From NCBI RefSeq assembly GCF_016793485.1, contig NZ_JAEULZ010000046.1, forward strand, positions 124,001 through 188,000: a DNA stretch of 64,000 nucleotides, written 5' to 3'. The stretch is from Mesorhizobium sp. Its GTDB lineage: Bacteria > Pseudomonadota > Alphaproteobacteria > Rhizobiales > Rhizobiaceae. Of the stretch, positions 1 to 64,000 are shown in pieces. The translations under genes and the position numbers were made by a program. The stretch's first letter is position 1; the number at the start of each line of letters is the position of its first letter. The notes below the pieces were generated by a model. The model saw only the letters and a program-made list of their open reading frames with translations, did no database searches and had not been told where the DNA came from.

Positions 1-1746
1 GTTGTGGGCTCGAAAAATGGCCTGCGCGCCCGAATGGCTTTCCAGCCAATCAGAATAGGCCGAAAACCAGGCCTTCAATTCATCGGACTCACATTTGGAT
101 AAACTTCCGGACTCGATGACAAGGGCGACTGCATCAAGGAAATAGTAGATGTCCTTGAACTCTATGATGCCGAAAGTCTTGTTCCGCGATTTGCCATTAA
201 CGGTCTGTGCGAAGGTCAGATGAGGGTTCATTCGGGTTTCCGGCCGCAGGAACCAGCACCGCAGCAGTTCCGCCGCCTTTTCCGCGTATTTCGCTTCGCC
301 GGTAACACTCCAACCCAGCGCTAGAGCAGTGGTGTCGTCAAAAAGACGTTGGAGATTGCTGCGATCGTATTGTTCGCTTCCTGGCTCGAACAGCGCCGAG
401 CCCGGCACCCTGTCACCGTCCTTGTGAACGAACGACTTGTCGTCGGTGTCGGTTGGCCACCAGTAGGGTGCTGGACTGAAATAGTCGTGCTTGTCACCCG
501 ATGGCCCTAAGCCAGTTTTGTCCATAACGGAATATGGACCACGCTGGACAGCATCATCTGCATGGTTGCGGATTGCTGAGGCCAATGGGTAGTTGCTGAC
601 GGCCACGCGAAGCGCTTCGCGGTCGTAAAACAGAAGCGCGTTGCCCCGCTGGGACAACATTCTCTCGACCCAAGCCGAGTCAGCTTTTTCAATCGCGCGA
701 AGGATAGCTTCGTCCCGACCCACTGCACGTCTAGCGCTACTCCCTTTGCCAACCTCAAATTCCGGTCGGCCGGAGTCTAGCCGGGCCACCCAACCTGCTG
801 TCTGATAGAGGCCGGCTTCGTCGGCGAGAGACGGTTTGGGGAAATCCGAGGGATCAACAGGAAACCTGTCCCATCGTCCCGGCACTCCCAACCGCCATAA
901 AAGATCTACCTTAGGCCTGCGACCGTATGGAATTTCGGAGTTGAACTCTTCTTTGGCATCCGCCCTGAATATTACCTGAGGCTCTTCCTTGGCCTTCACC
1001 GAATATTCCGGCTGCAGCAGTACCGAATTGTCCTCAATTCTGGCCATGGGCACAATCACGTAAGGCAGATAGGGTCGCCGCATGATACGTCCGCGGATCC
1101 TCCGAAAAGCGTCAGGGGTCAGAAAACAGTTGCCATCCCATGGCATGATCCATTTGAAATCGGCGCCAAAATTCTTCAACGCGAAGTTGCGCGCGCCATT
1201 GTTGTTCATCAGGTAGTTCACTTTGTTTCGCCGGGCTGATATTTCCAGCTTTGCAATCGTCCTTTGCTCCAAAGTGAGAAGCTTGCTACTGGAAAGAATT
1301 CCGTCCTCCGGAAGTCGGCCGAAATCGTATTGAACCTTACCATATTCGCTAAGATCAAAGGGTATCTCTTTATACTCCTGTCCGTAGCGTTCTAGAAGTT
1401 CTATTATCCTCCTTCGTTCATTGTTATCCATGATCCTGTTTACGACCCAGACCTTCTTGCAGTCTGGAAAGTGGGCTTCGTTTTTCAGTATAAACTCGAC
1501 GTTACGGCGAGACTGTCCGGTCTCGTGGCGTGGTTCGAGGTCATTGCCGATGATCCTGACCAACAAGAACCTGTCGGGCCATGCCGACATGGATCGGAAT
1601 CTATACGTCAAGAAAGCGTGGATCATCATGGCGCGACGGCGCAATGTGAGACGAAGTGAGCGGCGCGAGGGATCGATGTACTTCTGCTCGAACCGCTTCA
1701 ATTCGGCAGAGAGTTTTTCCCGAAAGCTACGCTTCTTTGACGACAT
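1..1746 (-). CDS. Glycosyltransferase-like / alginate lyase-family fusion protein (3' end outside window)
   Basis: Read on the minus strand from ATG at 1746, the frame stays open for 582 codons to the window edge, so the C-terminus is missing. Residues 60-240 resemble a glycosyltransferase: LVRIIGNDLEPRHETGQSRR, then WIMPWDGNCF where a nucleotide-sugar/metal site could lie. From about residue 385 the protein matches the alginate lyase fold (alpha/alpha toroid): PAPYWWP near 425, RMNPHLTFAQ near 505, FGIIEFKD near 526. The last residues (AHN) stop where the family usually has an NNHG catalytic segment. It could build and trim a uronate-containing surface glycan; substrate unknown. The fusion is seen directly in one open frame; function is inferred. 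It lies downstream of the FkbM gene on the same strand. Confidence 0.75.
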   Translation of the reverse strand, partial: MSSKKRSFREKLSAELKRFEQKYIDPSRRSLRLTLRRRAMMIHAFLTYRFRSMSAWPDRFLLVRIIGNDLEPRHETGQSRRNVEFILKNEAHFPDCKKVWVVNRIMDNNERRRIIELLERYGQEYKEIPFDLSEYGKVQYDFGRLPEDGILSSSKLLTLEQRTIAKLEISARRNKVNYLMNNNGARNFALKNFGADFKWIMPWDGNCFLTPDAFRRIRGRIMRRPYLPYVIVPMARIEDNSVLLQPEYSVKAKEEPQVIFRADAKEEFNSEIPYGRRPKVDLLWRLGVPGRWDRFPVDPSDFPKPSLADEAGLYQTAGWVARLDSGRPEFEVGKGSSARRAVGRDEAILRAIEKADSAWVERMLSQRGNALLFYDREALRVAVSNYPLASAIRNHADDAVQRGPYSVMDKTGLGPSGDKHDYFSPAPYWWPTDTDDKSFVHKDGDRVPGSALFEPGSEQYDRSNLQRLFDDTTALALGWSVTGEAKYAEKAAELLRCWFLRPETRMNPHLTFAQTVNGKSRNKTFGIIEFKDIYYFLDAVALVIESGSLSKCESDELKAWFSAYSDWLESHSGAQAIFRAHN

Positions 1747-2053
1747 GTTCGTTCCTGCGGCAATCCGGCGGCCACCGGGTCCGAGGAATCCAAACTGCAC
1801 AGCCGCGATTGATTTACAATGCCCGCGACGTGCAAACTCGTTAACAAGGCCAGTAGCGATGCCGTGGCGTGGGTCGACACGCCCGATTGGATTGTTGGCA
1901 TGTCTGAACCGAGATTTTTCAAGTTGGGCTGATGGACCTTCAGTCTACGATATTGATCTTGTGGTCTCCGGGAACAGGCCGGCCCAAGCCGGCTTTTTCA
2001 CAATGCCGACGCGCTCCATTTGGATGATCGCGTCGAGACATCGGGACATCTCG
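1747..2053. other. Intergenic stretch with one GC hairpin and T-run
   Basis: No convincing gene is seen. The only clear structure is a hairpin at 1978-1998 (GCCGGC, loop CCAA, GCCGGC) followed by TTTTT on the plus strand. Both flanking genes are on the minus strand, so this is a terminator facing the wrong way for them, or a remnant. Confidence 0.5.
1978..1998 (+). terminator. Rho-independent terminator-like hairpin
   Basis: A 6-bp perfect GC stem (GCCGGC/GCCGGC) with a CCAA loop, then five Ts. It would stop plus-strand transcription, yet no plus-strand gene precedes it, so it may protect against antisense reading or be left from an older arrangement. Confidence 0.45.
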
Positions 2054-2935
2054 CTATGTTTTCTCAACCTTGCGCAAGCCACAATCCAAGAGAGCTTTCA
2101 TAAGTCCATCGAACCGCCTGAACAGCACGATATCTTCCGCCAATGCAGCGTCGGCCAAGCGCATCGCCCCCCAGCGCCTTCTCAGGCTTTGCCACCCCTC
2201 CGGCCGAATCGACCTTGTCTGCTGGTTCAGGACTGCCGCGACAAATCCATTTTCGATGAACAGTTCGCAAAGGTCGTCGAGACGCGCGCCGCGATCATCG
2301 AGCATCGAGCATATCTCGCAAAGCAGCACAATTTCTTCGGGATGGTGGCGCAGCAACTTGCTGCAGCCGCGCAAGACGTCCAGTTCCGAACCCTGGACGT
2401 CTAGCTTGATGACGAGAGGCCGTCGCCTGATGCCGGCATAGCCATCGAGAGCACGTGCATTGACGTGGACGAACGCATACCCGTCGCGCGCTCCAAGTCG
2501 ATGATCACCCAAATTGTCGGCATCGAGGCTGAGCAACTCTGAGCGATCGCCATCGGACAGTGCGAAGGCGTTCACCCTGACGTTCGTAAGACTGCTTAGT
2601 GCTACGTTCCGGCGCAACAACTCCAGATTTCTCTTGTCGGGCTCGAAACTGTGAATTTCTCCTCGTGATCCGAGATAATGGCCGGCGACGACGCTATACC
2701 AGCCAATATTGGCGCCGACATCAACAAGATCGGCGTCCTTTCGGAGGAGTTCGGCCATCAGCGAGGTTGTCGTCTCTTCCCACATTCCAGAGCGATCTAT
2801 CGACCGGGAGATGTAGATGTCGCGCTGGCCGTGGGTTTCAAACGGGAGCGGTTCGATCCCCTTGAGTTTGATGACGCGCCGGTTTGGTTCCAGGGTGGGC
2901 GCGGCGTCAGGCTCCGGCCAAAAAGGGACTCGCAA
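2054..2935 (-). CDS. FkbM family SAM-dependent methyltransferase
   Basis: The 293-residue protein has the class I methyltransferase core of the FkbM family: VDVGANIGWYS (SAM-binding motif I, about residues 96-106), IHSFEPDKRN (motif II acidic residue) and the FkbM signature VIKLDVQGSELDVLRG (about 195-210). These enzymes O-methylate sugars or polyketides, and in rhizobial polysaccharide loci usually a glycan hydroxyl. An in-frame stop lies just upstream of the TTG start at 2935, and AAGGAA sits 9 nt before it, so TTG is the likely start. It diverges from the GT71-like gene with a 74-bp gap, so both promoters share that gap. The methyl acceptor is not known. Confidence 0.85.
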   Translation of the reverse strand: MRVPFWPEPDAAPTLEPNRRVIKLKGIEPLPFETHGQRDIYISRSIDRSGMWEETTTSLMAELLRKDADLVDVGANIGWYSVVAGHYLGSRGEIHSFEPDKRNLELLRRNVALSSLTNVRVNAFALSDGDRSELLSLDADNLGDHRLGARDGYAFVHVNARALDGYAGIRRRPLVIKLDVQGSELDVLRGCSKLLRHHPEEIVLLCEICSMLDDRGARLDDLCELFIENGFVAAVLNQQTRSIRPEGWQSLRRRWGAMRLADAALAEDIVLFRRFDGLMKALLDCGLRKVEKT

Positions 2936-3009
2936 TGACGGTTGTTTCCTTCATGTCCGCGTCGCATTTAGCCTTGTCATAGCTTCTAGTTGCAAACAAG
3001 GTCGGCACG

Positions 3010-4524
3010 ATGAGCGAAAACCAAGCCCATGATGAGCGAGAGCTGGCTGCGCTCGCTCTCCGACTGCGCCAACTGCCCGATGCGATCCCACGGCGCGACC
3101 GAAGCCAGGGGCGTGGAATCGTCATCCCCGCAGGTGGTTCCAACATTTTCACGAATGCCTATGTCCTCATATCGATCTTGCGGCGGACGCTCGGCTGCAA
3201 GCTGCCCATCGAGGTTTGGCATCTAGGGCCGCAGGAGATGTCGCCCACGATGGCAAGGCTGCTCTATGACCTGGACGTCATGGTTGTGGATGCGCTTCCA
3301 AGAATCGCCGCGGCGGGGTTAAATCTGCGCGACGGCTGGCAGTTGAAGTCGTTCTGCCTGCAGCACTGCCGCTTTGCTGAAGTGCTGCTGCTCGATGCGG
3401 ATCAAGTGCCTCTGGTCGATCCTTCGCAACTCTTCGACTGGCAACAGTACGGGGATACTGGCGCGGTCTTCTGGCCGGATGTCGTCGGGTTGCGATCCGG
3501 CAATCCCGTATGGCAGGCAATGGGCCTGCTGCCTGAAACGCCTGAGATCTCGCTCGAAAGCGGACAGGTCCTTGTCGATAAGCGAAGGCACTGGAAAGCG
3601 CTATCAATCGCGGTCGAACTCAACCAGGCGGCCGCTTTGATCTACCGATACGTTTATGGTGACAAGGATACGTTCCTCCTCGCCTTCCGGTTGGCCGATG
3701 AGGTGTTTTCGCTGGTGCCTCACGGGCCCTTCCGGGCCGCGCGTTGGATGGCGCAGCGTGACTTCTCAGGCGCGCCGATCTTCCAGCATCTGACGAACTG
3801 CAAATGGTCTTATTCATCGGACGAATCTCCGGGCGAAGGATTTCGCCGATACGACGAGTGCCTAGCGGCGCTTCGGCATCTGCGCCAACGCTGGAACGGT
3901 CGCATCTTCCATGCGCCGGATCGCCCGCCTGCGGCGCGGAGTATGGAAACTGAATTGGCCGCTGCTGGTCGGTTGCTGCTCGAGGTCATCGGAGAGGAGA
4001 AGGTCGAGATCGAGCTGCTTCCCCATGGCGAGATAGGCATCGGTCGCTCGGCGTATCGTCAGAACTGGTGGTGCGATACAGAGGAAGGCCAGTTGAGACT
4101 TCTGATCCGGGACGCGGATCGCGTGACATATCGGCTGAGGGTCGGGAAAGACGGGGTTTGGGAAGGCCTACGAAGCAGTCACGTCGAATCGTCGGCGACG
4201 TTAACGCGGACGGCCCCGCTGGCCTCGGACTGCTTCGATAGGCCAGGGATGGCCGACGACATGCTGCGCGCGATCAATTTCCCTGAGCATGGCGACGACG
4301 ACTGGGTGAGGCTTCGCGCGACCGTGGAAATAGTCGCGCGCTTCGATCCCAGCCTCCTTTCGCGCTTGCACACGATCGCATCGATGTGCGCCGAGCCTTC
4401 CAGAAGCACGCTGCTGGAACTTGTCGACGGCATCGAACAGCAGACCACATTTACAACGATCGAACGCACCAGTCTCGAGATTCTCCATAAACGCTATCGT
4501 CCCCTGGTCAACTTCGACAAATGA
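3010..4524 (+). CDS. MNN1/GT71-type putative mannosyltransferase
   Basis: This 504-residue protein carries features of the Mannosyl_trans3 (GT71, yeast Mnn1-type) family in its first 230 residues: GIVIPAGGSN, the acidic metal-site motif VLLLDADQVPLVDP (near 125-138), and a TGAVFWPDV segment. The last 200 residues have no motif I recognise. Such enzymes add hexose, classically alpha-1,3-mannose, from a nucleotide sugar. There is no signal peptide, so it probably acts in the cytoplasm on a lipid- or protein-linked acceptor. It overlaps the next gene by 4 bp (ATGA), showing translational coupling with the GT4. The family is well known in fungi and patchy in bacteria. Sugar specificity is inferred. 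Confidence 0.75.
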   Translation: MSENQAHDERELAALALRLRQLPDAIPRRDRSQGRGIVIPAGGSNIFTNAYVLISILRRTLGCKLPIEVWHLGPQEMSPTMARLLYDLDVMVVDALPRIAAAGLNLRDGWQLKSFCLQHCRFAEVLLLDADQVPLVDPSQLFDWQQYGDTGAVFWPDVVGLRSGNPVWQAMGLLPETPEISLESGQVLVDKRRHWKALSIAVELNQAAALIYRYVYGDKDTFLLAFRLADEVFSLVPHGPFRAARWMAQRDFSGAPIFQHLTNCKWSYSSDESPGEGFRRYDECLAALRHLRQRWNGRIFHAPDRPPAARSMETELAAAGRLLLEVIGEEKVEIELLPHGEIGIGRSAYRQNWWCDTEEGQLRLLIRDADRVTYRLRVGKDGVWEGLRSSHVESSATLTRTAPLASDCFDRPGMADDMLRAINFPEHGDDDWVRLRATVEIVARFDPSLLSRLHTIASMCAEPSRSTLLELVDGIEQQTTFTTIERTSLEILHKRYRPLVNFDK

Positions 4525-5747
4525 AGCGGCCAAAAGCACTCTTCATTGCGCCGGCGGCTCCAGGCCGAGATGGCAATGGGCTCGCAATGCGGCTCGGGGT
4601 ATTTTTGGAGGCCGTCGCCAGATGCGCGGATACCGAACTGCTAATCCTGCCAATCGCAGGACCGGGGGCGGAAGAATGCGATCTTGCTCGTCAACTAGGC
4701 ATTCGGGCATCAACGCTTGCAGTCGCCGGAATCACGGACACGAACTACCATCTGCTTAGTCGGTTGTCGTCCCCCGCCGATAGGCTCGCCGCCTTCAAGC
4801 GATACGGCCGAGGCTCCCGGCATTCCGCCATCTCGCTGCCGGTGGTCGAAGCGGTCCGCGCAATGGTTGAAGGCGACGATTTCGATCTGGTCCATACCGG
4901 TAGGCTCTACATAGCCGAGGCCGCGCTGGGAACTGGAGTTGCCCGCCGCACGCTTGATCTGGACGAAGACGATGCCTGGGCCTGGCGCAGGCAGGCGGAG
5001 TTGGCCCGCGAGGCCGGACGGGTCGAGACGGCCGAATGGGCGGAGGCCGAGGCGCAGGCAGAAGACCGGCTCCTTGGCCGCATCGCGAGCCGCTTTGACG
5101 CGCTGTTCGTGGCGGGCGATCTCGATCGTCAGCGCCTGCTCGCAAGGCACGGAGGCCTTCGGCTGGAAGTCATCCCCAACAGCGTGTCGCTACCCGCTTC
5201 GCCGAGACGCAACGAAGAGCGCGATACGCTTCTGTTTGTGGGCAATCTTTCGTATGCGCCCAACATCGAGGGTATTGTTTGGTTTATTCGCGAAGTTTTG
5301 CCCTTGATCCTGAAGGTACGCGCCGTCCGGCTGCGCATCGTTGGCCGTGGGCATTCGGTGGCACTGGCTGGCTTGGCGGACGGTGCGGTTGAAGTGCTTG
5401 GGGCTGTCGAGAATCTGACGGCGATCTATGAAGCGTCCACGCTCGCAATTGCGCCGCTTTTCTCAGGCGCCGGGACGCGTATCAAGGTCATCGAGGCGGC
5501 CGCGTTCGGCGTACCGCTGGTCGCCACCACCATAGCGACCCAGGGGCTCGCCATCTCCGCGGAGACAATTTGGCAGGCCGACGATGCTGCTGGCTTCGGG
5601 GCAGCGATCCTTGCCGCTCTCTCCGATCCTGAAGAGCGAGCGAGGCGTGCCCGCGGGGCCCGGCTCTTGGTCGCAGAACGCTACGATCGGGAACGCATAG
5701 TTGGCGATCTCGCCAACCGATTTGGTGATATCCTGGAAAGAACCTGA
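4521..5747 (+). CDS. Family 4 glycosyltransferase (GT-B fold)
   Basis: At 408 residues the length is typical of GT4 enzymes. The C-terminal Rossmann half is clear: LLFVGNLSYAPNIEG, LRIVGRG, and the GT4 acidic motif region APLFSGAGTRIKVIEAAAFG (about 313-332) that binds the nucleotide-sugar phosphates. The N-terminal acceptor half begins ALFIAPAAPGRDGNG. The gene starts with an ATG inside the stop of the GT71-like gene (ATGA overlap) and is followed 15 bp later by the kinase-like gene, so the three form one operon. It probably extends the same glycan; donor and acceptor cannot be read from the sequence. Confidence 0.88.
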   Translation: MKRPKALFIAPAAPGRDGNGLAMRLGVFLEAVARCADTELLILPIAGPGAEECDLARQLGIRASTLAVAGITDTNYHLLSRLSSPADRLAAFKRYGRGSRHSAISLPVVEAVRAMVEGDDFDLVHTGRLYIAEAALGTGVARRTLDLDEDDAWAWRRQAELAREAGRVETAEWAEAEAQAEDRLLGRIASRFDALFVAGDLDRQRLLARHGGLRLEVIPNSVSLPASPRRNEERDTLLFVGNLSYAPNIEGIVWFIREVLPLILKVRAVRLRIVGRGHSVALAGLADGAVEVLGAVENLTAIYEASTLAIAPLFSGAGTRIKVIEAAAFGVPLVATTIATQGLAISAETIWQADDAAGFGAAILAALSDPEERARRARGARLLVAERYDRERIVGDLANRFGDILERT

Positions 5748-5762
5748 CTGCAGGAAACTGAC

Positions 5763-6593
5763 ATGCCGCCGCCGATCTTGGTTCGAACCTTATCTAGCGA
5801 ATATCGGCTCGACGTGCCCTCCAAGCTTGCGCGCGACCGTTTCGCGTTTGTGCGCACCGATCCCGAACTGGAAGATATGACGCTGACCCCGATCGATATC
5901 GAGGTTACCGAATCGGAGGGATTTTACCGGATGCCGCTTCCAAACGGCCCGGTTATCGAAGGAACGTCCGGCCACTGCATGGATGTCCTTCACGGATTGT
6001 TGATAAGCGACCTTCTAAAGGCTTATCCCGGATATCCCTTGATTCACGGCGCGACGATGCGGATCGGTGCCAACCGCATTTTGGTGGCCGGGGGAAAGGG
6101 GGCGGGGAAATCGACGCTCGCCCTTTACATGCTGTCGAGGGGACATGATGTGGAAGGCGACGAGCACCTTCTCGTTCTTCCCGACGCCGTTGTCGCTCGG
6201 CCGCGCACCCTGCGCATCAAGCCCAACACGCTGAAGATTCTCGACGGGCTGCCGCCGTCAATCGCGTCGTCCCCCGTTCAAAGCCTATGGAATGGGACTG
6301 CGGTGCACTCGGTGAGCCCATCGCTTTTTGGCCGACCCTGGCGCATTGCCCAAGGCAGCCTGGCTGGTATGTTCTTCGCGGAAGCGAATCATGGCGGGCG
6401 GTCGATTGCCAGGCGGATCAGCGTGGAGGAAGCCTTCGCGAGGTTGGTGGCGAATACCTACTTCCTGAAGTCGGGCATTGCCGGAATGGCAAGCCGCCTC
6501 AGGCTTCTGGCTCTCGGAACCCCGGCATACCTGCTGCAATTGGGCGACCTTGCCTCGGCCGAGTGGCACTTGACGATGGCGTCGCGCTCTTGA
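5763..6593 (+). CDS. HprK-related P-loop kinase (HPr(Ser) kinase-like)
   Basis: The 276-residue protein has a Walker A motif GGKGAGKST (residues 110-118), then GDEHLLVLP (132-140) at the place of the HprK acidic pair, on an HprK-type beta framework (LIHGATMRIGANRILVAG). True HprK phosphorylates Ser46 of HPr. HprK-related proteins next to PqqD-like and nucleotidyltransferase genes are a separate group, and one branch phosphorylates serine in lasso peptides. Here it lies 55 bp upstream of a Ser-rich small peptide gene and in the same locus as a PqqD-like protein, so that peptide is a possible substrate (inference). No HPr or PTS gene is nearby. The start ATG at 5763 follows a weak CAGGA ribosome site. 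Confidence 0.8.
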   Translation: MPPPILVRTLSSEYRLDVPSKLARDRFAFVRTDPELEDMTLTPIDIEVTESEGFYRMPLPNGPVIEGTSGHCMDVLHGLLISDLLKAYPGYPLIHGATMRIGANRILVAGGKGAGKSTLALYMLSRGHDVEGDEHLLVLPDAVVARPRTLRIKPNTLKILDGLPPSIASSPVQSLWNGTAVHSVSPSLFGRPWRIAQGSLAGMFFAEANHGGRSIARRISVEEAFARLVANTYFLKSGIAGMASRLRLLALGTPAYLLQLGDLASAEWHLTMASRS

Positions 6594-6648
6594 CGCCATG
6601 GGCGTAATGTTGTTCCTCACCCAGGCTGAAACTTGCAGAGGGACTATC

Positions 6649-6837
6649 ATGAACGATCAGGAACGCCTCAACAATGCGCTCGAAACGATCGATGAATCAC
6701 GGCGCGGTGCATTGCGCAAGCTTGTTGTGACCGCATCCTTCGCTCCGCCCGTCGTCGCTTCGTTTGCGATCAACGGCATGATGGTGACCTCTGTGCAGGC
6801 GCAGTCGGGCTCCAGCAACATGACAAACATATTCTGA
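6649..6837 (+). CDS. Small Tat-leader-like peptide, possible substrate of the kinase/PqqD system
   Basis: This 62-residue protein starts at ATG 6649, 8 nt after AGAGGG. Residues 17-24 (SRRGALRK) resemble a twin-arginine motif. A hydrophobic stretch (about 25-48, interrupted by a PP pair) and a VQA site at 49-51 follow, which would leave an 11-residue C-terminal peptide QSGSSNMTNIF, rich in Ser/Asn/Thr with one N-x-T triplet. I know of similar short RR-containing proteins in bacteria but no assigned function. The gene sits between the HprK-like kinase and a GT2 gene whose reading frame overlaps its stop codon. It could be a secreted peptide, a RiPP-type precursor, or simply a small membrane anchor. 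Confidence 0.65.
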   Translation: MNDQERLNNALETIDESRRGALRKLVVTASFAPPVVASFAINGMMVTSVQAQSGSSNMTNIF

Positions 6838-7967
6838 CGCGAGCTTCGATTTCGGCGGCGCTGATTGTCCGCAACGAAGAAAAATTCCTGGACGGCTGCT
6901 TGGCATCGATAGCGGCTCATGTCGATGAGATCGTGATCGTCGATACTGGCTCGACGGACAGTACCCTTGCCATAGCAAGATCCTATGACGCCACCGTCCT
7001 CGAACGGGTGTGGCGGAACGATTTCGCGTGGGCCCGCAACGAAGCTCTGGCAGCCGCGAGCGGCGACTGGATTCTCTATATCGACGCCGACGAGCGCCTG
7101 ATACTGCCGGACGGGGGCGATCTCGCCGAGGGCCTCGACCCTGCGGATATCCTCGCTGCCCGCGTGGGTTTCCGACCGAAGGTCAACTCAACGCCATTTC
7201 GTGAGCATCGCCTTTTCCGCAACAGTCCACGCATTCGCTTCCGCGGGACAATGCACGAAACGGTGATGCCGGATCTTGCCTTGCTCATAAAGGAAACAGG
7301 TGGACGCGTCGTCGATACCCGCGCGGAGATTCAACATCTCGGCTATGAGGGCGAGCAGTCTCACAAACATGCACGCAATCTGCCTCTGCTGCGTGCCGCC
7401 CTCAAGCGGGAACCCGGGCGTCTCTACTATTGGCACCATCTTGTTTCGACGCTTGAGGCAATCGGCGAGGTCGACGAGGCCATGGTCACTGCCACCAAGG
7501 TTGCGGAGCGCATGAGACAAACCGAACCGACCGGCATGGAGCGTCCGATTGCCTCACTATTGCTGTGCACTTATGCGCGACTGCTGCACGCACGCGGCCA
7601 CGATGCCATGCCGGAGATCGAGGCTGGGCTGGCCTACTATCCTGAGCACGCCTACCTGCGGCTCATCAAGGCACAAGTCCTGATCGACAGGAATGAACCT
7701 GCGCTCGCGATCACCATCCTTGAAGAACTTGCCGCTATCGACGGCGCGACATATGCGGACGAGACGCTTTCTCATGACCGCCGTATCTTCGATGTTTGGG
7801 CGCATGATCTGCTCGGCGTCGCGCTGCTTCGTCTGGGACGGCGTAATGAAGCGGCTGCATCCTTCGAACGCGCTGCCGCCGGTGCGCCGGACGATCTGTC
7901 CTATAAGGCGAAGGCATTGGCGATCAGACCGTCTTCCGGGTCGCTGGGGAAAGCAGCGAACTCATAA
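6834..7967 (+). CDS. Family 2 glycosyltransferase with C-terminal TPR-like region (unusual start)
   Basis: The family match starts at about 6846 (ISAALIVRNEEKFLDGC), well before the first TTG at 6900 and with no in-frame ATG or GTG available. The most plausible start is CTG 6834, which overlaps the preceding peptide stop as CTGA; ATT 6831 is an alternative. The catalytic motifs are VIVDTGSTDST and the DXD-type YIDADERL. The second half (about 200-370) is helical with tetratricopeptide-like repeats, as in many bacterial GT2-TPR proteins, which may bind the acceptor. The 3' end overlaps the convergent nucleotidyltransferase gene by 44 bp. Together with the upstream peptide and kinase it forms one transcription unit; it could glycosylate that peptide or the polysaccharide. 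Confidence 0.78.
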   Translation: MTRASISAALIVRNEEKFLDGCLASIAAHVDEIVIVDTGSTDSTLAIARSYDATVLERVWRNDFAWARNEALAAASGDWILYIDADERLILPDGGDLAEGLDPADILAARVGFRPKVNSTPFREHRLFRNSPRIRFRGTMHETVMPDLALLIKETGGRVVDTRAEIQHLGYEGEQSHKHARNLPLLRAALKREPGRLYYWHHLVSTLEAIGEVDEAMVTATKVAERMRQTEPTGMERPIASLLLCTYARLLHARGHDAMPEIEAGLAYYPEHAYLRLIKAQVLIDRNEPALAITILEELAAIDGATYADETLSHDRRIFDVWAHDLLGVALLRLGRRNEAAASFERAAAGAPDDLSYKAKALAIRPSSGSLGKAANS

Positions 7968-9060
7968 CGCTCCAGCGCAGCTTTTGCCGGCCCAGCCAAG
8001 TCGCGCCGTCCGGCATCCGGCTCAGCCTTTTACCCGAGAGTCCCATCCGCAGTTCGTTCAAGATGCCGCCATAGTTGCCGATCGCATCTCCCGTTCGATG
8101 CGACATGCGTTTCCATGATGCAATGGCATCCGGCTGAATCGAAAATGGCGCAGGCACCGGCATCCGGAAACGCTCTGCCGCTGCAGCGAGCCAGAGGTCC
8201 AAGATCGCGACAAGTCGGGGATGCGAAACCGCAAGGTTTAACAGTTCGTGGCGGCCGGCATCCGTAAGGTCTGCGAAGGCGGCGGCGAACTCGTAGAGAC
8301 CCTTCGTGCTCAGCCTCCCATACTTGTCGCCACGATGCGAGACATGATGGTGGATGACGCAATAAAGCAGGTCCGTGTGAGGCGGAAGGATGCGGGCGAT
8401 ACCATCGTGTCGGCTGTCGCGAAGGCTTTGCGCCATGAGCGTCTCCGTGCTCAGCAGGATGTCAGCCCTATGCATCGCCGCGCGGTCGTGGAACTCCAGC
8501 CAGCCAGGTAGGTCGTCGCGATAGAGATTGATCTCGTGGTGCCAGTTGGCGGGCTGTTCGTAACCGGCGGCTGGCGTATAGCCGGCGCGAACGGCAACAG
8601 CTTGGGCTTCGACGGCGCGGCCAGGCGTCAGAAGATCGAGATCCCCCATCGTTCGCCATCCGGGAATGCCGGTCCATAGGGTACGGGCTCCTTTCAGGAG
8701 CAGCGGCTCCATTCCGCTCGCGTTGAGGAGACCGACCAGTTCGATCAGCCGGTCAAGCATGGCAGCGCGAACCGCTTGGTGGCGTGCAATTCCCTCGCTC
8801 AGCGCCAGGGTGATTGTTACGCGCCCATCGGACGAACGAAACTCAGGAATGCCTGCAGTAAGGTGTTTGCGGTTCGCTTCTGTCCCTAGAGCCGGTAGAA
8901 GTTGGCGCATGTTGGCAGCCGCGACCACGTCATCCCACGCACCCGCGTTCAACCGGCTCCGAAGCGCCAATATCTCGTCTGGCGCCTGGACCATTGCCAA
9001 GCATTGGCAAAGCTCCAGCACCGCTTGTTGTTCATCCGTTGGGTGCGTCGAGCTTTCCAC
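7924..9060 (-). CDS. Nucleotidyltransferase family protein (NTP_transf_5-like)
   Basis: The 378-residue protein contains the hallmark of the uncharacterised NTP_transf_5 group of minimal nucleotidyltransferases: LLLKGARTLW followed by GWRTMGDLDLLTP (about 120-148), where the two Asp residues are the likely metal ligands. Later HEINLYRD and LEFHDR also match the family. Members often sit beside PqqD-like and HprK-like genes in exopolysaccharide or peptide loci; their reaction is not established. It is followed 3 bp upstream on the same strand by the GT62-like gene, so both belong to a minus-strand operon convergent with the GT2. It may transfer a nucleotide or phospho-sugar group to the product of this locus (inference). 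Confidence 0.75.
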   Translation of the reverse strand: MESSTHPTDEQQAVLELCQCLAMVQAPDEILALRSRLNAGAWDDVVAAANMRQLLPALGTEANRKHLTAGIPEFRSSDGRVTITLALSEGIARHQAVRAAMLDRLIELVGLLNASGMEPLLLKGARTLWTGIPGWRTMGDLDLLTPGRAVEAQAVAVRAGYTPAAGYEQPANWHHEINLYRDDLPGWLEFHDRAAMHRADILLSTETLMAQSLRDSRHDGIARILPPHTDLLYCVIHHHVSHRGDKYGRLSTKGLYEFAAAFADLTDAGRHELLNLAVSHPRLVAILDLWLAAAAERFRMPVPAPFSIQPDAIASWKRMSHRTGDAIGNYGGILNELRMGLSGKRLSRMPDGATWLGRQKLRWSVMSSLLSPATRKTV

Positions 9061-9063
9061 AGG

Positions 9064-9825
9064 CTAGTTCGGATGGTGGAGAACTTCGAGATCTGGCAGT
9101 CCCCAGCATTGGACGCCCATGTCGGACGCCATGATTCCTAGCCCCTCGGTCTCGATCTCTCCCGCTCCCCACGCCCCGGCCTTCACTCTAATGCGGTGGT
9201 TGGGCCTGCCATAGGGAAAAGGCGGAAATATCAGGCCTTCACGGTGAAGGTCCGCCCTTATCATCAGGATTGTTCCCCCTACTGAATCCAGACGAACCGC
9301 GCTTGACCCGCGGCGATCCTCAAGAAGAGTTTTGCCCTGATCGGCCCAGCTGTTCCTGTCAAAACTCTCCCCGCCGGGCTTGGTGACTGCGTGTGGTGTC
9401 ACGATGTTGAAGCCGGTAGCTAGAAGACGAGAGATAATGTCTGGTGGGTAGTCGATCATGTCGACATCGATCCACAGCACCCAATCTTCGTCGCGAAGAG
9501 CCGAGAACAGAAGTCGGTTCCGCGAGCGCGCAAGGATCTTGCGGCGAGCCATTTGATAGGATGGCGTCCAGCGCTGCTGTCCCGCGGGAATGGAAAAACC
9601 GTAGGCATGGCTTGAAACTGTCACGCGCGAGCAGCGAGCCTCGAGTCGCGGCCGCAACCTGTCGATCACATCCAGTGTCTCATCCACGCTATCGCTTTCC
9701 AGCATTCCCAGCGACAACCGCTCTTGCGGCCAGTCAAGCGTCTCTACCAGCTCGACATATCTGGGCAGGTGGGCGGCCGCGCTTTTGACCGGCGTCAGGA
9801 TGAGAATTTTCGGTTCGTCTGACAT
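9064..9825 (-). CDS. Anp1/GT62-like glycosyltransferase
   Basis: At 253 residues this matches the Anp1 family (GT62, subunits of yeast mannan polymerase): an N-terminal ILILTPVKSAAAHLPRYVEL, then LGMLESDSVDET, then the metal-site motif WVLWIDVDMIDYPPDII (about 116-132), and the ARRKILARSRNRLLFSAL segment that fungal members share. Such enzymes add alpha-1,6-mannose in fungi. In bacteria they are seen sporadically in glycan loci. It is on the minus strand, 3 bp upstream of the nucleotidyltransferase gene, and divergent from the PqqD-like gene. With the GT71-like enzyme it makes two fungal-type mannosyltransferase relatives in one locus. Donor sugar is inferred only. Confidence 0.78.
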   Translation of the reverse strand: MSDEPKILILTPVKSAAAHLPRYVELVETLDWPQERLSLGMLESDSVDETLDVIDRLRPRLEARCSRVTVSSHAYGFSIPAGQQRWTPSYQMARRKILARSRNRLLFSALRDEDWVLWIDVDMIDYPPDIISRLLATGFNIVTPHAVTKPGGESFDRNSWADQGKTLLEDRRGSSAVRLDSVGGTILMIRADLHREGLIFPPFPYGRPNHRIRVKAGAWGAGEIETEGLGIMASDMGVQCWGLPDLEVLHHPN

Positions 9826-9921
9826 TTTTTCCTTTTGGCGTCAGGGCTTGGCAGTCAAGCAGCGTGCGCTACAGTGTACGTATTCAGTGGTGAAGCAAGC
9901 ATAGCGGAGAAGCAAGTCAAG

Positions 9922-10218
9922 ATGGCGGAGACGATCGGAACGAAGGCAATCGAGGCCAATGCTACATTCGCAGTTTCATCAGACCTCGAGATTTCCCAGG
10001 TTCCTGACGGAGCCATGATCTTTCAGGCATCGCGCGATCGGGTTCACTATCTCAATCCGACCGCAGCGATCATCCTGGAATTGTGCGACCTCGGCAAATC
10101 CCGTGCCGAAATCGAGGCGTTCATGATCGAAGGATTTGCTTTGACCGCCCCGATAGCCGACGAGGTCGAGAAATGCCTGAACGACCTTCTCCTGGAAGGC
10201 TTGATCACTCCCGCCTGA
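9922..10218 (+). CDS. PqqD-like protein (RiPP recognition element type)
   Basis: The 98-residue protein fits the PqqD fold: a beta-rich N-terminus with MIFQASRDRVHYLNPTAAI (32-50), then the three-helix part ILELCDLGKSRAEIEAFM and a C-terminal LNDLLLEGLI. PqqD domains bind leader peptides and hand them to modifying enzymes. The start ATG at 9922 has GCGGAG about 12 nt upstream and gives the usual family length; an upstream in-frame TTG at 9835 would add 29 residues unlike the family. It is the last gene of the accessory locus before tRNA-Thr. No radical-SAM, B2 protease or lasso cyclase gene is present in the window, so its partner is probably the HprK-like kinase or the nucleotidyltransferase. 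Confidence 0.82.
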   Translation: MAETIGTKAIEANATFAVSSDLEISQVPDGAMIFQASRDRVHYLNPTAAIILELCDLGKSRAEIEAFMIEGFALTAPIADEVEKCLNDLLLEGLITPA

Positions 10219-10236
10219 CGCAATTCATTGCGGGTG

Positions 10237-10262
10237 ATCGAGTTAGGCTATCGAGTTAGGCT
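10237..10262 (+). repeat. Tandem 13-bp duplication
   Basis: ATCGAGTTAGGCT occurs twice head to tail, between the PqqD-like gene and the 3' end of tRNA-Thr. A small hairpin (CGCAAT TC ATTGCG) lies just before it at 10219-10232. It may mark a recombination junction. Confidence 0.8.
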
Positions 10263-10276
10263 GAGGCGCTGGTGAC

Positions 10277-10352
10277 TGGTGCCGCTTAGGTGACTCGAAC
10301 ACCTGACCCCATCATTACGAATGATGTGCTCTACCAACTGAGCTAAAGCGGC
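10277..10352 (-). tRNA. tRNA-Thr (anticodon CGT), CCA encoded
   Basis: The minus strand folds into a complete 76-nt cloverleaf: acceptor GCCGCTT/AAGCGGC, D-arm GCTCAGTTGGTAGAGC, anticodon stem CATCA/TGATG around loop TTCGTAA (anticodon CGT), T-arm AGGTG TTCGAGT CACCT, discriminator A and an encoded CCA. Its 3' end faces the accessory glycan locus, the usual side for tRNA-targeted island insertion. Confidence 0.95.
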
Positions 10353-10527
10353 AACCGCCCTCGGCGCGGAGCCGGCGGATTGGTGCGCGTGATAGCCGCA
10401 ATGCGCGGCAAATTCAAGCCGCGCTCTGTGCCATTCGAAAATTCGTCGGTGTGCTGCCTTCAGCGCTTAACTTTCGTCTCGGCACCCGATAAGTGTAGTC
10501 TCCAAAGCGCTTTGGAGGATAAAAACA

Positions 10528-11310
10528 ATGATCCGGACGGTTGTGTGGGGCGAGAACGTGCACGAGCAGACGAACGAAGCGGTGCGCGCCATCTATCCCG
10601 ACGGCATGCATGCAACGATCGCCTCGGCGCTGCGGCAGGACAAGGCGCTGGAGGTTTCGACCGCCACGCTTCAGGAGCCTGAGCATGGCCTGACTGCCGA
10701 ACGTCTGGCGGCGACCGACGTGCTGCTGTGGTGGGGCCATGCCGCGCATGGCGAGGTGAAGGACGAGGTGGTCGAGCGTGTCGCGGGGCGTGTCTGGGAG
10801 GGAATGGGGCTGATCGTCCTGCATTCCGGCCACTACTCCAAGATTTTTAAGCGGCTGATGGGTACGCCCTGCTCGCTGAAATGGCGCGAGGCCGGCGAGC
10901 GTGAGCGTGCCTGGGCGATCAATCGCGGCCATCCAATCGCGCAGGGCGTCGGCGAATGTATTGAGATCGCCGAGACCGAGATGTATGGCGAGCCTTTTGC
11001 GGTGTCGGAGCCAATGGAGACGGTTTTCGTCTCCTGGTACGAGGGCGGCGAAGTGTTTCGCTCCGGCATGACATGGCAGCGCGGCGCAGGCCGGATCTTC
11101 TATTTCTCGCCCGGCCACGAAACCTACCCGATCTACCACAACGAAGGCGTGCGGCAGGTGCTGAGAAACGCTGTGCATTGGGCCCACAACCTGGCCCCGG
11201 CATGGAGCGCAATCGCTGACGGGTCCAACGTCCCGGTCGGGCAGGCCAAGGAGAAGATCGTGCAGAAGGGTGCGCGCCTGCATGCCGACGGCGACAAGGG
11301 GCTGAGCTGA
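10528..11310 (+). CDS. thuA: ThuA-domain protein (trehalose utilisation family)
   Basis: The 260-residue protein matches ThuA, a class I amidotransferase-like fold named for trehalose use in Sinorhizobium: [20 protein letters not shown] at the start, [32 protein letters not shown] and [16 protein letters not shown] near the end. In rhizobia thuA and thuB (an oxidoreductase) act together in disaccharide oxidation to 3-keto sugars. Here an oxidoreductase gene follows after 9 bp, consistent with that pair, but the ThuEFGK transporter genes are absent from the window. Paralogous ThuA proteins with other substrates exist, so the trehalose role is inferred. Start ATG 10528 follows TTGGAGGA. Confidence 0.82.
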
Positions 11311-11319
11311 GGTTCGTCT

Positions 11320-12369
11320 ATGAAGAAGCTGCTTCTTCTCGGCACGGGCGGCATCGCGGCCCACCATATCGAGGAATTCTCTGCGATTCCCGAGTGCAGG
11401 ATCGTCGCCTGTGTGGACAGCATTCCCGGGAAAGCGGCGGCATTCGCGGCCGCGAATGACATCGAGCATGCGTTTGACAGCCTCGAAGAGGCAATCGCGT
11501 GGGGCGGGTTCGATGCGGCGATCAACTGCACTCCGGACGGCGCGCACAAGACGACGACGCTGGCGCTGATCCACGCCGGCAAGCATGTTCTCTGCGAAAA
11601 GCCTCTCGCGCCGACCTACGCGGACGTACTGGACATGACCGAGGCGGCGGAACGCGCCGGTCTGGTGAACATGGTCAACCTGACCTACCGCAATTCGCCC
11701 GCCGTTCAGAAGGCGCGTGAACTGGTCGAGGCCGGCGAGATCGGCACCTTGCGCCACCTCGAGGCGGCCTACCGGCAGAGTTGGCTGGTCTCCAAGGCAT
11801 GGGGCGACGCGCTGAAGGAGCCGATGTGGCTGTGGCGTCAGTCGACGGCGCATGGCTCGACGGGTGTTCTTGGGGATGTCGGCATCCACATCCTCGATTT
11901 CGCTTCCTTTGGCGCGGCCGACGATTTCGCCAGCCTGAAAGCTGACCTTGTGACCTTCCCCAAAGTCGAGGGGAATCGCGTCGGCGAATACGTGCTCGAC
12001 GCCAATGACAGCGTCGCGATGACGGCCCGACTGCGGTCCGGAGCGCTGGCGACCGTGGTCGCGACGCGTTTCGCGACCGGAAACCAGAACGAGCTTTCGC
12101 TGGCCCTGCACGGAACCAAAGGGGCGCTCAGGGTCGAGACGGACGGCAAGAACTCCAGCCTGTTCGGCTGTCTCGGTGATGATATCGACACGGCAACCTG
12201 GCGCGCCATAGACACCCCGCCGGTCAGGCGCAATGCGCGGCGCTTCGCGGATGCGTTGCTTGCGGGCAGGAACGGCGATCCATCATTTCGGCGCGCAGCC
12301 GACATCCAGAAGCTCATCGACGGAGCATTCGAGAGTTCGGCTACCGATCGGACGGTGGCTTTCTCATGA
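11320..12369 (+). CDS. Gfo/Idh/MocA family NAD(P)-dependent oxidoreductase
   Basis: At 349 residues the length is standard for the family. The N-terminal Rossmann fold is visible as LLLGTGGIAAHHIEEF (4-19), the family lysine motif as HVLCEKPLAPTYADV (about 88-102), and the substrate-domain segment as GVLGDVGIHILDFASF (about 183-198). It oxidises a cyclic sugar or polyol using NAD(P). It is 9 bp downstream of the ThuA-domain gene, so it is likely the ThuB-type partner. The true substrate cannot be read from the sequence. Confidence 0.88.
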   Translation: MKKLLLLGTGGIAAHHIEEFSAIPECRIVACVDSIPGKAAAFAAANDIEHAFDSLEEAIAWGGFDAAINCTPDGAHKTTTLALIHAGKHVLCEKPLAPTYADVLDMTEAAERAGLVNMVNLTYRNSPAVQKARELVEAGEIGTLRHLEAAYRQSWLVSKAWGDALKEPMWLWRQSTAHGSTGVLGDVGIHILDFASFGAADDFASLKADLVTFPKVEGNRVGEYVLDANDSVAMTARLRSGALATVVATRFATGNQNELSLALHGTKGALRVETDGKNSSLFGCLGDDIDTATWRAIDTPPVRRNARRFADALLAGRNGDPSFRRAADIQKLIDGAFESSATDRTVAFS

Positions 12370-12432
12370 AGCCTGGACGGCAGATTCTGGAGCATTGCCA
12401 CCGCAAGCCGTTGCCTCATCGCTTTCATGGGG

Positions 12433-12440
12433 TTAACCAT
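12433..12440 (+). promoter_or_regulatory. CtrA half-site-like TTAACCAT
   Basis: TTAACCAT matches the CtrA half-site described in alphaproteobacteria and lies 37 bp before the TTG start of the downstream gene. A single 8-mer is weak evidence. Confidence 0.3.
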
Positions 12441-12477
12441 CGTACATGCGAATGGTCGCAATGGGGAAGAGCGGTAA

Positions 12478-13656
12478 TTGGATCCGATAGAAAAGGCGAT
12501 CCGTAACGCGCTTGAGAAGGGAGACGCACAGGACAGGGCCTTCCGCGAGAAGGTTTACCGGTCCGCGTTTGCCGCGCTGGAGCGTTCGACGCAGTCCCAG
12601 CCGCAACTGACGGTTGAGATGGCGATCAAGCGCAGGCAGAACCTGCAGGCACGCATCACCAGCATCGAAGCCGAATATGTGGCGCCGCCCCTGCCGATTG
12701 AGCCCGAAGACATCGCCGACGTTCTGGCTGAGGCCGTCGAAATCCGGGATGATGCCGCTCCGGTTCCGTCGATCGACGGAACCGCCCTGGATGCCGGCCG
12801 TGGCGTAACTGCACCTCCAGTGGGTCTCGACGTCGGCACGCCGGCAGGCCATGCGCCTTCCGTGGATATCGGAGCGCCCTCGGCGCAGGAAGTTGGGGAG
12901 CCGAACTTCGGAACGCCCGACATCGGTGTTCCGGTTCGTGGCGAACCGCCTTTGGCCGGCACCCCGGCCGTGACCGTCGCGCCGGATCGCGACGAGCGTC
13001 GCGCGCGCCGCCGCAGGCCGTTTGCAGCCATGTTCATGATCCTGACGCTGCTTTGCATCGCTGCGATAGGAGGCTGGTGGGGCTATCAGACGGGCCTGTT
13101 CGATTTCCTCTCGTCCCCGCGCGTCGCCGCGCCGCCGCAACTGGTCGAGGAAGACGATTTCGATCCGGGACCGGACGGGTCGGCCGAGCCGGGCGACCTT
13201 GGCGGTTCGCAGGAGCTGCGCAACTGGATCACTGTATTTTCGCCGAGCGATCCCTCCGGCGTGAACGCCCCGACGGGTGCGACGGCCGATGTGAGCCAGG
13301 ACGAGTCGGGATCGTATATCAAGATTCGATCGGGCGCCGACGGCGCGGACGTCATCTTCGATGTCGGCCAGGGCGTGCTCGAACAGATCGCCGGCAAGAA
13401 AGCGGTTTTCGACATATCGGCCCGCGCCGAGGACGGCCTGCAGACGCAGATCTCCATCAGTTGCGACTTCGGCGAGATGGGCGACTGCGGCCGCAAGCGC
13501 TACGCGGTCGGCTACGAGCGCGGCGAATATCTTTTCGACGTTTCCCTTCCGGCCAATAGGCCGGGCGCGGGCGGCTCGATCGCGATCAATTCCGACTTCG
13601 CCAATGAGGGCAAGGCGGTCGACATCTACGAGATCAAGGTCTCCGTGGTCGAGTGA
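12478..13656 (+). CDS. One-pass membrane protein with C-terminal extracytoplasmic domain, function unknown
   Basis: I do not recognise a named family. The 392-residue protein has an N-terminal helical part (1-70), a long Pro/Gly/Asp-rich linker (about 70-165), a basic stretch ERRARRRRP, one transmembrane helix (about 182-203) and a beta-rich C-terminal domain (about 230-392) with two cysteines in SCDFGEMGDCGRKRY that could form a disulfide. Topology predicts the N-terminus inside and the C-terminal domain in the periplasm. The start is TTG at 12478 after GGAAGAG. It is convergent with the ligase gene 17 bp away. A cell-envelope role is a guess only. Confidence 0.7.
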   Translation: MDPIEKAIRNALEKGDAQDRAFREKVYRSAFAALERSTQSQPQLTVEMAIKRRQNLQARITSIEAEYVAPPLPIEPEDIADVLAEAVEIRDDAAPVPSIDGTALDAGRGVTAPPVGLDVGTPAGHAPSVDIGAPSAQEVGEPNFGTPDIGVPVRGEPPLAGTPAVTVAPDRDERRARRRRPFAAMFMILTLLCIAAIGGWWGYQTGLFDFLSSPRVAAPPQLVEEDDFDPGPDGSAEPGDLGGSQELRNWITVFSPSDPSGVNAPTGATADVSQDESGSYIKIRSGADGADVIFDVGQGVLEQIAGKKAVFDISARAEDGLQTQISISCDFGEMGDCGRKRYAVGYERGEYLFDVSLPANRPGAGGSIAINSDFANEGKAVDIYEIKVSVVE

Positions 13657-13673
13657 CGGGCTCGCCATAGCCG

Positions 13674-15275
13674 TCAATCCAGCATCGCCCGCAGCGTCTC
13701 GATCCTGTCCGCCTCGATGGTCGGCTTGTCCCAGCGCAGCCGCGAGATGCGCGGAAAGCGCATGGCCACGCCCGACTTGTGCCGCGTCGAGCGGTTGAGG
13801 CCCTCGAATGCCACTTCCAGCACCAGACCGTTGTCGCGGTCGGCGCGCACCGATCGCACGGGGCCAAAACGCTCGATCGTGTTGTCGCGGACGAACTTGT
13901 CGATCTGCTTCAGTTCCTCGTCGGTGAAGCCGAAATAGGCCTTGCCCACAGGCACCAGTTCCTCTTCGCCAAGCGCGCCCTGCCAGACGCCGAACGTATA
14001 ATCCGAATAGAAGCTCGACCGCTTGCCGTGACCGCGCTGCGCATACATCAGCACCGCGTCGACGGTATGCGGGTCGCGCTTCCATTTGAACCACGGTCCC
14101 TTCGGTCGTCCCGCCAGATAGGGCGAATCCAGCCGCTTCAGCATAACGCCCTCGATGATCGGGTGGGGCGGGCTTGTCCGCATCCGGTTGAGGTCCTCCC
14201 AGTTCGTGAAGGGTGCGAGCGGCGAGAGATCGAACCGGCGCGGATCGAGCGTGGCGATAAACGCTTCGAGCCGCTTGCGGCGCTCGATGAAGGGCAGGGG
14301 ACGCAGGTCCTCCTCCCCAAGCTGCAATATGTCGTAGCAGCGCATGAAGGCTGGAAATTTCTCGCGGATTTTGGGCGACACGGACTTGCGGTTCAGCCGC
14401 TGCTGCAGGTCGGAAAAAGTGCCCGTCGCCTCGCGCGGGTCGCCGACCAGAAGCTCGCCGTCGAGTGCGGCGGAAAAATCCATCGCGTCCACGAGGTCGG
14501 GGAACGCGCCCGACACATCATCGCCCGTACGCGAATAGAGCCGGCGGATGCCGCCTTCCGAAACGGCCTGCACACGGATGCCGTCCCATTTCCATTCCGC
14601 CGCATAGTCTGCGGGCTCGAGCTTTTCGAGGTCGCGGTCCTCTACCGGGTTCGACAGCATGACCGGACGAAACAGCGCCTTCGCCGCCTTTTCGGGTTTG
14701 GGCGCCTTGCCTTCCAGCCAGGCGAACAGTTCGTTGTAAGGCGGCTTCAGCCCGTGCCAGAGCTCTTCGATCTCGGCCACATCGACCTTGCCAAAGTCCG
14801 CCAGCGCCTGCTTGGCCAGCCGCGCCGAGACGCCGATGCGCAGGCCGCCTGTGACGAGCTTGATGATGGCGAAACGCGCCTCGATGCCGGCGCTGTCGAG
14901 CAGCCGCGCCAACACCGTCGGACCGTCCGAGCGGCTCGCCGATTGCAGCGCATCGACCACCTCGCCGAGTGTCGGCGCGTGATTGGGTTTCCGTTCAGGC
15001 GGAAGCTCCGGCCAGACCAGCGAAACGGTTTCGGCGAGATCGCCGACATAGTCGTATGAATAGCCGAACAGCACCGGGTCCATCCGCTCGGTGACGAGCG
15101 TGCGCAGCATGGCGGGCTTGATGGCAGCGATCGACAGGTCGCCCGTGATCGCCGCCAGCGCATAACCCCGGTCAGGGTCCTCGACCGTGCGGAAATAATC
15201 GACCAGCAGCGTCAGCTTGCCGTTGCGCGCCGGCGTCAGGACGAGGCGATCGAGGAGTTCGGCGAAGCGGTTCAT
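13674..15275 (-). CDS. ATP-dependent DNA ligase of the ligase-associated repair cassette
   Basis: The 533-residue protein has the ligase active-site motif EWKWDGIR with K229 as the AMP-accepting lysine, then LYSRTGDDVSGAFPDL (motif Ia/III region), ALDGELL (motif III), EGVMLKRLDSPY (motif IV) and WFKWKRDP (motif V). The N-terminal 200 residues form the DNA-binding domain. It matches the bacterial PP_1105-type ligase group whose genes travel with an MBL-fold exonuclease, a DEXH helicase and a metallophosphoesterase; all three are found within 8 kb here. It seals nicks in DNA repair. It is transcribed after the exonuclease gene on the same strand, with a 223-bp gap filled by a palindromic repeat. 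Confidence 0.92.
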   Translation of the reverse strand: MNRFAELLDRLVLTPARNGKLTLLVDYFRTVEDPDRGYALAAITGDLSIAAIKPAMLRTLVTERMDPVLFGYSYDYVGDLAETVSLVWPELPPERKPNHAPTLGEVVDALQSASRSDGPTVLARLLDSAGIEARFAIIKLVTGGLRIGVSARLAKQALADFGKVDVAEIEELWHGLKPPYNELFAWLEGKAPKPEKAAKALFRPVMLSNPVEDRDLEKLEPADYAAEWKWDGIRVQAVSEGGIRRLYSRTGDDVSGAFPDLVDAMDFSAALDGELLVGDPREATGTFSDLQQRLNRKSVSPKIREKFPAFMRCYDILQLGEEDLRPLPFIERRKRLEAFIATLDPRRFDLSPLAPFTNWEDLNRMRTSPPHPIIEGVMLKRLDSPYLAGRPKGPWFKWKRDPHTVDAVLMYAQRGHGKRSSFYSDYTFGVWQGALGEEELVPVGKAYFGFTDEELKQIDKFVRDNTIERFGPVRSVRADRDNGLVLEVAFEGLNRSTRHKSGVAMRFPRISRLRWDKPTIEADRIETLRAMLD

Positions 15276-15309
15276 GGGCGCTTATCCGGCGGGGTTGGTG
15301 CTCTACGTC

Positions 15310-15466
15310 GCCCCCCTCTGTCCTGCCGGACATCTCCCCCACATGGGGGGAGATTGGCAGTTCCGGCGCCCAGCTCTCTTTTGCAAGGTCGGGATTCGGC
15401 GAAGGTCACGATGAAGGCGTGATCTCCCCCCTCGTGGGGGAGATGGCCGGCAGGCCAGAGGGGGGC
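15310..15466. repeat. GC-rich palindromic intergenic repeat, copy A
   Basis: A 157-bp element bounded by inverted ends GCCCCCCTCTG and CAGAGGGGGGC, with inner inverted segments CATCTCCCCC/GGGGGAGATG. Copy B at 32141-32296 has the same ends and closely related inner sequence. It resembles the mosaic palindromic elements found in many rhizobial genomes. Confidence 0.85.
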
Positions 15467-15498
15467 GCGAAAGGGCGGGACGTATACAATGTCGAACA

Positions 15499-16509
15499 TC
15501 AATCCCCCTCATCCTCGTACCCCACCAAGTGAAGCGCCTTGGCCGCAATGCCCTGCAATTCGCACCAGCGGACCAGCGCCTCCTCGCGGCCGTGCGTCAC
15601 CCAGATTTCGCTCGCGCCGGTCTCGACGATCGTCTCCAGCAATTCGTCCCAGTCGGAATGGTCCGAGATGATCAGCGGCAATTCGACGCCGCCCTGCTTG
15701 GCGCGCTGGCGGATGCGCATCCAGCCTGAGGCGAAGGCGGAGATCGGATCGGGGAAGCGCCGCGCCCAGCGGTCGGCGAAGGCCGATGGCGGGCCGACGA
15801 CGATTGCGCCTGCGAAATCGCCTTTCGCGCCGCCTTCGACGGTTGCGGGCCGGAGGTCGCCGAGATCGATTCCCTCGGACTGGTAGTAATCGCAGAGCTT
15901 TGCCAGCGCACCGTGAATGAACACCGGCCTTTCATACCCGGCGTCCCGGATCAGGCGGATGACACGCTGCGCCTTGCCGAGCGCGTAGGCCCCGACCAGA
16001 TGCGCCCGTTCCGGAAACTGCTCGGTAGAGCGGATGAGCTTGCCGATCTCGTGGGTGTCGGGCGGGTGACGGAACACCGGCAGTCCGAACGTCGCTTCGG
16101 TGATGAAGACATCGCAGCGGATGGGCTCGAATGGCTGGCTCGTGGCGTCCGGCCGGCGCTTGTAGTCGCCTGATGCGACGATGCGCGTGCCGCCATGATC
16201 GACGCAGATCTGCGCCGATCCCAGCACGTGCCCGGCCGGATGGAAGGTGACGTCCACACCATTGACCTGGATCGTTTCCCCGAATGCGGCCGCCTGCGTC
16301 GAGCCGGCAAAATCCTCGCCGTAGCGAAGCCCCATGATGTCGAGCGTCTGCTGCGTCGCCAGCACCGCGCCGTGGCCGGCCCGCGCATGGTCGGAATGGC
16401 CGTGCGTGACCAGCGCACGCGGCACCGGCCGCACCGGGTCGATGTAGAAATCTCCGGGCGGGCAGTAGAGGCCGGCCGGTTTCGGGCAAAGCAGGTCGCG
16501 TGGGCGCAT
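15499..16509 (-). CDS. MBL-fold exonuclease, DNA ligase-associated
   Basis: The 336-residue protein carries the metallo-beta-lactamase metal motif THGHSDHARAGH (HxHxDH, about 36-47) plus HPAGHVLGSAQI, a second metal-binding His typical of the nuclease (beta-CASP/Snm1-like) branch, and SDHSDWDELL later in the protein. It corresponds to the putative exonuclease of the DNA-ligase-associated cassette. The start ATG at 16509 gives the family N-terminus RPRDLLCPKPAGLYCPPGDF; a longer in-frame extension upstream has no family resemblance. It lies upstream of the ligase gene on the same strand, separated by repeat copy A. It probably trims DNA ends before ligation. Confidence 0.9.
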   Translation of the reverse strand: MRPRDLLCPKPAGLYCPPGDFYIDPVRPVPRALVTHGHSDHARAGHGAVLATQQTLDIMGLRYGEDFAGSTQAAAFGETIQVNGVDVTFHPAGHVLGSAQICVDHGGTRIVASGDYKRRPDATSQPFEPIRCDVFITEATFGLPVFRHPPDTHEIGKLIRSTEQFPERAHLVGAYALGKAQRVIRLIRDAGYERPVFIHGALAKLCDYYQSEGIDLGDLRPATVEGGAKGDFAGAIVVGPPSAFADRWARRFPDPISAFASGWMRIRQRAKQGGVELPLIISDHSDWDELLETIVETGASEIWVTHGREEALVRWCELQGIAAKALHLVGYEDEGD

Positions 16510-17128
16510 GGCGCGAATGTAGGCATTCGCAGGCGTCGGGAAAGGGTGGGATGGCTGAGATGCTGACAGGATGGTGGCTCGATGCAGGCGCACTTTCTCA
16601 TCGCCACGCCCTGCAATCGCAGTCTGGCCTTTGGGTTTCGTTTGCCCATGACTCGCTGTCCGACACGGCTTCGCCGGTCGGGCGTCATGGGTATGTGGGA
16701 AGCGACGCATGGCAGCGACGTCTCTTTTTTAGTTTTATTGACGCGCTGCCATGCGCCGCCGGCGTTTATCCCCCTGCCGGCGCCCGGCCCATCGGCTTCC
16801 GATCTCCTGGAAGCCGCGAGCGCACGAGGCGGCAGACGGTCGGACGTCCCGCTCAGTCCAACGGAAGCACCCGGCGCCACACTTGCCCCTGAATGCTGGC
16901 TGTACACACCAGGTCCCACAAGCAAGTTGCCAGAGAATTATGAGGGAGGCGGAAGATGCGTGGATAAAGAAGGCGAATTTTTGGGGCGGATCGAATGAAG
17001 TCAAAGGGTTGGGTGAAGGTTATATTCACACCAAATGGCCCCAAAGCGGCGAAGGGAGTGCGAACTTGGCGACATCGGGACAGGCTCGCCATCTCGCCTT
17101 CCTGCATCCGCCGGGATAAAGACCGGCC
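16510..17128. other. Long intergenic region with two inverted repeats
   Basis: No convincing gene: the open frames here differ in codon use from their neighbours and lack ribosome sites. It separates divergent operons (exonuclease leftward, methyltransferase rightward). Visible structures are a hairpin at 16660-16681 (CCGAC A CGGC TTC GCCG GTCGG) and a 12-bp inverted repeat at 16706-16755 enclosing a T-rich loop. Confidence 0.6.
16706..16755. repeat. Perfect 12-bp inverted repeat with 26-bp T-rich spacer
   Basis: CGCATGGCAGCG at 16706-16717 is exactly complementary to CGCTGCCATGCG at 16744-16755. The spacer holds TTTTTT and TTTTA. It could be an operator pair for the divergent operons, a small RNA terminator, or a mini-element end. 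Confidence 0.75.
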
Positions 17129-18037
17129 ATGGCCAAACCGCTCGACACATCTTCCGGCGACATCCTTGCCGACCGCCGCGCTGACTATGCCGAGATGCTG
17201 TTCGGCGCGGGCGAGGCTGTGCCCGCCGCCGAACTCATGCTCGGCGCGCTGGAACTCGCGCCCGACTGGGCGTTCGGATGGTTCCGGCTTGGCGAGTTCC
17301 ATGAGGCTGCAGGCGACATGGAAGCGGCGGCGCAAGCCTGGCGCATGGCGCAGAAGCTGGACCCGGCGGACCGGGCCGGCGCTGCGCTTAAGCTTGCTTT
17401 GGCGGGCAAGGCCAGCGCGGCGGACGCGCCGCCATCGGCTTTTGTCGAGGCGCTGTTCGACCAGTATGCGGAAAAGTTCGACCATGCTCTGGTGGATACG
17501 CTTGGCTACCGCGTGCCGGAGTTTCTTGCGGACGCGATCGTGGCTGCGCATCCCGGCCGCTTCCGGCTGGCGCTCGACCTTGGCTGCGGCACCGGGCTGA
17601 TGGGCGAGCGACTGAGGCCCACCTGCGACCGGCTCGAAGGCTTCGACATCTCGGCCGAAATGCTGCGCAAGGCGCGCGCCAAGGGCGTCTACGACCGGCT
17701 GGAAAAGGCAGATTTGCAGGCTTTTTCCCATGATGGACCGAAGGCCGACCTCGTCACGGCCGCCGACGTCTTCATGTATGTCGGCGCGCTGGAGGGCGTG
17801 GTGACGACCGTGGCCGGATTGCTCGCCGAGGACGGGCTGTTCGCTTTTTCGGTGGAGAAGCTTGAGGCGAAGGACGGCTTCTCGCTGCAGCTGTCGCGGC
17901 GCTATGCGCATGCGGAGGCCTATGTACGGCGGGTGCTGGGAGAGGTTGGGCTGGCGGTCGTTTCGATCGAGGAGAAGACCATCCGGCAGGATCGCAATGA
18001 GCCGGTGACGGGGCTGATTGTGGTGGCGGAGCGCTGA
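17129..18037 (+). CDS. TPR-containing class I SAM-dependent methyltransferase
   Basis: The 302-residue protein has a helical N-terminus with TPR-like pairs (about 10-95: LGALELAPDWAFGWFRLGEF and similar), then a class I methyltransferase core: LALDLGCGTGLMGERL (SAM motif I, about 150-165), LEGFDISAEML (motif II) and DLVTAADVFMYVG (motif IV). The TPR part suggests a protein or large-molecule substrate. It lies between the exonuclease/ligase pair and the helicase/phosphoesterase pair of the repair cassette, on the same strand as the latter. A link to DNA repair is suggested only by position. Confidence 0.85.
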   Translation: MAKPLDTSSGDILADRRADYAEMLFGAGEAVPAAELMLGALELAPDWAFGWFRLGEFHEAAGDMEAAAQAWRMAQKLDPADRAGAALKLALAGKASAADAPPSAFVEALFDQYAEKFDHALVDTLGYRVPEFLADAIVAAHPGRFRLALDLGCGTGLMGERLRPTCDRLEGFDISAEMLRKARAKGVYDRLEKADLQAFSHDGPKADLVTAADVFMYVGALEGVVTTVAGLLAEDGLFAFSVEKLEAKDGFSLQLSRRYAHAEAYVRRVLGEVGLAVVSIEEKTIRQDRNEPVTGLIVVAER

Positions 18038-18039
18038 CT

Positions 18040-18204
18040 TCCCCTCCCCCTCGCGGGGAGGGTGTCCGGACAAAGTCCGGTCGGGTGGGGTAGCCTCGCA
18101 CAGAACTCAACGCAGTCAGAAGCCTCGGCGCACGACCTCCGGGTACCCCACCCGTCCGACCGCCTGCGGCGATCGTCCACCCTCCCCGCAAGGGGGAGGG
18201 GTAT
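18040..18204. repeat. GC-rich intergenic palindromic repeat, second type
   Basis: Ends pair as CTTCCCCTCCCCCTCGCGGG and its near-complement near 18185-18204 (CCCCGCAAGGGGGAGGGG). Inside, GGTCGGGTGGGGTA pairs with TACCCCACCCGTCCGACC. This type differs from the copies at 15310 and 32141 and resembles the element at 56190. It lies between the methyltransferase stop and the helicase start. Confidence 0.75.
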
Positions 18205-18272
18205 CCGTACTCGATCCCCTTTTGTTCCAATTTTCCCTTGGCGTCCTGCGTTGCCCGCGCTACCTCTGGCGC

Positions 18273-20807
18273 GTGACGCGACAGCTAAAGCCCAAGGCCG
18301 ACCCAGCCAAAACCGCCGCAACCCTGCCGGACCAGTTCATAAAATGGTTCGCGGAGCGCGGCTGGTCGCCGCGTGCGCACCAGATCGAGCTTCTGGGCAA
18401 GGCCCAGGCGGGGAAGTCGGTGCTGCTGATCGCGCCGACCGGTGCGGGCAAGACGCTGGCCGGCTTCATGCCGACGCTGACCGACCTCGCTGTCAGGCCA
18501 AAGCGCAAGCCGGGCGAGGCGCGTCGCGGCATCCACACGCTCTACATTTCGCCGTTGAAGGCGCTTGCCGTCGACATCGAGCGCAACCTCGCCAAGCCCG
18601 TCGAGGAGATGGCGCTGCCGATCACGCTGGAAACGCGCACCGGCGACACGCCTGCCCACAAGCGCCAGCGCCAGAAGCTGGTCCCGCCCGACATCCTGCT
18701 CACCACGCCGGAACAGCTTGCCCTGCTGATCGCGACGTCGGACGCGAAGCGCCTCTTCGAGGACCTGCGTTACGTCGTCTTCGACGAGCTGCATTCGCTG
18801 GTGACGTCCAAGCGCGGCCATCTGCTGGCGCTGGGTCTGGCACGACTGCGCGCCATCGTGCCCGGGCTGCAGGCCATCGGCCTTTCCGCGACGGTGGCCG
18901 ACCCGGACGAGTTGCGCCGCTGGCTCGTGCCGCAGGAGCCGCCGGGCGCGATGGCGGAGCTCATCACAGTTGCGGGCGGGGCCAGACCCGACGTGACGGT
19001 GCTGGATTCACGCGAGCGCGTGCCGTGGCAGGGCCATTCCTCGCGCTACGCGATCCCCGAAATCTACGACCTTGTGAAGCAGCACAGGACGACGCTGCTC
19101 TTCGTCAACACGCGAAGCCAGGCCGAGCTGCTTTTCGCGGAACTCTGGCGCATCAACGAGGACTCGCTGCCCATCGCCTTGCATCACGGCTCGCTCGACG
19201 TCAGCCAGCGCCGGCGCGTCGAGAAGGCGATGGAGACGAATTCGCTGCGCGCCATCGTCGCGACTTCGACGCTCGACCTCGGCATCGACTGGGGTGATGT
19301 CGATCTGGTGATCCATGTCGGCGCGCCGAAGGGCGCGTCGCGGCTGGCGCAGCGCATCGGCCGTTCCAACCATCGCATGGATGAACCGTCCAAGGCGATC
19401 CTCGTGCCGGCCAACCGCTTCGAGGTGCTGGAATGCCGCGCGGCGCTGGAAGCCTCGACGGTGGGAGCGCAGGACACGCCGCCGCTGCTGACCGGTGCGC
19501 TCGATGTGCTGGCGCAGCATGTGCTGGGGGTGGCCTGCGGCGCGCCCTTCGACGCCGACAACCTCTATCGCGAAGTCCTGACGGCGTCGCCCTATGCGGG
19601 TCTTGATCGCGCGACCTTCGACCGAGTCGTCGATTTCGTCGCCACCGGCGGCTACGCGCTGAAGAGCTACGAGCGCTACGCCCGCATCCGCAAGACGAAG
19701 GAAGGCCTGTGGCGGGTCAGCCATCCGCGCATCGCCCAGCAATATCGCCTCAACGTGGGCACCATCATCGAGGTGCCGGCGCTGAACGTGCGCTATGTCC
19801 GGCAGGGCAAGGGACCGGTGGCGCGGGGCGGGCCGGTGCTGGGCAAGATCGAGGAAGCCTTTCTGGAAACGCTCGTCCATGGCGACACCTTCCTGTTCGC
19901 AGGCAAAGTGCTGCGCTTCGAGGGCATCCGCGAGAACGAATGCTTCGTCTCCAACGCACCGGGCTCCGACGCCAAGGTGCCGTATTACGGCGGCGGCAAG
20001 TTCCCGCTCTCGACCTATCTCGCCGACCAGGTGCGCGGCATGCTGGCGGATCCCAGGCGCTGGAAAGCGCTGCCGGAACAGGTCGCAGACTGGCTGCGAT
20101 TGCAGGCGGAACTGTCGGTCTTGCCGAAGCGCGGCGAGCTTCTGGTCGAGACTTTTCCCTATGGCGACCGCTTCTACATGGTCGCCTATCCCTTCGAAGG
20201 TCGTCTTGCGCACCAGACGCTGGGCATGCTGCTGACGCGCCGGCTGGAAAGAGCAGGGGCGCGGCCACTGGGTTTCGTGGCGACCGACTATGTGCTCGGC
20301 GTCTGGGCGCTGGGCGACATGGGCACAATGTTCAAGAAAGCCAGGCCGTCGCTCGGCCAGCTTTTCGACGAGGACATGCTGGGCGACGACCTCGACGCAT
20401 GGCTGGCCGATTCATGGATGTTGAAGCGCACCTTCCGCGCCTGCGCCCAGATTTCCGGCCTGATCGAGAAGCGTTTTCCAGGACAGGAGAAAAGCGGAAG
20501 GCAGGTGACCGTGTCGGCCGACCTCATTTACGACGTGTTGCGCACGCATGAGCCGGACCACATCCTGCTGCAGGCGACGCGGGCCGACGCCGCGGCCGGC
20601 CTGCTCGATGTCAGCAGGCTTGCCGACATGCTGTCGCGAATCAGGGGGCATATCGTGCATAAGGACCTCGACCGCATCTCGCCGCTGGCGGTTCCGATCA
20701 TGCTGGAGGTCGGGCGCGAGCGGGTGGACGGCGAGGCCGGCGACTCGCTCCTGTCGGAAGCGGAAGTGTTGATCGCCGAGGCGATGGGAAGTTCGAAGGG
20801 ACAATAG
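18273..20807 (+). CDS. DEXH-box helicase, DNA ligase-associated (Lhr-Core type)
   Basis: From GTG 18273 the protein is 844 residues, the normal size for Lhr-Core helicases. The superfamily 2 motifs are clear: APTGAGKT (Walker A, 54-61), FDELH (DEXH box), GLSATVAD (motif III), TSTLDLGIDWGDVD (motif V) and QRIGRSNHR (motif VI), followed by the Lhr-type winged-helix and beta-barrel regions. Lhr unwinds RNA:DNA or DNA:DNA duplexes in a 3'-5' direction. The frame is open further upstream through the palindromic repeat, but that part has repeat-like sequence, so the GTG is the better start. The metallophosphoesterase gene follows after 3 bp, which fixes this as the repair cassette. Confidence 0.93.
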   Translation: MTRQLKPKADPAKTAATLPDQFIKWFAERGWSPRAHQIELLGKAQAGKSVLLIAPTGAGKTLAGFMPTLTDLAVRPKRKPGEARRGIHTLYISPLKALAVDIERNLAKPVEEMALPITLETRTGDTPAHKRQRQKLVPPDILLTTPEQLALLIATSDAKRLFEDLRYVVFDELHSLVTSKRGHLLALGLARLRAIVPGLQAIGLSATVADPDELRRWLVPQEPPGAMAELITVAGGARPDVTVLDSRERVPWQGHSSRYAIPEIYDLVKQHRTTLLFVNTRSQAELLFAELWRINEDSLPIALHHGSLDVSQRRRVEKAMETNSLRAIVATSTLDLGIDWGDVDLVIHVGAPKGASRLAQRIGRSNHRMDEPSKAILVPANRFEVLECRAALEASTVGAQDTPPLLTGALDVLAQHVLGVACGAPFDADNLYREVLTASPYAGLDRATFDRVVDFVATGGYALKSYERYARIRKTKEGLWRVSHPRIAQQYRLNVGTIIEVPALNVRYVRQGKGPVARGGPVLGKIEEAFLETLVHGDTFLFAGKVLRFEGIRENECFVSNAPGSDAKVPYYGGGKFPLSTYLADQVRGMLADPRRWKALPEQVADWLRLQAELSVLPKRGELLVETFPYGDRFYMVAYPFEGRLAHQTLGMLLTRRLERAGARPLGFVATDYVLGVWALGDMGTMFKKARPSLGQLFDEDMLGDDLDAWLADSWMLKRTFRACAQISGLIEKRFPGQEKSGRQVTVSADLIYDVLRTHEPDHILLQATRADAAAGLLDVSRLADMLSRIRGHIVHKDLDRISPLAVPIMLEVGRERVDGEAGDSLLSEAEVLIAEAMGSSKGQ

Positions 20808-20810
20808 GAA

Positions 20811-21530
20811 TTGCGGGGAGCAGAGCCGATCTTTTTGCCGGGTGAGCCGCATGCCGCCGAGATTTCGGTGGCGGGCGAGGCTGCGCTCTGCGACCGGCGC
20901 GGCGCTCTGTACTTTCCCGATCTAGGCCTGCTCTGCGTCTCCGACCTGCATCTCGAAAAGGGCTCCTCGCTGGCGAGGCGCGGCATACTGGTGCCGCCCT
21001 ACGACACCGCCGCGACGCTGCTCAGATTGCAGGCCGTCATCGACCATTACAGGCCGAGGGCAGTCGTCAGCCTCGGCGACAGTTTTCACGACGGGGAGGG
21101 CGCGTCGCGGCTGCCGAGCCAGATGCGGCTCGACCTGTCGGCGCTGATGGCGGGCCGCGACTGGTTCTGGGTGTCGGGCAACCATGATCCCGAGCCGCCC
21201 GCAGGCCTGCCGGGCGATACGGTTGAGACGCTGGCGGCGGGCAGGCTCACTTTCCGCCACGAGCCTTCGAAGAAGGCCGATCCGGGCGAGATCGCGGGAC
21301 ACCTCCATCCCTGCGCGCGCATCGTCCAGCGTGGCCGTTCGGTGCGCCGGCGCTGCTTCGCCAGCGACGGCCAGCGTGTCGTCATGCCCGCCTTCGGCGC
21401 CTACACAGGTTCGCTCAACGTACTCGACCGCGCCTATGCCGGCCTGTTCGACGCGGATGGCCTGTTCGCCTACATGATCGGCGCCAGCAAGGTGTTCGCG
21501 ATTTCCGGCGCGATGCTCAGGCCGGGCTAA
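20811..21530 (+). CDS. Metallophosphoesterase, DNA ligase-associated (MPE)
   Basis: The 239-residue protein has the calcineurin-like metal motifs CVSDLHLEKG, VVSLGDSFHDGEG, VSGNHDPEP and IAGHLHPCARI. The Pseudomonas putida MPE encoded in the same four-gene cluster is a manganese-dependent single-strand DNA endonuclease (established for that homologue). Here the start is TTG at 20811, 3 bp after the helicase stop, showing tight coupling. It presumably nicks or processes single-stranded DNA exposed by the helicase. Its last 4 bp overlap the end of a convergent unknown gene. Confidence 0.92.
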   Translation: MRGAEPIFLPGEPHAAEISVAGEAALCDRRGALYFPDLGLLCVSDLHLEKGSSLARRGILVPPYDTAATLLRLQAVIDHYRPRAVVSLGDSFHDGEGASRLPSQMRLDLSALMAGRDWFWVSGNHDPEPPAGLPGDTVETLAAGRLTFRHEPSKKADPGEIAGHLHPCARIVQRGRSVRRRCFASDGQRVVMPAFGAYTGSLNVLDRAYAGLFDADGLFAYMIGASKVFAISGAMLRPG

Positions 21531-22153
21531 GCAACGATCTGCAGATAGTCCTGCGACCGCATTGTATGCCATCGCTCGGGAGGTTTGTCGCGACTGCCAC
21601 CTTCAGAGGAGTGAGCGTAAATTCCTAGAAGAAAAGCGTACTTGTCGAGCAATGCAGCCGTCTGGTCGATATCTGTACGCTGGAAGCGCTCCGCAGCAGA
21701 ATCGAAAACGGCGTACAGTAACTCTATTCCCTCTATATCGATACTAAGTTTGGGATCACTCGGATCGGGGTGAATGCCAACCTTGACTCCATCGAGCCCC
21801 CATACCCCTGAACTCAGCATCGCCGACGGTCGCCCCTTGATAGGGAGATCGTCAAGCGAGAGCCCAAGGAGTTGGCAAAAAATGTGAAACTTTTTCCCTG
21901 TCAGAGCAGCAGGATCGATCTTCAGCCGCTCTATGCGGTGAGGTTGTTCAACCGAGAACGAAATCTCGAGTCCCGAATAGCCCCAATCCAAAGGGAAATG
22001 GAAATCGTGGACATCGGTAACCCACCATCTTGGCGGTCCGATCAGTGCCGCGACGTCAAGCAACACCAGGTCCAAGGAGATCGGTCCCAAGGTGCCAGTC
22101 TGCAAGAACTTCCTTAGAGACGCGGTCTGGCGCTGAAAATTGCGTCGAGTCAC
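21527..22153 (-). CDS. Hypothetical protein, 208 residues
   Basis: I do not recognise a family. From GTG 22153, 5 bp after the stop of the TIGR02186 gene and preceded by TTGAGG, the protein is soluble with no signal peptide. It contains PPRWWVTDVHDFHFPLDWGY (about 40-59), a SFSVEQPHRIERLKID strand-like segment and a C-terminal region rich in acidic residues. Its base composition is visibly lower in GC than its neighbours, which suggests later arrival. It overlaps the convergent metallophosphoesterase stop by 4 bp. The alternating aromatic and charged pattern is reminiscent of small immunity-type proteins, but that is only an impression. Confidence 0.6.
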   Translation of the reverse strand: MTRRNFQRQTASLRKFLQTGTLGPISLDLVLLDVAALIGPPRWWVTDVHDFHFPLDWGYSGLEISFSVEQPHRIERLKIDPAALTGKKFHIFCQLLGLSLDDLPIKGRPSAMLSSGVWGLDGVKVGIHPDPSDPKLSIDIEGIELLYAVFDSAAERFQRTDIDQTAALLDKYAFLLGIYAHSSEGGSRDKPPERWHTMRSQDYLQIVA

Positions 22154-22158
22154 CCGCC

Positions 22159-22989
22159 TCAATCCTTCCGGAACACAACGCGCCCGAGCCAGCCGGTCAG
22201 CACCGCGAGCGCCGTGGCGAGGATGCCGTAGGCGAAGCCGTGATTGCTGGAGAAACGATAGATCGACTGCTCGAAACCGGCTTTCACGATGGTGAGGTAG
22301 TCCGAGCTTTCGCCGATGAAGACGCCGTTCTTGAACAGGAAGGCGCGGGCCTTGTGCGTTCCGACAGGCACGCTTGGCGAGAGCGGCAGCGAGGCTCGAA
22401 ACAGGCTCTGCGAAAGGAATTCCACGCCGCCGACCCGCATGTTGAAAAGGCCAGCGGCTGCCTTTCGGTCGCGCAGAGCCGTTCGGAAATCCTCGATCGT
22501 GACGGGATTTCCTTCGCGATCGAGCGGTTCGATATGCAGGTTGTCCGCGCCCAGCGACAGCCGCTTGTAGCTGGCGGCGTCCGTGATGTCCTGGGGCATG
22601 CGCGTGGTCGCGACCGAGTAGGACATCGGCACGTTGATGAAGCTCTCGGACGCCATGTTGATCCACATGCCGAGCACGCGGTCCTTGCGGCGCACGACGA
22701 CTTCGCGCGCCGGTCCCTCCAGCACCACGACCACGTCGTAGCGTCCCTGCCGGGCGATTTGCGGATCGACGTTCTCGACCGATCCGAAGATTGTCAGGTC
22801 AGCGCCGCTGAAGTCCGCGGTGATCTCGACGCGGTTGGTCGAAAGGCCGATCTGGATAGCCTCCCGACCGGTGTTCTGTTGCAATGGTTCGCTCGAAAGC
22901 GGTGTCAGGCCTTCGAGCGCCTCCTGTGCTGCGACAGGCGCCGCGGCGGCCAGGATCAGGAGAAGTGCTGCGGTTGCGGCGCGCGCCAT
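22159..22989 (-). CDS. TIGR02186-family membrane-anchored periplasmic protein
   Basis: The 276-residue protein has an N-terminal signal peptide (AATAALLLILAAAAPVAAQ), a beta-rich periplasmic part containing IGLSTNRVEITADFSGADLT and GMWINMASESFINVPMSY, and one C-terminal transmembrane helix (FAYGILATALAVLTGWLGRV) with a short RKD tail. This matches TIGR02186, whose genes regularly sit beside TauE/SafE-type exporters. The start ATG at 22989 lies 1 nt after the exporter stop, so the two are translationally linked. It is probably an accessory subunit of the exporter; the exact role is unknown. Confidence 0.85.
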   Translation of the reverse strand: MARAATAALLLILAAAAPVAAQEALEGLTPLSSEPLQQNTGREAIQIGLSTNRVEITADFSGADLTIFGSVENVDPQIARQGRYDVVVVLEGPAREVVVRRKDRVLGMWINMASESFINVPMSYSVATTRMPQDITDAASYKRLSLGADNLHIEPLDREGNPVTIEDFRTALRDRKAAAGLFNMRVGGVEFLSQSLFRASLPLSPSVPVGTHKARAFLFKNGVFIGESSDYLTIVKAGFEQSIYRFSSNHGFAYGILATALAVLTGWLGRVVFRKD

Positions 22990-22990
22990 C

Positions 22991-23911
22991 TCAATAACCC
23001 GGCGTCGCGAGCGAGTAGATGGAGTTCGGGCGCACGAACAGGTCGAAACCGAGCCTGAGCGCCACCGCCAGCACAAGCAGCGCAAGCAGTGCGCGAAGCT
23101 GTTCGCCGCGCAGGCGCTGGCCCGCCTTGGCGCCGTATTGCGCGCCGGCGACGCCACCGATCATCAGCATGAAGGCGAGCACGACGTCCACGGTGTAGTT
23201 CGTCGAGGCATGCACGATGGTCGTGAAAGCCGACACGAAGATGATCTGGAACAGCGAGGTTCCGACAACGACGTTGGTCGGCACCTTCAGCAGGTAGATC
23301 AGCGCCGGCACCATGATGAAGCCGCCGCCCACGCCCATGATCGCCGACAGGAAGCCGATGCCCGCGCCGATGCCGATGACGGGAATGACGCTGACGAAAA
23401 GCTTGGAGGCGCGGAAGCGCATCTTCAGCGGCAGCCGGTGGATCCAGTTGTGCTGGCCCGACTTTTTCAGCGTCGGCGCGGCTCCGTCCCGCGCCCGGCG
23501 CAGTGCGCGGACGCTTTCGACAAGCATCAGCCCGCCGACGACGCCAAGGAGGATGACGTAGAGCAGCGAGATGAAGAGGTCGAGTTGGCCGACGGCGCGC
23601 AGCAGCGTGAAGACGTAGATGCCGATGGTCGACCCCAGCACGCCTCCCGCCAGCAACACCGTCCCCAGCTTGAAGTCGATCGTCCGCTTCTTCATGTGCG
23701 ACAGCGCACCGGAGAAGGAGGACGCCACGACCTGGTTGGCGCCCGTCGCCACCGCGATCGCCGGAGGGATGTTGTAGAAGATCAGGAGCGGCGTAATGAG
23801 GAAGCCGCCGCCAACCCCGAACATGCCGGACAGGAACCCGACCGCCGCGCCCATTGCGAGGAGCACGAACAGGTTGACCGACATTTCAGCGATCGGCAGA
23901 TAGATGCCCAC
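22991..23911 (-). CDS. TSUP family sulfite/sulfonate exporter (TauE/SafE)
   Basis: The 306-residue membrane protein has eight or so hydrophobic helices and the two TSUP repeats: AAVGFLSGMFGVGGGFLITP near the N-terminus and GIGFLSAIMGVGGGFIMVP in the second half, the paired GxGGG motifs of the family. TSUP proteins export small organic sulfur anions such as sulfite or sulfoacetate, or take up organic acids. With the downstream TIGR02186 gene (1-nt gap) it forms a two-gene operon. The substrate cannot be told from sequence. Confidence 0.9.
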   Translation of the reverse strand: MGIYLPIAEMSVNLFVLLAMGAAVGFLSGMFGVGGGFLITPLLIFYNIPPAIAVATGANQVVASSFSGALSHMKKRTIDFKLGTVLLAGGVLGSTIGIYVFTLLRAVGQLDLFISLLYVILLGVVGGLMLVESVRALRRARDGAAPTLKKSGQHNWIHRLPLKMRFRASKLFVSVIPVIGIGAGIGFLSAIMGVGGGFIMVPALIYLLKVPTNVVVGTSLFQIIFVSAFTTIVHASTNYTVDVVLAFMLMIGGVAGAQYGAKAGQRLRGEQLRALLALLVLAVALRLGFDLFVRPNSIYSLATPGY

Positions 23912-23935
23912 CTGAGATCCGTCCTGATAACAAAT

Positions 23936-23964
23936 GCGCCCGGCCGCCGTGGCGGCCGGGGCGC
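23936..23964. terminator. GC-rich hairpin between podJ-like and TSUP genes
   Basis: GCGCCCGGCCGCC and GGCGGCCGGGGCGC form a 13-bp stem with one bulge. A second hairpin, GCCGGCCG CCGA CGGCCGGC, lies at 24057-24076. Neither has a strong T-run, so these are likely weak terminators or 3' stabilising structures for the podJ-like transcript. Confidence 0.45.
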
Positions 23965-24093
23965 GTTAGCCCGTCCTTGCGCCGACAATGCGGCGAAGTC
24001 AAACTTCACCGCATTTGTAGAAATAAACGGTATCTCAATTGGTTAAACCATGTGTTGCCGGCCGCCGACGGCCGGCTTGCGACGGTTGGCCCG

Positions 24094-27000
24094 TCAACCG
24101 CGACCCATCAGCGTGCGCACCAGCGTCTCGTCGACCTTGCCGGTGGGGTCGAGGCCGTTGTCCTTCTGGAACTGCGCGATTGCCGAGCGCGTCTTGCCGC
24201 CCATTACGCCGTCCGCCGATCCGGCGTCGTAGCCGTTCTTGTTAAGGATTTGCTGCACGGTCTTTACGGCCTTCGACAGGTCGATCGCGGCAGCCGCGGT
24301 CTGTGCGTTTTCCTGCCAGTCAGTGGGGATATCGACCGAATTGGCATCCGGCGACAGGGCCTTCGGCCTCCAGAGTTCCGTCGCGGCCCGGGCGCGCTCG
24401 AGCTGTTCGGGACGAAGCGCCTTGCCGATCTCGTCGCGCTTGGTCGCGGCATCCTTGTCACCGGTCTTGGCGACCAGCGCAAACCACTTGTACGATTCTT
24501 CCAGGCTCTGCTTCATGCCGACGCCCTTGGCGCTGAGGATGCCGAGGTTGAACTGGCTGTCCTTCACGCCGAACTCGGCGGCTTCCAGAAACCATTTCGC
24601 GGCCGCGTCGTTGTCGGTGCCGCCGGCTGCACCCATGGCGTAGAGCACGGCGAGGTTGTGCATGGCGGCGGCGTTGCCCTTTTCGGCGGCCTGCAGATAC
24701 AGGTCGCGCGAGCGGGGGAGGTCGCGCTCCACCCCGATGCCCTTCTCATACATGTTGCCGACGCGATATTGAGCCGGTGCGAAGCCGAGGTCGGCGGCCT
24801 TCTGGTACCATTCGGCGGCCTTGACCATGTCCGGTTTTCCGCCTTTGCCTTCGGCATAGTGGGTCGCGACGGCGAACAACGCCTTGGCGTTTCCAGCGGC
24901 AGCCGCTTCGCGCAGCGCAAGCGGGCCGGCGTCAGCCGGGATGTCGATCATGACGATTTCGGTAGCGACAGCGGCGGAAGTCTGGTTGGCGGCCTGACTG
25001 GGGATCTGCCCGACCGTGGAGACGGCCGAGACCATCACGCCGTCCATGGGCATGTCGTCGGCAGCGGCCTCATCTCCGCCGAAGCGGTCGGCGGCGACTT
25101 GCGGAATCGCGCCGTCAGCTTCGTCCGCCGGCGTCGTGCCGGTCGAGACTGCCATGTCGACGGCGTTCTGGCGCGGACCGGCCATGCGGGCATTGATGTC
25201 GCCGGCAGCCTGATCGATTTCGGCGGGTCGCGTGGGCAGCGCAGGCGGTGTGGCCTTGGCAGGCGCTGGCGACATGCTCGCCGCCTTTGGCGTCGCGACG
25301 CCGGCCGCAGTCGCCGGTTCGTTGACGGTGGCGACCTCGGCGCTGTCGCCCATCAGGTTCTTGCCGAGCTGCAGGCCGGCAAGCGCGGTGACCAGCGCGG
25401 TGGCGCCAAGCAGCAGGTGCTTGCGGCGCGACTTCAGCATGTCGCCGATGCGCAGCGCCTTGACCGGGCTGCCGACATCGGACTTGCGCTTCTTCACGTC
25501 TGCTTCGGCGGCTGCCGCCTGGGCGGCGCGGCGGGCGGCCGCGATGAAGTCGGACTTGCCGGCGTCGGTTTCGCTGTGGCGCACAACGGGCGTGCGTTCA
25601 TCGCGCACCCGCTTCATGATGGCGTTCAGGTCGGGCGCGCCCGAGCCGGGTTCCAGCGGACGATTGACCGCCTTGGGATCGAGCGGCATGTCGAGGCCAA
25701 GTTCCGGCATCGGAACCTCTGCCATTTCCGGTAGCGCCGAACCTGCCAGTTCGGGTTCCTTGGCCTTGGAAGCCTTCCTGGCCTTCTTTTCAGGGGCCTT
25801 GTCGCCCTTCTTCTTCAAGGCGCCGACCAGGCCGGCGAACAGCGAGCGTCGTTCGGCCTTCTTTTCCTTCTCGGGCTGGCCCGTGTGCTCGGCTCCCAAC
25901 GCTGCCATGGCGGCCGCCGCGGCGGCCTGTGCCGGGGTACGCTCGACCACGACGGTTTGCGGCGAGGCGAGGTCCGAGGACTCCGGCTGTGCATCGGCAA
26001 AGATGTCCGCGTCGATCGACGGCGCATCGGCGATCTCGATCTTCTGCTCGGCCGCAGGTTCTCTTGTCTCGGGTTCGGACGATACCACGCCTATCGCGGC
26101 AGCCTCGCGCTCCAGCGTGCCCATGCGGTCGACGATCTTCAGCAGCGTGTCGTGGATAGCCTCGAAGGTCTTCGAGTTGCGCTCGTCCGAGCGACGGGTC
26201 AGGTCCTCGATCGCCTTCAGTTCGTCGGCGAAACCGCCGATCGCAGCCGAGCCAGGCTGGGTCTGAGCCAGTGAACGAACCGCAGTCTCGGCAGCTGCGC
26301 GCGCGGCGTCCAGAATGGATTCGCGGCTCTGCGAGATGGATTTCTCGATCTCGACCAGTCTCGGCGAGATGTCGACGAACTCGGGTAACACGGCGCCCGG
26401 CTGTGCAAGATGCTGCGACAGGCCGGAAACCTGCGCTTCCAGGTTGCGCACCAGCTCGGGATCGATGTTGGCGAACTGGCTGGCCGACTGATCCAGACGC
26501 TTCGAGATGTTTTCCAGGCGTGTTTCGAGCGCGCGAATTGCCTCGTCGGCGAGGCCGTCGCGCGATGCTCCGCCGAGGGTCTGGGTCAGCGCCGAGAACC
26601 GGCGATCGATCTCCTGCATGATGGCGCTGCCGTCGAGCCCGGTGCCCGCCTTGCCCCCGTCGATGCGCTCGGCGACGTCGTTAAGCCGGCGCTCCAGTTC
26701 GCGGAACAGCGCGTTGCCCTGCTCGATGGCGTCTTCCTGACGCTTCTCGAACAGATTGGACAGCACGTCGAGGCGCTGCTCGATGCCCGTGAAGATCTCG
26801 TTGGCGTCCGGCATGGCCGGAACGCGATCGATCTTGTCCGCGATGACGGAAATTTGCCTGGCAAGGCGTTCGATCGCCTCGTCCGGCATGGCGGTCTGGG
26901 TTGCAAGCGCATCGACACGACGCGCCAGCGCCTGCAGGTGCTCGACGAAGTCCGGGCCTGGCCGGTCTTCCGTCACCTCTTCGATCTGCTTGGCCAGCGC

Positions 27001-27945
27001 AGAAATCCGCGCCTCGATGCGCTCGAAAGGCTCCGGATCGATGTTCTTCTGCTGGGCGGCCATTGTCGCGCTGACGATGGCGCGGGAAATCTCGTCGAGG
27101 CGCTCCTCGATATGCGCGAAGACCTGGTTGGTGCGGCCGTCCTGCCTGTCGATGAAATTGTCGAGAGCGCCGGCCAGCGTGCGCACTTTCTCTTCGAGAC
27201 CGCCAAGCGGCAGCGACCCCGGCAGCTTTCCGACTGCCTGGCTGATCTGCTCCAGCCTGTCCGTAAGCGCCAGGAGGTCGTTGGAGTAGGATCCTTGCGC
27301 GTCGCCTGTGGCGATGCGGTTCTCCAGGTCGTCGAAACGGCGGTCCACCGAACGCACGGTCTCCTCGCGCGCCACTGCGCCGAGTGCTGCCTTCAGGCCC
27401 TCGATCTCGCGACGCATCATGTCCATGTTGCGGTCGTCGCCGCGCTCGCTAAGGAGCTGGACGGCGTTGGAGAGGCGCTCGACATCGCTGCCGAGTTTGC
27501 CGGCGGAGCGGCCGTCATTCAGGTTGATTCGCTGGAAATCGCTGCGCAGCGTATCGAATTCGCGGCTGAGGCTGGACGCCATCTGGTGGCGGAGCTCTTC
27601 GCGCAGGCCCTTGATCTCGCCGGCGATCTTGCCGAAGGCTTCGACGCTGTCCGAGTCCCGGCGTACCCGCTCCAGGTCGCGCGCGATTGTCTGGTAGGAG
27701 TTGTCGAAGCGATCGCCGCGTTCGGTGGCGCGCTGCTGTGCGGGGGTCCGGGGCAATTCGCGACCCCTTTCATAGCCTCGCGCCGGTGGGGCCGGCTGCG
27801 GTTCGTATCCGCTGGCTTCCTCGCGGTTCCGCTCGAGTCTGTGCTCAAGCGATTCCAGCGACCGGTTCAACTGCTCCAGCGACGCGTAGGACCGGCGCTG
27901 CCGGCCCGCATTGACTGTATCGAGGTAGGACCGCTTGCTGTTCAT
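24094..27945 (-). CDS. podJ: PodJ-like polar localisation protein (coiled coil, TM, Sel1 repeats, peptidoglycan-binding domain)
   Basis: The 1283-residue protein has the PodJ layout. The first 700 residues are charged, heptad-rich coiled coil (SYASLEQLNRSLESLEHRLE and many similar). A Lys-rich region and one transmembrane helix follow (HLLLGATALVTALAGLQLGK, about 870-890), then a Pro/Ala-rich periplasmic linker, at least four Sel1-type repeats (AEWYQKAADLGFAPAQYRVG and relatives, about 1015-1170) and a C-terminal PG_binding_1 domain (VQQILNKNGYDAGSADGVMG). In Caulobacter PodJ places polar organelles and is processed in the periplasm; rhizobial PodJ marks the growing pole. The upstream region carries CtrA-like TTAACCA and GANTC sites, consistent with cell-cycle control. 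Homology is by architecture only. Confidence 0.82.
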   Translation of the reverse strand: MNSKRSYLDTVNAGRQRRSYASLEQLNRSLESLEHRLERNREEASGYEPQPAPPARGYERGRELPRTPAQQRATERGDRFDNSYQTIARDLERVRRDSDSVEAFGKIAGEIKGLREELRHQMASSLSREFDTLRSDFQRINLNDGRSAGKLGSDVERLSNAVQLLSERGDDRNMDMMRREIEGLKAALGAVAREETVRSVDRRFDDLENRIATGDAQGSYSNDLLALTDRLEQISQAVGKLPGSLPLGGLEEKVRTLAGALDNFIDRQDGRTNQVFAHIEERLDEISRAIVSATMAAQQKNIDPEPFERIEARISALAKQIEEVTEDRPGPDFVEHLQALARRVDALATQTAMPDEAIERLARQISVIADKIDRVPAMPDANEIFTGIEQRLDVLSNLFEKRQEDAIEQGNALFRELERRLNDVAERIDGGKAGTGLDGSAIMQEIDRRFSALTQTLGGASRDGLADEAIRALETRLENISKRLDQSASQFANIDPELVRNLEAQVSGLSQHLAQPGAVLPEFVDISPRLVEIEKSISQSRESILDAARAAAETAVRSLAQTQPGSAAIGGFADELKAIEDLTRRSDERNSKTFEAIHDTLLKIVDRMGTLEREAAAIGVVSSEPETREPAAEQKIEIADAPSIDADIFADAQPESSDLASPQTVVVERTPAQAAAAAAMAALGAEHTGQPEKEKKAERRSLFAGLVGALKKKGDKAPEKKARKASKAKEPELAGSALPEMAEVPMPELGLDMPLDPKAVNRPLEPGSGAPDLNAIMKRVRDERTPVVRHSETDAGKSDFIAAARRAAQAAAAEADVKKRKSDVGSPVKALRIGDMLKSRRKHLLLGATALVTALAGLQLGKNLMGDSAEVATVNEPATAAGVATPKAASMSPAPAKATPPALPTRPAEIDQAAGDINARMAGPRQNAVDMAVSTGTTPADEADGAIPQVAADRFGGDEAAADDMPMDGVMVSAVSTVGQIPSQAANQTSAAVATEIVMIDIPADAGPLALREAAAAGNAKALFAVATHYAEGKGGKPDMVKAAEWYQKAADLGFAPAQYRVGNMYEKGIGVERDLPRSRDLYLQAAEKGNAAAMHNLAVLYAMGAAGGTDNDAAAKWFLEAAEFGVKDSQFNLGILSAKGVGMKQSLEESYKWFALVAKTGDKDAATKRDEIGKALRPEQLERARAATELWRPKALSPDANSVDIPTDWQENAQTAAAAIDLSKAVKTVQQILNKNGYDAGSADGVMGGKTRSAIAQFQKDNGLDPTGKVDETLVRTLMGRG

Positions 27946-28398
27946 TGAAACGCCCGTTTGCCTCGCTGGTTGGGAACCAGCCTTGTGATTCGTTCTGTCG
28001 GGCCTGCCGGGCAGACTTGCTTCCAGCCGTTGAAGACATTGGGTCTTCGCTGTGGGAGACCGGAAAACAAGTTACTGAAATTGGCACGGAGAACCGACAG
28101 GCTCACAATTCCCCAAACGTGGTAAACAAGGCGTTAACCACGTTTACGAATTGGCAAACTTCGTAAAAAAATCCGTATCGCCTGCGGAATTCCGCCTTTT
28201 GGACTGGATCAAACTGCCGCATGGGAACGGTTAAGTCGTCGGGTTGCATCCAAGGGACATCGGGATTATACGCCTGCCCTTAACGTAAGCAGGGTGCTTT
28301 GGCGCCAGCTTGCGATGCATTTGTCGAAACCAAGATCGGAAGCCGACCCCCCGCCGCTCCGGTCAGGCGCTCTCCCAGCGCCGCAAAAGGGAAGTTCA
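27946..28398. other. Divergent promoter region between podJ-like and merR-like genes
   Basis: No gene is seen in about 450 bp. It is AT-richer than its flanks and holds a near-perfect dyad at 28115-28145, a TTAACCA CtrA-like half-site inside that dyad (28134-28140), further TTAAG/TTAAC words near 28230 and 28279, and a GATTC (GANTC) site near 27985. These fit cell-cycle control of podJ. Confidence 0.6.
28115..28145. promoter_or_regulatory. 31-bp dyad upstream of podJ-like gene
   Basis: AAACGTGGTAAAC and GTTAACCACGTTT form 13-bp arms with one central mismatch, spaced by AAGGC. It lies 170 bp upstream of the podJ-like start and includes a CtrA-like TTAACCA word. Likely a regulator-binding site. 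Confidence 0.55.
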
Positions 28399-28863
28399 AT
28401 GATGATGACTTTTAATCAGGCCGGCGCCGCCGCGCCGGTGAATGACGATGTTCTTTCAGACGGACAGGAAGACTACACCCGCATCGGCGACATGGCGAAG
28501 ATGTTCAGCGTGACGCTGCGGACGCTGCGCTTTTACGAGGACAAGGGCCTGCTGAGCCCCAAGCGCGACGGCTCGACGCGTCTCTACACCCGCCGGGACA
28601 AGGCCCGGCTCAAGCTGATCCTGCTCGGCCGCAAGGTGGGCTTCTCGTTGCGTGACGTGAAGCAGATGATGGATCTCTACGATCCGAACGGCACCAACAT
28701 CAAGCAGTTGCGCCTCACCATGGACAAGTCCGAGCGCCAGCTCGCGCGCCTGCAGAAGCAGCGCGTCGCGATCGACGAGGCGATGTCGGAGCTTTCCGCC
28801 TTGATGACATCGGTGCGCAACCAGCTTGCCGAGCGCGCCGCGCCGACGGCGGTTGCAAGCTGA
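28399..28863 (+). CDS. MerR family transcriptional regulator
   Basis: From ATG 28399 (after AAAGGGA) the protein is 154 residues, normal for MerR. The DNA-binding region reads YTRIGDMAKMFSVTLRTLRF (about 25-44), then YEDKGLLSPKRDG and TRLYTRRDKARLKLIL. A dimerisation coiled coil follows (LTMDKSERQLARLQKQRVAI). It lacks the cysteine cluster of metal-sensing members, so an organic effector such as an acyl-CoA is likely. A perfect dyad lies in front of the beta-oxidation operon 134 bp downstream, and a terminator separates the two, so it probably controls that operon in the manner of LiuR-type MerR proteins (inference). Confidence 0.88.
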   Translation: MMMTFNQAGAAAPVNDDVLSDGQEDYTRIGDMAKMFSVTLRTLRFYEDKGLLSPKRDGSTRLYTRRDKARLKLILLGRKVGFSLRDVKQMMDLYDPNGTNIKQLRLTMDKSERQLARLQKQRVAIDEAMSELSALMTSVRNQLAERAAPTAVAS

Positions 28864-28911
28864 AGTTTTTCGCGGACCCCGTTCGTCTGCTTGAATTCGG
28901 ATTGAGAAAAG

Positions 28912-28940
28912 GGCTGGCGGCGAAAGCTGCCGGCCTTTTT
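28912..28940 (+). terminator. Rho-independent terminator after merR-like gene
   Basis: GGCTGGCGGC and GCTGCCGGCC pair over 10 bp (two G-U) around a GAAA tetraloop, followed by TTTTT. It ends the regulator transcript 49 bp after its stop. Confidence 0.88.
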
Positions 28941-28996
28941 CGTTTGGGCTTTCTCGTGCGGAAAGAGCAAAAACACCCGCAAAACGAAGGCGGCTT

Positions 28997-29026
28997 AATA
29001 TTGACGTTTGCGTAAACGTCAATATT
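28997..29026 (+). promoter_or_regulatory. Perfect 13-bp-arm operator and overlapping promoter of beta-oxidation operon
   Basis: AATATTGACGTTT and AAACGTCAATATT are exact complements spaced by GCGT. A TTGACG -35-like box lies in the left arm and a TATTTT -10-like box at the right edge, about 16 bp apart. A dyad placed between promoter boxes is the standard MerR-family operator layout, and the merR-like gene is adjacent. Binding is inferred. Confidence 0.75.
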
Positions 29027-29108
29027 TTAAGGTCACGTTCCCGATTTCGGCAGGATTAGGGTGTCGAAAGACGCCCAGCCGCCGCGAAAGATCGTCCCGG
29101 AGGAAGAC

Positions 29109-30905
29109 ATGCCGCCCTATTCGGCGCCCGTGCGTGACACGCTTTTCGTTCTGAACGAGGTTCTCGGCTACGAGCGCTATTCGAATCTCCCCGGCTTCGC
29201 CGATGCTTCGCCGGACATCCTGGACGCCATTCTGGGTGAGAGCGCGAAACTCACTGAAAACGTGATCCTGCCGACCAACCGCGCCGGCGATCTCGAAGGC
29301 TGCACGCGTCACGAAGACGGCTCGGTGACGACGCCGACCGGTTTCCGCGAGGCTTTCGACGAATACAGGCAAGGCGGCTGGCTCGGGCTGGCGGCACCGA
29401 CCGAGTTTGGCGGGCAGGGTCTTCCCTACGCTATCCACACTGCGGTCTCGGAGTACATGATCTCAGGCAACATGGCGCTGCTGATGTATGCCGGCCTGAC
29501 GCAGGGCGCGATCGCCGCGATCGTCACGCACGGCTCCGACGAGCAGAAATCCACATGGCTGCCGAAGATGGTCGACGGCACGTGGACCGGCACCATGAAC
29601 CTGACCGAACCGCATGCGGGCACCGACCTCGGCCTGCTGCGCACCAAGGCCGTGCCGGCCGGGGACGGCAGCTACAGGATTTCCGGCCAGAAGATATTCA
29701 TCTCGGCCGGCGAACACGACATGGCCGACAACATCGTCCACCTCGTGCTGGCGCGCATCGAAGGCGCGCCGGAGGGGACGAAAGGCATCTCGCTCTTCAT
29801 CGTGCCGAAATTCCTGCTCGATGCCTCGGGCAATCCGGGCGAGCGCAACGGCGTCTCCTGCGGTTCGCTTGAGGAGAAAATGGGCATCCACGGCAACGCC
29901 ACCTGCGTCATGAACTATGACGGGGCGACGGGCTGGCTGCTCGGCGAGGCGAATGGCGGCCTGAAGGCCATGTTCACGATGATGAACGAGGCGCGCCTCG
30001 GCGTCGGCCTGCAGGGTCTGGCGATGGGCGAAGCAGCCTATCAGGGTGCCGTTGCCTATGCCAAGGATCGGCTGCAGGGCCGTTCCCTGTCTGGCGCGAA
30101 GGAGCCCGAGAAAAAGGCGGACCCGATCATCGTCCACCCGGATATCAGGCGCATCCTGATGACCATGAAGTCGGTCAACGAAGCCGGCCGCGCGCTGGCG
30201 TTGTGGACCGCTCTCAAGTCCGACATCGCGCATCGCTCGCCTGATGAAAAAGACAGGCAGGCCGCCGACGACCTGCTCGGCCTGATGACGCCGGTGGTCA
30301 AGGGCGTGCTGACCGACAAGGGTTTCGAACACGCGGTGATGGCGCAGCAGGTCTTCGGCGGGCACGGCTATATCGAAGAGAACGGCATGAGCCAGTATGT
30401 GCGCGACGCGCGCATCGCCATGATCTACGAGGGCGCGAACGGCATCCAGGCGCTCGACCTCGTCGGCCGCAAGCTGCCGATGCATGGTGGCCGCGCGGTT
30501 CAGGCCTTCTTCAAGGAAGTCGGCGATTTCTGCGAGGCAAACCGTTCCGACGATACGATGGCCCCGTTCACCAAGGCGCTGAAGAAAGGGCTGAACGACC
30601 TGCAGGCCGCCACCATGTGGCTCGTGCAGAACGCCATGGCCAAGCCTGACAATGCTGGCGCGGCCTCGACCGACTATCTCAATCTCTTCGGGCTGGTCTC
30701 GCTCGGCTACATGTGGGGCCAGATGGTGAAAGCGGCGCAGGAAAAGCTGGCCTCCGGTGCCGGCGACGCCGCGTCCTTCTACGAGACCAAGATCGTCACC
30801 GGCCGCTACTTCATGGAGCGCGTCATGCCGGAGACCGCTGCGCATCTCGCCCGCATATCGACCGGCGCCGACACCATGATGGCGCTGCCTGCGGAGGCGT
30901 TTTGA
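29109..30905 (+). CDS. Acyl-CoA dehydrogenase, DmdC-like large type
   Basis: The start is ATG 29109 because a strong GGAGGA lies 6 nt upstream and the resulting N-terminus (PPYSAPVRDTLFVLNEVLGY) matches this subfamily; an earlier in-frame GTG at 29061 has a poorer site. The 598-residue protein has the acyl-CoA dehydrogenase fold: GTMNLTEPHAGTDLGLLRTK (FAD contact), FGGHGYIEENGMSQYVRDAR and IYEGANGIQALDL, with the catalytic Glu in YEGAN, plus the extra C-terminal helical domain. Relatives include 3-methylmercaptopropionyl-CoA dehydrogenase DmdC. It performs alpha,beta-oxidation of an acyl-CoA; the chain is unknown. First gene of the operon behind the MerR-type dyad. Confidence 0.88.
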   Translation: MPPYSAPVRDTLFVLNEVLGYERYSNLPGFADASPDILDAILGESAKLTENVILPTNRAGDLEGCTRHEDGSVTTPTGFREAFDEYRQGGWLGLAAPTEFGGQGLPYAIHTAVSEYMISGNMALLMYAGLTQGAIAAIVTHGSDEQKSTWLPKMVDGTWTGTMNLTEPHAGTDLGLLRTKAVPAGDGSYRISGQKIFISAGEHDMADNIVHLVLARIEGAPEGTKGISLFIVPKFLLDASGNPGERNGVSCGSLEEKMGIHGNATCVMNYDGATGWLLGEANGGLKAMFTMMNEARLGVGLQGLAMGEAAYQGAVAYAKDRLQGRSLSGAKEPEKKADPIIVHPDIRRILMTMKSVNEAGRALALWTALKSDIAHRSPDEKDRQAADDLLGLMTPVVKGVLTDKGFEHAVMAQQVFGGHGYIEENGMSQYVRDARIAMIYEGANGIQALDLVGRKLPMHGGRAVQAFFKEVGDFCEANRSDDTMAPFTKALKKGLNDLQAATMWLVQNAMAKPDNAGAASTDYLNLFGLVSLGYMWGQMVKAAQEKLASGAGDAASFYETKIVTGRYFMERVMPETAAHLARISTGADTMMALPAEAF

Positions 30906-30948
30906 TGCGCGCGATCTTTCCCTCGCCCGGGGAGGGGAAGGCGGAGCC

Positions 30949-32118
30949 ATGACCGCTCCCGCATCCATCCTAAACCTCCCTTCGCCCGCATGGCGCGGCG
31001 AGGATGTCGGCATGCTCTACGATATGGCGACCCGTTTCCTGTCGGACGAAGTGCTGCCGCGTTACGGCGAGTTCGAGGACAACGGCGTGGTCGACCGCGC
31101 ATGCTGGGAAAAGGCCGGCGCGGCCGGCCTGCTCTGCGCGTCCATGCCGGAGGAGTATGGCGGCGCGGGCGGCTGCTACGCCCATGAAGCGGCGATCATC
31201 GAGGCGATCGGCCATGTCGGCGTCGACGGCTTCGGCATCGCGCTCCACAACGCCATCGTCGCCCCCTACATCCTCCACTACGGCTCCGAGGAGCAGAAGA
31301 AGAAATGGCTGCCGAAGCTCGCGACCGGCGAACTGATCGGCGCCATCGCCATGACCGAGCCGGGCGCTGGCTCGGACCTGCAGGGTGTGCGCACGCGCGC
31401 CGAGAAGGATGGCAATCACTATCGCATCAATGGCTCCAAGACCTTCATCACCAACGGCCAGCTTGCCAACCTCGTCATCGTCGTCACCAAGACCGATCCC
31501 GACAAGGGCGCGAAGGGCACATCTTTGTTTGTGGTCGAGACCGACGAGGTCGAGGGCTTCGAGCGCGGCCGCAATCTCGAAAAGATCGGCATGAAGGCCA
31601 ACGACACTTCGGAGCTGTTCTTCAACGATGTCCGCGTGCCGGCTTCCGCGCTTCTGGGATCCGAGGAAGGGCAGGGGTTTGTCCAGCTCATGCAGCAGCT
31701 TCCGCAGGAGCGGCTGCTGATCGGCACGCAGTCCATCGCCATGATCGAGCGCGCGCTCGCCGCAACGATCGACTACGTCAAGGATCGCAAGGCGTTTGGC
31801 CAGAAACTCATCGAGTTCCAGAACACGCAGTTCAAGCTTGCCGAGTTGAAGACCGAGGCGACGATCGGCCGTGTCTTCCACGACGATTGCGTCGCGCGCC
31901 ATGTCGCCGGCGGCCTCGATCCCGCAACCGCCTCGATGGCGAAATACTGGCTTTCGGAGTTGCAGGGCAAGGTCGTCGACGAATGCCTGCAACTCTTCGG
32001 CGGCTATGGCTATATGACTGAGTATCCCATCGCGCGCATGTTTCGCGACGCGCGCGTACAGCGCATCTATGGCGGCACCAACGAGATCATGAAGCTGCTG
32101 ATCGCGAGGAGCTTGTAG
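30949..32118 (+). CDS. Acyl-CoA dehydrogenase (LCAD/isovaleryl-CoA dehydrogenase-like)
   Basis: This 389-residue flavoprotein has IGAIAMTEPGAGSDLQGVRT, FITNGQLANLVIVV, and the C-terminal QLFGGYGYMTEYPIARMFRD and IYGGTNEIMK. The Glu at the MCAD position is Gly (YGGT). The candidate base is instead the Glu in LPQERLLIG, the position used by isovaleryl-CoA and long-chain dehydrogenases. It starts at ATG 30949, 43 bp after the previous gene, behind GGCGGAG. It is the second dehydrogenase of the operon, suggesting that the pathway handles two different acyl-CoA lengths or branching types. Confidence 0.9.
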   Translation: MTAPASILNLPSPAWRGEDVGMLYDMATRFLSDEVLPRYGEFEDNGVVDRACWEKAGAAGLLCASMPEEYGGAGGCYAHEAAIIEAIGHVGVDGFGIALHNAIVAPYILHYGSEEQKKKWLPKLATGELIGAIAMTEPGAGSDLQGVRTRAEKDGNHYRINGSKTFITNGQLANLVIVVTKTDPDKGAKGTSLFVVETDEVEGFERGRNLEKIGMKANDTSELFFNDVRVPASALLGSEEGQGFVQLMQQLPQERLLIGTQSIAMIERALAATIDYVKDRKAFGQKLIEFQNTQFKLAELKTEATIGRVFHDDCVARHVAGGLDPATASMAKYWLSELQGKVVDECLQLFGGYGYMTEYPIARMFRDARVQRIYGGTNEIMKLLIARSL

Positions 32119-32140
32119 GCTGATGAAGGTGCTCCTTCGT

Positions 32141-32296
32141 GCCCCCCTCTGTCCTGCCGGACATCTCCCCCACCAGGGGGGAGATTGGCAGCTTCGGCGG
32201 CGTCGCTCATCCTGCAACGTTCGAGATTGGCGAAAGTCGCCGCGATGGCTGATCTCCCCCCTTGTGGGGGAGATGGCCGGCAGGCCAGAGGGGGGC
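32141..32296. repeat. GC-rich palindromic intergenic repeat, copy B
   Basis: It has the same inverted ends as copy A (GCCCCCCTCTG ... CAGAGGGGGGC) and the same inner segments (GTCCTGCCGGACATCTCCCC, GGGGGAGATGGCCGGCAGGC). It lies between the acyl-CoA dehydrogenase and thiolase genes, so it is transcribed within the operon and could fold into a long RNA hairpin. Confidence 0.85.
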
Positions 32297-32359
32297 GCCA
32301 TAGGGCGTATCCCGTTCGGGTCCGCGGCGAGCAGCGCCTGGAGATAGAGGAGAAAGAAG

Positions 32360-33568
32360 ATGGCCGACGCTTTTGTCTATGACGCGGTGCGCACGCCGCG
32401 CGGTCGCGGCAAGAAGGACGGATCGCTGCACGAGGTTCCTGCGGTACGTCTTGGCGCCAAGGTGCTGGAGGCGCTGCGTGACCGAAACGGCCTCGACACC
32501 TCCACGGTGGATGACATCATCTTCGGCTGCGTCGATCCGGTTGGCGAGGCGGGCGCTGTGATCCCGCGCTCGGCCGCCTTCGAGGCGGGCTACGACGACA
32601 AGGCGCCGGGCATGCAGATCTCGCGCTTCTGCGCGTCGGGCCTCGACGCCATCAATTTCGGCGCGGCCAAGATCGTGCAGGGCTCCGACGACATCGTCAT
32701 CGCCGGCGGCGTGGAATCCATGAGCCGCGTCGGCATGGGCATGTCGGGCGGCGCCTGGTACATGGATCCGTCGGTCGGCCTGCCGGGATGGTTCGTGCCG
32801 CAGGGCATTTCGGCCGATCTCATCGCCACCAAATACGGCTTCAGCCGCGATGACGTGGACGCCTATGCGGTGGAGAGCCAGAAGCGCGCGGGCCATGCCT
32901 GGGAGAAGGGATACTTCAAGAACTCGGTCATCCCGGTTCTGGACCAGAACGGCCTGACCATCCTCGATCATGACGAGCATATGCGGCCGACCACCGACAT
33001 GCAGGCGCTGGCCGCGCTCAACCCGTCCTTCGTGATGCCGGGCGAGATGGGCGGCTTCGATGCGGTCGCCGTGCAGAAGCATCCCGAGATCGAGGAAGTA
33101 AACCACGTCCACCATGCCGGCAATTCGTCCGGCATCGTCGATGGCGCGGCCGGCGTGCTGCTCGGCTCCAAGAAGGCCGGCAAGATGCTCGGCGCAAAGC
33201 CGCGCGCGCGCATACGCGCCTTCGCCAATATCGGCTCGGAGCCGGTGCTGATGCTGACCGGGCCGGTCGACGTGACGGAAAAGCTGCTCAAGCGCGCGAA
33301 GATGAAGCTGTCGGACATCGACCTGTTCGAGCTGAATGAGGCCTTCGCCTCGGTCGTGTTGCGCTACATGCAGGCCTTCGACATTCCGCATGACAGGATC
33401 AACGTCAACGGTGGCGCGATCGCCATGGGCCATCCGCTCGGCGCGACCGGCGCGATGATCTTCGGCACGGTGCTGGACGAACTGGAGCGGCGCGACCTGA
33501 ATACGGCTTTGGTGACGCTCTGCATCGGCGCGGGTATGGGCACCGCGACCATCATCGAGCGCGTGTGA
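32360..33568 (+). CDS. Acetyl-CoA C-acyltransferase (thiolase)
   Basis: The 402-residue protein carries all thiolase catalytic motifs: [15 protein letters not shown] with the acyl-accepting Cys (about 90), [18 protein letters not shown] with the His (about 355), and [11 protein letters not shown] with the second Cys (about 388). It cleaves 3-ketoacyl-CoA to acetyl-CoA and a shortened acyl-CoA. Start ATG 32360 has GAGGAGAAAG upstream. It lies 16 bp before the multifunctional beta-oxidation gene, giving the thiolase/hydratase-dehydrogenase pair of a FadAB-like unit. Confidence 0.92.
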
Positions 33569-33584
33569 CGGCGGAGGAAACGAG

Positions 33585-35801
33585 ATGACCTACACCAACT
33601 TCACCGTCGAAACTGACGCCGACGGCATCGCGCTCGTCACCTGGGACATGCCCGACCGTTCGATGAACGTCTTCACCGAGGAGGTGATGAACGAGATCGA
33701 CGCCATCATCGACGCGATCGTTGCCGATGCCGGCATCAAGGGCGCGGTCTTCACATCCGGCAAGGAGACGTTCTCCGGCGGCGCGGACCTCGGCATGCTG
33801 CAGAAGATGCTGGGCATCTTCCATGCCGAAAGGGCGAAGGACCCGCAGAAGGCGACCAAGCTTCTGTTCGACGGCGCGGGGCGCATGAGCTGGCTGTGGC
33901 GCAAGCTGGAAACCTCGGGAAAGCCGTGGGTGTCCGCCATCAACGGCACCTGCATGGGCGGTGCGTTTGAATTGTCGCTGGCCTGCCACGGCCGCGTCGC
34001 CGCGGACGCCGATCATGTGAAGATGGCGCTGCCGGAGGTGAAGGTCGGCATTTTCCCCGGCGCTGGCGGAACCCAGCGCGTGCCGCGCCTCGCCGACCAG
34101 CAGCAGGCCTTGCAGATGCTGACCTCCGGCCAGAACCTGACGCCGAAGAAGGCGAAGGCCATGGGCCTGATCCACGAGATCGCCGAGCCCTCGAAGCTTG
34201 TCGAAACTGCAAAGGCGATGATCAGGAACGGCCTCAAGCCGGTCCAGCCCTGGGACGAGAAGGGTTTCAAGCTGCCGGGCGGGCCGATCTATTCGGCTGC
34301 CGGCGCGAACCTCTGGCCGCCGGCCATCGCCATCCTGCGCCGCGAGACCTGGGACAACTATCCCGCCGCCGCGGCGATCCTGAAATGCGTCTATGAAGGC
34401 CTGCTGGTGCCCTTCGACACGGCGCTCCGCATCGAGCAGCGCTATTTCACCGAGATCATGCAGAGCGGGCAAGCGGCGGCGATGATCCGCTCGCTCTTCG
34501 TCTCGTTGCAGGAACTCAACAAGGGCGCGCGCCGTCCGGCCGATGTGCCCGAGACGAAGTTCAGGAAGATCGGCGTCATCGGCGCCGGCTTCATGGGCGC
34601 GGGCATCGCCTATGTCACGGCCAAGGCAGGAATCCCGGTCGTGCTCATCGATCGCGACATCGAGGCGGCCGAGAAGGGGAAGGCGCATTCCGACGGGCTG
34701 ATCTCCGACGCCGTGAAGAAGGGCCGCGCAAAGCCCGAGGAAAAGGAAAAGCTGCTGGCGCTGATCACGCCGTCGGCCGACTACGCGGACCTCGACGGCG
34801 CGGACCTCGTCATCGAGGCGGTGTTCGAGGATTCGGAGGTCAAGAAGGCGACTACCGAGAAGGCCGAGGCCGCGCTGAAATCGTCGGCTATCTTCGCGTC
34901 CAATACGTCAACCATTCCGATCACCGCGCTGGCGAAGAATTCGGTGCGGCCTAAGAATTTCGTCGGCATCCACTTCTTCTCGCCGGTCGATCGCATGATG
35001 CTGGTCGAGGTGATCCTCGGCAAGAAGACCGGCGACGCGGCTTTGGCGGTTGCGATCGACTATGTTCGCGCCATCAAGAAGACGCCGGTCGTCGTCAACG
35101 ACACGCGCGGCTTCTACGTCAACCGCTGCGTGCTGCGCTACATGTCGGAAGCCTACAAGATGCTGATCGAGGGCGTGCCTGCGCCGATGATCGAGAACGC
35201 CGCGCGCGCAGCCGGCATGCCGGTCGGCCCGTTGGCGCTGGCCGACGAGATCGCGGTCGATCTCGCGCAGAAGATCATGAAGCAGACGATCCGCGACCTC
35301 GGCGAGAAGGCTGTCGACCCGGAACAGGTGAAGCTGATCGACACGCTGGTCGACAAGCATGGCCGCCTTGGCCGCAAGAACGGCAAGGGCTTCTACGACT
35401 ACCCGCCGAAGCCAGCGAAGAAGAAGCTCTGGCCGGGCCTGAAGGATCTTTATCCGCAGAAGAAGCCGGAAGACGTCGATTACGAGGAACTCCAGAAGCG
35501 CTTCCTCTACACCATCGCGCTGGAGGCTGCGCGCGTGATGGAGGAGGGCATTGTCACCGACCCGCGCGAGGCCGACGTCGGTTCGATCCTCGCCTTCGGC
35601 TTCGCGCCCTACACCGGCGGCGTCCTGTCCTACATCGACGGCATCGGCGCACAGGAGTTCGTGGCCGGAGCGAAGGTGCTGCAGAAGAAGTACGGCGTCG
35701 AGTTCAAGTCGCCGAAGCTGCTGCTCGACATGGCGGCGAAGGGCGAGACGTTCTATCGGCGTTTTGACCCTTACGCGGGCAGGGCTAAGGAGGCGGCGTA
35801 G
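33585..35801 (+). CDS. Fatty acid oxidation multifunctional protein (enoyl-CoA hydratase / 3-hydroxyacyl-CoA dehydrogenase)
   Basis: This 738-residue protein is a fusion. Residues 1-300 form a crotonase domain ([11 protein letters not shown] oxyanion loop; [18 protein letters not shown] with the first catalytic Glu; [17 protein letters not shown] with the second). Residues 325-720 form the NAD-dependent 3-hydroxyacyl-CoA dehydrogenase ([20 protein letters not shown] Rossmann motif; [13 protein letters not shown]; two C-terminal helical domains). It matches the FadB/FadJ alpha-subunit layout and pairs with the upstream thiolase for the last three steps of beta-oxidation. All catalytic residues checked are present. 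Confidence 0.93.
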
Positions 35802-35806
35802 CCCCG

Positions 35807-36025
35807 ATGTCACGCGCGGCCGTCATTCGTCTTGCCGGGTTCGTTCTCCCGGCGTGCGTGGCGGTCGCGGTTCTGTTCGCCACCGGAAGCTGGTTCTGGT
35901 TCGTCCTCTGCCTCGTGGCAACGCTTCTGATCGGCATTCCAGTGGAGCGGCTATACCGGCGTCAGGCGTCACACCAGGAGCAGACGGCGGATCTCGAAGA
36001 CAGGGTACGCAACCCGCCAGCCTGA
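35807..36025 (+). CDS. Small two-helix membrane protein, unknown function
   Basis: The 72-residue protein has two hydrophobic segments (RLAGFVLPACVAVAVLFA and WFWFVLCLVATLLIGIPV) and a charged C-terminal tail. It starts 5 bp after the stop of the beta-oxidation gene and precedes the thioesterase by 32 bp, so it is carried in the same operon. I recognise no family; it is probably an inner-membrane protein. Confidence 0.65.
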   Translation: MSRAAVIRLAGFVLPACVAVAVLFATGSWFWFVLCLVATLLIGIPVERLYRRQASHQEQTADLEDRVRNPPA

Positions 36026-36057
36026 TGAGCGCATCGCAACGGATCGGCGATTGAAAG

Positions 36058-36606
36058 ATGTACGTCTGGGCACGTTTCACGCGCATGGCGCTGACCACCA
36101 AAAGCCGTGGCCCCTGGCAGCCGGGTGGAGAGAGCCGGCTGTCGTTCCGCTGCCTGCCGACTGACATCGATTTCAACTGGCATCTGAACAACGCCCGTTA
36201 CCTCATGCTAGCCGACGTCGGTCGCGTCGATATCTTCTTCCGGTCCGGCCTGTTCGCGCTCATGCGCAGGAACAACTGGGCTCCGATGCTGGGCGGCGTG
36301 CAGACCGTGTTCGTCCGCGAGATCAGGCTCTGGCAGCGTTTCGATGTCGTCTCGACGATCGAGACATGGGAAGGTTCGCAGATCATCGGCAGGCATCGTT
36401 TCGTCCACGAAAATGGTGAAACGGCCGCGCTCGTGATGACCACTGCCGGCGTCTACGACCGCTCCAGTCGGCGTTTCGTTCATTCGGACGACGTGATCCG
36501 CAGCCTCGGCCTGGAGGTGGCGCAACGTGAACCGATTGAAGCCGAGCGAATTTTCATGGCATCCCATGCCGGGCTGCGTGTGCTGGCCAAGCAACACTCC
36601 CAATAA
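36058..36606 (+). CDS. Hotdog-fold acyl-CoA thioesterase family protein
   Basis: The 182-residue protein has the 4HBT/THEM6-like signature: RCLPTDIDFNWHLNNARYLM (about 31-50), with the Asp/Asn-rich loop where the catalytic Asp of 4HBT enzymes lies, then VFVREIRLWQRFDVVSTIET. Such enzymes hydrolyse acyl-CoA to free acid and CoA. Its place at the end of the beta-oxidation operon suggests it recovers CoA from dead-end acyl-CoAs. Start ATG 36058; the region upstream lacks a strong ribosome site. Confidence 0.85.
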   Translation: MYVWARFTRMALTTKSRGPWQPGGESRLSFRCLPTDIDFNWHLNNARYLMLADVGRVDIFFRSGLFALMRRNNWAPMLGGVQTVFVREIRLWQRFDVVSTIETWEGSQIIGRHRFVHENGETAALVMTTAGVYDRSSRRFVHSDDVIRSLGLEVAQREPIEAERIFMASHAGLRVLAKQHSQ

Positions 36607-36709
36607 GTGCATGGGCGAATTGTCCTGAAATCGAGATGACCGCTGGACAGCGCTGCGTGGCAGCATTAAAAGAAAAAGGTATTTTTTCCTTCTGCAAGGA
36701 GGGCGGGCC

Positions 36710-37363
36710 ATGCTGTCGCATGAGCGCGTCTGGGCGGCGATCGACGCTCTGGCCGAGCGTAACTCGCTTTCAGCATCTGGTCTGGCAAAACGCGCCGGCC
36801 TCGATTCCACGGCTTTCAACAAGTCGAAACGCCGCTCGTCCGATGGTCGTCCGCGCTGGCCATCGACCGAATCGCTTGCCAAGATCATTGATGCGACGAA
36901 TTCGTCGCTGGACGATTTTTTCGCCTTGATCGAAGAAAAGTCGACCCTCGCAACGCAGCGGCCCCTTCAACCGCAGAAATCGATCGTGCCGCTGATCGGT
37001 TTCGCGCAGGCTGGCACGGGCGGCTTTTTCGACGATGCCGGTTTTCCCTCTGGCCAAGGCTGGGACCTGATCGAGCTTCCGGCGGCCGCCGGGGAGGGCG
37101 CTTACGCCCTACAGGTGCATGGCGATTCCATGCTGCCGCTCTATCGTGACGGAGACATGCTTGTGGTGCAGCCCAACGCACCGGTGCGCAAGGGAGATCG
37201 TGTCGTGGTCAAGACGGTCTCCGGAGAGGTAATGGCGAAGGTGCTCGACCGGAGAACCCCCGCCGTCATCGAACTTGTTTCGCTCAACCCCGATCACCCG
37301 CACAGGAAGCTGGCTGCCGGCGATATAGAATGGGTGGCGCGGATCGTTTGGGCGAGCCAGTAG
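36710..37363 (+). CDS. LexA-like repressor: HTH with S24 peptidase domain
   Basis: The 217-residue protein has an N-terminal helix-turn-helix (about 20-60: SASGLAKRAGLDSTAFNKSK) and a C-terminal S24 domain. S140 in VHGDSMLPLYRDGD and K177 in GEVMAKVL are 37 apart, the same spacing as Ser119/Lys156 of LexA. An Ala-Gly bond at 101-102 (GFAQAGTGG) lies at the expected cleavage distance. It could therefore be inactivated by self-cleavage during DNA damage, as in LexA and phage repressors (inference). Start ATG 36710 has AAGGAGGGCGGGCC in front. Its end overlaps the next gene by 34 bp. No phage genes are near, so it is a chromosomal regulator. Confidence 0.87.
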   Translation: MLSHERVWAAIDALAERNSLSASGLAKRAGLDSTAFNKSKRRSSDGRPRWPSTESLAKIIDATNSSLDDFFALIEEKSTLATQRPLQPQKSIVPLIGFAQAGTGGFFDDAGFPSGQGWDLIELPAAAGEGAYALQVHGDSMLPLYRDGDMLVVQPNAPVRKGDRVVVKTVSGEVMAKVLDRRTPAVIELVSLNPDHPHRKLAAGDIEWVARIVWASQ

Positions 37364-38409
37364 GCGGTTCGGTGCTGCTACGCTTTCTTCCGGCCGCGTT
37401 GGCGTTGGTGCTTTCCGTTTCTCTGGTCATTCTGGGAGGCCGTTTCCTGGCAGGTCCGGCGACGGACGCTCCTGCTGTCGCCCAGCTCGAGGCCGAGGAC
37501 TTCGTCATCGAGGACGATCCGCTGGGCTCGATCGAGCTTGGATCACCTGATCCCGTGTCACCGGACGACGTATCCCCGGACGACGAATTGCCCGACGTCG
37601 CATCGCCTGAGCCGTTGGTCGAGGAGCGGGCGAACGTAGCCGAACCCGACAACGCCGTGGTCAATGCTTCCCCCGTCGCAGGCGCGCCGGACCAAGATGC
37701 GGCGACGGAGGCGGACCCCACCGAAGCGTCGCAGGAAAGCGCGGCGTCCCGCCTTGTCGCGCCGGCTGAGGTCGCTCCGCCGGAACTTGACGCCGATGGC
37801 TTGCAGCGTGAAGCGCCGCGCGAGCCGCTTAGTCAGTTAGGCCTTGCCTTGCCGCCGCCACCCCCCGCTCCGAAAAACCCGTGGGCAGGCAAGCCCTTGT
37901 TCCGGCCGGTCGCGGTCGAGTCCGCCGTGTTCGAATCCGGAGGCTTTACGGTCGCGATCGAGGGTGTGAAAAGCATGGCGGCGGAAGAGACATGCAGCTA
38001 TGGCGGCGAGACATGGTCGTGCGGCGTGCGCGCTCGCGCCGCGTTTCGCATGTGGCTGCGCGGCCGCGCCCTTGTCTGCCAGATACCCGAGGCAGAACAG
38101 GAAAATGCGGTGATGCGCGGAAAGTGTCGCCTCGCCAAGCAGGATGTCGGCGGCTGGCTGGTCGAGAACGGCTGGGCTCTCGCCGATCCGGATGGCCCCT
38201 ATGCTCAGGCCGGCGAGAAGGCGCGCGTAGCGGGGCTGGGCGTGTTTGGCGCACCGCCCGACGTTTCCTCTATCCCCGACGTGCCTGACGTGCCCTTGAG
38301 CGCTCCGATCGGAGCCCAGCCGATCATGACAGAGGACGGCATCGACCCTCAGCCTGCCGCAGACCCGCGCATGGCGTTTCCGCCTGCGCCGCCGGTGCCG
38401 CAGCAGTGA
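37330..38409 (+). CDS. Membrane-anchored thermonuclease-like (SNase-fold) protein
   Basis: The 359-residue protein has an N-terminal membrane segment (LRFLPAALALVLSVSLVILG), a long acidic Pro/Ser/Asp-rich linker (about 50-175) and a C-terminal SNase-like domain (about 195-315: FTVAIEGVKSMAAEETCSYG, CGVRARAAFRMWLRG, LAKQDVGGWLVENGWALAD). The usual RLxGIDAPE catalytic loop is changed to EGVKSMAAEET and lacks the Arg, so nuclease activity is doubtful. Two Cys pairs suggest periplasmic disulfides. It begins inside the LexA-like gene (34-bp overlap), so the two are translated from one transcript. Confidence 0.78.
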   Translation: MGGADRLGEPVGGSVLLRFLPAALALVLSVSLVILGGRFLAGPATDAPAVAQLEAEDFVIEDDPLGSIELGSPDPVSPDDVSPDDELPDVASPEPLVEERANVAEPDNAVVNASPVAGAPDQDAATEADPTEASQESAASRLVAPAEVAPPELDADGLQREAPREPLSQLGLALPPPPPAPKNPWAGKPLFRPVAVESAVFESGGFTVAIEGVKSMAAEETCSYGGETWSCGVRARAAFRMWLRGRALVCQIPEAEQENAVMRGKCRLAKQDVGGWLVENGWALADPDGPYAQAGEKARVAGLGVFGAPPDVSSIPDVPDVPLSAPIGAQPIMTEDGIDPQPAADPRMAFPPAPPVPQQ

Positions 38410-38413
38410 GGGC

Positions 38414-40063
38414 CTAAGCCGCCAACTGTCCCGCCAGCGCCTTGTCGATCAGCGCGCGCGTCTCGGCGATGCCGTAGAGTGCGGCGAAGGAGCCGAAGCG
38501 CGGGCCGCGTTCCTGGCCGATCAGCACCTGGTAGATCATCTGGAAGAAGGCGACCGACACACCCGGCCCGCCTTCGGGGCTCTTCTTGGCATGGTCCTGA
38601 TAGCGCTGGATGCGGCGCGCGACGTTGAGCGCGGCGTTCTGGATGGCTTCGCCATCGGCATCGGCCGGCAAGGCGCCCAGCGTACTCGACAACGCGGCAA
38701 GCGCTTCGCGCTCGACTTCGTCCGGCGCGCGAAACACCTTGGTCGGCTTCACGAAGTCGTCGAAATACCGGATGGCGTAGTCCGTGAGACGGTCGAGTTC
38801 CGGATGCGTCTGCGGTGTAACCCCCGGCGCATGGCGCGAGATGAATCCCCACAGCACCGCCTTGTCATGCGCATTGGAAGCGCTGACGAGGTTGAGCAGC
38901 AGCGCGAAGGTGACCGGCAGGTCGACATCGGGCACTTCGCCGCTGTGTATGTGCCATACCGGATTGCCGAGACGCTCCTTCCAGTCCTGTCGCTTATAGG
39001 CGGAAAGGAACTGGTAGTACTCGTCGACCGCGCGCGGAATGACATCGAAATGCAGCTTCTTGGCCGTCCGCGGCTTCTGGAACATGTAGAGCGCCAGGCT
39101 TTCCGTCGGCGCGTAGGTCAGCCACTCGTCGATCGTCAGGCCGTTGCCCTTCGACTTCGAAATCTTCTCGCCCTTGTCGTCCAGGAAAAGCTCGTAGACG
39201 AAGTGCTCGGGCGGACGGCCGCCAAGCGCCTTGCAGATGGCGTCGTAGACGCCCATGTTCGGGCCGTGGTCCTTGCCGAACATCTCGAAGTCCACGCCGA
39301 GCGCGGCCCAGCGCGCGCCGAAGTCCGGCTTCCACTGCAGCTTGACCCTGCCGCCCGTCACCGGAAGCGTGATCTCCTCGCCATTCTCGTCGTCGAAGGT
39401 GATCGTCGCGTTGACCGCATCGACCTTCTTCATCGGCACGTAGAGCACGCGGCCCGTCTTCGGCGAGATCGGCAGGAACGGCGAGTAGGTCGCGCGACGC
39501 TCCTCGCCGAGCGTCGGCAGCATGATCGCCATGATGTCGTCATAGCGTTCCGCGACGCGGCGCAGAATCGCATCGAAGCGGCCCGACTTGTAGTAGTCCG
39601 TCGCGCTTGCGAATTCGTAGTCGAAGCCGAACGTGTCGAGGAAGCGGCGCAGCATTGCGTTGTTGTGATGGCCGAAGCTCGGATAGTCGCCGCCGAACGG
39701 GTTGGGCACGACGGTGAGCGGCATGTGCAGATAGGGTTCGAGCGCGGCGCGATCCGGCACGTTTTCGGGTATCTTGCGCATGCCGTCCATATCGTCGGAG
39801 AAGCAGAGAAGATTTGTCCTCACCTTGTCTTCGGTCAGCACGCGAAAGGCGTGGCGCACCATCGTCGTGCGCGCCACCTCGCCGAACGTTCCGATATGCG
39901 GCAGGCCCGACGGCCCGTAGCCCGTTTCCAGCAGGACGGTCTCGGGGAAGCCGCCCCGGTAGCGCGCGATGATCTTGCGCGCTTCCTCGAACGGCCATGC
40001 CTTGCTCTCGGCAGCCGCCAAAAGCATTTCAGGATTGAGGTCGATGCTGGCTGAAGCCGCCAT
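38414..40063 (-). CDS. lysK: Class I lysyl-tRNA synthetase
   Basis: The 549-residue protein has the class I signature motifs [13 protein letters not shown] (HIGH, about 46-58) and [17 protein letters not shown] (KMSKS), as well as the LysRS-I zinc/anticodon helical C-terminus. It attaches lysine to tRNA-Lys. Class I LysRS occurs in archaea and alphaproteobacteria in place of the common class II enzyme, which supports the taxonomic call. I chose ATG 40063 since the following residues ([20 protein letters not shown]) look like the family start; an in-frame ATG 57 nt upstream adds an unrelated stretch. It is convergent with the thermonuclease-like gene, 4 bp apart. Confidence 0.95.
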
Positions 40064-40222
40064 GGCGTCCGTCCGCTGAAAGGTGATTGTCTTGCCGGCT
40101 CCAGGCCGACTTGCCGGCATGCTCTATGGAACCGGAACGGATACGTCAACGATTCCGGGCTTTTCCATTTGCGGTACGCGTATCGGGTGCCTAGGTAGAG
40201 GGCGTTCATCGAAGGAGTTCTT

Positions 40223-40642
40223 ATGTCGAAGAAGAAGCCGACCGCGCACGAGGCCCTGATCTATCTGATGGTTGTCACCTCGGCGGCCGACCGGGACATG
40301 ACCGATGTCGAACTGGGGCGTATCGGGGATGTCGTGCGCACGTGGCCGATCTTCGAGGATTTCGAGGACCGGAAGCTCGTGAAAGTGGCGCAGGACTGCC
40401 AGCAGTTGCTGCACGAGACTGGAGGACTGGGCAAGGTGATCGCGCTCACGCAGGCGGCGATCCCGCTGCATCTGCACGAAACCGCTTATGCCGCCGCCTT
40501 CGAGGTCGCGGCAGTGGACATGGAGATGCGCATGGAGGAACTGCGCGTCCTGCAATTGCTGCGGCAGGAGCTTGCCGTCGATCCGCTGACGGTCGCCGCG
40601 ATCGAGCGGGCGAACAAGGCGCGCCACCGCAGCCTCACCTGA
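40223..40642 (+). CDS. TerB-like (tellurite-resistance TerB fold) protein
   Basis: The 139-residue all-helical protein shows the TerB/DjlA-type repeat pattern: ALIYLMVVTSAADRDMTDVE (the acidic ADRDMTDVE loop is a putative metal site) and VAAVDMEMRMEELRVLQLLR (a second acidic loop). It is cytoplasmic, and no ter operon is nearby. The role is unknown; TerB domains often act as membrane-associated metal-binding adaptors in stress responses. Start ATG 40223 follows GAAGGAG. Confidence 0.85.
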   Translation: MSKKKPTAHEALIYLMVVTSAADRDMTDVELGRIGDVVRTWPIFEDFEDRKLVKVAQDCQQLLHETGGLGKVIALTQAAIPLHLHETAYAAAFEVAAVDMEMRMEELRVLQLLRQELAVDPLTVAAIERANKARHRSLT

Positions 40643-40667
40643 ACGGAGGCGAAGCTTCCGGCCCGAT

Positions 40668-41507
40668 TCAGTAGAAGCTGACCGGGAAATAGCGCAGGTA
40701 GAGTTCGGCGAACCGTCCCTTCAGCGCGATCTGCTGAAGGGCGTAGTCGAAAGCCGCAGCGATCTCCGGCTTGTTGATATCCGTCGCGATGGCGAGACCG
40801 GTGCCGAGATATTCCGGCGCCAAATAGGGCCCGCCTGCAAACCGGCAGCAGTCGCTGGCGTCGGACCCGGCCAGCCAGAAGGCGAAACGCATGCCGTCGC
40901 CGAAGGCGCCCGAGATCTTGCCGGCCTTCAGGTCGCCATACATCCATTCCTGCCGCGTGTAGGTCACCACCTTCACATCGGGGAAATAGGCCCGCAACAT
41001 CCGCTCGTGGCCCGAGCCTGCGATAACGCCGATGCGCTCGCCGTTCAGCTTGGCATAGAGCGGCTCCGTCATCGCGTTGGTCTTCGGCATCATGAAGCGG
41101 GCAGGAAACTGGAGGTACGGCCGGGAGAAAGCATACTTCGCGCGCGCCTCGTCGGTCACCGCGATGCCTGCGATGATCGCCTCGCCGCGCCCGCGTTCCA
41201 AGGCGTCGCCAAGCTGCTCCCACGGCATGGCCTGTATCTCGCATTTGTCGGAGATGCCGAGCTCGGCGCAGATCGCCCGAACCAGATCGACGTGGAAACC
41301 GGAAAGCCGCTCCTCGCGATCGAGGTAGTTGAAGGGAGGGAAGTCGGTCGTCGTCAGGAAGCGAAGTCGCGTCAAGTCGCTCAGGTCGGGCTTCGGCAGG
41401 CGTTCCTTGATGTCCCAGAACATCGGCGCATCCGCCCGTCCGGAGGCGAAGCTACCGGCGAGGAACAGGGATGCAAGAAGTGCGACGGCGATAGCGCTGC
41501 GGTACAT
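40668..41507 (-). CDS. Periplasmic solute-binding protein, polar amino acid family (SBP_bac_3)
   Basis: The 279-residue protein has a signal peptide (AIAVALLASLFLAGSFASGRA) and the family 3 binding-protein fold: LRFLTTTDFPPFNYLDREER, GFHVDLVRAICAELGI, and the C-terminal GTGLAIATDINKPEIAAAFD. Two cysteines in the SDCCRF stretch are unusual. No ABC permease or ATPase gene is adjacent, so it is an orphan that may work with a transporter encoded elsewhere or as a sensor. It is convergent with the TerB-like gene. Confidence 0.87.
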   Translation of the reverse strand: MYRSAIAVALLASLFLAGSFASGRADAPMFWDIKERLPKPDLSDLTRLRFLTTTDFPPFNYLDREERLSGFHVDLVRAICAELGISDKCEIQAMPWEQLGDALERGRGEAIIAGIAVTDEARAKYAFSRPYLQFPARFMMPKTNAMTEPLYAKLNGERIGVIAGSGHERMLRAYFPDVKVVTYTRQEWMYGDLKAGKISGAFGDGMRFAFWLAGSDASDCCRFAGGPYLAPEYLGTGLAIATDINKPEIAAAFDYALQQIALKGRFAELYLRYFPVSFY

Positions 41508-41778
41508 TATATGATTTTAGGCCTTCTGGCTGAGACACATCCTCAGCCTTACGTCGGAAACGCATGGCTGGGAAAGCTTTTCCTGCGCTGCGTAAGCAGC
41601 AAAATCAGTTTCCCGAGGTATGCCGCGCACGCCATTTTCTGGTCTCCCCGGCGGAATCGAAAGCTCCTACTGCTTGGCAACGGAATGTGCTATATTGCAA
41701 TCCAAGGTTCATGGTACAGCGCGGCACTAGCAGTTACGATACAGACGTATAATTTCGGCAACATGGGTGGATGTTGCG

Positions 41779-42507
41779 ATGGGACACTTCGACAGAACGC
41801 TTGCCTATATAAGCGACCTGCAGCAGGCAGACACGCCCGGTGCGATCTGCGAGAAGCTGCTTGATGTCACCTCGGCTTTCGGTCTCACGGCTCTCATGGC
41901 CGGAACCGTGCCACAGCCCGGCACGCCCAAAGGCAAGCAGAAGGATCACGTGCTGCTGTGCGACTGGCCGATCGAATGGCTGGAGCGCTACGTGGCGCGC
42001 AATTATGTCGACCACGATCCGATCGTCAGCCGGATGAAGCAGTTGCAGGCGCCGTTCCAGTGGCGCGACGCTGCCAACGAAGTGAAGGCCGATCGCGACG
42101 GCGAAGTCGTCATGGGCGATGCCGGACAGTTCAAGCTCAAGGATGGGCTGGCGTTCCCCTTGGTCACGCTCGACGGCCAGATCGTCATGGTATCGCTGGG
42201 CGGCGAGCAGATCGAGATGTCTGGTCTCGAGTTCGGCATGATCTCGCTTGTCTCCGGCTATGCGATCGGACGCGCCATGCAGCTTCATGCCGGCACCGAG
42301 CGGACCATCGATCATGTCGAGTTGACGCCGCGCGAACTCGAATGCCTGAAGTGGGCATCCGCTGGAAAGTCGGAATGGGAAATCTCCCAGATACTGGGCA
42401 TCTCCGAGCATACGTCCGAGAAGCATCTGCTCAATGCCAAAACCAAGCTCGGCGCAGTCAACCGCGTGCAGGCGGTGGCCGAGGCAATCCGTCGCGGATA
42501 CATTTGA
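41779..42507 (+). CDS. LuxR-type quorum-sensing regulator (autoinducer-binding)
   Basis: From ATG 41779 the protein is 242 residues. The N-terminal autoinducer-binding domain has the conserved contacts in IEWLERYVARNYVDHDP (Trp, Tyr, Asp, Pro) and FQWRD (Trp), with the Gly in KDGLAFPL. The C-terminal LuxR helix-turn-helix reads LTPRELECLKWASAGKSEWE and ILGISEHTSEKHL. It binds an acyl-homoserine lactone and regulates transcription. It is 108 bp upstream of the luxI-type gene in the same direction, with a lux-box-like dyad between them, so autoinduction is likely. Confidence 0.93.
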   Translation: MGHFDRTLAYISDLQQADTPGAICEKLLDVTSAFGLTALMAGTVPQPGTPKGKQKDHVLLCDWPIEWLERYVARNYVDHDPIVSRMKQLQAPFQWRDAANEVKADRDGEVVMGDAGQFKLKDGLAFPLVTLDGQIVMVSLGGEQIEMSGLEFGMISLVSGYAIGRAMQLHAGTERTIDHVELTPRELECLKWASAGKSEWEISQILGISEHTSEKHLLNAKTKLGAVNRVQAVAEAIRRGYI

Positions 42508-42559
42508 TCGATCCGCCCGAAATAGTAGACGATCGTTACATTCCTAAACAATCGGGTAA

Positions 42560-42574
42560 GTTCCCATAAGGAAC
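42560..42574 (+). promoter_or_regulatory. lux-box-like dyad upstream of luxI-type gene
   Basis: GTTCC-CATAA-GGAAC is a perfect 5-bp-arm palindrome located 42 bp before the TTG start of the synthase gene, where a LuxR-binding site would be expected. It is shorter than the classical 18-20 bp lux box. Confidence 0.5.
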
Positions 42575-42615
42575 CGACTTTCTAGTCTGCCTTGAGAAAT
42601 CAAGGAGACTTTCTT

Positions 42616-43254
42616 TTGCTTTATGCACTGACCACCGAAGAACTGATGCAAAGGCCGGATCTCTGGGAGGCGGTACACCGGCTGCGTCATAGTATTTTCG
42701 TGGAGGAGATGGGCTGGTCGGACCTGCATCGGGACGACGGCCTTGAGATCGACCAGTTCGATCATGAGGAAGCGGTGCATCACATCGTCATCCGTGATGG
42801 CGAGGTGGCGGGTTACCAGAGGATGCTGCCAACCACCCGGCCGCATTTGCTTACCGAGGTCCTGACTGACCTCTATGTCGGCGACCCGCCGTCAGGACCG
42901 GATGTGTGGGAGCTCACCCGCTATGCCGTCGCGCGGGACTACCGCGACGGTCGTCGCGGCGTCTCGACGGTCGGCACCGAGCTCATCGCCGGCTTCGTCG
43001 AATGGGGTCTGCCGCGCGGCATCAACAAGGTGATCATCGAGTTCGAGCCGATGTGGGTGTTGCGCGCCCTGCAACTCCACTTCCTGGCCCGTCCGCTCGG
43101 CTACCAGCGAACCTATGGCCGGCAGCAGGTCGTGGCGACGCTGCTGACATTCAACGAGAGTACGCTCGACGTGGTCCGGACAAGGCGCGCCCACCACGCG
43201 CCCGTGCTGTCCCGGGGCTACCCCGACCTCCTTGGCCAACGGCAGGCGTCATGA
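42616..43254 (+). CDS. LuxI-type acyl-homoserine lactone synthase
   Basis: The start is TTG 42616, 8 nt after AAGGAG. This start puts the family residues at their usual numbers: R24, F28 and W34 in RLRHSIFVEEMGW, D46 and D49 in EIDQFD, R69 in GYQRM, E99 and R102 in WELTRY. It joins S-adenosylmethionine and an acyl chain (from acyl-ACP or acyl-CoA) to make an AHL signal. The 212-residue length is normal. The crotonase-fold gene overlaps its stop (ATGA), so both products are made together and the acyl group may be modified before or after transfer. Confidence 0.93.
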   Translation: MLYALTTEELMQRPDLWEAVHRLRHSIFVEEMGWSDLHRDDGLEIDQFDHEEAVHHIVIRDGEVAGYQRMLPTTRPHLLTEVLTDLYVGDPPSGPDVWELTRYAVARDYRDGRRGVSTVGTELIAGFVEWGLPRGINKVIIEFEPMWVLRALQLHFLARPLGYQRTYGRQQVVATLLTFNESTLDVVRTRRAHHAPVLSRGYPDLLGQRQAS

Positions 43255-44039
43255 ACATTTCGCAGAGCTTTCCCGCAAGCACGATCGAAGCAACACCCCT
43301 CAGACCCCACAGCGAATTTCGCAACCACATCCTGACCATCACCGTCACAGCGGATGACGGCCGGCCCTTGCTCGATCGAAAGGCCTATGAACGGCTGGCC
43401 GCGACGCTGAACAGTGCTGCGGACGACGGGGAAGTGCGTGTCGTTGTTCTGCGCGGCCTCGCCGGCTGCTTCTGCCTCGGCGGCGACCTCTCGGAATTCC
43501 TGGACGAGACCAAGCACGCGGGCCTGATAGATGCGGTCACCGGCCTGTTCCGCACCCTGGCGACGTTTCCGAAGCCGATCATCGCCTGCGTCGATGGCGA
43601 TGCGGTCGGCGTTGGCTGTACCATCCTTTTCCATTGCGACATGGTCATCGCTTCAGACCACAGCACCTTTCGCGTTCCCTTCGTGGACCTCGGCCTTGTA
43701 CCCGACGCCGCCACCAGCATTCTGGCGCCCGAACGGATGGGCTATGGTGCGGCCTTCCGTTTCTTCTGCCTTGGCGACACCTTCTCCGCGACGGAAGCGA
43801 ACGCGCTCGGGCTGGTCTCGGAGATCGCAGAAGGGGATGCCGAGGACCGCACTCTCGCGCGTGCACGCCAACTCGCCAGAAAACCGATCGAGGCATTGCG
43901 GCAGACGCGTGGACTGCTGCGCGGCGACGGCAGCCAGCTTTGCGATCGGATCGACGAGGAGATATCTCTCTTCCACAGGGCGCTGCAGGATGACACCACG
44001 CTGCGCCGCCTAGCGAGAATAGCGAGGCTGGTGGCCTAG
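43251..44039 (+). CDS. Crotonase-fold enoyl-CoA isomerase-like protein coupled to LuxI
   Basis: The 262-residue protein has the crotonase oxyanion loop GCFCLGGDLSEF (72-83) and the second loop VDGDAVGVGC (114-123). Both hydratase glutamates are absent: T124 and F144 occupy those places. D152 in LGLVPDAA matches the catalytic Asp of PaaG-type isomerases. It should therefore shift double bonds (delta3/delta2) rather than hydrate them. It begins at ATG 43251 inside the luxI stop, so it likely shapes an unsaturated acyl chain for the signal. I recall, without being able to verify it, a crotonase partner of a LuxI in Mesorhizobium linked to unsaturated AHLs. Confidence 0.85.
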   Translation: MNISQSFPASTIEATPLRPHSEFRNHILTITVTADDGRPLLDRKAYERLAATLNSAADDGEVRVVVLRGLAGCFCLGGDLSEFLDETKHAGLIDAVTGLFRTLATFPKPIIACVDGDAVGVGCTILFHCDMVIASDHSTFRVPFVDLGLVPDAATSILAPERMGYGAAFRFFCLGDTFSATEANALGLVSEIAEGDAEDRTLARARQLARKPIEALRQTRGLLRGDGSQLCDRIDEEISLFHRALQDDTTLRRLARIARLVA

Positions 44040-44345
44040 GGAACCGGTCGCGAAGGCCGTTCTGGTATCCGAGAACCAGGCGCCGATAACCGCAGGCACT
44101 GGCCTGCGGTTGCGCCACGCCGCGCCTTCCGGTCCGTAGCCCAGGGGCCGTGTTTCCCGGCGCTCGTGAGGCCTTTCCAGCGAGCCTTCCGACAGGCAAA
44201 TTCAACTTGCTTCATTGATGTGCAACCGGAACTTGTCTTTTATTAAATTTACTATACGTTCTACTTGGTGGGGAAGTTTAGACGAAAATCGAAGTTGTAA
44301 AGTGGTCCGTGCAACAAGCTGATGGGGGCGTCGGCGTGAGGCATA
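44040..44345. other. Intergenic region with strong hairpin and AT-rich promoter segment
   Basis: No gene is seen. A perfect 10-bp hairpin lies at 44088-44111 (AACCGCAGGC ACTG GCCTGCGGTT), 49 bp after the crotonase stop and without a T-run; it may be a weak or Rho-dependent terminator. The segment 44220-44285 is AT-rich and probably holds the promoter of the following GT2. Confidence 0.55.
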
Positions 44346-46322
44346 ATGTTGTATGAGTTGCCGCATCTTCGCGATGCGGTGGTTGTGCGTGACAGGGCGT
44401 TCGAAGGATCATCCTCGTCGCCCCATCATCGGACGCGACGCGATGGCGCGCATGACGGCTTTGATCTGGTTTTGCGTCTCTATCCGAAGACGCGGGACTG
44501 GTTGCCCGTCCTCCAGCGTCTGAACATACCCCCCAAGGCCGCGATGGAACTCGCGCGTCTCTCTTCGCGTAACGGGACCGATTTCGTGGCCGAGCTCGTC
44601 GCCTGCCGGCTGGTCGATGAGCAGGAGCTGGGCCGCGCGCTTGCGGCGCATCTTGGCGTGGAATGGGTAGACAAGATCGATCCGGACCGCCTCGTCGTAT
44701 CGCGCGAAGCAGGGATGTCTCTCCTCTCGGGGCAGCCGCTGCGCCGTGCCGTCGGATACCTCGGGACCGATGGTGTCGTCTGTTATCTGCTTGCACCTTC
44801 CGGTGTCGACATTTCCGCGTTGCGTCGTCGCATCGCAGGGTCGGCCGACATGGCGCACAAGCTCAAGCTGGTGGCTCCGGAAACCCTTCGCGCCGCTCTT
44901 CTCGATTTCCTGAGGCCCGACCTGTTGCGCAAGGCGACGATGGGCCTCTTCGATCGGTACGCCAATCTGTCGGCGCGTGTCGTCGTGAATGCGTGGCAAG
45001 GTGTCGTAGGCGGGATGCTTCTGGTCGCCATTCCGGTGCTGTTGTTGCTTGCTCCCGGCGCCACATGGCTTGCCATGCATGTTGTATTTTCCTTTTTCTT
45101 TCTTGCCTGCATAGGCCTCCGGTTTGCCGCGATTGCCACCGTTGATCGCAAGCAAAGCGCGCCGCCGCCGCGCCTGCGGTCGGACATGCCGGTCTATTCC
45201 TTGCTTGTGGCACTGTATCGGGAGGCGGAGGTGGCGCCGGAACTTGTCTCAGCTCTGGAGAGGATCGAGTGGCCACGGAGCAAGCTCGATATCAAGCTGG
45301 TCTGCGAGGCGGACGACGACGATACGCTCCGCGCCCTGCGGGCCCTTCAATTGCCCAGTCACATGGAAATCGTCGAGGTGCCTCCCTCCGAACCGCGCAC
45401 GAAGCCAAAGGCGCTGGCCTATGCCCTTCCTCTCGCGCGCGGCGAGTTCGTCGCACTCTACGACGCCGAGGACCATCCGCATCCCAACCAACTCCTGCAC
45501 GCCTGGCAGACTTTCCGCGAGTCGCCTGACGACGTCGCCTGCGTTCAGGCGCCTCTGGAAATCGCCAACAGGGGCTCCAGCCTGCTGGCCCGCATGTTCG
45601 CGTTCGAATATGCGGCGCTCTTTCGCGGCATCCTGCCGTGGCTTTCGGGTAGACGTCTGCCGGTGCCGCTCGGTGGCACCTCCAATCATTTCCGCCGCGC
45701 AGCGATCGAGCAGGCCGGCGGCTGGGACCCCTACAATGTCACCGAGGACGCCGACCTCGGCATGCGGCTGGCGCGCTTCGGCTACCGAACGGAAACGATA
45801 CGCTGTCCGACATGGGAGACCGCGCCGGAGCACCTCTCGGCCTGGCTGCCGCAGCGGACACGCTGGTTCAAGGGGTGGGTGCAGACGTGGCTTGTCCACA
45901 TGCGCCACCCCTGGCGGCTGCTGCGCGAACTCGGCTTCTGGCCCTTCTTCGTCGGCCAGATCCTGTTCGCCGGCATGGTGATGTCGGCGCTCGCTCACCC
46001 GTTCCTGCTGCTGACGGGCGTCGCGCTGGCAGTCGATTTCGTTCTGGAGCGCCAGAGCAGCGGTTGGAAAACAACGCTCCTGGCGCTCGACCTCGTCAGT
46101 GTCGCAGGCGGTTATCTCTCCTTCCTGCTCCTTGGCTGGCAGGTGCTGAAGCTGCGCGAGAAGCTTGGCTTCTGGAAGATCGTGCTGTTCACCCCGGTCT
46201 ACTGGATGATGCTGTCCTGGGCGGCGTGGCGCGCGGTCTGGCAGCTCTGGCGCACGCCGTTCCTGTGGGAAAAGACGCCGCACCGCCCGCTGCGCGCCGG
46301 CACTGCCTTGCATCGGCAATAA
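44346..46322 (+). CDS. Large membrane-bound family 2 glycosyltransferase (cellulose-synthase-like)
   Basis: The 658-residue protein has a cytoplasmic N-terminal domain (about 40-200) resembling a GspE/PilB N-domain, two transmembrane helices (about 215-265), a GT2 catalytic domain (about 280-530: YSLLVALYREAEVAPELVSA, FVALYDAEDHPHPNQL with the DxE/DxD site, TEDADLGMRLARFGY with the third Asp, and LPQRTRWFKGW, the Q-x-x-R-W motif) and four C-terminal helices. These processive-type motifs indicate beta-glycan synthesis across the inner membrane, probably an exopolysaccharide. It is not in a cellulose operon (no bcsB, bcsZ nearby). The ATG at 44346 lacks a strong ribosome site, so a downstream start is possible. 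Confidence 0.87.
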   Translation: MLYELPHLRDAVVVRDRAFEGSSSSPHHRTRRDGAHDGFDLVLRLYPKTRDWLPVLQRLNIPPKAAMELARLSSRNGTDFVAELVACRLVDEQELGRALAAHLGVEWVDKIDPDRLVVSREAGMSLLSGQPLRRAVGYLGTDGVVCYLLAPSGVDISALRRRIAGSADMAHKLKLVAPETLRAALLDFLRPDLLRKATMGLFDRYANLSARVVVNAWQGVVGGMLLVAIPVLLLLAPGATWLAMHVVFSFFFLACIGLRFAAIATVDRKQSAPPPRLRSDMPVYSLLVALYREAEVAPELVSALERIEWPRSKLDIKLVCEADDDDTLRALRALQLPSHMEIVEVPPSEPRTKPKALAYALPLARGEFVALYDAEDHPHPNQLLHAWQTFRESPDDVACVQAPLEIANRGSSLLARMFAFEYAALFRGILPWLSGRRLPVPLGGTSNHFRRAAIEQAGGWDPYNVTEDADLGMRLARFGYRTETIRCPTWETAPEHLSAWLPQRTRWFKGWVQTWLVHMRHPWRLLRELGFWPFFVGQILFAGMVMSALAHPFLLLTGVALAVDFVLERQSSGWKTTLLALDLVSVAGGYLSFLLLGWQVLKLREKLGFWKIVLFTPVYWMMLSWAAWRAVWQLWRTPFLWEKTPHRPLRAGTALHRQ

Positions 46323-46344
46323 GCCTGCGGCGGCGGGCGCTCTC

Positions 46345-47247
46345 TCAGTCGAGCAGTTGTTTCGGCCCGGAGCCGATGATCTTCGGGTCCGGCTTCCCGA
46401 TCAGGTCAAGATTTCGTCCCGTATAGTCGAGGGCCAGAAGCACGTGGCGCACCGCCTCGATGCGCGCCCGCCGCTTGTCGTTCGAGCGAATGACGGTCCA
46501 CGGTGCGTGGTCGGTATGGGTTTCCTTCATCATCAGGTCGCGCGCCTTGGTGTAGTCGTCCCAGCGCGTGACGCCCGCGATGTCCATCGGCGAGAATTTC
46601 CAGTTGGTCAGCGGGCTGTGGCGCCGTTCGTGGAAGCGCTTGAGCTGGGTTTCCTGCCCGAGATTGAGCCAGATCTTGAAGAAGTGAATGCCTTCGCCGA
46701 CGATCATCTTCTCGAAGCGGGGCGTTTCCTTCAGGAACTTCTTGTGCTGCTCGGGCGTGCAGAAGCCCATGACAGGCTCGACGCCGGCCCTGTTGTACCA
46801 GGAGCGGTCGAAGGTCACGAATTCGCCGGCGGTCGGAAAGTGGGCGATGTAGCGCTGGAAGTACCACTGCCCCCGCTCGGTCTCGGTCGGTTTGGTCAGC
46901 GCCACGTTACGCGCCGTGCGCGGGTTCATGTAGAAGCGCATCGCGCCAATCGTGCCGCCCTTGCCGGCCGCGTCGCGACCTTCGAACAGGATGAGCACGC
47001 GCTGTCCTGCCGACTGCTGCCACGCCTGCAATTTGACGAGTTCGGTCTGCAGCAATTCCAGCTTCTTGTCGTAGTCTTCGCGCTTGAGGCGCTTGTCGTA
47101 AGGATAGCCCCCGGCGGTGAGCGCATTGTCCTCGACCCAGTCCGGCAGCACCGGATTGTCGATGTCGAAGACGCGTTCGGCGCCGGCTACCTTGATCTTC
47201 AGCGGCCCTATGGCTTTGGGAGGCTCCGCAGTTTTCTCATTTGCCAT
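46345..47247 (-). CDS. ppk2: Polyphosphate kinase 2
   Basis: From ATG 47247 the protein is 300 residues, the size of one-domain PPK2 enzymes. It has Walker [12 protein letters not shown], Walker [13 protein letters not shown] and the lid region [20 protein letters not shown]. It transfers phosphate between polyphosphate and nucleoside diphosphates. Earlier in-frame ATGs at 47271 and 47280 are possible but add residues unlike the family. It lies beside phoR, consistent with a phosphate-storage role, and is divergent from it with a 113-bp gap. Confidence 0.94.
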
Positions 47248-47360
47248 GGCGGCTGTACCCTTTTTTGTCATGCAGGGCATGCTATTGGGAGGCTCGCTGC
47301 GGGTCCAGAGCGAAGTTCTGGTCCGTGACTCGACCGGTGGATCGATCTGACCTTGAAACG

Positions 47361-48635
47361 ATGACCGACAGAAGAAGGGAAGAGCAGACGCGGCGGTTTC
47401 TGAGCCTCGCCGCCGGCCGCCTGGCCGCGAACCGGTGGATGCTGGTGGCGGCGCTGGCAGCGCTCGCCGTCGTCGGCATCGTCGCGTCCGTCCCCGTCCA
47501 ACTGGCGGCCGCCATCGCCGCCTTCCTCATCGTCGTCGCCGCGATGTCGCCGCGACGCACCCGCAGGCAGGCGAGAGCCGACCGCGCGGTCGCAGCGGAC
47601 GGCGGCGGGCTGGGCGGGCTCTCGGCGCAAAGCCTTGCCGCCGCAGTCGGAGACCCCCTGATCATCTTCGACGCGGCCGGCACGGCAGTGCTCGTCAACG
47701 AGGCTGCTCGCGCAGCGTTCGGCGCCATCGCACCGGGCCTGTCCCTGCTGATGAAGTTCCGCGCGCCCGAGATGCAGACCGCGATCGATCGCGTCCGCAC
47801 CGGCGCCGTCGCATCGGAGGTTGTCGACTACGCGGAGCGAGTGCCCATCGAGCGCGTCTACAAGGTCACGCTGACCGCGATCGGCCGCGGCACCGGCCTC
47901 TTCGTCATGGTCTTCAAGGACCAGAGCGAGGCGCGCCGCATCGACCGGATGCGCGCCGACTTCATCGCCAACGCCAGCCACGAACTGCGCACGCCGCTCG
48001 CCTCTATTTCCGGTTTCGTGGAGACCTTGCGCGGCCCGGCGAAGAACGACGCCGCGGCGCGGGAGCATTTCCTGCAGATCATGCAGAGCCAGACGCAGCG
48101 CATGGCGCGTCTTATCGACGATCTGCTGTCGCTGTCGCGGCTGGAGATGAAGCCCTATCTGCCGCCGGGCGCAACGGTCGACGTGTGCCTGATCGTGCAG
48201 AGCGTCATCGATTCCCTGTCGCCGCTGGCGGCGGAATCGGGCGTCGTCATCGAACGCGCGTTCGGCGACGAGACCGTCGAGGCGAGGGGCGATCGCGACG
48301 AGTTGTTCCAGGTGTTCGAGAACCTGCTGGAAAACGCCTGCAAATACGGCCAGTCGGGTGGCCGCGTTGTCGTGTCGATCGACAGGACCGAAGCGCCGGA
48401 GCCCGAGGTCGCCGTCACCATTCGCGATTTCGGGCCGGGTATCCCGCAGGAGCACATTCCGCGCGTGACCGAGCGCTTCTACCGGGTGGACGTCGATACC
48501 AGTCGCGCGCAGAAGGGCACCGGGCTCGGCCTGTCCATCGTCAAGCACATCCTGACGCGCCACAATGCGCGCCTCAGCATCAAATCCACGCTCGGCGAAG
48601 GCGCTGCCTTCACCGTGCACCTGCCGGCGAAGTGA
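47361..48635 (+). CDS. phoR: Phosphate regulon sensor histidine kinase PhoR
   Basis: The 424-residue protein has two N-terminal hydrophobic helices (about 25-62), a PAS-like domain (about 85-190), the phosphoacceptor motif [16 protein letters not shown], and the ATP-binding boxes [10 protein letters not shown] (N), DFGPGIP (G1) and GTGLGLSIV (G2). This is the PhoR layout. In rhizobia phoR usually heads phoR-pstSCAB-phoU-phoB; here only phoU is present downstream, behind a reverse-strand gene, so the operon has been rearranged. The call rests on architecture and the nearby phoU. Its 3' end is 7 bp from the convergent SDR gene. Confidence 0.85.
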
Positions 48636-48642
48636 ACCGGGC

Positions 48643-49389
48643 TCAATAGGTCGTGCGGCCGCCCGAGAGGTCGAAGACGGAGGCTGTGGTGAAGCTGTTT
48701 TCCTGGCTCACCAGCCATGCGATCATCGACGCCGCCTCGTCGACCTCGAGGAAGCGGCCGCGCGGGATGCGCACCAGCATGTAGTCGATGAATTCCTTGG
48801 TCAGCGTCTCGAGGATGCGCGTGTTGGCGGTGGCCGGGGTGACCGCGTTCACAGCAATGTTGTGTTTGGCAAGTTCCTTGCCGAGCGACTTCGTCAGGCA
48901 GAGCACGCCGGCCTTGGCGGCGGAATAGGCGGAGAGGTTGGGGTTTCCCTCCTTGCCGGCAACCGACGAGATGTTGACGATGCGGCCGTAGTTGCGCGCC
49001 TTCATCGAGGGGATCGCGACCTTGTTCACATAGAAGGTGCCGTTGAGGTTGATTTCGACCACGCGGCGCCACTCTTCGGGATCGTAGTCTTCCAGAGTGG
49101 CGTTTTTTCCGGCGACGCCGGCCGAGTTCACCAGGATCGAAACGGGCCCGACCTCGGCCTCGGTCTCGGCGTGCACGCGCTTCAGTGCTTCCAGGTCGGT
49201 TATATCCACCTGCTTGGCGGACGCGCCGTCGCCCAGCGCGGATGTCGCGGCAGCGAGCGCTTCGGCGTTGAAGTCCCAGAGGCTCACCTTCGCCCCGGAG
49301 GCCAGCAGACGCCGGGCTATGGCAAAGCCGATGCCTTGCGCGCCACCCGTCACGACGGCGACCTGACCGTCCAGATCGATCCTGTTCAT
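48643..49389 (-). CDS. Short-chain dehydrogenase/reductase (FabG-like)
   Basis: The 248-residue protein has the SDR dinucleotide motif TGGAQGIGFAIA (about 12-23), NISSVAG with the active-site Ser and YSAAKAG with the Tyr and Lys, and ends in a GGRTTY tail. It reduces a carbonyl or oxidises an alcohol with NAD(P). Start ATG 49389 is preceded by AAGGAGGACTCC, a very strong ribosome site. It interrupts phoR and phoU on the opposite strand, with no visible functional link to phosphate. The substrate is unknown. Confidence 0.92.
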   Translation of the reverse strand: MNRIDLDGQVAVVTGGAQGIGFAIARRLLASGAKVSLWDFNAEALAAATSALGDGASAKQVDITDLEALKRVHAETEAEVGPVSILVNSAGVAGKNATLEDYDPEEWRRVVEINLNGTFYVNKVAIPSMKARNYGRIVNISSVAGKEGNPNLSAYSAAKAGVLCLTKSLGKELAKHNIAVNAVTPATANTRILETLTKEFIDYMLVRIPRGRFLEVDEAASMIAWLVSQENSFTTASVFDLSGGRTTY

Positions 49390-49612
49390 GGAGTCCTCCT
49401 TGATCGTGCCCCCGAGTGGCAAAAACCGGCCGCCGTCGTCAAGGGGGCGAATGCCGCGGCGGCGTGCGTTTCTCCGGCATTCGCGAGAAAACCCGGCTTT
49501 AGCAGCCACCGCGCCGTTTAATCAGGCCTCGAGGCTGTCTATATTTCTTTTTTCTGTCATCGGCTTGACCTAGAGTAACGGGTCAATTGCCTCTCTGAGT
49601 CGCCGTGCAGCA

Positions 49613-50323
49613 ATGAACACGCATATCGTCCGGTCCTATGACGAGGATCTGAAATATCTCGACAACCGCCTTGCCGCGATGGGCGGCCACGCCGAGCGCA
49701 TGGTGGACCAGTCCGTCCTGGCTCTTGTCAATGCTGATGCAGGGCTGGCGCGCAAGGTCATCGCGGATGACGTGTTCCTCGACCAGACGCAGCGCGAGAT
49801 CGACGACAAGGCCATCCTGCTCATCGCCAAGCGTCAGCCCATGGCCGACGATCTGCGCCAGGTTGTCGGAGCGATCCGCATATCGGCCGATCTGGAACGC
49901 GTCGGCGATCTCGGCAAGAATATAGCCAAGCGCGTCGTCGCAGTCACCGAGGGACGCCAGCCGCTCAGCCTTTTCCGGGGATTGCAGGCTCTCGCCGAGC
50001 TGGCCCTGACGCAGCTCAAGGAAGTGCTCGACGTCTACGCGTCGCGTTCGGTCGACCGACTGGCCTTCATGCGCGACCGCGACGACCAGATCGACGCAAT
50101 GTACACCTCGCTGTTTCGCGAGCTGCTGACCTACATGATGGAAGATCCGCGTAACATCACGCCCTGTACGCATCTGCTGTTCTGCGCGAAGAATATCGAG
50201 CGCATCGGCGATCACGCCACCAACATCGCCGAAACAGTCTACTATGTGGTCACAGGCGAGCAGATGCCGATCGAGCGGCCAAAGGAAGATTCGAGCCACA
50301 CGGTGGGCTTGCCGGGACGCTGA
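49613..50323 (+). CDS. phoU: Phosphate-signalling protein PhoU
   Basis: The 236-residue all-helical protein shows the duplicated PhoU pattern: DNRLAAMGGHAERMVDQSVL and ADLERVGDLGKNIAKRVVAV in the first half, ERIGDHATNIAETVYYVVTG in the second, with the E-x-x-D metal motifs (LERVGD, IERIGD). It links the Pst transporter to PhoR and keeps the Pho regulon off in high phosphate. Normally it follows pstB; here no pst gene precedes it, so it has its own promoter in the 223-bp gap. A bidirectional terminator follows. Confidence 0.95.
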   Translation: MNTHIVRSYDEDLKYLDNRLAAMGGHAERMVDQSVLALVNADAGLARKVIADDVFLDQTQREIDDKAILLIAKRQPMADDLRQVVGAIRISADLERVGDLGKNIAKRVVAVTEGRQPLSLFRGLQALAELALTQLKEVLDVYASRSVDRLAFMRDRDDQIDAMYTSLFRELLTYMMEDPRNITPCTHLLFCAKNIERIGDHATNIAETVYYVVTGEQMPIERPKEDSSHTVGLPGR

Positions 50324-50370
50324 CCCTTTCGTCTTGCTGAATGGACGAGGTCTCCCCGTATCGGACAACA

Positions 50371-50411
50371 AAAATCCGGCGCGACCGTTTGGGTCGCGCC
50401 GGATTTTTTTT
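50371..50411. terminator. Strong bidirectional rho-independent terminator
   Basis: AAATCCGGCGCGACC and GGGTCGCGCCGGATTT pair over about 15 bp around a short loop, with an A-run before and a T-run after. It ends both phoU (plus) and the repeat-protein transcript (minus). Confidence 0.95.
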
Positions 50412-50434
50412 AAGCTGTCGCTGAGGCGGTTGGC

Positions 50435-51200
50435 TTAGTTGCCGCCGCGAGGCTTGTCGTTGCCGCCGGAGCGGTCATTGCCGCCCGATTTGTCGTTGCC
50501 GCCGGAACGGTCGTTGCCGCCCGACTTGTCGTTGCCGCCGGAGCGGTCATTACCGCCCGACTTGTCGTTGCCGCCGGAACGGTCGTTGCCGCCCGACTTG
50601 TCGTTGCCGCCGGAACGGTCATTGCCGCCCGACCTGTCATTGCCGCCGGAGCGGTCATTGTCGCCCGACTTGTCGTTGCCGCCGGAGCGGTCGTTGCCGC
50701 CCCACTTGTCGTCGCCACCCTTGTTGCGATCGTTGTCCTTGTTGCGGTCGCGATCGTTGTCCTTGTTGCGGTCGCGGTCCTTGTCCTTGTTGCGGTCCTT
50801 GCCCTTGTGGTCGCGGTCCTTGTCCTTGTTGCGGTCCTTGCCCTTGTGGTCGCGGTCCTTGCCCTTGTGGTCGCGGTCCTTGCCCTTGTGACCCTTCTTG
50901 CCGTGCTTCTTGTCCTTCCAGTCCTTATGGCCGTGGTCGCGCTTCCCGCATTTGTCCTTCTCGTGATGTTCCTTTGGCGGAGGTGCAACAACAGTCACCT
51001 TCTGGTTGCGATCCGATTCCTTGGCGCACTGGCGCTCGGCCCAGTCGAGATCACGATTGTAGAGTTTGATGATCTCGCCATTGTTCTCGCAGGTGTAGGT
51101 CTCAGGCGCCTTTTTTGTTCGCCTGGGCCATGCCTGTGAGAATCAGAAACCCTGATGCTGCTATCGCCGCCAGGGCAAGCGGCTTGAACGCATGATACAT
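50435..51200 (-). pseudogene. Secreted low-complexity repeat protein gene with frame break at an A6 run
   Basis: From ATG 51200 (GGGGAG 5 nt upstream) translation gives a signal peptide ending LTGMAQA, then reaches AAAAAA (minus strand, 51111-51116) and a TGA at 51104-51102. Removing one A, or a +1 shift at that run, joins it to a long open frame: KKAPETYTCENNGEIIKLYN, DLDWAERQCAKESDRNQK, then a Lys/Asp/Arg/His-rich region and about 15 copies of a GGNDRS/GGNDKS unit to the stop at 50435. Composition and two cysteines in the joined part look like real coding sequence. It may be a pseudogene, a sequencing error, or a slippage-expressed gene. The charged repeats suggest a secreted metal- or polymer-binding protein. 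Confidence 0.72.
50441..50705. repeat. Tandem 18-bp repeats encoding GGNDRS/GGNDKS
   Basis: About 15 units of an 18-bp repeat, alternating between two codon versions (Arg or Lys at position 5). Next to it, at about 50706-50930, a second set of short repeats encodes KDRD/NKDK-type residues. Such arrays change length easily by slippage. Confidence 0.9.
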
Positions 51201-51552
51201 GTTACTCCCCTTTACCAGCTATTAACCCTCCTTCTTTTCCCATTGATATCCACAGTTAAGCAATTGTTTACTATTGACATAGTTAATCGTAACCAAAATT
51301 TGTGCAGTATTACTTTGTTTTAATAAAATTTTAATTACAGAAAACGCCAATGTTTACTTGAAAAGCACTGCACAGCGCGTCGGCATCGACTGGATTTTAG
51401 GAAAATTTCGACGTCGCGATGAGGCGCGTTATGCCTAAACCCTATGCAGACGACTTCGCGGACAAATTTTACACGGTGCACACACCGGATGCCGACGCTT
51501 GATGGCTCTGTTCAGCGATCTCGATTTTCCGTCAAGATTTTGCCTGATATGG
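51201..51552. other. AT-rich intergenic region
   Basis: No gene is recognised in about 350 bp. The part 51220-51420 is clearly AT-richer than the rest of the window, with runs of A and T and TTGACA at 51274-51279 as a possible plus-strand -35 box. It contains the promoter of the repeat protein on the minus strand. Confidence 0.5.
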
Positions 51553-51894
51553 CTACTCGACCGGGTTCATCCCGGGCTCGGCCATCTCGACTGTCGCGCC
51601 GCATTTGACCAGATGGTTGGTGCGGATTTTGGTTTCCGCGTTGGGCGCGGCCGTTGAGACAGTGCGGCACCAGTCGTAGTGGGGCTTGAGCTTCGGTTGC
51701 CAGCGTCCGCTTACGGGCACCTGGCACTTCTTATACTTCTGCATCAGCATGAATTGCTTCTGCGCCGTCTGCGCGTAGGCACGGCAGAATTCGTGCGGTG
51801 CGGCCTGCGCTGGCGTAGTGGCTGGGCCGATCGGGAGAAAACCGATTGAAAGAAGCGTGACCGCCATCGTCCAGATCCGGATTCGCAGGGACAT
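51553..51894 (-). CDS. Small secreted cysteine-containing protein, unknown function
   Basis: The 113-residue protein has a signal peptide (MAVTLLSIGFLPIGPATTPAQA) and a mature part of about 80 residues with four cysteines (FCRAY, KKCQV, DWCRT, VKCGA) that could form two disulfides. I recognise no family. Start ATG 51894 follows an AGATGG-like region. It is followed on the same strand by nothing closer than the repeat-protein gene, and preceded by gcrA 121 bp away. It is probably a periplasmic protein. Confidence 0.7.
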   Translation of the reverse strand: MSLRIRIWTMAVTLLSIGFLPIGPATTPAQAAPHEFCRAYAQTAQKQFMLMQKYKKCQVPVSGRWQPKLKPHYDWCRTVSTAAPNAETKIRTNHLVKCGATVEMAEPGMNPVE

Positions 51895-52014
51895 GCCATC
51901 TCCGTTCGACCGCGATTGCGGGCCCATCAGGCGGAAGCCGTCTACGCGGAACAGGTACTGCTGCCGGACTTGGCAGGCTGGCCGGGCGCTTCTCCGGTCA
52001 GCCAATCGTCGAAC

Positions 52015-52527
52015 TCAGCGGTTGCGTCGCCGCTCGGTTGCCGGCTGGAAGGCAATGCGGGAATGATAACCGCAATAAGGCCCGCTTTCGGCGGCGTCGT
52101 TGCCGCAGAAGGAGAAGTCCTCGGTCAGCGGGTCGCCGTTCGGCCATTTGCAGGTGCGCTCGGAAAGCTGGACGAGCTGCAGGCGGCGCGAGATCGGCAC
52201 CACCACATTCTCCGCCGGGCGCACATGGTAGCGTGCAACCGGCTCGACATCGAACTGCGTCTGCAACGCAGTCGCGCCGATCGTGACAGTGCGCGTGACG
52301 GTCGTGCTGCGGGTAACGCTTTTCGTCCCGACGTTGCCCGTGGTCGTTTTCTTCTGCCGCGCAGGTGCAGCCGTTGTCCGACCGCGGCTGGACAACTTCA
52401 GGCGATGCACCTTGCCGATGACGGCGTTGCGCGTGACCGAGCCGAGCTGTGCGGCGATCTGGCTGGCGCTGAGACCCTCCGACCACAGTTTACGCAGAAG
52501 TTCGACGCGTTCGTCCGTCCAGTTCAT
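52015..52527 (-). CDS. gcrA: GcrA cell-cycle regulator
   Basis: From ATG 52527 the protein is 170 residues. Its start is the GcrA hallmark: NWTDERVELLRKLWSEGLSA, then SQIAAQLGSVTRNAVIGKVH (helix-turn-helix), a basic Pro/Thr-rich linker, and the C-terminal sigma-70-binding part with ERTCKWPNGDP and FCGNDAAESGPYCGYHS. GcrA binds sigma-70 and promotes transcription at promoters with methylated GANTC sites. Five such sites lie just upstream of its own start, fitting known CcrM-GcrA feedback. Two in-frame upstream codons are possible starts but have no ribosome site. Confidence 0.96.
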   Translation of the reverse strand: MNWTDERVELLRKLWSEGLSASQIAAQLGSVTRNAVIGKVHRLKLSSRGRTTAAPARQKKTTTGNVGTKSVTRSTTVTRTVTIGATALQTQFDVEPVARYHVRPAENVVVPISRRLQLVQLSERTCKWPNGDPLTEDFSFCGNDAAESGPYCGYHSRIAFQPATERRRNR

Positions 52528-52556
52528 GGCTGATTGCTCCATGTCGCCTTCCAGCG

Positions 52557-52709
52557 GAATCCGGAATCCATCGGCGCCCCGGCACTGCCGGGCTCGACAC
52601 CACATATACGCTGAGGATTAGCTTTGCCGCACGAGATGTAGTTTTTTGTTGGCCTCAAATTACCCCATCGGCTGACTCGGTGACAAGAGTCCCAGATGCA
52701 ACACGAATC
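52557..52709. promoter_or_regulatory. Cluster of five GANTC (CcrM) sites between gcrA and argD
   Basis: GAATC at 52557 and 52564, GACTC at 52674, GAGTC at 52687 and GAATC at 52705. About 0.6 would be expected by chance in 153 bp. The cluster lies in the promoter region of gcrA, where CcrM methylation is expected to act. Confidence 0.75.
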
Positions 52710-52835
52710 GGTTTTTTCGGTTTTCCCCAACTTGCCCGCGGCCTGCTTCGGACCAGCGGGGATAAGTCGGTGGCGCGCCTTCGCGCGCGCGTTTTCTTGA
52801 CTTCACGGCCGAAACCCACAATATGGCTCCAGTCG

Positions 52836-52858
52836 GCCGCCGCTTGGGCGGCTTTTTT
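52836..52858 (+). terminator. Rho-independent terminator in the argD leader
   Basis: GCCGCC-GCTTG-GGCGGC followed by six Ts, on the plus strand 63 bp before argD, with no plus-strand gene upstream. It may attenuate the arginine operon or end a short leader RNA. Confidence 0.75.
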
Positions 52859-52921
52859 GATTTTTGGCCCCGCCCGAAGCTCGAACGCCGATGCCCGGGC
52901 GCGGTTCCGGAGACATATGTA

Positions 52922-54109
52922 ATGAGCGGTTCGGCGCTTTTCGATACCTATGCGCGGGCGCCCCTTTCTTTCGATCGGGGCGAGGGCAGTTGGCTGGTCT
53001 CGGAGAACGGCGAGCGATATCTCGATTTCGGCGCCGGCATCGCCGTCAATTCGCTGGGCTACACGCACCCGCATCTCGTGGCCGCGCTGGTGGAGCAGGC
53101 CGGCAAGCTCTGGCATCTCTCCAATCTCTACCAGATTCCCGGCCAGGCGCGTCTTGCCGAGCGGCTTGTCGCCGCGACCTTCGCCGACAAGGTGTTCTTC
53201 ACCAATTCCGGCGCCGAGGCGATCGAGGGCTCGATCAAGACCGCCCGCCGGTATCATTATGCAAACGGCCAGCCCGAGCGATTCCGCACCATCACCTTCG
53301 AGGGCGCGTTCCACGGCCGCACACTCGCGACCATCGCCGCCGGCGGACAGGCGAAATATCTGGAAGGCTTCGGCCCCAAGGCCGACGGCTTCGACCAGGT
53401 TCCCTTCGACGACATCGACGCCGTGGAAAAGATGATCGGCCCGCAGACCGCGGCTATCATGCTTGAGCCCGTGCAGGGCGAAGGTGGTATCCGTCCGTTC
53501 CCCGCGCAGTCGCTTCGCCGCCTACGCGAGTTGTGCGACAAGCATGGCCTGCTGCTTATCTTCGACGAGATCCAGTGCGGCGTCGGCCGGACCGGGAAGT
53601 TTTTCGCGCATGAGTGGGCTGGCGTTACCCCCGACATCATGGCTGTCGCCAAGGGCATCGGCGGCGGCTTCCCGATGGCCGCCGTGCTGGCCACGGAGAA
53701 CGCGGCGAGCGGCATAGTGCCGGGCATCCACGGCACCACCTTTGGCGGCAACCCGCTGGCGATGGCCGTCGGCAACGCGGTGCTCGACGTCATCCTGGCT
53801 GACGACTTCCTTGACGAGGTCACCCGCAAGGCGCTCCTGCTCAAGCAGGGGCTTGCCGCCATCGCCGACGAGTTTCCCGATGCGATCGAGGAAATCCGCG
53901 GCACGGGCTTGATGCTCGGCGTCAAGTGCAAGGTGCCGAACGCCACCTTCAACGCCGCGCTGCGCGAGCAGAAGCTGCTGGCGGTTCCGGCCGGCGACAA
54001 TGTCGTGCGACTGATCCCGGCGCTCAACATCACCGACGAAGACATCCGCGAGGGGCTGGAGCGCATCCGCGCCGGCGCTCGCGCGGTATCGTCTCCCGTA
54101 TCGGCCTGA
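52922..54109 (+). CDS. argD: Acetylornithine aminotransferase
   Basis: The 395-residue PLP enzyme has the class III aminotransferase motifs: [20 protein letters not shown] (about 97-116), [26 protein letters not shown] and the PLP lysine in [19 protein letters not shown]. It converts N-acetylglutamate semialdehyde to N-acetylornithine in arginine synthesis, and may also act on succinyldiaminopimelate. ATG 52922 gives the family start [19 protein letters not shown]. The ornithine carbamoyltransferase gene follows 13 bp later, so the two form an arg operon. Confidence 0.95.
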
Positions 54110-54122
54110 GCGGACCTTTATC

Positions 54123-55037
54123 ATGTCAGCGATCAGACATTTCACCGATCTTTCCGGGATTCCCGCGACCACTTTGCGCGGCATGCTTGACGACGCCGCC
54201 GCCCGCAAGGCGCGGCTGAAGGCCGGCGAACGCTCCCGGCCGCTCGACGGCAAGGTGCTCGCGATGATCTTCGACAAGCCGTCGACCCGTACGCGCGTTT
54301 CCTTCGACGTCGGCATGCGCCAGCTCGGCGGCGAGACGATCATGCTCACCGGCACCGAAATGCAGCTCGGCCGTTCCGAGACCATCGCCGACACCGCCAA
54401 GGTGCTGTCGCGCTATGTCGACGCCATCATGATCCGCACGACGGATCATGCGCGCCTGCTGGAACTGACGGAGCATGCCACCGTGCCCGTCATCAACGGG
54501 CTGACCGACGACACGCATCCCTGTCAGATCATGGCCGACGTGCTGACCTTCGAGGAGCATCGCGGACCGGTCGCCGGCAAGACCTTCGCCTGGACCGGCG
54601 ACGGCAACAATGTGCTGCATTCGCTGATGGAGGCGTCCGCGCGCTTCTCGTTCAACCTGCGCATCGCCACGCCGGAAGGCAGCGAGCCGCAGGAGCGCTA
54701 TATCGACTGGTCGCGCGCCAATGGCGGATCGGTGGAGATTGGCCATTCGGCCGAGGCGGCGGTTCGCGACGCGGACTGCGTCGTCACCGACTGCTGGGTG
54801 TCGATGAACCAGGAGCATCGCGCGCGCGGCCACAACGTGTTCGGCGCCTATCAGGTGAACGCCGCGCTGATGGCGAAGGCAAAGCCCGATGCTCTCTTCA
54901 TGCATTGCCTGCCGGCCCATCGCGGCGAGGAGGTCACCGACGAGGTCATCGACGGGCCGCATTCGGTGGTCTTCGACGAGGCCGAGAACCGGCTGCATGC
55001 GCAGAAGGCCGTGCTGGCGTGGTGTCTTGGCGCTTGA
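54123..55037 (+). CDS. argF: Ornithine carbamoyltransferase
   Basis: The 304-residue enzyme has the carbamoyl-phosphate motif [19 protein letters not shown] (about 50-68), [22 protein letters not shown] in the ornithine-binding region and the catalytic [10 protein letters not shown] (about 260). It makes citrulline from ornithine and carbamoyl phosphate. It follows argD closely. The C-terminal part is complete, and hslO starts 114 bp downstream. Confidence 0.96.
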
Positions 55038-55151
55038 TCGGGCCTGCTTGAACATGCAGGCTGTGATGCCTATCTCCCGCGTATCCCAAAGATCAGGGCG
55101 TAGTGCGCGTGCTTCCACGATGGCGGCATTCGCCGTCGCTGGAGACGTGTC

Positions 55152-56159
55152 ATGTTGGAAACTGCGAACGTGCCCAATAACCAGAACGATGAGACCAAGA
55201 GACTTGGCGACTTCGGCTTTGCCGGCGACGACCATGTCATCCCCTTCGAGGTCGGCCCGCTCGACGCGCGCGGCCGCGTGGTCGCGCTCGGGCCGCTGCT
55301 CGATTCGATCCTAGGGCGCCACGATTATCCCGAACCGGTCGCCCGCCTTCTCGCGGAGGCTGCGCTGGTCGCCGTGCTTCTTGGCTCGTCGCTGAAGTTC
55401 GAGGGCAAGTTCATCCTGCAGACCCGCACCGACGGGCCCGTCGACATGCTTGTCGCCGACTTCACCACCCCAGGCTCGCTGCGCGCTTATGCGCGTTTCG
55501 ACGCCGATCGGCTGGAGGCGCTTGTCGCGGCCGGCGAGACCGGCAGCGAGACACTGCTCGGCAACGGCGTGCTGGCGCTGACCATCGACCAAGGCGAGTA
55601 TACGCAGCGCTACCAAGGCATCGTCGAGCTGAACGGCACGACGTTGCAGGAGGCCGCGCATACCTATTTCCGCCAGTCGGAGCAGATCCCGACGGAGATC
55701 AGGTTGCAGGTTGCAAGACTGGTGCGTCCGGGGCAGGGCGAGGTCTGGCGCGCAGGCGGGCTGATCGCGCAGTTCCTGCCGGAATCGCCGGAGCGCATGC
55801 GCACTGGCGATCTGCACGGCGGCGACGGCGCGCCTGACGTGGAAGAGCAGGTGGATGACGCCTGGCGCGAGGTGCAGGCGCTTGCCGCCACTATCGAGCC
55901 GGCCGAGTTGATCGACCCGACCATCGAGCCGGAGCGACTGCTCTATCGCCTGTTCCACGAACATGGCGTGCGCGTCTTCCCGGGCACGCCGGTCGCCGAC
56001 GAATGCTCCTGCTCGCGCGAGCGCATTCGCGGCATCCTCGAAGGCTTTTCCGCCGAGGAAATCGTCGAGTCGACAGAAGACGGTAAGATATCCGTCGCCT
56101 GCGAATTCTGCTCGAAGTCCTACGATTTCGACGCGGCGGAGTTCCTCAAGGCGAACTGA
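55152..56159 (+). CDS. hslO: Hsp33 redox-regulated chaperone
   Basis: The 335-residue protein has the Hsp33 N-terminal fold (LLAEAALVAVLLGSSLKFEG, ADFTTPGSLRAYARFDADRL, NGVLALTIDQGEYTQRYQGI) and the zinc-binding cysteines DECSCSRERI (C-x-C) and CEFCSKSYDF (C-x-x-C) near the end. Oxidation of these cysteines releases zinc and turns on its holdase activity. Its position after arg genes is common in rhizobia. Start ATG 55152; the N-terminal 20 residues are variable. Confidence 0.96.
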   Translation: MLETANVPNNQNDETKRLGDFGFAGDDHVIPFEVGPLDARGRVVALGPLLDSILGRHDYPEPVARLLAEAALVAVLLGSSLKFEGKFILQTRTDGPVDMLVADFTTPGSLRAYARFDADRLEALVAAGETGSETLLGNGVLALTIDQGEYTQRYQGIVELNGTTLQEAAHTYFRQSEQIPTEIRLQVARLVRPGQGEVWRAGGLIAQFLPESPERMRTGDLHGGDGAPDVEEQVDDAWREVQALAATIEPAELIDPTIEPERLLYRLFHEHGVRVFPGTPVADECSCSRERIRGILEGFSAEEIVESTEDGKISVACEFCSKSYDFDAAEFLKAN

Positions 56160-56189
56160 CTATCGACCCTCACTCCGGCTTGCTGTCGC

Positions 56190-56325
56190 AAGCCACCTCT
56201 CCCCCGCCCGACGGGGGAGAGGAAGCGCGAGACGTCCGCTTGGCATTTTTCCCCTACCCCGGGCAGGGGGAGGGGTGGCCGCGTCGCGGTCGGGTGGGGG
56301 TACTTCGCTCTGTGTTCAAACCGCT
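56190..56325. repeat. GC-rich palindromic intergenic repeat, second type
   Basis: It contains CCTCTCCCCCGCCCGACGGG and the matching GGGGGAGAGG, then CCTACCCCGGGCAGGGGGAG and CGGTCGGGTGGGGGTA, a pattern shared with 18040-18204. It fills the gap between hslO and the convergent GFA gene and probably acts as a 3' structure. Confidence 0.7.
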
Positions 56326-56327
56326 AG

Positions 56328-56780
56328 CTAAGCCTTCTCCCACTCCGCAAACTCTTTCATCAGCGCTTCATAGGCATCCATCGGCGGCAGCGCTTCATAG
56401 CTGTGTACGGCTGCCGTCTTGGCCCATGGCAACCCTTCGCTCGTCCACGTCTCCATGAACGGGGTCGACCATGCCGCATCGTCCAGCATGGTTGGCCGCA
56501 GGTTCACGAACCAGTCGATGCCTTCCGGCCGGGTGAACATCCACGTCATGCACCAGCCGCAAAAATAGTGTTTCGACGCGCCATGCAGGCCGCCGATTTC
56601 AGGCTCGCCCTCGGTTACCTCGAACCCGTCGGACGGAATTGCTGCGCTCAGCGAAAACGCGCCTGAGCTCATCCTCTGGCATCCCTTGCAATGGCAGGCC
56701 ATCGTCAAGAACGGTCGCTTTGTGACCTTCAATCTTACACGGCCACAGCGGCAGCCGCCTTCCTTCACAACGTCGTTCAT
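56328..56780 (-). CDS. GFA family (glutathione-dependent formaldehyde-activating fold) protein
   Basis: The 150-residue protein has the zinc-binding cysteines of the family: GGCRCGRV (C-x-C), MACHCKGCQRMSSGAF (C-x-C-x-x-C) and YFCGWCMTWMF (C-x-x-C). Only one founding member was linked to formaldehyde; most have unknown substrates. Start ATG 56780. The apaG gene lies 10 bp upstream on the same strand, so it is probably co-transcribed. Confidence 0.9.
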   Translation of the reverse strand: MNDVVKEGGCRCGRVRLKVTKRPFLTMACHCKGCQRMSSGAFSLSAAIPSDGFEVTEGEPEIGGLHGASKHYFCGWCMTWMFTRPEGIDWFVNLRPTMLDDAAWSTPFMETWTSEGLPWAKTAAVHSYEALPPMDAYEALMKEFAEWEKA

Positions 56781-56790
56781 GTGCCGTTCC

Positions 56791-57183
56791 TCAGTTCAGG
56801 CTGCGTTTGCCGCCCGGCAGGTCGAGCGAGAATGCCGGAATATCGATCTCGAACAGCTCGCCCTTGCCGTTGCGCATCGTGTAGCGGCCGACCATGATGC
56901 CCGACGGCGTCGGGAGTGGACAGCCGGAGGTGTATTGATAGCTGTCGCCGGGTTCGAGCTCCGGCTGGTCGCCGACCACGCCTTCCCCGCTCACCTCCTC
57001 GACCCGCCCCACGCCGTCGGTGATGTGCCAGTAGCGGGCCAGCAGCTTCACCCATTCGTCGGACTGGTTGTCGATGGTGATGCGGTAGGCCCAGACGTAG
57101 CGGCATTCCGTCGGCTCGGACTGGTCCTCGAGGTAGAACGGCTCTACGTTTACGGCGATGTTGCGCGTGACGGCGCTGTACAT
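56791..57183 (-). CDS. apaG: ApaG protein
   Basis: The 130-residue protein matches ApaG over its whole length: [60 protein letters not shown] and [20 protein letters not shown]. It has a fibronectin III-like fold and has been linked to cobalt/magnesium resistance and diadenosine tetraphosphate levels; the biochemical role is unclear. Confidence 0.95.
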
Positions 57184-57259
57184 GGGCTACGTTCCTGCTT
57201 GCCAGCCGGCTAGCATGCCTGGTGAGCAAGACTATGGCGGGATGTCGGGGTCGCCGCTC

Positions 57260-58723
57260 CTACTGCGGCGCGGGCTCAACCGGGTCGGCGGGCTTGACCA
57301 AAGCGCCGTTGACGGTCACCGCTCCGTCAGCCTTCATATCAACCACCCACTGAAGCTTGCCGTCCGCCAGTGTTTTGGCGAAGCCTTTCGCGGCAAGTGC
57401 CACGAGCTGCATCTGCTGTGCCTCGGGGTAGGTCGCCGACGCCTCCTGAAGCGCCTGCACCGCATTGTCGAAGCCGGTTGCTTCGAGTGTAGCGGTCATC
57501 GCCGGCTTGCCGTCCATGAAGGTCATCTCGCCTTCCGCGATGATTTCGGTGTCCTTATTGCTCAAGACGCTGCGGTTCAGCACGAATTTCGGCGGATTTG
57601 CAATGAACTTGGCCACAATAGCATCGCCCACCGCTTCCGGTATCGGCGGGTCCTGGTTGAGATCGAGGGCGTCAATCGCGGCCGTTGCCGGTCCTTCGAG
57701 ATCGATACCGACTCCGCCAACGTCGAGATTTATGTCTTCGGGCATCAGCTTGGCACTCCACGACGGCAGAAGTCCGTTCGGCACGGCCAGATCGTCGATG
57801 GCAAATCTATAGGTGACCGTGCCGTCCTTGCGGATGCCGCCCATCTCCACCGCGATTTTGGCATTTGCCGCGCTGAAAATGCCGACAGGCGTGCCAACCG
57901 ACAATTCGCGCCAGTTGTACGAGCCGGTCATATCGTTCCACAGCGGCATGGCGCTGCGCAGGAGCGTCTTCAATTGTGGCTGGGCGGCCTTGAGCTTCGC
58001 CTCGTCGGGATTGGCTACGAAGAACGCCAGCAGATCGAGCAGTTCCTGCGACTGGAAGCCGGTTGCGGTAGAGACGTAGGACAGTTCAGGCGAGCGCATG
58101 ACGACAGAGATCGGCTGGGCGCCCTCCGCCACCGGGACCGTCATCTTCTGCTCCATGTCCGACAAGGCCTGTGTTGCATTGAAATCGACACCCCGCGTGG
58201 CGTTCTTGGTCGACTGGATGATGAAGCTGCCTGACGCGGACTTGAACTCGGATTGTGAGGTCGGGTCCGTCGAGATCATGGTCATCTCGCCGTTCCTTCC
58301 TTCGGCCACAGCGAAGCCGGCCAGCCTCGGATCGTAGACACCCTCGAAGCTGTCGTCGGCGGATGTCCATTCTGTGCTGCTCGTTGTGTTGTCGGCCTTG
58401 ATCGCGATCTTGCCGTCCGGCAACATGTCGCCGGCCACGTCCCACGTCGAATCGGCGCGTGGCCTAAGGCGCAGCACGTAGGGATCGACCTCCAGCTTGA
58501 ACGAATCCTGCGCCGGAAAGAGCGTCATCAGCTTGCCGAAATCGACATCGACCTTGTAGGCGTCGCCGTCCAAGCCGATCGTAATCACACCCTTGTCGAA
58601 GATGGTGGTTCCCATGTAGCGCGCCAGATTGGCCTGCAGCGCTTCGGCGCCGGCGGAATCGGCTGCCTGCGCGAAGGCGGGTGTGGAGGAGAGGACAAGC
58701 AGGATCGGCAGAGTGTGGCGCAC
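57260..58723 (-). CDS. Secreted or periplasmic protein of unknown function, 487 residues
   Basis: The protein has a signal peptide (PILLVLSSTPAFAQA) and a long mature part made of repeated beta-strand pairs, for example GKLMTLFPAQDSFKLEVDPY and SVVMRSPELSYVSTATGFQS, with few cysteines. I recognise it only as a hypothetical periplasmic protein of the kind often found in rhizobia (DUF945/DUF2125-like appearance). The start has a weak ribosome site. It lies between apaG and metZ on the same strand, but the 76-bp and 144-bp gaps suggest its own promoter. Confidence 0.72.
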   Translation of the reverse strand: MRHTLPILLVLSSTPAFAQAADSAGAEALQANLARYMGTTIFDKGVITIGLDGDAYKVDVDFGKLMTLFPAQDSFKLEVDPYVLRLRPRADSTWDVAGDMLPDGKIAIKADNTTSSTEWTSADDSFEGVYDPRLAGFAVAEGRNGEMTMISTDPTSQSEFKSASGSFIIQSTKNATRGVDFNATQALSDMEQKMTVPVAEGAQPISVVMRSPELSYVSTATGFQSQELLDLLAFFVANPDEAKLKAAQPQLKTLLRSAMPLWNDMTGSYNWRELSVGTPVGIFSAANAKIAVEMGGIRKDGTVTYRFAIDDLAVPNGLLPSWSAKLMPEDINLDVGGVGIDLEGPATAAIDALDLNQDPPIPEAVGDAIVAKFIANPPKFVLNRSVLSNKDTEIIAEGEMTFMDGKPAMTATLEATGFDNAVQALQEASATYPEAQQMQLVALAAKGFAKTLADGKLQWVVDMKADGAVTVNGALVKPADPVEPAPQ

Positions 58724-58867
58724 TGGATATTCTCCCGGAGGTTGCGTGCGCGAGACTATTGGAAATTAGGACGCGCGAGGCAAGGCGTAACCCGGGGTAA
58801 TGTTGTTCCGGAGAGCTTCCTTTCGGTCGCACCGCAACAAAATCCCCGTGAAAGCGGGAGGTCCTGC

Positions 58868-60064
58868 CTACCTCAAGCCATCCAGCGCCTCGCCCAGATC
58901 GGCGATCAGGTCGTCGGCATCCTCCAGCCCGACGGATAGCCTCAGCGTGCCGCCGCCGATGCCGAGTTCGGCGCGCGCCTCGTCGGTCAGGTTCTTGTGC
59001 GTCGTCGTTGCGGGATGCGTGATCAGGCTCTTGGCGTCGCCGAGATTGTTGGAGATCTTGATGACCTCCAGCCCGTTCTGCAGCCCAAACGCGCTCTTCT
59101 TGCCGTCCTTAAGTTCGATGCAGATCAGCGTCGAGCCGCCCCCCATCTGCTTCCTGACGAGCGCCGCCTGTGGATGGTCGTCGCGGCCCGGATAGATGAC
59201 GCGCGCAATCTCCGGCCGGCTGGCGAGAAAATCGGCGATCTTGGCAGCACTTTCCGTCTGCTGGCGCACGCGCACCGGTAGGGTTTCCAGTCCCTTCAGC
59301 AGCGTCCACGCGTTGAACGGCGACAGGCTGGGACCGGTGTGGCGGAAATAGTCATGCAGGTTCTTGTCGATCCACTCCTTGTCCGACAGCACGATGCCGC
59401 CGAGGCAGCGCCCCTGGCCGTCTATGTGCTTGGTCGCCGAATAGACGACGATGTGCGCGCCGAGTTCCAGCGGCTTCTGCTGCAGCGGCGTGGCAAACAC
59501 ATTGTCGACCACCACGCGCGCGCCAATCGAATTTGCGATTGCTGCGACCGCTGCGATGTCGATCACCTCCAGCGTTGGGTTGGTCGGGCTCTCGAGGAAG
59601 AACAGCTTCGTGTTCGGGCGAACCGCCTTTTCCCAGTTGGCGATGTCGGTGCCGTCGACCAGCGTGGACTCGATGCCGTAGCGCGGGGCAAGCGTCTCGA
59701 TGACCCACCGGCAAGAACCGAACAGGGCGCGCGCCGCGACGATATGGTCGCCGGCCTTGAGGCTGCACAGGATCGCGGCCGAAACTGCGGCCATGCCCGA
59801 CGAGGTGGCACGCGCGTCCTCCGCGCCTTCCAGCGCGCACATGCGCTTCTCGAACATGTCGACGGTAGGGTTGGCGTAGCGCGAATAGATGAAGCCGGGC
59901 TCTTCGCCCTTGAAGCGGGCTTCCGCCGCCTCGGCCGTCTCGTAGACGTAGCCCTGCGTCATGTAGATCGCTTCCGACGTCTCGCCGTGCTGCGAGCGCA
60001 GGGTGCCGGAATGGACCATTTGCGTTGCGGGCTTCAATGTGCGCTTCTTGCCAGTCATCGACAT
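58868..60064 (-). CDS. metZ: O-succinylhomoserine sulfhydrylase
   Basis: The 398-residue PLP enzyme has the Cys/Met metabolism motifs: SRYANPTVDMFEKRMCALEG (about 60-79), SSGMAAVSAAILCSLKAGDH, VVDNVFATPLQQKPLELGAH, and the PLP lysine in YSATKHIDGQGR. The N-terminus (KPATQMVHSGTLRSQHGETS) matches MetZ. It makes homocysteine from O-succinylhomoserine and sulfide. A SAM-II riboswitch and a terminator lie in the 5' region, so expression falls when SAM is abundant. Confidence 0.93.
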   Translation of the reverse strand: MSMTGKKRTLKPATQMVHSGTLRSQHGETSEAIYMTQGYVYETAEAAEARFKGEEPGFIYSRYANPTVDMFEKRMCALEGAEDARATSSGMAAVSAAILCSLKAGDHIVAARALFGSCRWVIETLAPRYGIESTLVDGTDIANWEKAVRPNTKLFFLESPTNPTLEVIDIAAVAAIANSIGARVVVDNVFATPLQQKPLELGAHIVVYSATKHIDGQGRCLGGIVLSDKEWIDKNLHDYFRHTGPSLSPFNAWTLLKGLETLPVRVRQQTESAAKIADFLASRPEIARVIYPGRDDHPQAALVRKQMGGGSTLICIELKDGKKSAFGLQNGLEVIKISNNLGDAKSLITHPATTTHKNLTDEARAELGIGGGTLRLSVGLEDADDLIADLGEALDGLR

Positions 60065-60075
60065 GCCTCAGATAC

Positions 60076-60106
60076 AAAAAAACCGGCCGCGAAAGTCGCA
60101 ACCGGT
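60076..60106 (-). terminator. Intrinsic terminator between SAM-II riboswitch and metZ
   Basis: On the minus strand ACCGGTTGCGA and TCGCGGCCGGT pair over 11 bp (two G-U) around a CTT loop, followed by seven Us at 60082-60076, 12 nt before the metZ ATG. It is the expected expression platform if ligand binding promotes termination. Confidence 0.88.
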
Positions 60107-60120
60107 CCATGGGGCTCGCA

Positions 60121-60185
60121 CCCGACGGTCCTTTAGCGACTTGTTTAACGTGGCTGCAAGCCGACCGGCCAAATCACCACGGGAT
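60121..60185 (-). ncRNA. SAM-II riboswitch (metA motif)
   Basis: On the minus strand the sequence reads CCCGUGGUGAUUUGGCC, then GGUCGGCUUGCAGCCACGUU, AAACAAGUCGCUAAAGGACC. Pairings visible are P1 CGUGG/CCACG and a pseudoknot GGUC/GACC, with the conserved GUGAUUUG, CUUGCAGCC, UUAAA and GCUAAA segments. This is the SAM-II consensus known in alphaproteobacteria upstream of metA, metX and metZ genes. It ends about 57 nt before the metZ start. Confidence 0.93.
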
Positions 60186-60286
60186 AACGAACCCTTTAGA
60201 CCCGCGCCCGGCTTGCGTCAATTCCATCGATTGCTAAACCACTTGCTGGACTTGCTAGACCACGGGGCGGCATCGGGCGATGCTGC

Positions 60287-61396
60287 ATGGAGATGAACCG
60301 CTTGCGCCAGACAGGCATCCTGCCCGACACCGATATCGCCGCGCTTTTCCAATCCGGCGCGCTGGCGACGTCGCGACCGCTCGATGCCGACCAGATACAG
60401 CCGGCCAGCCTCGATCTAAGGCTCGGCGAAAAGGCCTGGCGTGTCCGCGCCAGTTTCCTGCCCGGACCCAACAGCAACGTCGCCGACAAGCTCAATCGCC
60501 TGCAACTGCACGAGATCGACCTCGCCAACGGCGCGGTGCTGGAGACGGGCTGCGTCTACATCGTGCCGCTGCTCGAAACGCTGAACCTCCCAGCGGGCAT
60601 TTCCGCTTCAGCGAACCCGAAAAGCTCGACCGGCCGCCTCGATATCTTCACCCGCGTCATGACTGATCATGGCCGAGAGTTCGACAAGATTGCGCCGGGC
60701 TATTCCGGGCCGCTCTATCTCGAAGTCAGCCCGCGCACCTTCCCGATCGTCGTGCGCACCGGCTCGCGCCTGTCGCAGATACGCTTCCGCACCGGCAACG
60801 CGCTACTGTCGGAAGGCGAACTGGAAATCCTCCATCGCGCCGAAACGCTGGTCGCGACCGATCCGCCCAACATCTCCGGCGGCGGCATCGCGCTCTCCAT
60901 CGACCTCAGCGGCAAGAAGGGCGAACTGATCGGCTATCGCGGCAAGCACCACACGGGCCTCGTCGATGTCGACAAGCGCGCCGCGCACGATGTGCTCGAC
61001 TTCTGGGAGCCGCTCTACGCCCACGGCGCGCCGGAACTCGTGCTGGACCCCGATGAGTTCTACATCCTCGTCAGCAACGAGGCCGTGCACGTCCCGCCGC
61101 TCTACGCGGCGGAGATGACGCCCTACGACCCGCTGGTCGGCGAATTCCGCGTGCACTATGCAGGCTTCTTCGATCCCGGCTTCGGCCATTCGGCGGCCGG
61201 CGGCACCGGCAGCCGCGCGGTGCTGGAAGTGCGTAGCCACGAGGTGCCCTTTATCCTTGAACACGGCCAGATCGTCGGCCGTCTCGTCTACGAGCATATG
61301 CTGAATCGCCCGAAGGCGCTTTACGGGACCGACCTCGGCTCCAACTACCAGGCGCAGGGCCTGAAGCTGTCCAAACATTTCCGCGCTGCCGATTGA
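60287..61396 (+). CDS. dcd: 2'-deoxycytidine 5'-triphosphate deaminase (long alphaproteobacterial form)
   Basis: The 369-residue protein is about twice the length of E. coli Dcd and contains two dUTPase/Dcd-fold halves: ADQIQPASLDLRLGEKAWRV and RTGSRLSQIRFRTGNALLSE in the first, FYILVSNEAVHVPPLYAAEM and GSRAVLEVRSHEVPFILEHG in the second. It deaminates dCTP to dUTP to feed thymidylate synthesis. The start ATG 60287 lies 222 bp from the divergent metZ start. A second ATG at 60293 is also possible. Confidence 0.85.
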   Translation: MEMNRLRQTGILPDTDIAALFQSGALATSRPLDADQIQPASLDLRLGEKAWRVRASFLPGPNSNVADKLNRLQLHEIDLANGAVLETGCVYIVPLLETLNLPAGISASANPKSSTGRLDIFTRVMTDHGREFDKIAPGYSGPLYLEVSPRTFPIVVRTGSRLSQIRFRTGNALLSEGELEILHRAETLVATDPPNISGGGIALSIDLSGKKGELIGYRGKHHTGLVDVDKRAAHDVLDFWEPLYAHGAPELVLDPDEFYILVSNEAVHVPPLYAAEMTPYDPLVGEFRVHYAGFFDPGFGHSAAGGTGSRAVLEVRSHEVPFILEHGQIVGRLVYEHMLNRPKALYGTDLGSNYQAQGLKLSKHFRAAD

Positions 61397-61454
61397 TGAA
61401 ATATCGCTCGCCGGCGCGCGCAAGCCGCGCTCATTGGAAGATTTTCGGATAGTC

Positions 61455-61528
61455 TGGAGCGGGTAGCGGGAATCGAACCCGCACAGCTAGCTTGGGAAGC
61501 TAGAGCGCTACCACTACACCATACCCGC
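61455..61528 (-). tRNA. tRNA-Gly (anticodon CCC), CCA encoded
   Basis: On the minus strand a 74-nt cloverleaf: acceptor GCGGGTA/TACCCGC, D-arm with AGTGGTAG, anticodon stem CTAGC/GCTAG around TTCCCAA (anticodon CCC), T-arm GCGGG TTCGATT CCCGC, discriminator T and an encoded CCA. Confidence 0.95.
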
Positions 61529-61615
61529 GCTGGCGACTGAGTATCACGGCCAGCGAGGGATGCGCAATCGGGGTCGTTCACCGGATGAGGATATCAGCTT
61601 GGAAGTGAGCCGTTC

Positions 61616-62938
61616 ATGACGTCCCCGATCGCCGAAAAGCGCGGCGTCGGTGATCTGGCGTTTTTCCTGGTCGCGATCGTCGTGGGACTGGTGACTGGTC
61701 TGCTTGGCACTGCCCTGCGGTTTGGCGATGCGAATGCGCATGTCTGGCCCGCATTCGTCGCCAGACTTACAGGCGATCGAACCGCTTTGCATCTCGTCAT
61801 CGTCGGGCTGACAGGCGCCGTGATGGTGACGGCTGCCGTCTGGCTGGTCAGGACGTTCGCGCCGGAAGCTGCCGGTTCCGGCATCCAGGAAATCGAAGGG
61901 GCGATGGTGGACGAACGCGAGGTCCGTTGGGCGCGCATATTGCCGGTCAAGTTTTTCGGCGGCCTGTTGTCGCTGGGCTCGGGCCTCGTGGTGGGCAGGG
62001 AAGGCCCGACCATGCACATCGGCGCGGCTGTGGCCAAGGCTATGTCGGGCTGGTTCAATCTTTCAAGGCTCGATCTGCATGCCCTGCTCGCCGCCGGGGC
62101 GGGAGCCGGCCTGGCCGCGGCCTTCAACGCGCCGCTGGCAGGGGTGTTGTTCGTCCTGGAGGAAACCCGCAAACAGTTTCCGCACAGCTTTCGCAGCTAC
62201 TCGGCCGTCATCCTCGCAACCGTGGCCAGTGTGATCCTGAGCAGCATCATCGCCGGCGGCGAGCCGCTGATGAAGATGGACGCCACCGCGATCCCGCTGA
62301 ATCTGTTACCGGCCTTCGCGGGGTTGGGCGTGGTGCTCGGGCTCGCCGGCGCGGCGTTCAACACGTCGCTCGTCTGGTCGCTCGACCGCGCGCAGGCCCT
62401 TGGACAAAGGTTCTCGTTCTATCTGCTTCCGGCCGTCGCCGGCTTTGCCGTCGGCATCCTGCTCGTGCTGTTTCCAGACGCGACGCGCGGCGGTGAAACA
62501 CTGTCGGTCGAACTGGTCGCGAAGAACCTGCCGCTGGTCACGATCGCCGGGCTTGTCGCGGCGAGGTTTCTGATGACGATGGTCAGCTATTCGACCGGCG
62601 TCCCCGGCGGAATCTTCGCGCCGATACTGGGGCTCGCCACCGCGATTGGCCTGTTCTACGGCGCAGTCCTGGAGTTCGCATTTGCCTTGCCGCCGGGCGC
62701 TTCCGTCGCGCTCGCCGCTGCCGCCATGGGCGGTTTGTTTGCAGCGACGGTGCAGGCTCCGCTGGTGGGGATCATCCTGGTGGCGGAGCTTACCGGCGCA
62801 TACTCGCTGGTCTTGCCGGTCATGCTGACGACCGTTGTGGCGAGGATCGTGGCGGTGAGCCTGGGTACCCGGCCGATCTACGAAGTGCTGCTGGAGCGCG
62901 CTCTCGCTCTTTCAGGACGGCCTACAGGCGAACGCTAG
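61616..62938 (+). CDS. clcA: ClC family chloride channel / H+-Cl- exchange transporter
   Basis: The 440-residue membrane protein has the ClC selectivity motifs: EAAGSGIQEIEGA (GSGIP-like, with Gln in place of Pro), VVGREGPTMHIGAAV with the gating Glu in GREGP, and STGVPGGIFAPILGLA (GGIFAP). It has about 10 helices. The Glu is kept, so an H+/Cl- antiporter is possible; the second proton Glu is hard to place by eye. Start ATG 61616. Its last 4 bp overlap the convergent SelT/W/H-like gene. Confidence 0.93.
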   Translation: MTSPIAEKRGVGDLAFFLVAIVVGLVTGLLGTALRFGDANAHVWPAFVARLTGDRTALHLVIVGLTGAVMVTAAVWLVRTFAPEAAGSGIQEIEGAMVDEREVRWARILPVKFFGGLLSLGSGLVVGREGPTMHIGAAVAKAMSGWFNLSRLDLHALLAAGAGAGLAAAFNAPLAGVLFVLEETRKQFPHSFRSYSAVILATVASVILSSIIAGGEPLMKMDATAIPLNLLPAFAGLGVVLGLAGAAFNTSLVWSLDRAQALGQRFSFYLLPAVAGFAVGILLVLFPDATRGGETLSVELVAKNLPLVTIAGLVAARFLMTMVSYSTGVPGGIFAPILGLATAIGLFYGAVLEFAFALPPGASVALAAAAMGGLFAATVQAPLVGIILVAELTGAYSLVLPVMLTTVVARIVAVSLGTRPIYEVLLERALALSGRPTGER

Positions 62939-63234
62939 CCGGGCGTCGAAGCCTTGTGCTTGCGGTCGGAATGGCCGAGATCCCGCTCGGGGTCTATGAC
63001 GTCACGCACGAGTTGCTTCAGCTTTGCCGCGTCCGGAAAACCGCCGTCGCGCTTGCGGTCCCAGATAAGGGTTTCGTCGCACGCGATGGTGAAGATGCCA
63101 CCCGTCCCGGGGATGAGCACGACCTCGCCCAGATCGGTGCCGAAGGTGGACAGAAGCTCCTGCGCCATCCAGCCGGCCCGCAACAACCACTGGCACTGCG
63201 TGCAGTAGGTGATGCGGATGGCTGGGCTATTCAT
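62935..63234 (-). CDS. SelT/SelW/SelH family (Rdx) protein
   Basis: The 99-residue thioredoxin-like protein has the CxxC redox motif TYCTQCQWLLRAGWMAQELL near its start, where animal relatives have selenocysteine, and the family segment PGTGGIFTIACDETLIWDRK. These proteins bind a partner through a mixed disulfide; their bacterial role is unclear. Start ATG 63234 overlaps the stop of the upstream RDD gene (ATGA), so they form an operon. Confidence 0.9.
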   Translation of the reverse strand: MNSPAIRITYCTQCQWLLRAGWMAQELLSTFGTDLGEVVLIPGTGGIFTIACDETLIWDRKRDGGFPDAAKLKQLVRDVIDPERDLGHSDRKHKASTPG

Positions 63235-64000
63235 GGGCTTGCTCTGACTACGGCAGTTCCGGCAATTCGATCGTACACCGGGTCCCGTTTGCGCGCCATC
63301 GAGATGGCTAGCCAAGCCAACCATGCCGCCATGATTATCGCGGAGACAATGGCTGCAACGGAGTAGGCCGGCGAGTTCAGGATGCTGGCTATGGCCTCCA
63401 AATTGTTGCCGGCCATGACGATCGGGATCTGGGTTAGAATGAAGGGAATACCGCCTATTTGCCAGGCGAACCGCCGGGCGAGCGCTCGGCCCCAGCCGAC
63501 GCCTCGAGGTTCCGGCGAGGCAACGCGGATCGCACGTATGCGCATGGCTGTCTTGCCGATCGTCCGGCCGTAGATCGCCTCCAGCACAACGAAATAGGCA
63601 AGCAGCGCGAGCAGTGCCCCCCAGGTGACGTTGTAACCCGCCTGAACGGCGAGTTGTCCCTCAGCGTCGAGCCAGAAGCTTTCAGAAACCGTGGTCGTTG
63701 AGACCTCTCCGCTTTCCACCCGGCTTACGACCAGTACGCGGGACGTGTCGAAGCCAAGCAAAGACGTGCGACAGTCCTGCACGTGGGTCGGGTTCGTGAT
63801 CTGAGTTTGTAAGCCGGCGGGAAGGGCGCTTAACGACGTGCAGTTTGTGCGCGTCACGCCGAAATTGCTTTGGATGTAACCGCCGGTCAGAGCGAAAAGA
63901 ACTGCAACAAGAATCTGAAGCGGCAGCAGCACGCAAGCCGCATCAATCACAAACGCCGCCAAGCGTCGCCAGAAACCCGCTCGCAGCAGTCCTTCCGACT
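63231..64000 (-). CDS. RDD family membrane protein (5' end outside window)
   Basis: The frame is open from the right edge: AGFWRRLAAFVIDAACVLLP, which is the RDD signature (Arg-Asp-Asp pattern in helix 1), so the true start is beyond 64000. Later, YGRTIGKTAMRIRAIRVASP is the second RDD signature. Between the helices there is a long loop with several cysteines (NCTSL, DCRTS). Four or five helices are visible, and a basic tail follows. The function of RDD proteins is not settled; some act in ion transport. It is coupled to the downstream SelT/W/H-like gene. Confidence 0.88.
   Translation of the reverse strand, partial: SEGLLRAGFWRRLAAFVIDAACVLLPLQILVAVLFALTGGYIQSNFGVTRTNCTSLSALPAGLQTQITNPTHVQDCRTSLLGFDTSRVLVVSRVESGEVSTTTVSESFWLDAEGQLAVQAGYNVTWGALLALLAYFVVLEAIYGRTIGKTAMRIRAIRVASPEPRGVGWGRALARRFAWQIGGIPFILTQIPIVMAGNNLEAIASILNSPAYSVAAIVSAIIMAAWLAWLAISMARKRDPVYDRIAGTAVVRASP

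Follow-up and report, generated by a model that had tools for sequence, protein, structure and literature searches.

A rare gene cluster of Mesorhizobium that probably directs the glycosylation, and perhaps the phosphorylation, of a very short peptide

The present analysis of a window of 64,000 nucleotides (the whole stretch of Mesorhizobium sp. DNA that was analysed) revealed a rare gene cluster whose product, judging from the recurrence of most of the gene set in relatives, is probably a glycosylated, perhaps phosphorylated, peptide of a previously undescribed kind. An open-access literature search retrieved no description of this gene combination. The original prediction had placed a kinase, a PqqD-like protein, a nucleotidyltransferase and a 62-aa peptide amid glycosyltransferases, and all of these were confirmed, with four glycosyltransferases among them. 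Considering the sequences, the models and the analogy with known systems, it is fairly likely that these genes encode a RiPP-like pathway, in which the leader, presented by the PqqD-like protein, would act as export signal once the short core has been modified by the kinase and the glycosyltransferases. The basis in hand consists of gene content, conservation, motifs and the predicted folds of two proteins. The locus contains the following features:

2054 to 2935, minus strand: FkbM-type methyltransferase gene, at the locus edge (PF05050, TIGR01444)
3010 to 4524, plus strand: GT71-like (Mannosyl_trans3) glycosyltransferase gene (PF11051, 9.6e-35)
4521 to 5747, plus strand: GT4-type glycosyltransferase gene (PF13692, 2.8e-24)
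5763 to 6593, plus strand: HprK/PEPCK-fold kinase gene, by model (TIGR04352, AF2/Foldseek, Walker A)
6649 to 6837, plus strand: gene of the 62-aa precursor-like peptide (relatives in nine other loci)
about 6849 to 7967, plus strand: GT2-TPR glycosyltransferase-like gene (PF00535 plus TPR)
7924 to 9060, minus strand: NTP_transf_5 nucleotidyltransferase-like gene (PF14907, 5e-14, above cutoff)
9064 to 9825, minus strand: GT62-like (Anp1 family) glycosyltransferase gene (PF03452, 3.2e-43)
9922 to 10218 (open frame from 9835), plus strand: PqqD-like RiPP recognition element (RRE) gene (PF05402)
10277 to 10352, minus strand: tRNA-Thr at the locus border (ARAGORN)

The PF03452, PF11051 and PF13692 proteins are labelled GT62-like, GT71-like and GT4-type, respectively, after the CAZy families. 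The FkbM-type methyltransferase falls outside the recurrent families obtained by unseeded gene clustering, and its membership of the system is uncertain. An alginate-lyase-like gene was also observed at the window edge.

Similarity to the kinase identified ten related loci, the window being the 11th, all from one bacterial order; several of them share one genus and are hence not independent in the counts and tests given here. Unseeded clustering of their 235 predicted genes gave eight families present in at least seven loci, and no ninth: the peptide, the HprK-like kinase, the GT2-TPR enzyme, the PqqD-like protein (10/11 loci, window included), NTP_transf_5 (9/11), and the GT4 (9/11), GT71 (9/11) and GT62 (8/11) types. 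A GT10-like gene is found in four of the 11 loci. It had been proposed to check whether homologous loci lack the peptide; this check showed it in nine of the ten related loci (10/11 with the window, one match being weak). Beyond these loci, searches for the peptide in 385 genomes of the class and 398 of the phylum, which scored at most 16 candidates per genome among the matches listed, retrieved its own sequence plus one weak partial match each (G981 and G644, E 3.3e-4); the G981 match was set aside on reading its DNA. Family-level kinase searches around four matched genomes (2/12, 1/4, 3/69 and 1/5) added two further genomes only, and a kinase search of plasmid records gave no match. Looser kinase searches reached 12 other genomes out of 269 and two others out of 383, all far weaker. 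Nine distant loci were retained as a contrast set (L007, L054-L059, L063 and L064, i.e., six of the 12, both of the two and the second set of the own genome); in seven of them (all but L056 and L059), the peptide and GT2-TPR profiles matched nothing.

The 62-aa peptide has no Pfam or NCBIfam match. Its leader contains SRRGALRK and FAPPVV (FxxPxV), and an AxA-type site precedes Q52, giving the core QSGSSNMTNIF (boundary set by eye). In total, 18 peptides were aligned. In two loci the precursor gene is repeated in tandem, with seven copies in one and three in the other; ANGSG is present in all of these copies, and their tails vary. A spurious small ORF was rejected, since relatives of the peptide adjoin the kinase in nine other loci and the tandem copies are under purifying selection (pN/pS 0.25). 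The motif [FY]xxPx[VI] occurs in the leader of 17 of the 18 peptides (9/10 loci), whereas even the looser [FWY]xxP would be expected in 1.2 of 18 according to shuffles. As its first position is mostly F, this motif reads FxxPx[VI], a variant of the lasso YxxPxL. The proposed Tat label of the leader is only partly borne out: the pair is RR in 4/10 loci, the window included, KR in five and SR in one. Tat export would be one possibility; hydropathy peaks of the leaders range from 0.65 to 2.08.

The cores of the ten loci (boundaries set by eye) have 6-16 residues and all include Asn. N-x-S/T occurs in those of seven loci, in a test framed after the sequences had been seen. A C-terminal Ser ends the cores of five loci (1.95 expected, P 0.02, test framed post hoc); the window core ends in Phe and no C-terminal Ser is uniform across the cores. 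Cys is absent from all 18 aligned peptides, and Asp and Glu are absent from the window core, Asp being found in the core of L020 only among the ten. The core of L052 ends in SNS and is devoid of N-x-S/T. The peptide of L026 is a weak match (E 1e-3) with a poorly hydrophobic leader and a core devoid of Ser/Thr. A sequon strictly tied to the GT2-TPR gene was also considered; this idea is weakened by L026, which has the gene, the sequon being absent from the L026 and L052 cores.

The frame open from 9835 matches PF05402 (28.1 bits versus a cutoff of 23.4), and the gene finder favours a start at 9922 over 9835. Against the PDB, the best match of its profile is the lasso RRE TfuB1 (5.3e-4), followed by PqqC/D (7.9e-4). 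The protein scores 20.7 against TIGR04353 (cutoff 35) and 16.5 against the PQQ equivalog TIGR03859 (cutoff 46). Lasso leaders carry YxxPxL, according to PMC10368454. Similarly to a lasso RRE with its leaders, the PqqD-like protein would be a candidate to bind the 62-aa precursor via FxxPxV. The statement that the window lacks lasso B2 and C, PQQ and radical-SAM enzymes holds for the nine proteins scanned with Pfam (2.0-10.2 kb), none of which has a domain of a lasso cyclase, of the B2 type or of radical SAM enzymes. The locus differs from PQQ biosynthesis both by its PqqD equivalog score, under cutoff, and by the lack of any radical SAM protein among the nine scanned.

The kinase carries the Walker A motif GGKGAGKST. 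Its sequence similarity to HprK families is weak and always under cutoffs (2.2e-7 and 30.3 bits for TIGR04352, HprK_rel_A, versus a cutoff of 200), and NCBIfam and Pfam scans gave no named family above cutoff. Its AF2 model (pLDDT 93.4) matches PEPCK and HprK in Foldseek, and the kinase thus has, by model, a PEPCK/HprK fold. The HPr-rel-A system of NCBIfam (TIGR04352 kinase and TIGR04353 PqqD) likewise combines a kinase and a PqqD-type protein of remote similarity; however, the window proteins stay below the curated cutoffs, and the locus has another small peptide and several glycosyltransferases.

According to PMC8498205, it is the C-terminal Ser of lasso precursors that HprK homologues phosphorylate; for pseudomycoidin, a nucleotidyltransferase puts one or two hexoses, not a nucleotide, on that phosphate. 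According to PMC10368454, phosphorylation by the kinase BsfK requires the RRE BsfB1, and the cluster also has a nucleotidyltransferase gene, bsfN. Phosphorylated or phosphoglycosylated lasso peptides (paeninodin, pseudomycoidin and Bradymonas bsf) share with the present locus: (i) a discrete RRE and an HprK-like kinase, (ii) a nucleotidyltransferase, which does not imply the same Pfam family, and (iii) an aromatic-xxP-x-aliphatic leader motif, as well as the C-terminal Ser seen here in half of the cores. By contrast, no asparagine-synthetase-like cyclase or B2 peptidase was found in the nine scanned window proteins or in the families present in at least four loci, the window core has no Asp/Glu for a macrolactam, and the locus adds a SunS/GmaR-like GT2-TPR enzyme, GT4-, GT62- and GT71-like enzymes and an A-x-A signal-peptidase-like site. 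By analogy, the HprK-fold kinase may act on the PqqD-precursor complex and phosphorylate a Ser/Thr of the core, joined by the NTP_transf_5 protein (whose profile matched nothing in the PDB), which would probably add a sugar onto the phosphate as in pseudomycoidin. The earlier wording "phosphorylated, nucleotidylated and/or glycosylated" is supported as to peptide modification in general, nucleotidylation having to be qualified by the hexose that the pseudomycoidin enzyme adds (PMC8498205).

These modifications could also be the only ones: the PqqD-like protein, the kinase and the nucleotidyltransferase would carry out phosphorylation and phospho-hexosylation in a pseudomycoidin-like way without a lasso fold, while the glycosyltransferases work on some other glycoprotein or glycan. 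L020, which has peptide, PqqD, kinase and nucleotidyltransferase genes but no GT2-TPR, GT62 or GT71 gene in the DNA examined, speaks for this, as do L053 (the same four genes and GT2-TPR, without GT4, GT62 and GT71) and the C-terminal Ser of 5/10 cores. However, we regard it as quite unlikely, since the GT2-TPR gene directly follows the peptide gene in all nine loci that have both and the nearest relatives of its product act on polypeptides.

The GT2-TPR enzyme, which the original prediction had not singled out, is the strongest pointer to peptide modification. The first ATG, GTG or TTG of its gene is a TTG at 6900, within the GT domain, and the DAD motif is present in 9/9 GT2-TPR proteins. 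It scores 71.7 (5e-20) against the SunS family TIGR04195 (cutoff 350), its profile matches GmaR (4.6e-43) and SunS (1.4e-35) in the PDB, and SunS (4e-17) and ThuS (6e-15) lead its Foldseek matches, the next one being at 5e-9. By sequence and model, its nearest relatives are therefore the peptide/protein glycosyltransferases GmaR, SunS and ThuS. GmaR, a flagellin GlcNAc transferase according to PMC9638930, is the closest solved GT domain by profile and also has GT2 followed by TPR. Since GmaR is the best profile match, the enzyme might glycosylate another protein, such as flagellin, and be regulated by the peptide. This is highly improbable: nothing flagellar was found in the nine scanned window proteins or in the nine families present in at least four loci, and the SunS/ThuS peptide enzymes rank first in the fold search. 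In addition, the window enzyme is far shorter than GmaR (637 residues), so that the antirepressor domain cannot fit, and its context is a tiny peptide. As in glycocins (SunS of sublancin, ThuS), an enzyme that by similarity has the SunS/ThuS fold lies beside a small precursor; unlike them, the precursor has no Cys and a short core, no exporter gene is recurrent, and an RRE and a kinase are present. The locus thus joins lasso-tailoring and glycocin-type modules and is a member of neither family.

Three features indicate peptide modification: the motif in the leader, the presence of a PqqD-like protein, and the GT2-TPR enzyme, whose nearest relatives are peptide/protein glycosyltransferases. The joint function originally proposed gains comparative support from them and from the linkage of the peptide. 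The peptide could nevertheless be something other than the acceptor, with the genes serving a glycan. Such a surface or exopolysaccharide locus, in which PqqD and kinase would regulate synthesis and the peptide would be a signal-peptide-like bystander or a regulator, would account for the four glycosyltransferases, the GT10-like gene of 4/11 loci, and the FkbM methyltransferase and alginate-lyase-like gene at the window edge. It is unlikely, however: the eight recurrent families include no polymerase, flippase or exporter (nor any transporter, peptidase or lasso cyclase), GT2-TPR is closest to protein/peptide glycosyltransferases, and tandem peptides with a fixed core and an RRE-type leader motif would be unexpected.

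Under the preferred RiPP-like reading, the SunS/GmaR-like enzyme would add a sugar to the core. Extension or decoration of the glycan may then fall to the GT4-, GT62- and GT71-like enzymes, with a GT10-like fucosyltransferase in some relatives. The leader would also be a signal peptide, its A-x-A cut leaving a core of about 6-16 residues in the envelope or the medium. A more specific pathway, possible but doubtful, is a cytosolic N-glycopeptide one: GT2-TPR would glycosylate the conserved sequon Asn of an RRE-presented core of about ten residues, relatives of Anp1/MNN1-type fungal mannan enzymes (and the GT10 fucosyltransferase in some loci) would build a complex glycan, and the kinase would add phosphate. 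To our knowledge, Asn-linkage by an enzyme of the SunS/GmaR-type family would be new.

If the RiPP-like reading is true, a single, very short core would bring together leader recognition and phosphorylation of the lasso type with glycosylation of the glycocin type. Sets of kinase, PqqD and NTP_transf_5 genes, whose family names in the records retrieved do not name any substrate, would gain a testable one, and compact enzymes for the glycosylation of short peptides may become available.

Some loci depart from the common gene set. L026 is devoid of the nucleotidyltransferase gene, L024 carries the kinase and two glycosyltransferases without peptide or PqqD, and L022 and L023 each have two kinases, one of them with a degraded P-loop.

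The locus carries on its first strand the genes of a GT71-like protein (PF11051), a GT4, an HprK-like kinase, a 62-aa precursor-like peptide and a SunS/GmaR-like glycosyltransferase (GT2-TPR), followed later on the same strand by a PqqD-like putative RRE. Genes of an NTP_transf_5 nucleotidyltransferase (PF14907) and of a GT62-like protein (PF03452) precede the latter on the opposite strand.

Locus and adjoining gene (window coordinates)
about 3.0-10.2 kb: locus, on contig C21 of the 5.2 Mb genome
10277-10352: tRNA-Thr gene, adjoining the locus

The locus has a G+C of about 0.59-0.62; the opening 3 kb of the window has 0.54, and the part starting at 11 kb has 0.62-0.67. The tRNA-Thr gene at 10277-10352 sits at the locus edge, and G+C is lower toward the locus than on its other side, so the locus is a possible genomic island. 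At 6834-6900, the GT2-TPR frame has no ATG, GTG or TTG ahead of the first GT strand; its start may be a rare codon that overlaps the stop of the peptide gene, or else the sequence may contain an error.

The kinase was found (E 1e-10 or better) in six of the 397 genomes drawn from the order, the window's own counted, and therefore the system looks rare and patchy. The peptide search of two same-genus genomes (G002 and G003) gave no match at E 0.01. Ten related loci were gathered by kinase similarity, six from the order-wide search and two plus two from further searches; one of them was first met via its peptide (L008) and again via its kinase (L019). Family profiles built from few members (seeds from the window plus up to four other loci) and run over stop-to-stop frames of the 11 loci, window included, recovered the kinase in 11, the peptide and PqqD in 10, GT2-TPR, NTP_transf_5, GT4 and GT71-like in nine each, and GT62-like in eight. 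According to these profiles, L024 lacks the peptide, PqqD, GT2-TPR, nucleotidyltransferase and GT62; L020 lacks GT2-TPR, GT71 and GT62 within the 16 kb covered; L053 lacks GT4, GT71 and GT62; L025 lacks GT4; and L026 lacks the nucleotidyltransferase and has a weak peptide match (E 1e-3). Seedless clustering of 235 predicted genes brought out the same eight families, and no other, in at least seven loci. A GT10-like gene occurs in four loci, and an ABC-ATPase-like family, recognized by reading of the sequences, at the outer edges of L022 and L026 and in the DNA upstream of the window; beyond these, every family from the clustering was confined to at most two loci. L021 and L052, which belong to the same genus, share, inside the cluster, a GMC oxidoreductase gene (Pfam match in L021) and a small neighbour (L021:4607-6755 and L052:4868-7055).

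R19, P34 and F39 are invariant in the 18 peptides from 10 loci. The leader pattern [FY]xxPx[VI] is present in 17 of them (nine loci, the exception being L020), whereas [FWY]xxP is expected in 1.2 of 18 when leaders are shuffled. YxxPxL is described in lasso leaders (PMC10368454), and W/Y/LxxP/L/I is given as a recognition sequence for several RRE groups, including that of PqqD (PMC12710340). Two loci carry tandem precursor copies:

L022:7115-8821: array of seven copies
L023:11959-12599: array of three copies

In both arrays the core ANGSG is fixed while the last few residues vary; for the segment that runs from KR through ANGSG, pN/pS is 0.25 inside each array and 0.23 between them.

Peptide cores (residues after the A-x-A-like site, boundaries set by eye)
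window: QSGSSNMTNIF
L008: QLSNGSAS
L021: GVTLPNSTAS
L022 and L023: QVANGSG.. (one copy per array used)
L025: AIVSNSTTS
L052: GKVMASNS
L053: QQTNSSN
L020: QTANLHFTDPFVRLFS
L026: MAGNAG

Asn is the sole residue common to all 10 cores. In tests framed only after the cores were inspected, and on a set that is not independent (window/L008, L022/L023 and L021/L052/L053 share genera), N-x-S/T occurs in seven of 10 loci against 2.93 expected when each core is shuffled (P 0.003; thinned set, five of seven against 1.93, P 0.008), and C-terminal Ser in five of 10 cores against 1.95 (P 0.02; thinned set, four of seven against 1.33).

The nine-member GT2-TPR profile matched GmaR (4.6e-43), SunS (1.4e-35) and chain 7msk (6.4e-28) in the PDB, the last being ThuS according to the fold search. 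The AF2 model (pLDDT 91.9) is closest to SunS (4e-17) and ThuS (6e-15), with TarS far behind (5e-9), and the DAD motif is present in all nine proteins. The PqqD profile had TfuB1 as its top PDB match; the nucleotidyltransferase profile had none. The kinase model (pLDDT 93.4) matches PEPCK folds and, lower, HprK folds. Since ABC-type P-loop chains score in the range of HprK by sequence, assignment to the HprK type relies on the predicted fold and NCBIfam matches (TIGR04352 at 1e-3 or better in nine of 11 kinases). The window proteins do not reach the cutoffs set for the HPr-rel-A family models. A second, PqqD-side paralogue is present in two loci:

L022:12240-13073: second kinase
L023:7703-8599: second kinase

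Both have a degraded Walker A/P-loop and lack His at the conserved place; they are possibly pseudokinases, partners of the intact kinase near the peptides.

HPr-kinase homologues are reviewed as phosphorylating lasso cores at their C-terminal Ser; in pseudomycoidin, a nucleotidyltransferase puts one or two hexoses on the phosphate (PMC8498205). Precursor phosphorylation by BsfK, whose cluster also has a nucleotidyltransferase gene, is described as requiring the RRE protein BsfB1 (PMC10368454). In the proposed pathway, the PqqD-like protein would first bind the leader; the core would then undergo phosphorylation and phospho-hexosylation, or direct glycosylation; other glycosyltransferases would lengthen the glycan; finally, general machinery would export the peptide and cut it at the A-x-A site. 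This last step would explain why no recurrent transporter or peptidase accompanies the locus (235 clustered genes, flanking genes annotated in part). Modification of Ser/Thr would fit the known relatives of the kinase and would fit GmaR, which transfers GlcNAc to flagellin (PMC9638930). However, O-linkage alone sits poorly with L026, which has GT2-TPR and yet a core, as assigned, devoid of Ser/Thr. N-glycosylation would fit the invariant Asn and the sequon. Against it, no GT2-TPR-group enzyme is known to form N-linkages.

The system would combine the tailoring of lasso peptides with the glycosylation of glycocins. It differs from lasso pathways, as their defining cyclase or B2 was found neither among the nine window proteins scanned nor among the recurrent families, and from glycocins, as its peptides lack the defining Cys. 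Searches confined to one open-access library found no description of the same gene set.

Small RR-leader ORFs, mostly chosen by eye from gene lists rather than by a uniform screen, adjoin kinase genes in four of nine distant kinase loci, near HprK-like, NTP_transf_5 or PqqD_rel_X genes:

L057:11509-11751: small RR-leader ORF
L058:8867-9256: small RR-leader ORF
L063:11662-11907: small RR-leader ORF
L064:8576-8857: small RR-leader ORF

TIGR04353 is above cutoff in L058 and L064, and PF14907 lies beside the small ORF in L057 and L063. FxxPx[VI] is absent from these ORFs, except for WSAPAV in that of L064. They are possible substrates of their systems, and their position by kinase genes hints that small signal-bearing proteins are perhaps a more general substrate class. 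The genome of the window carries a second PqqD, HprK-like and NTP_transf_5 set (L007:10016-12422, contig C13); inspection of its surroundings brought out no small peptide, and it adjoins genes read as AMP-ligase-like and acyl-carrier-like.
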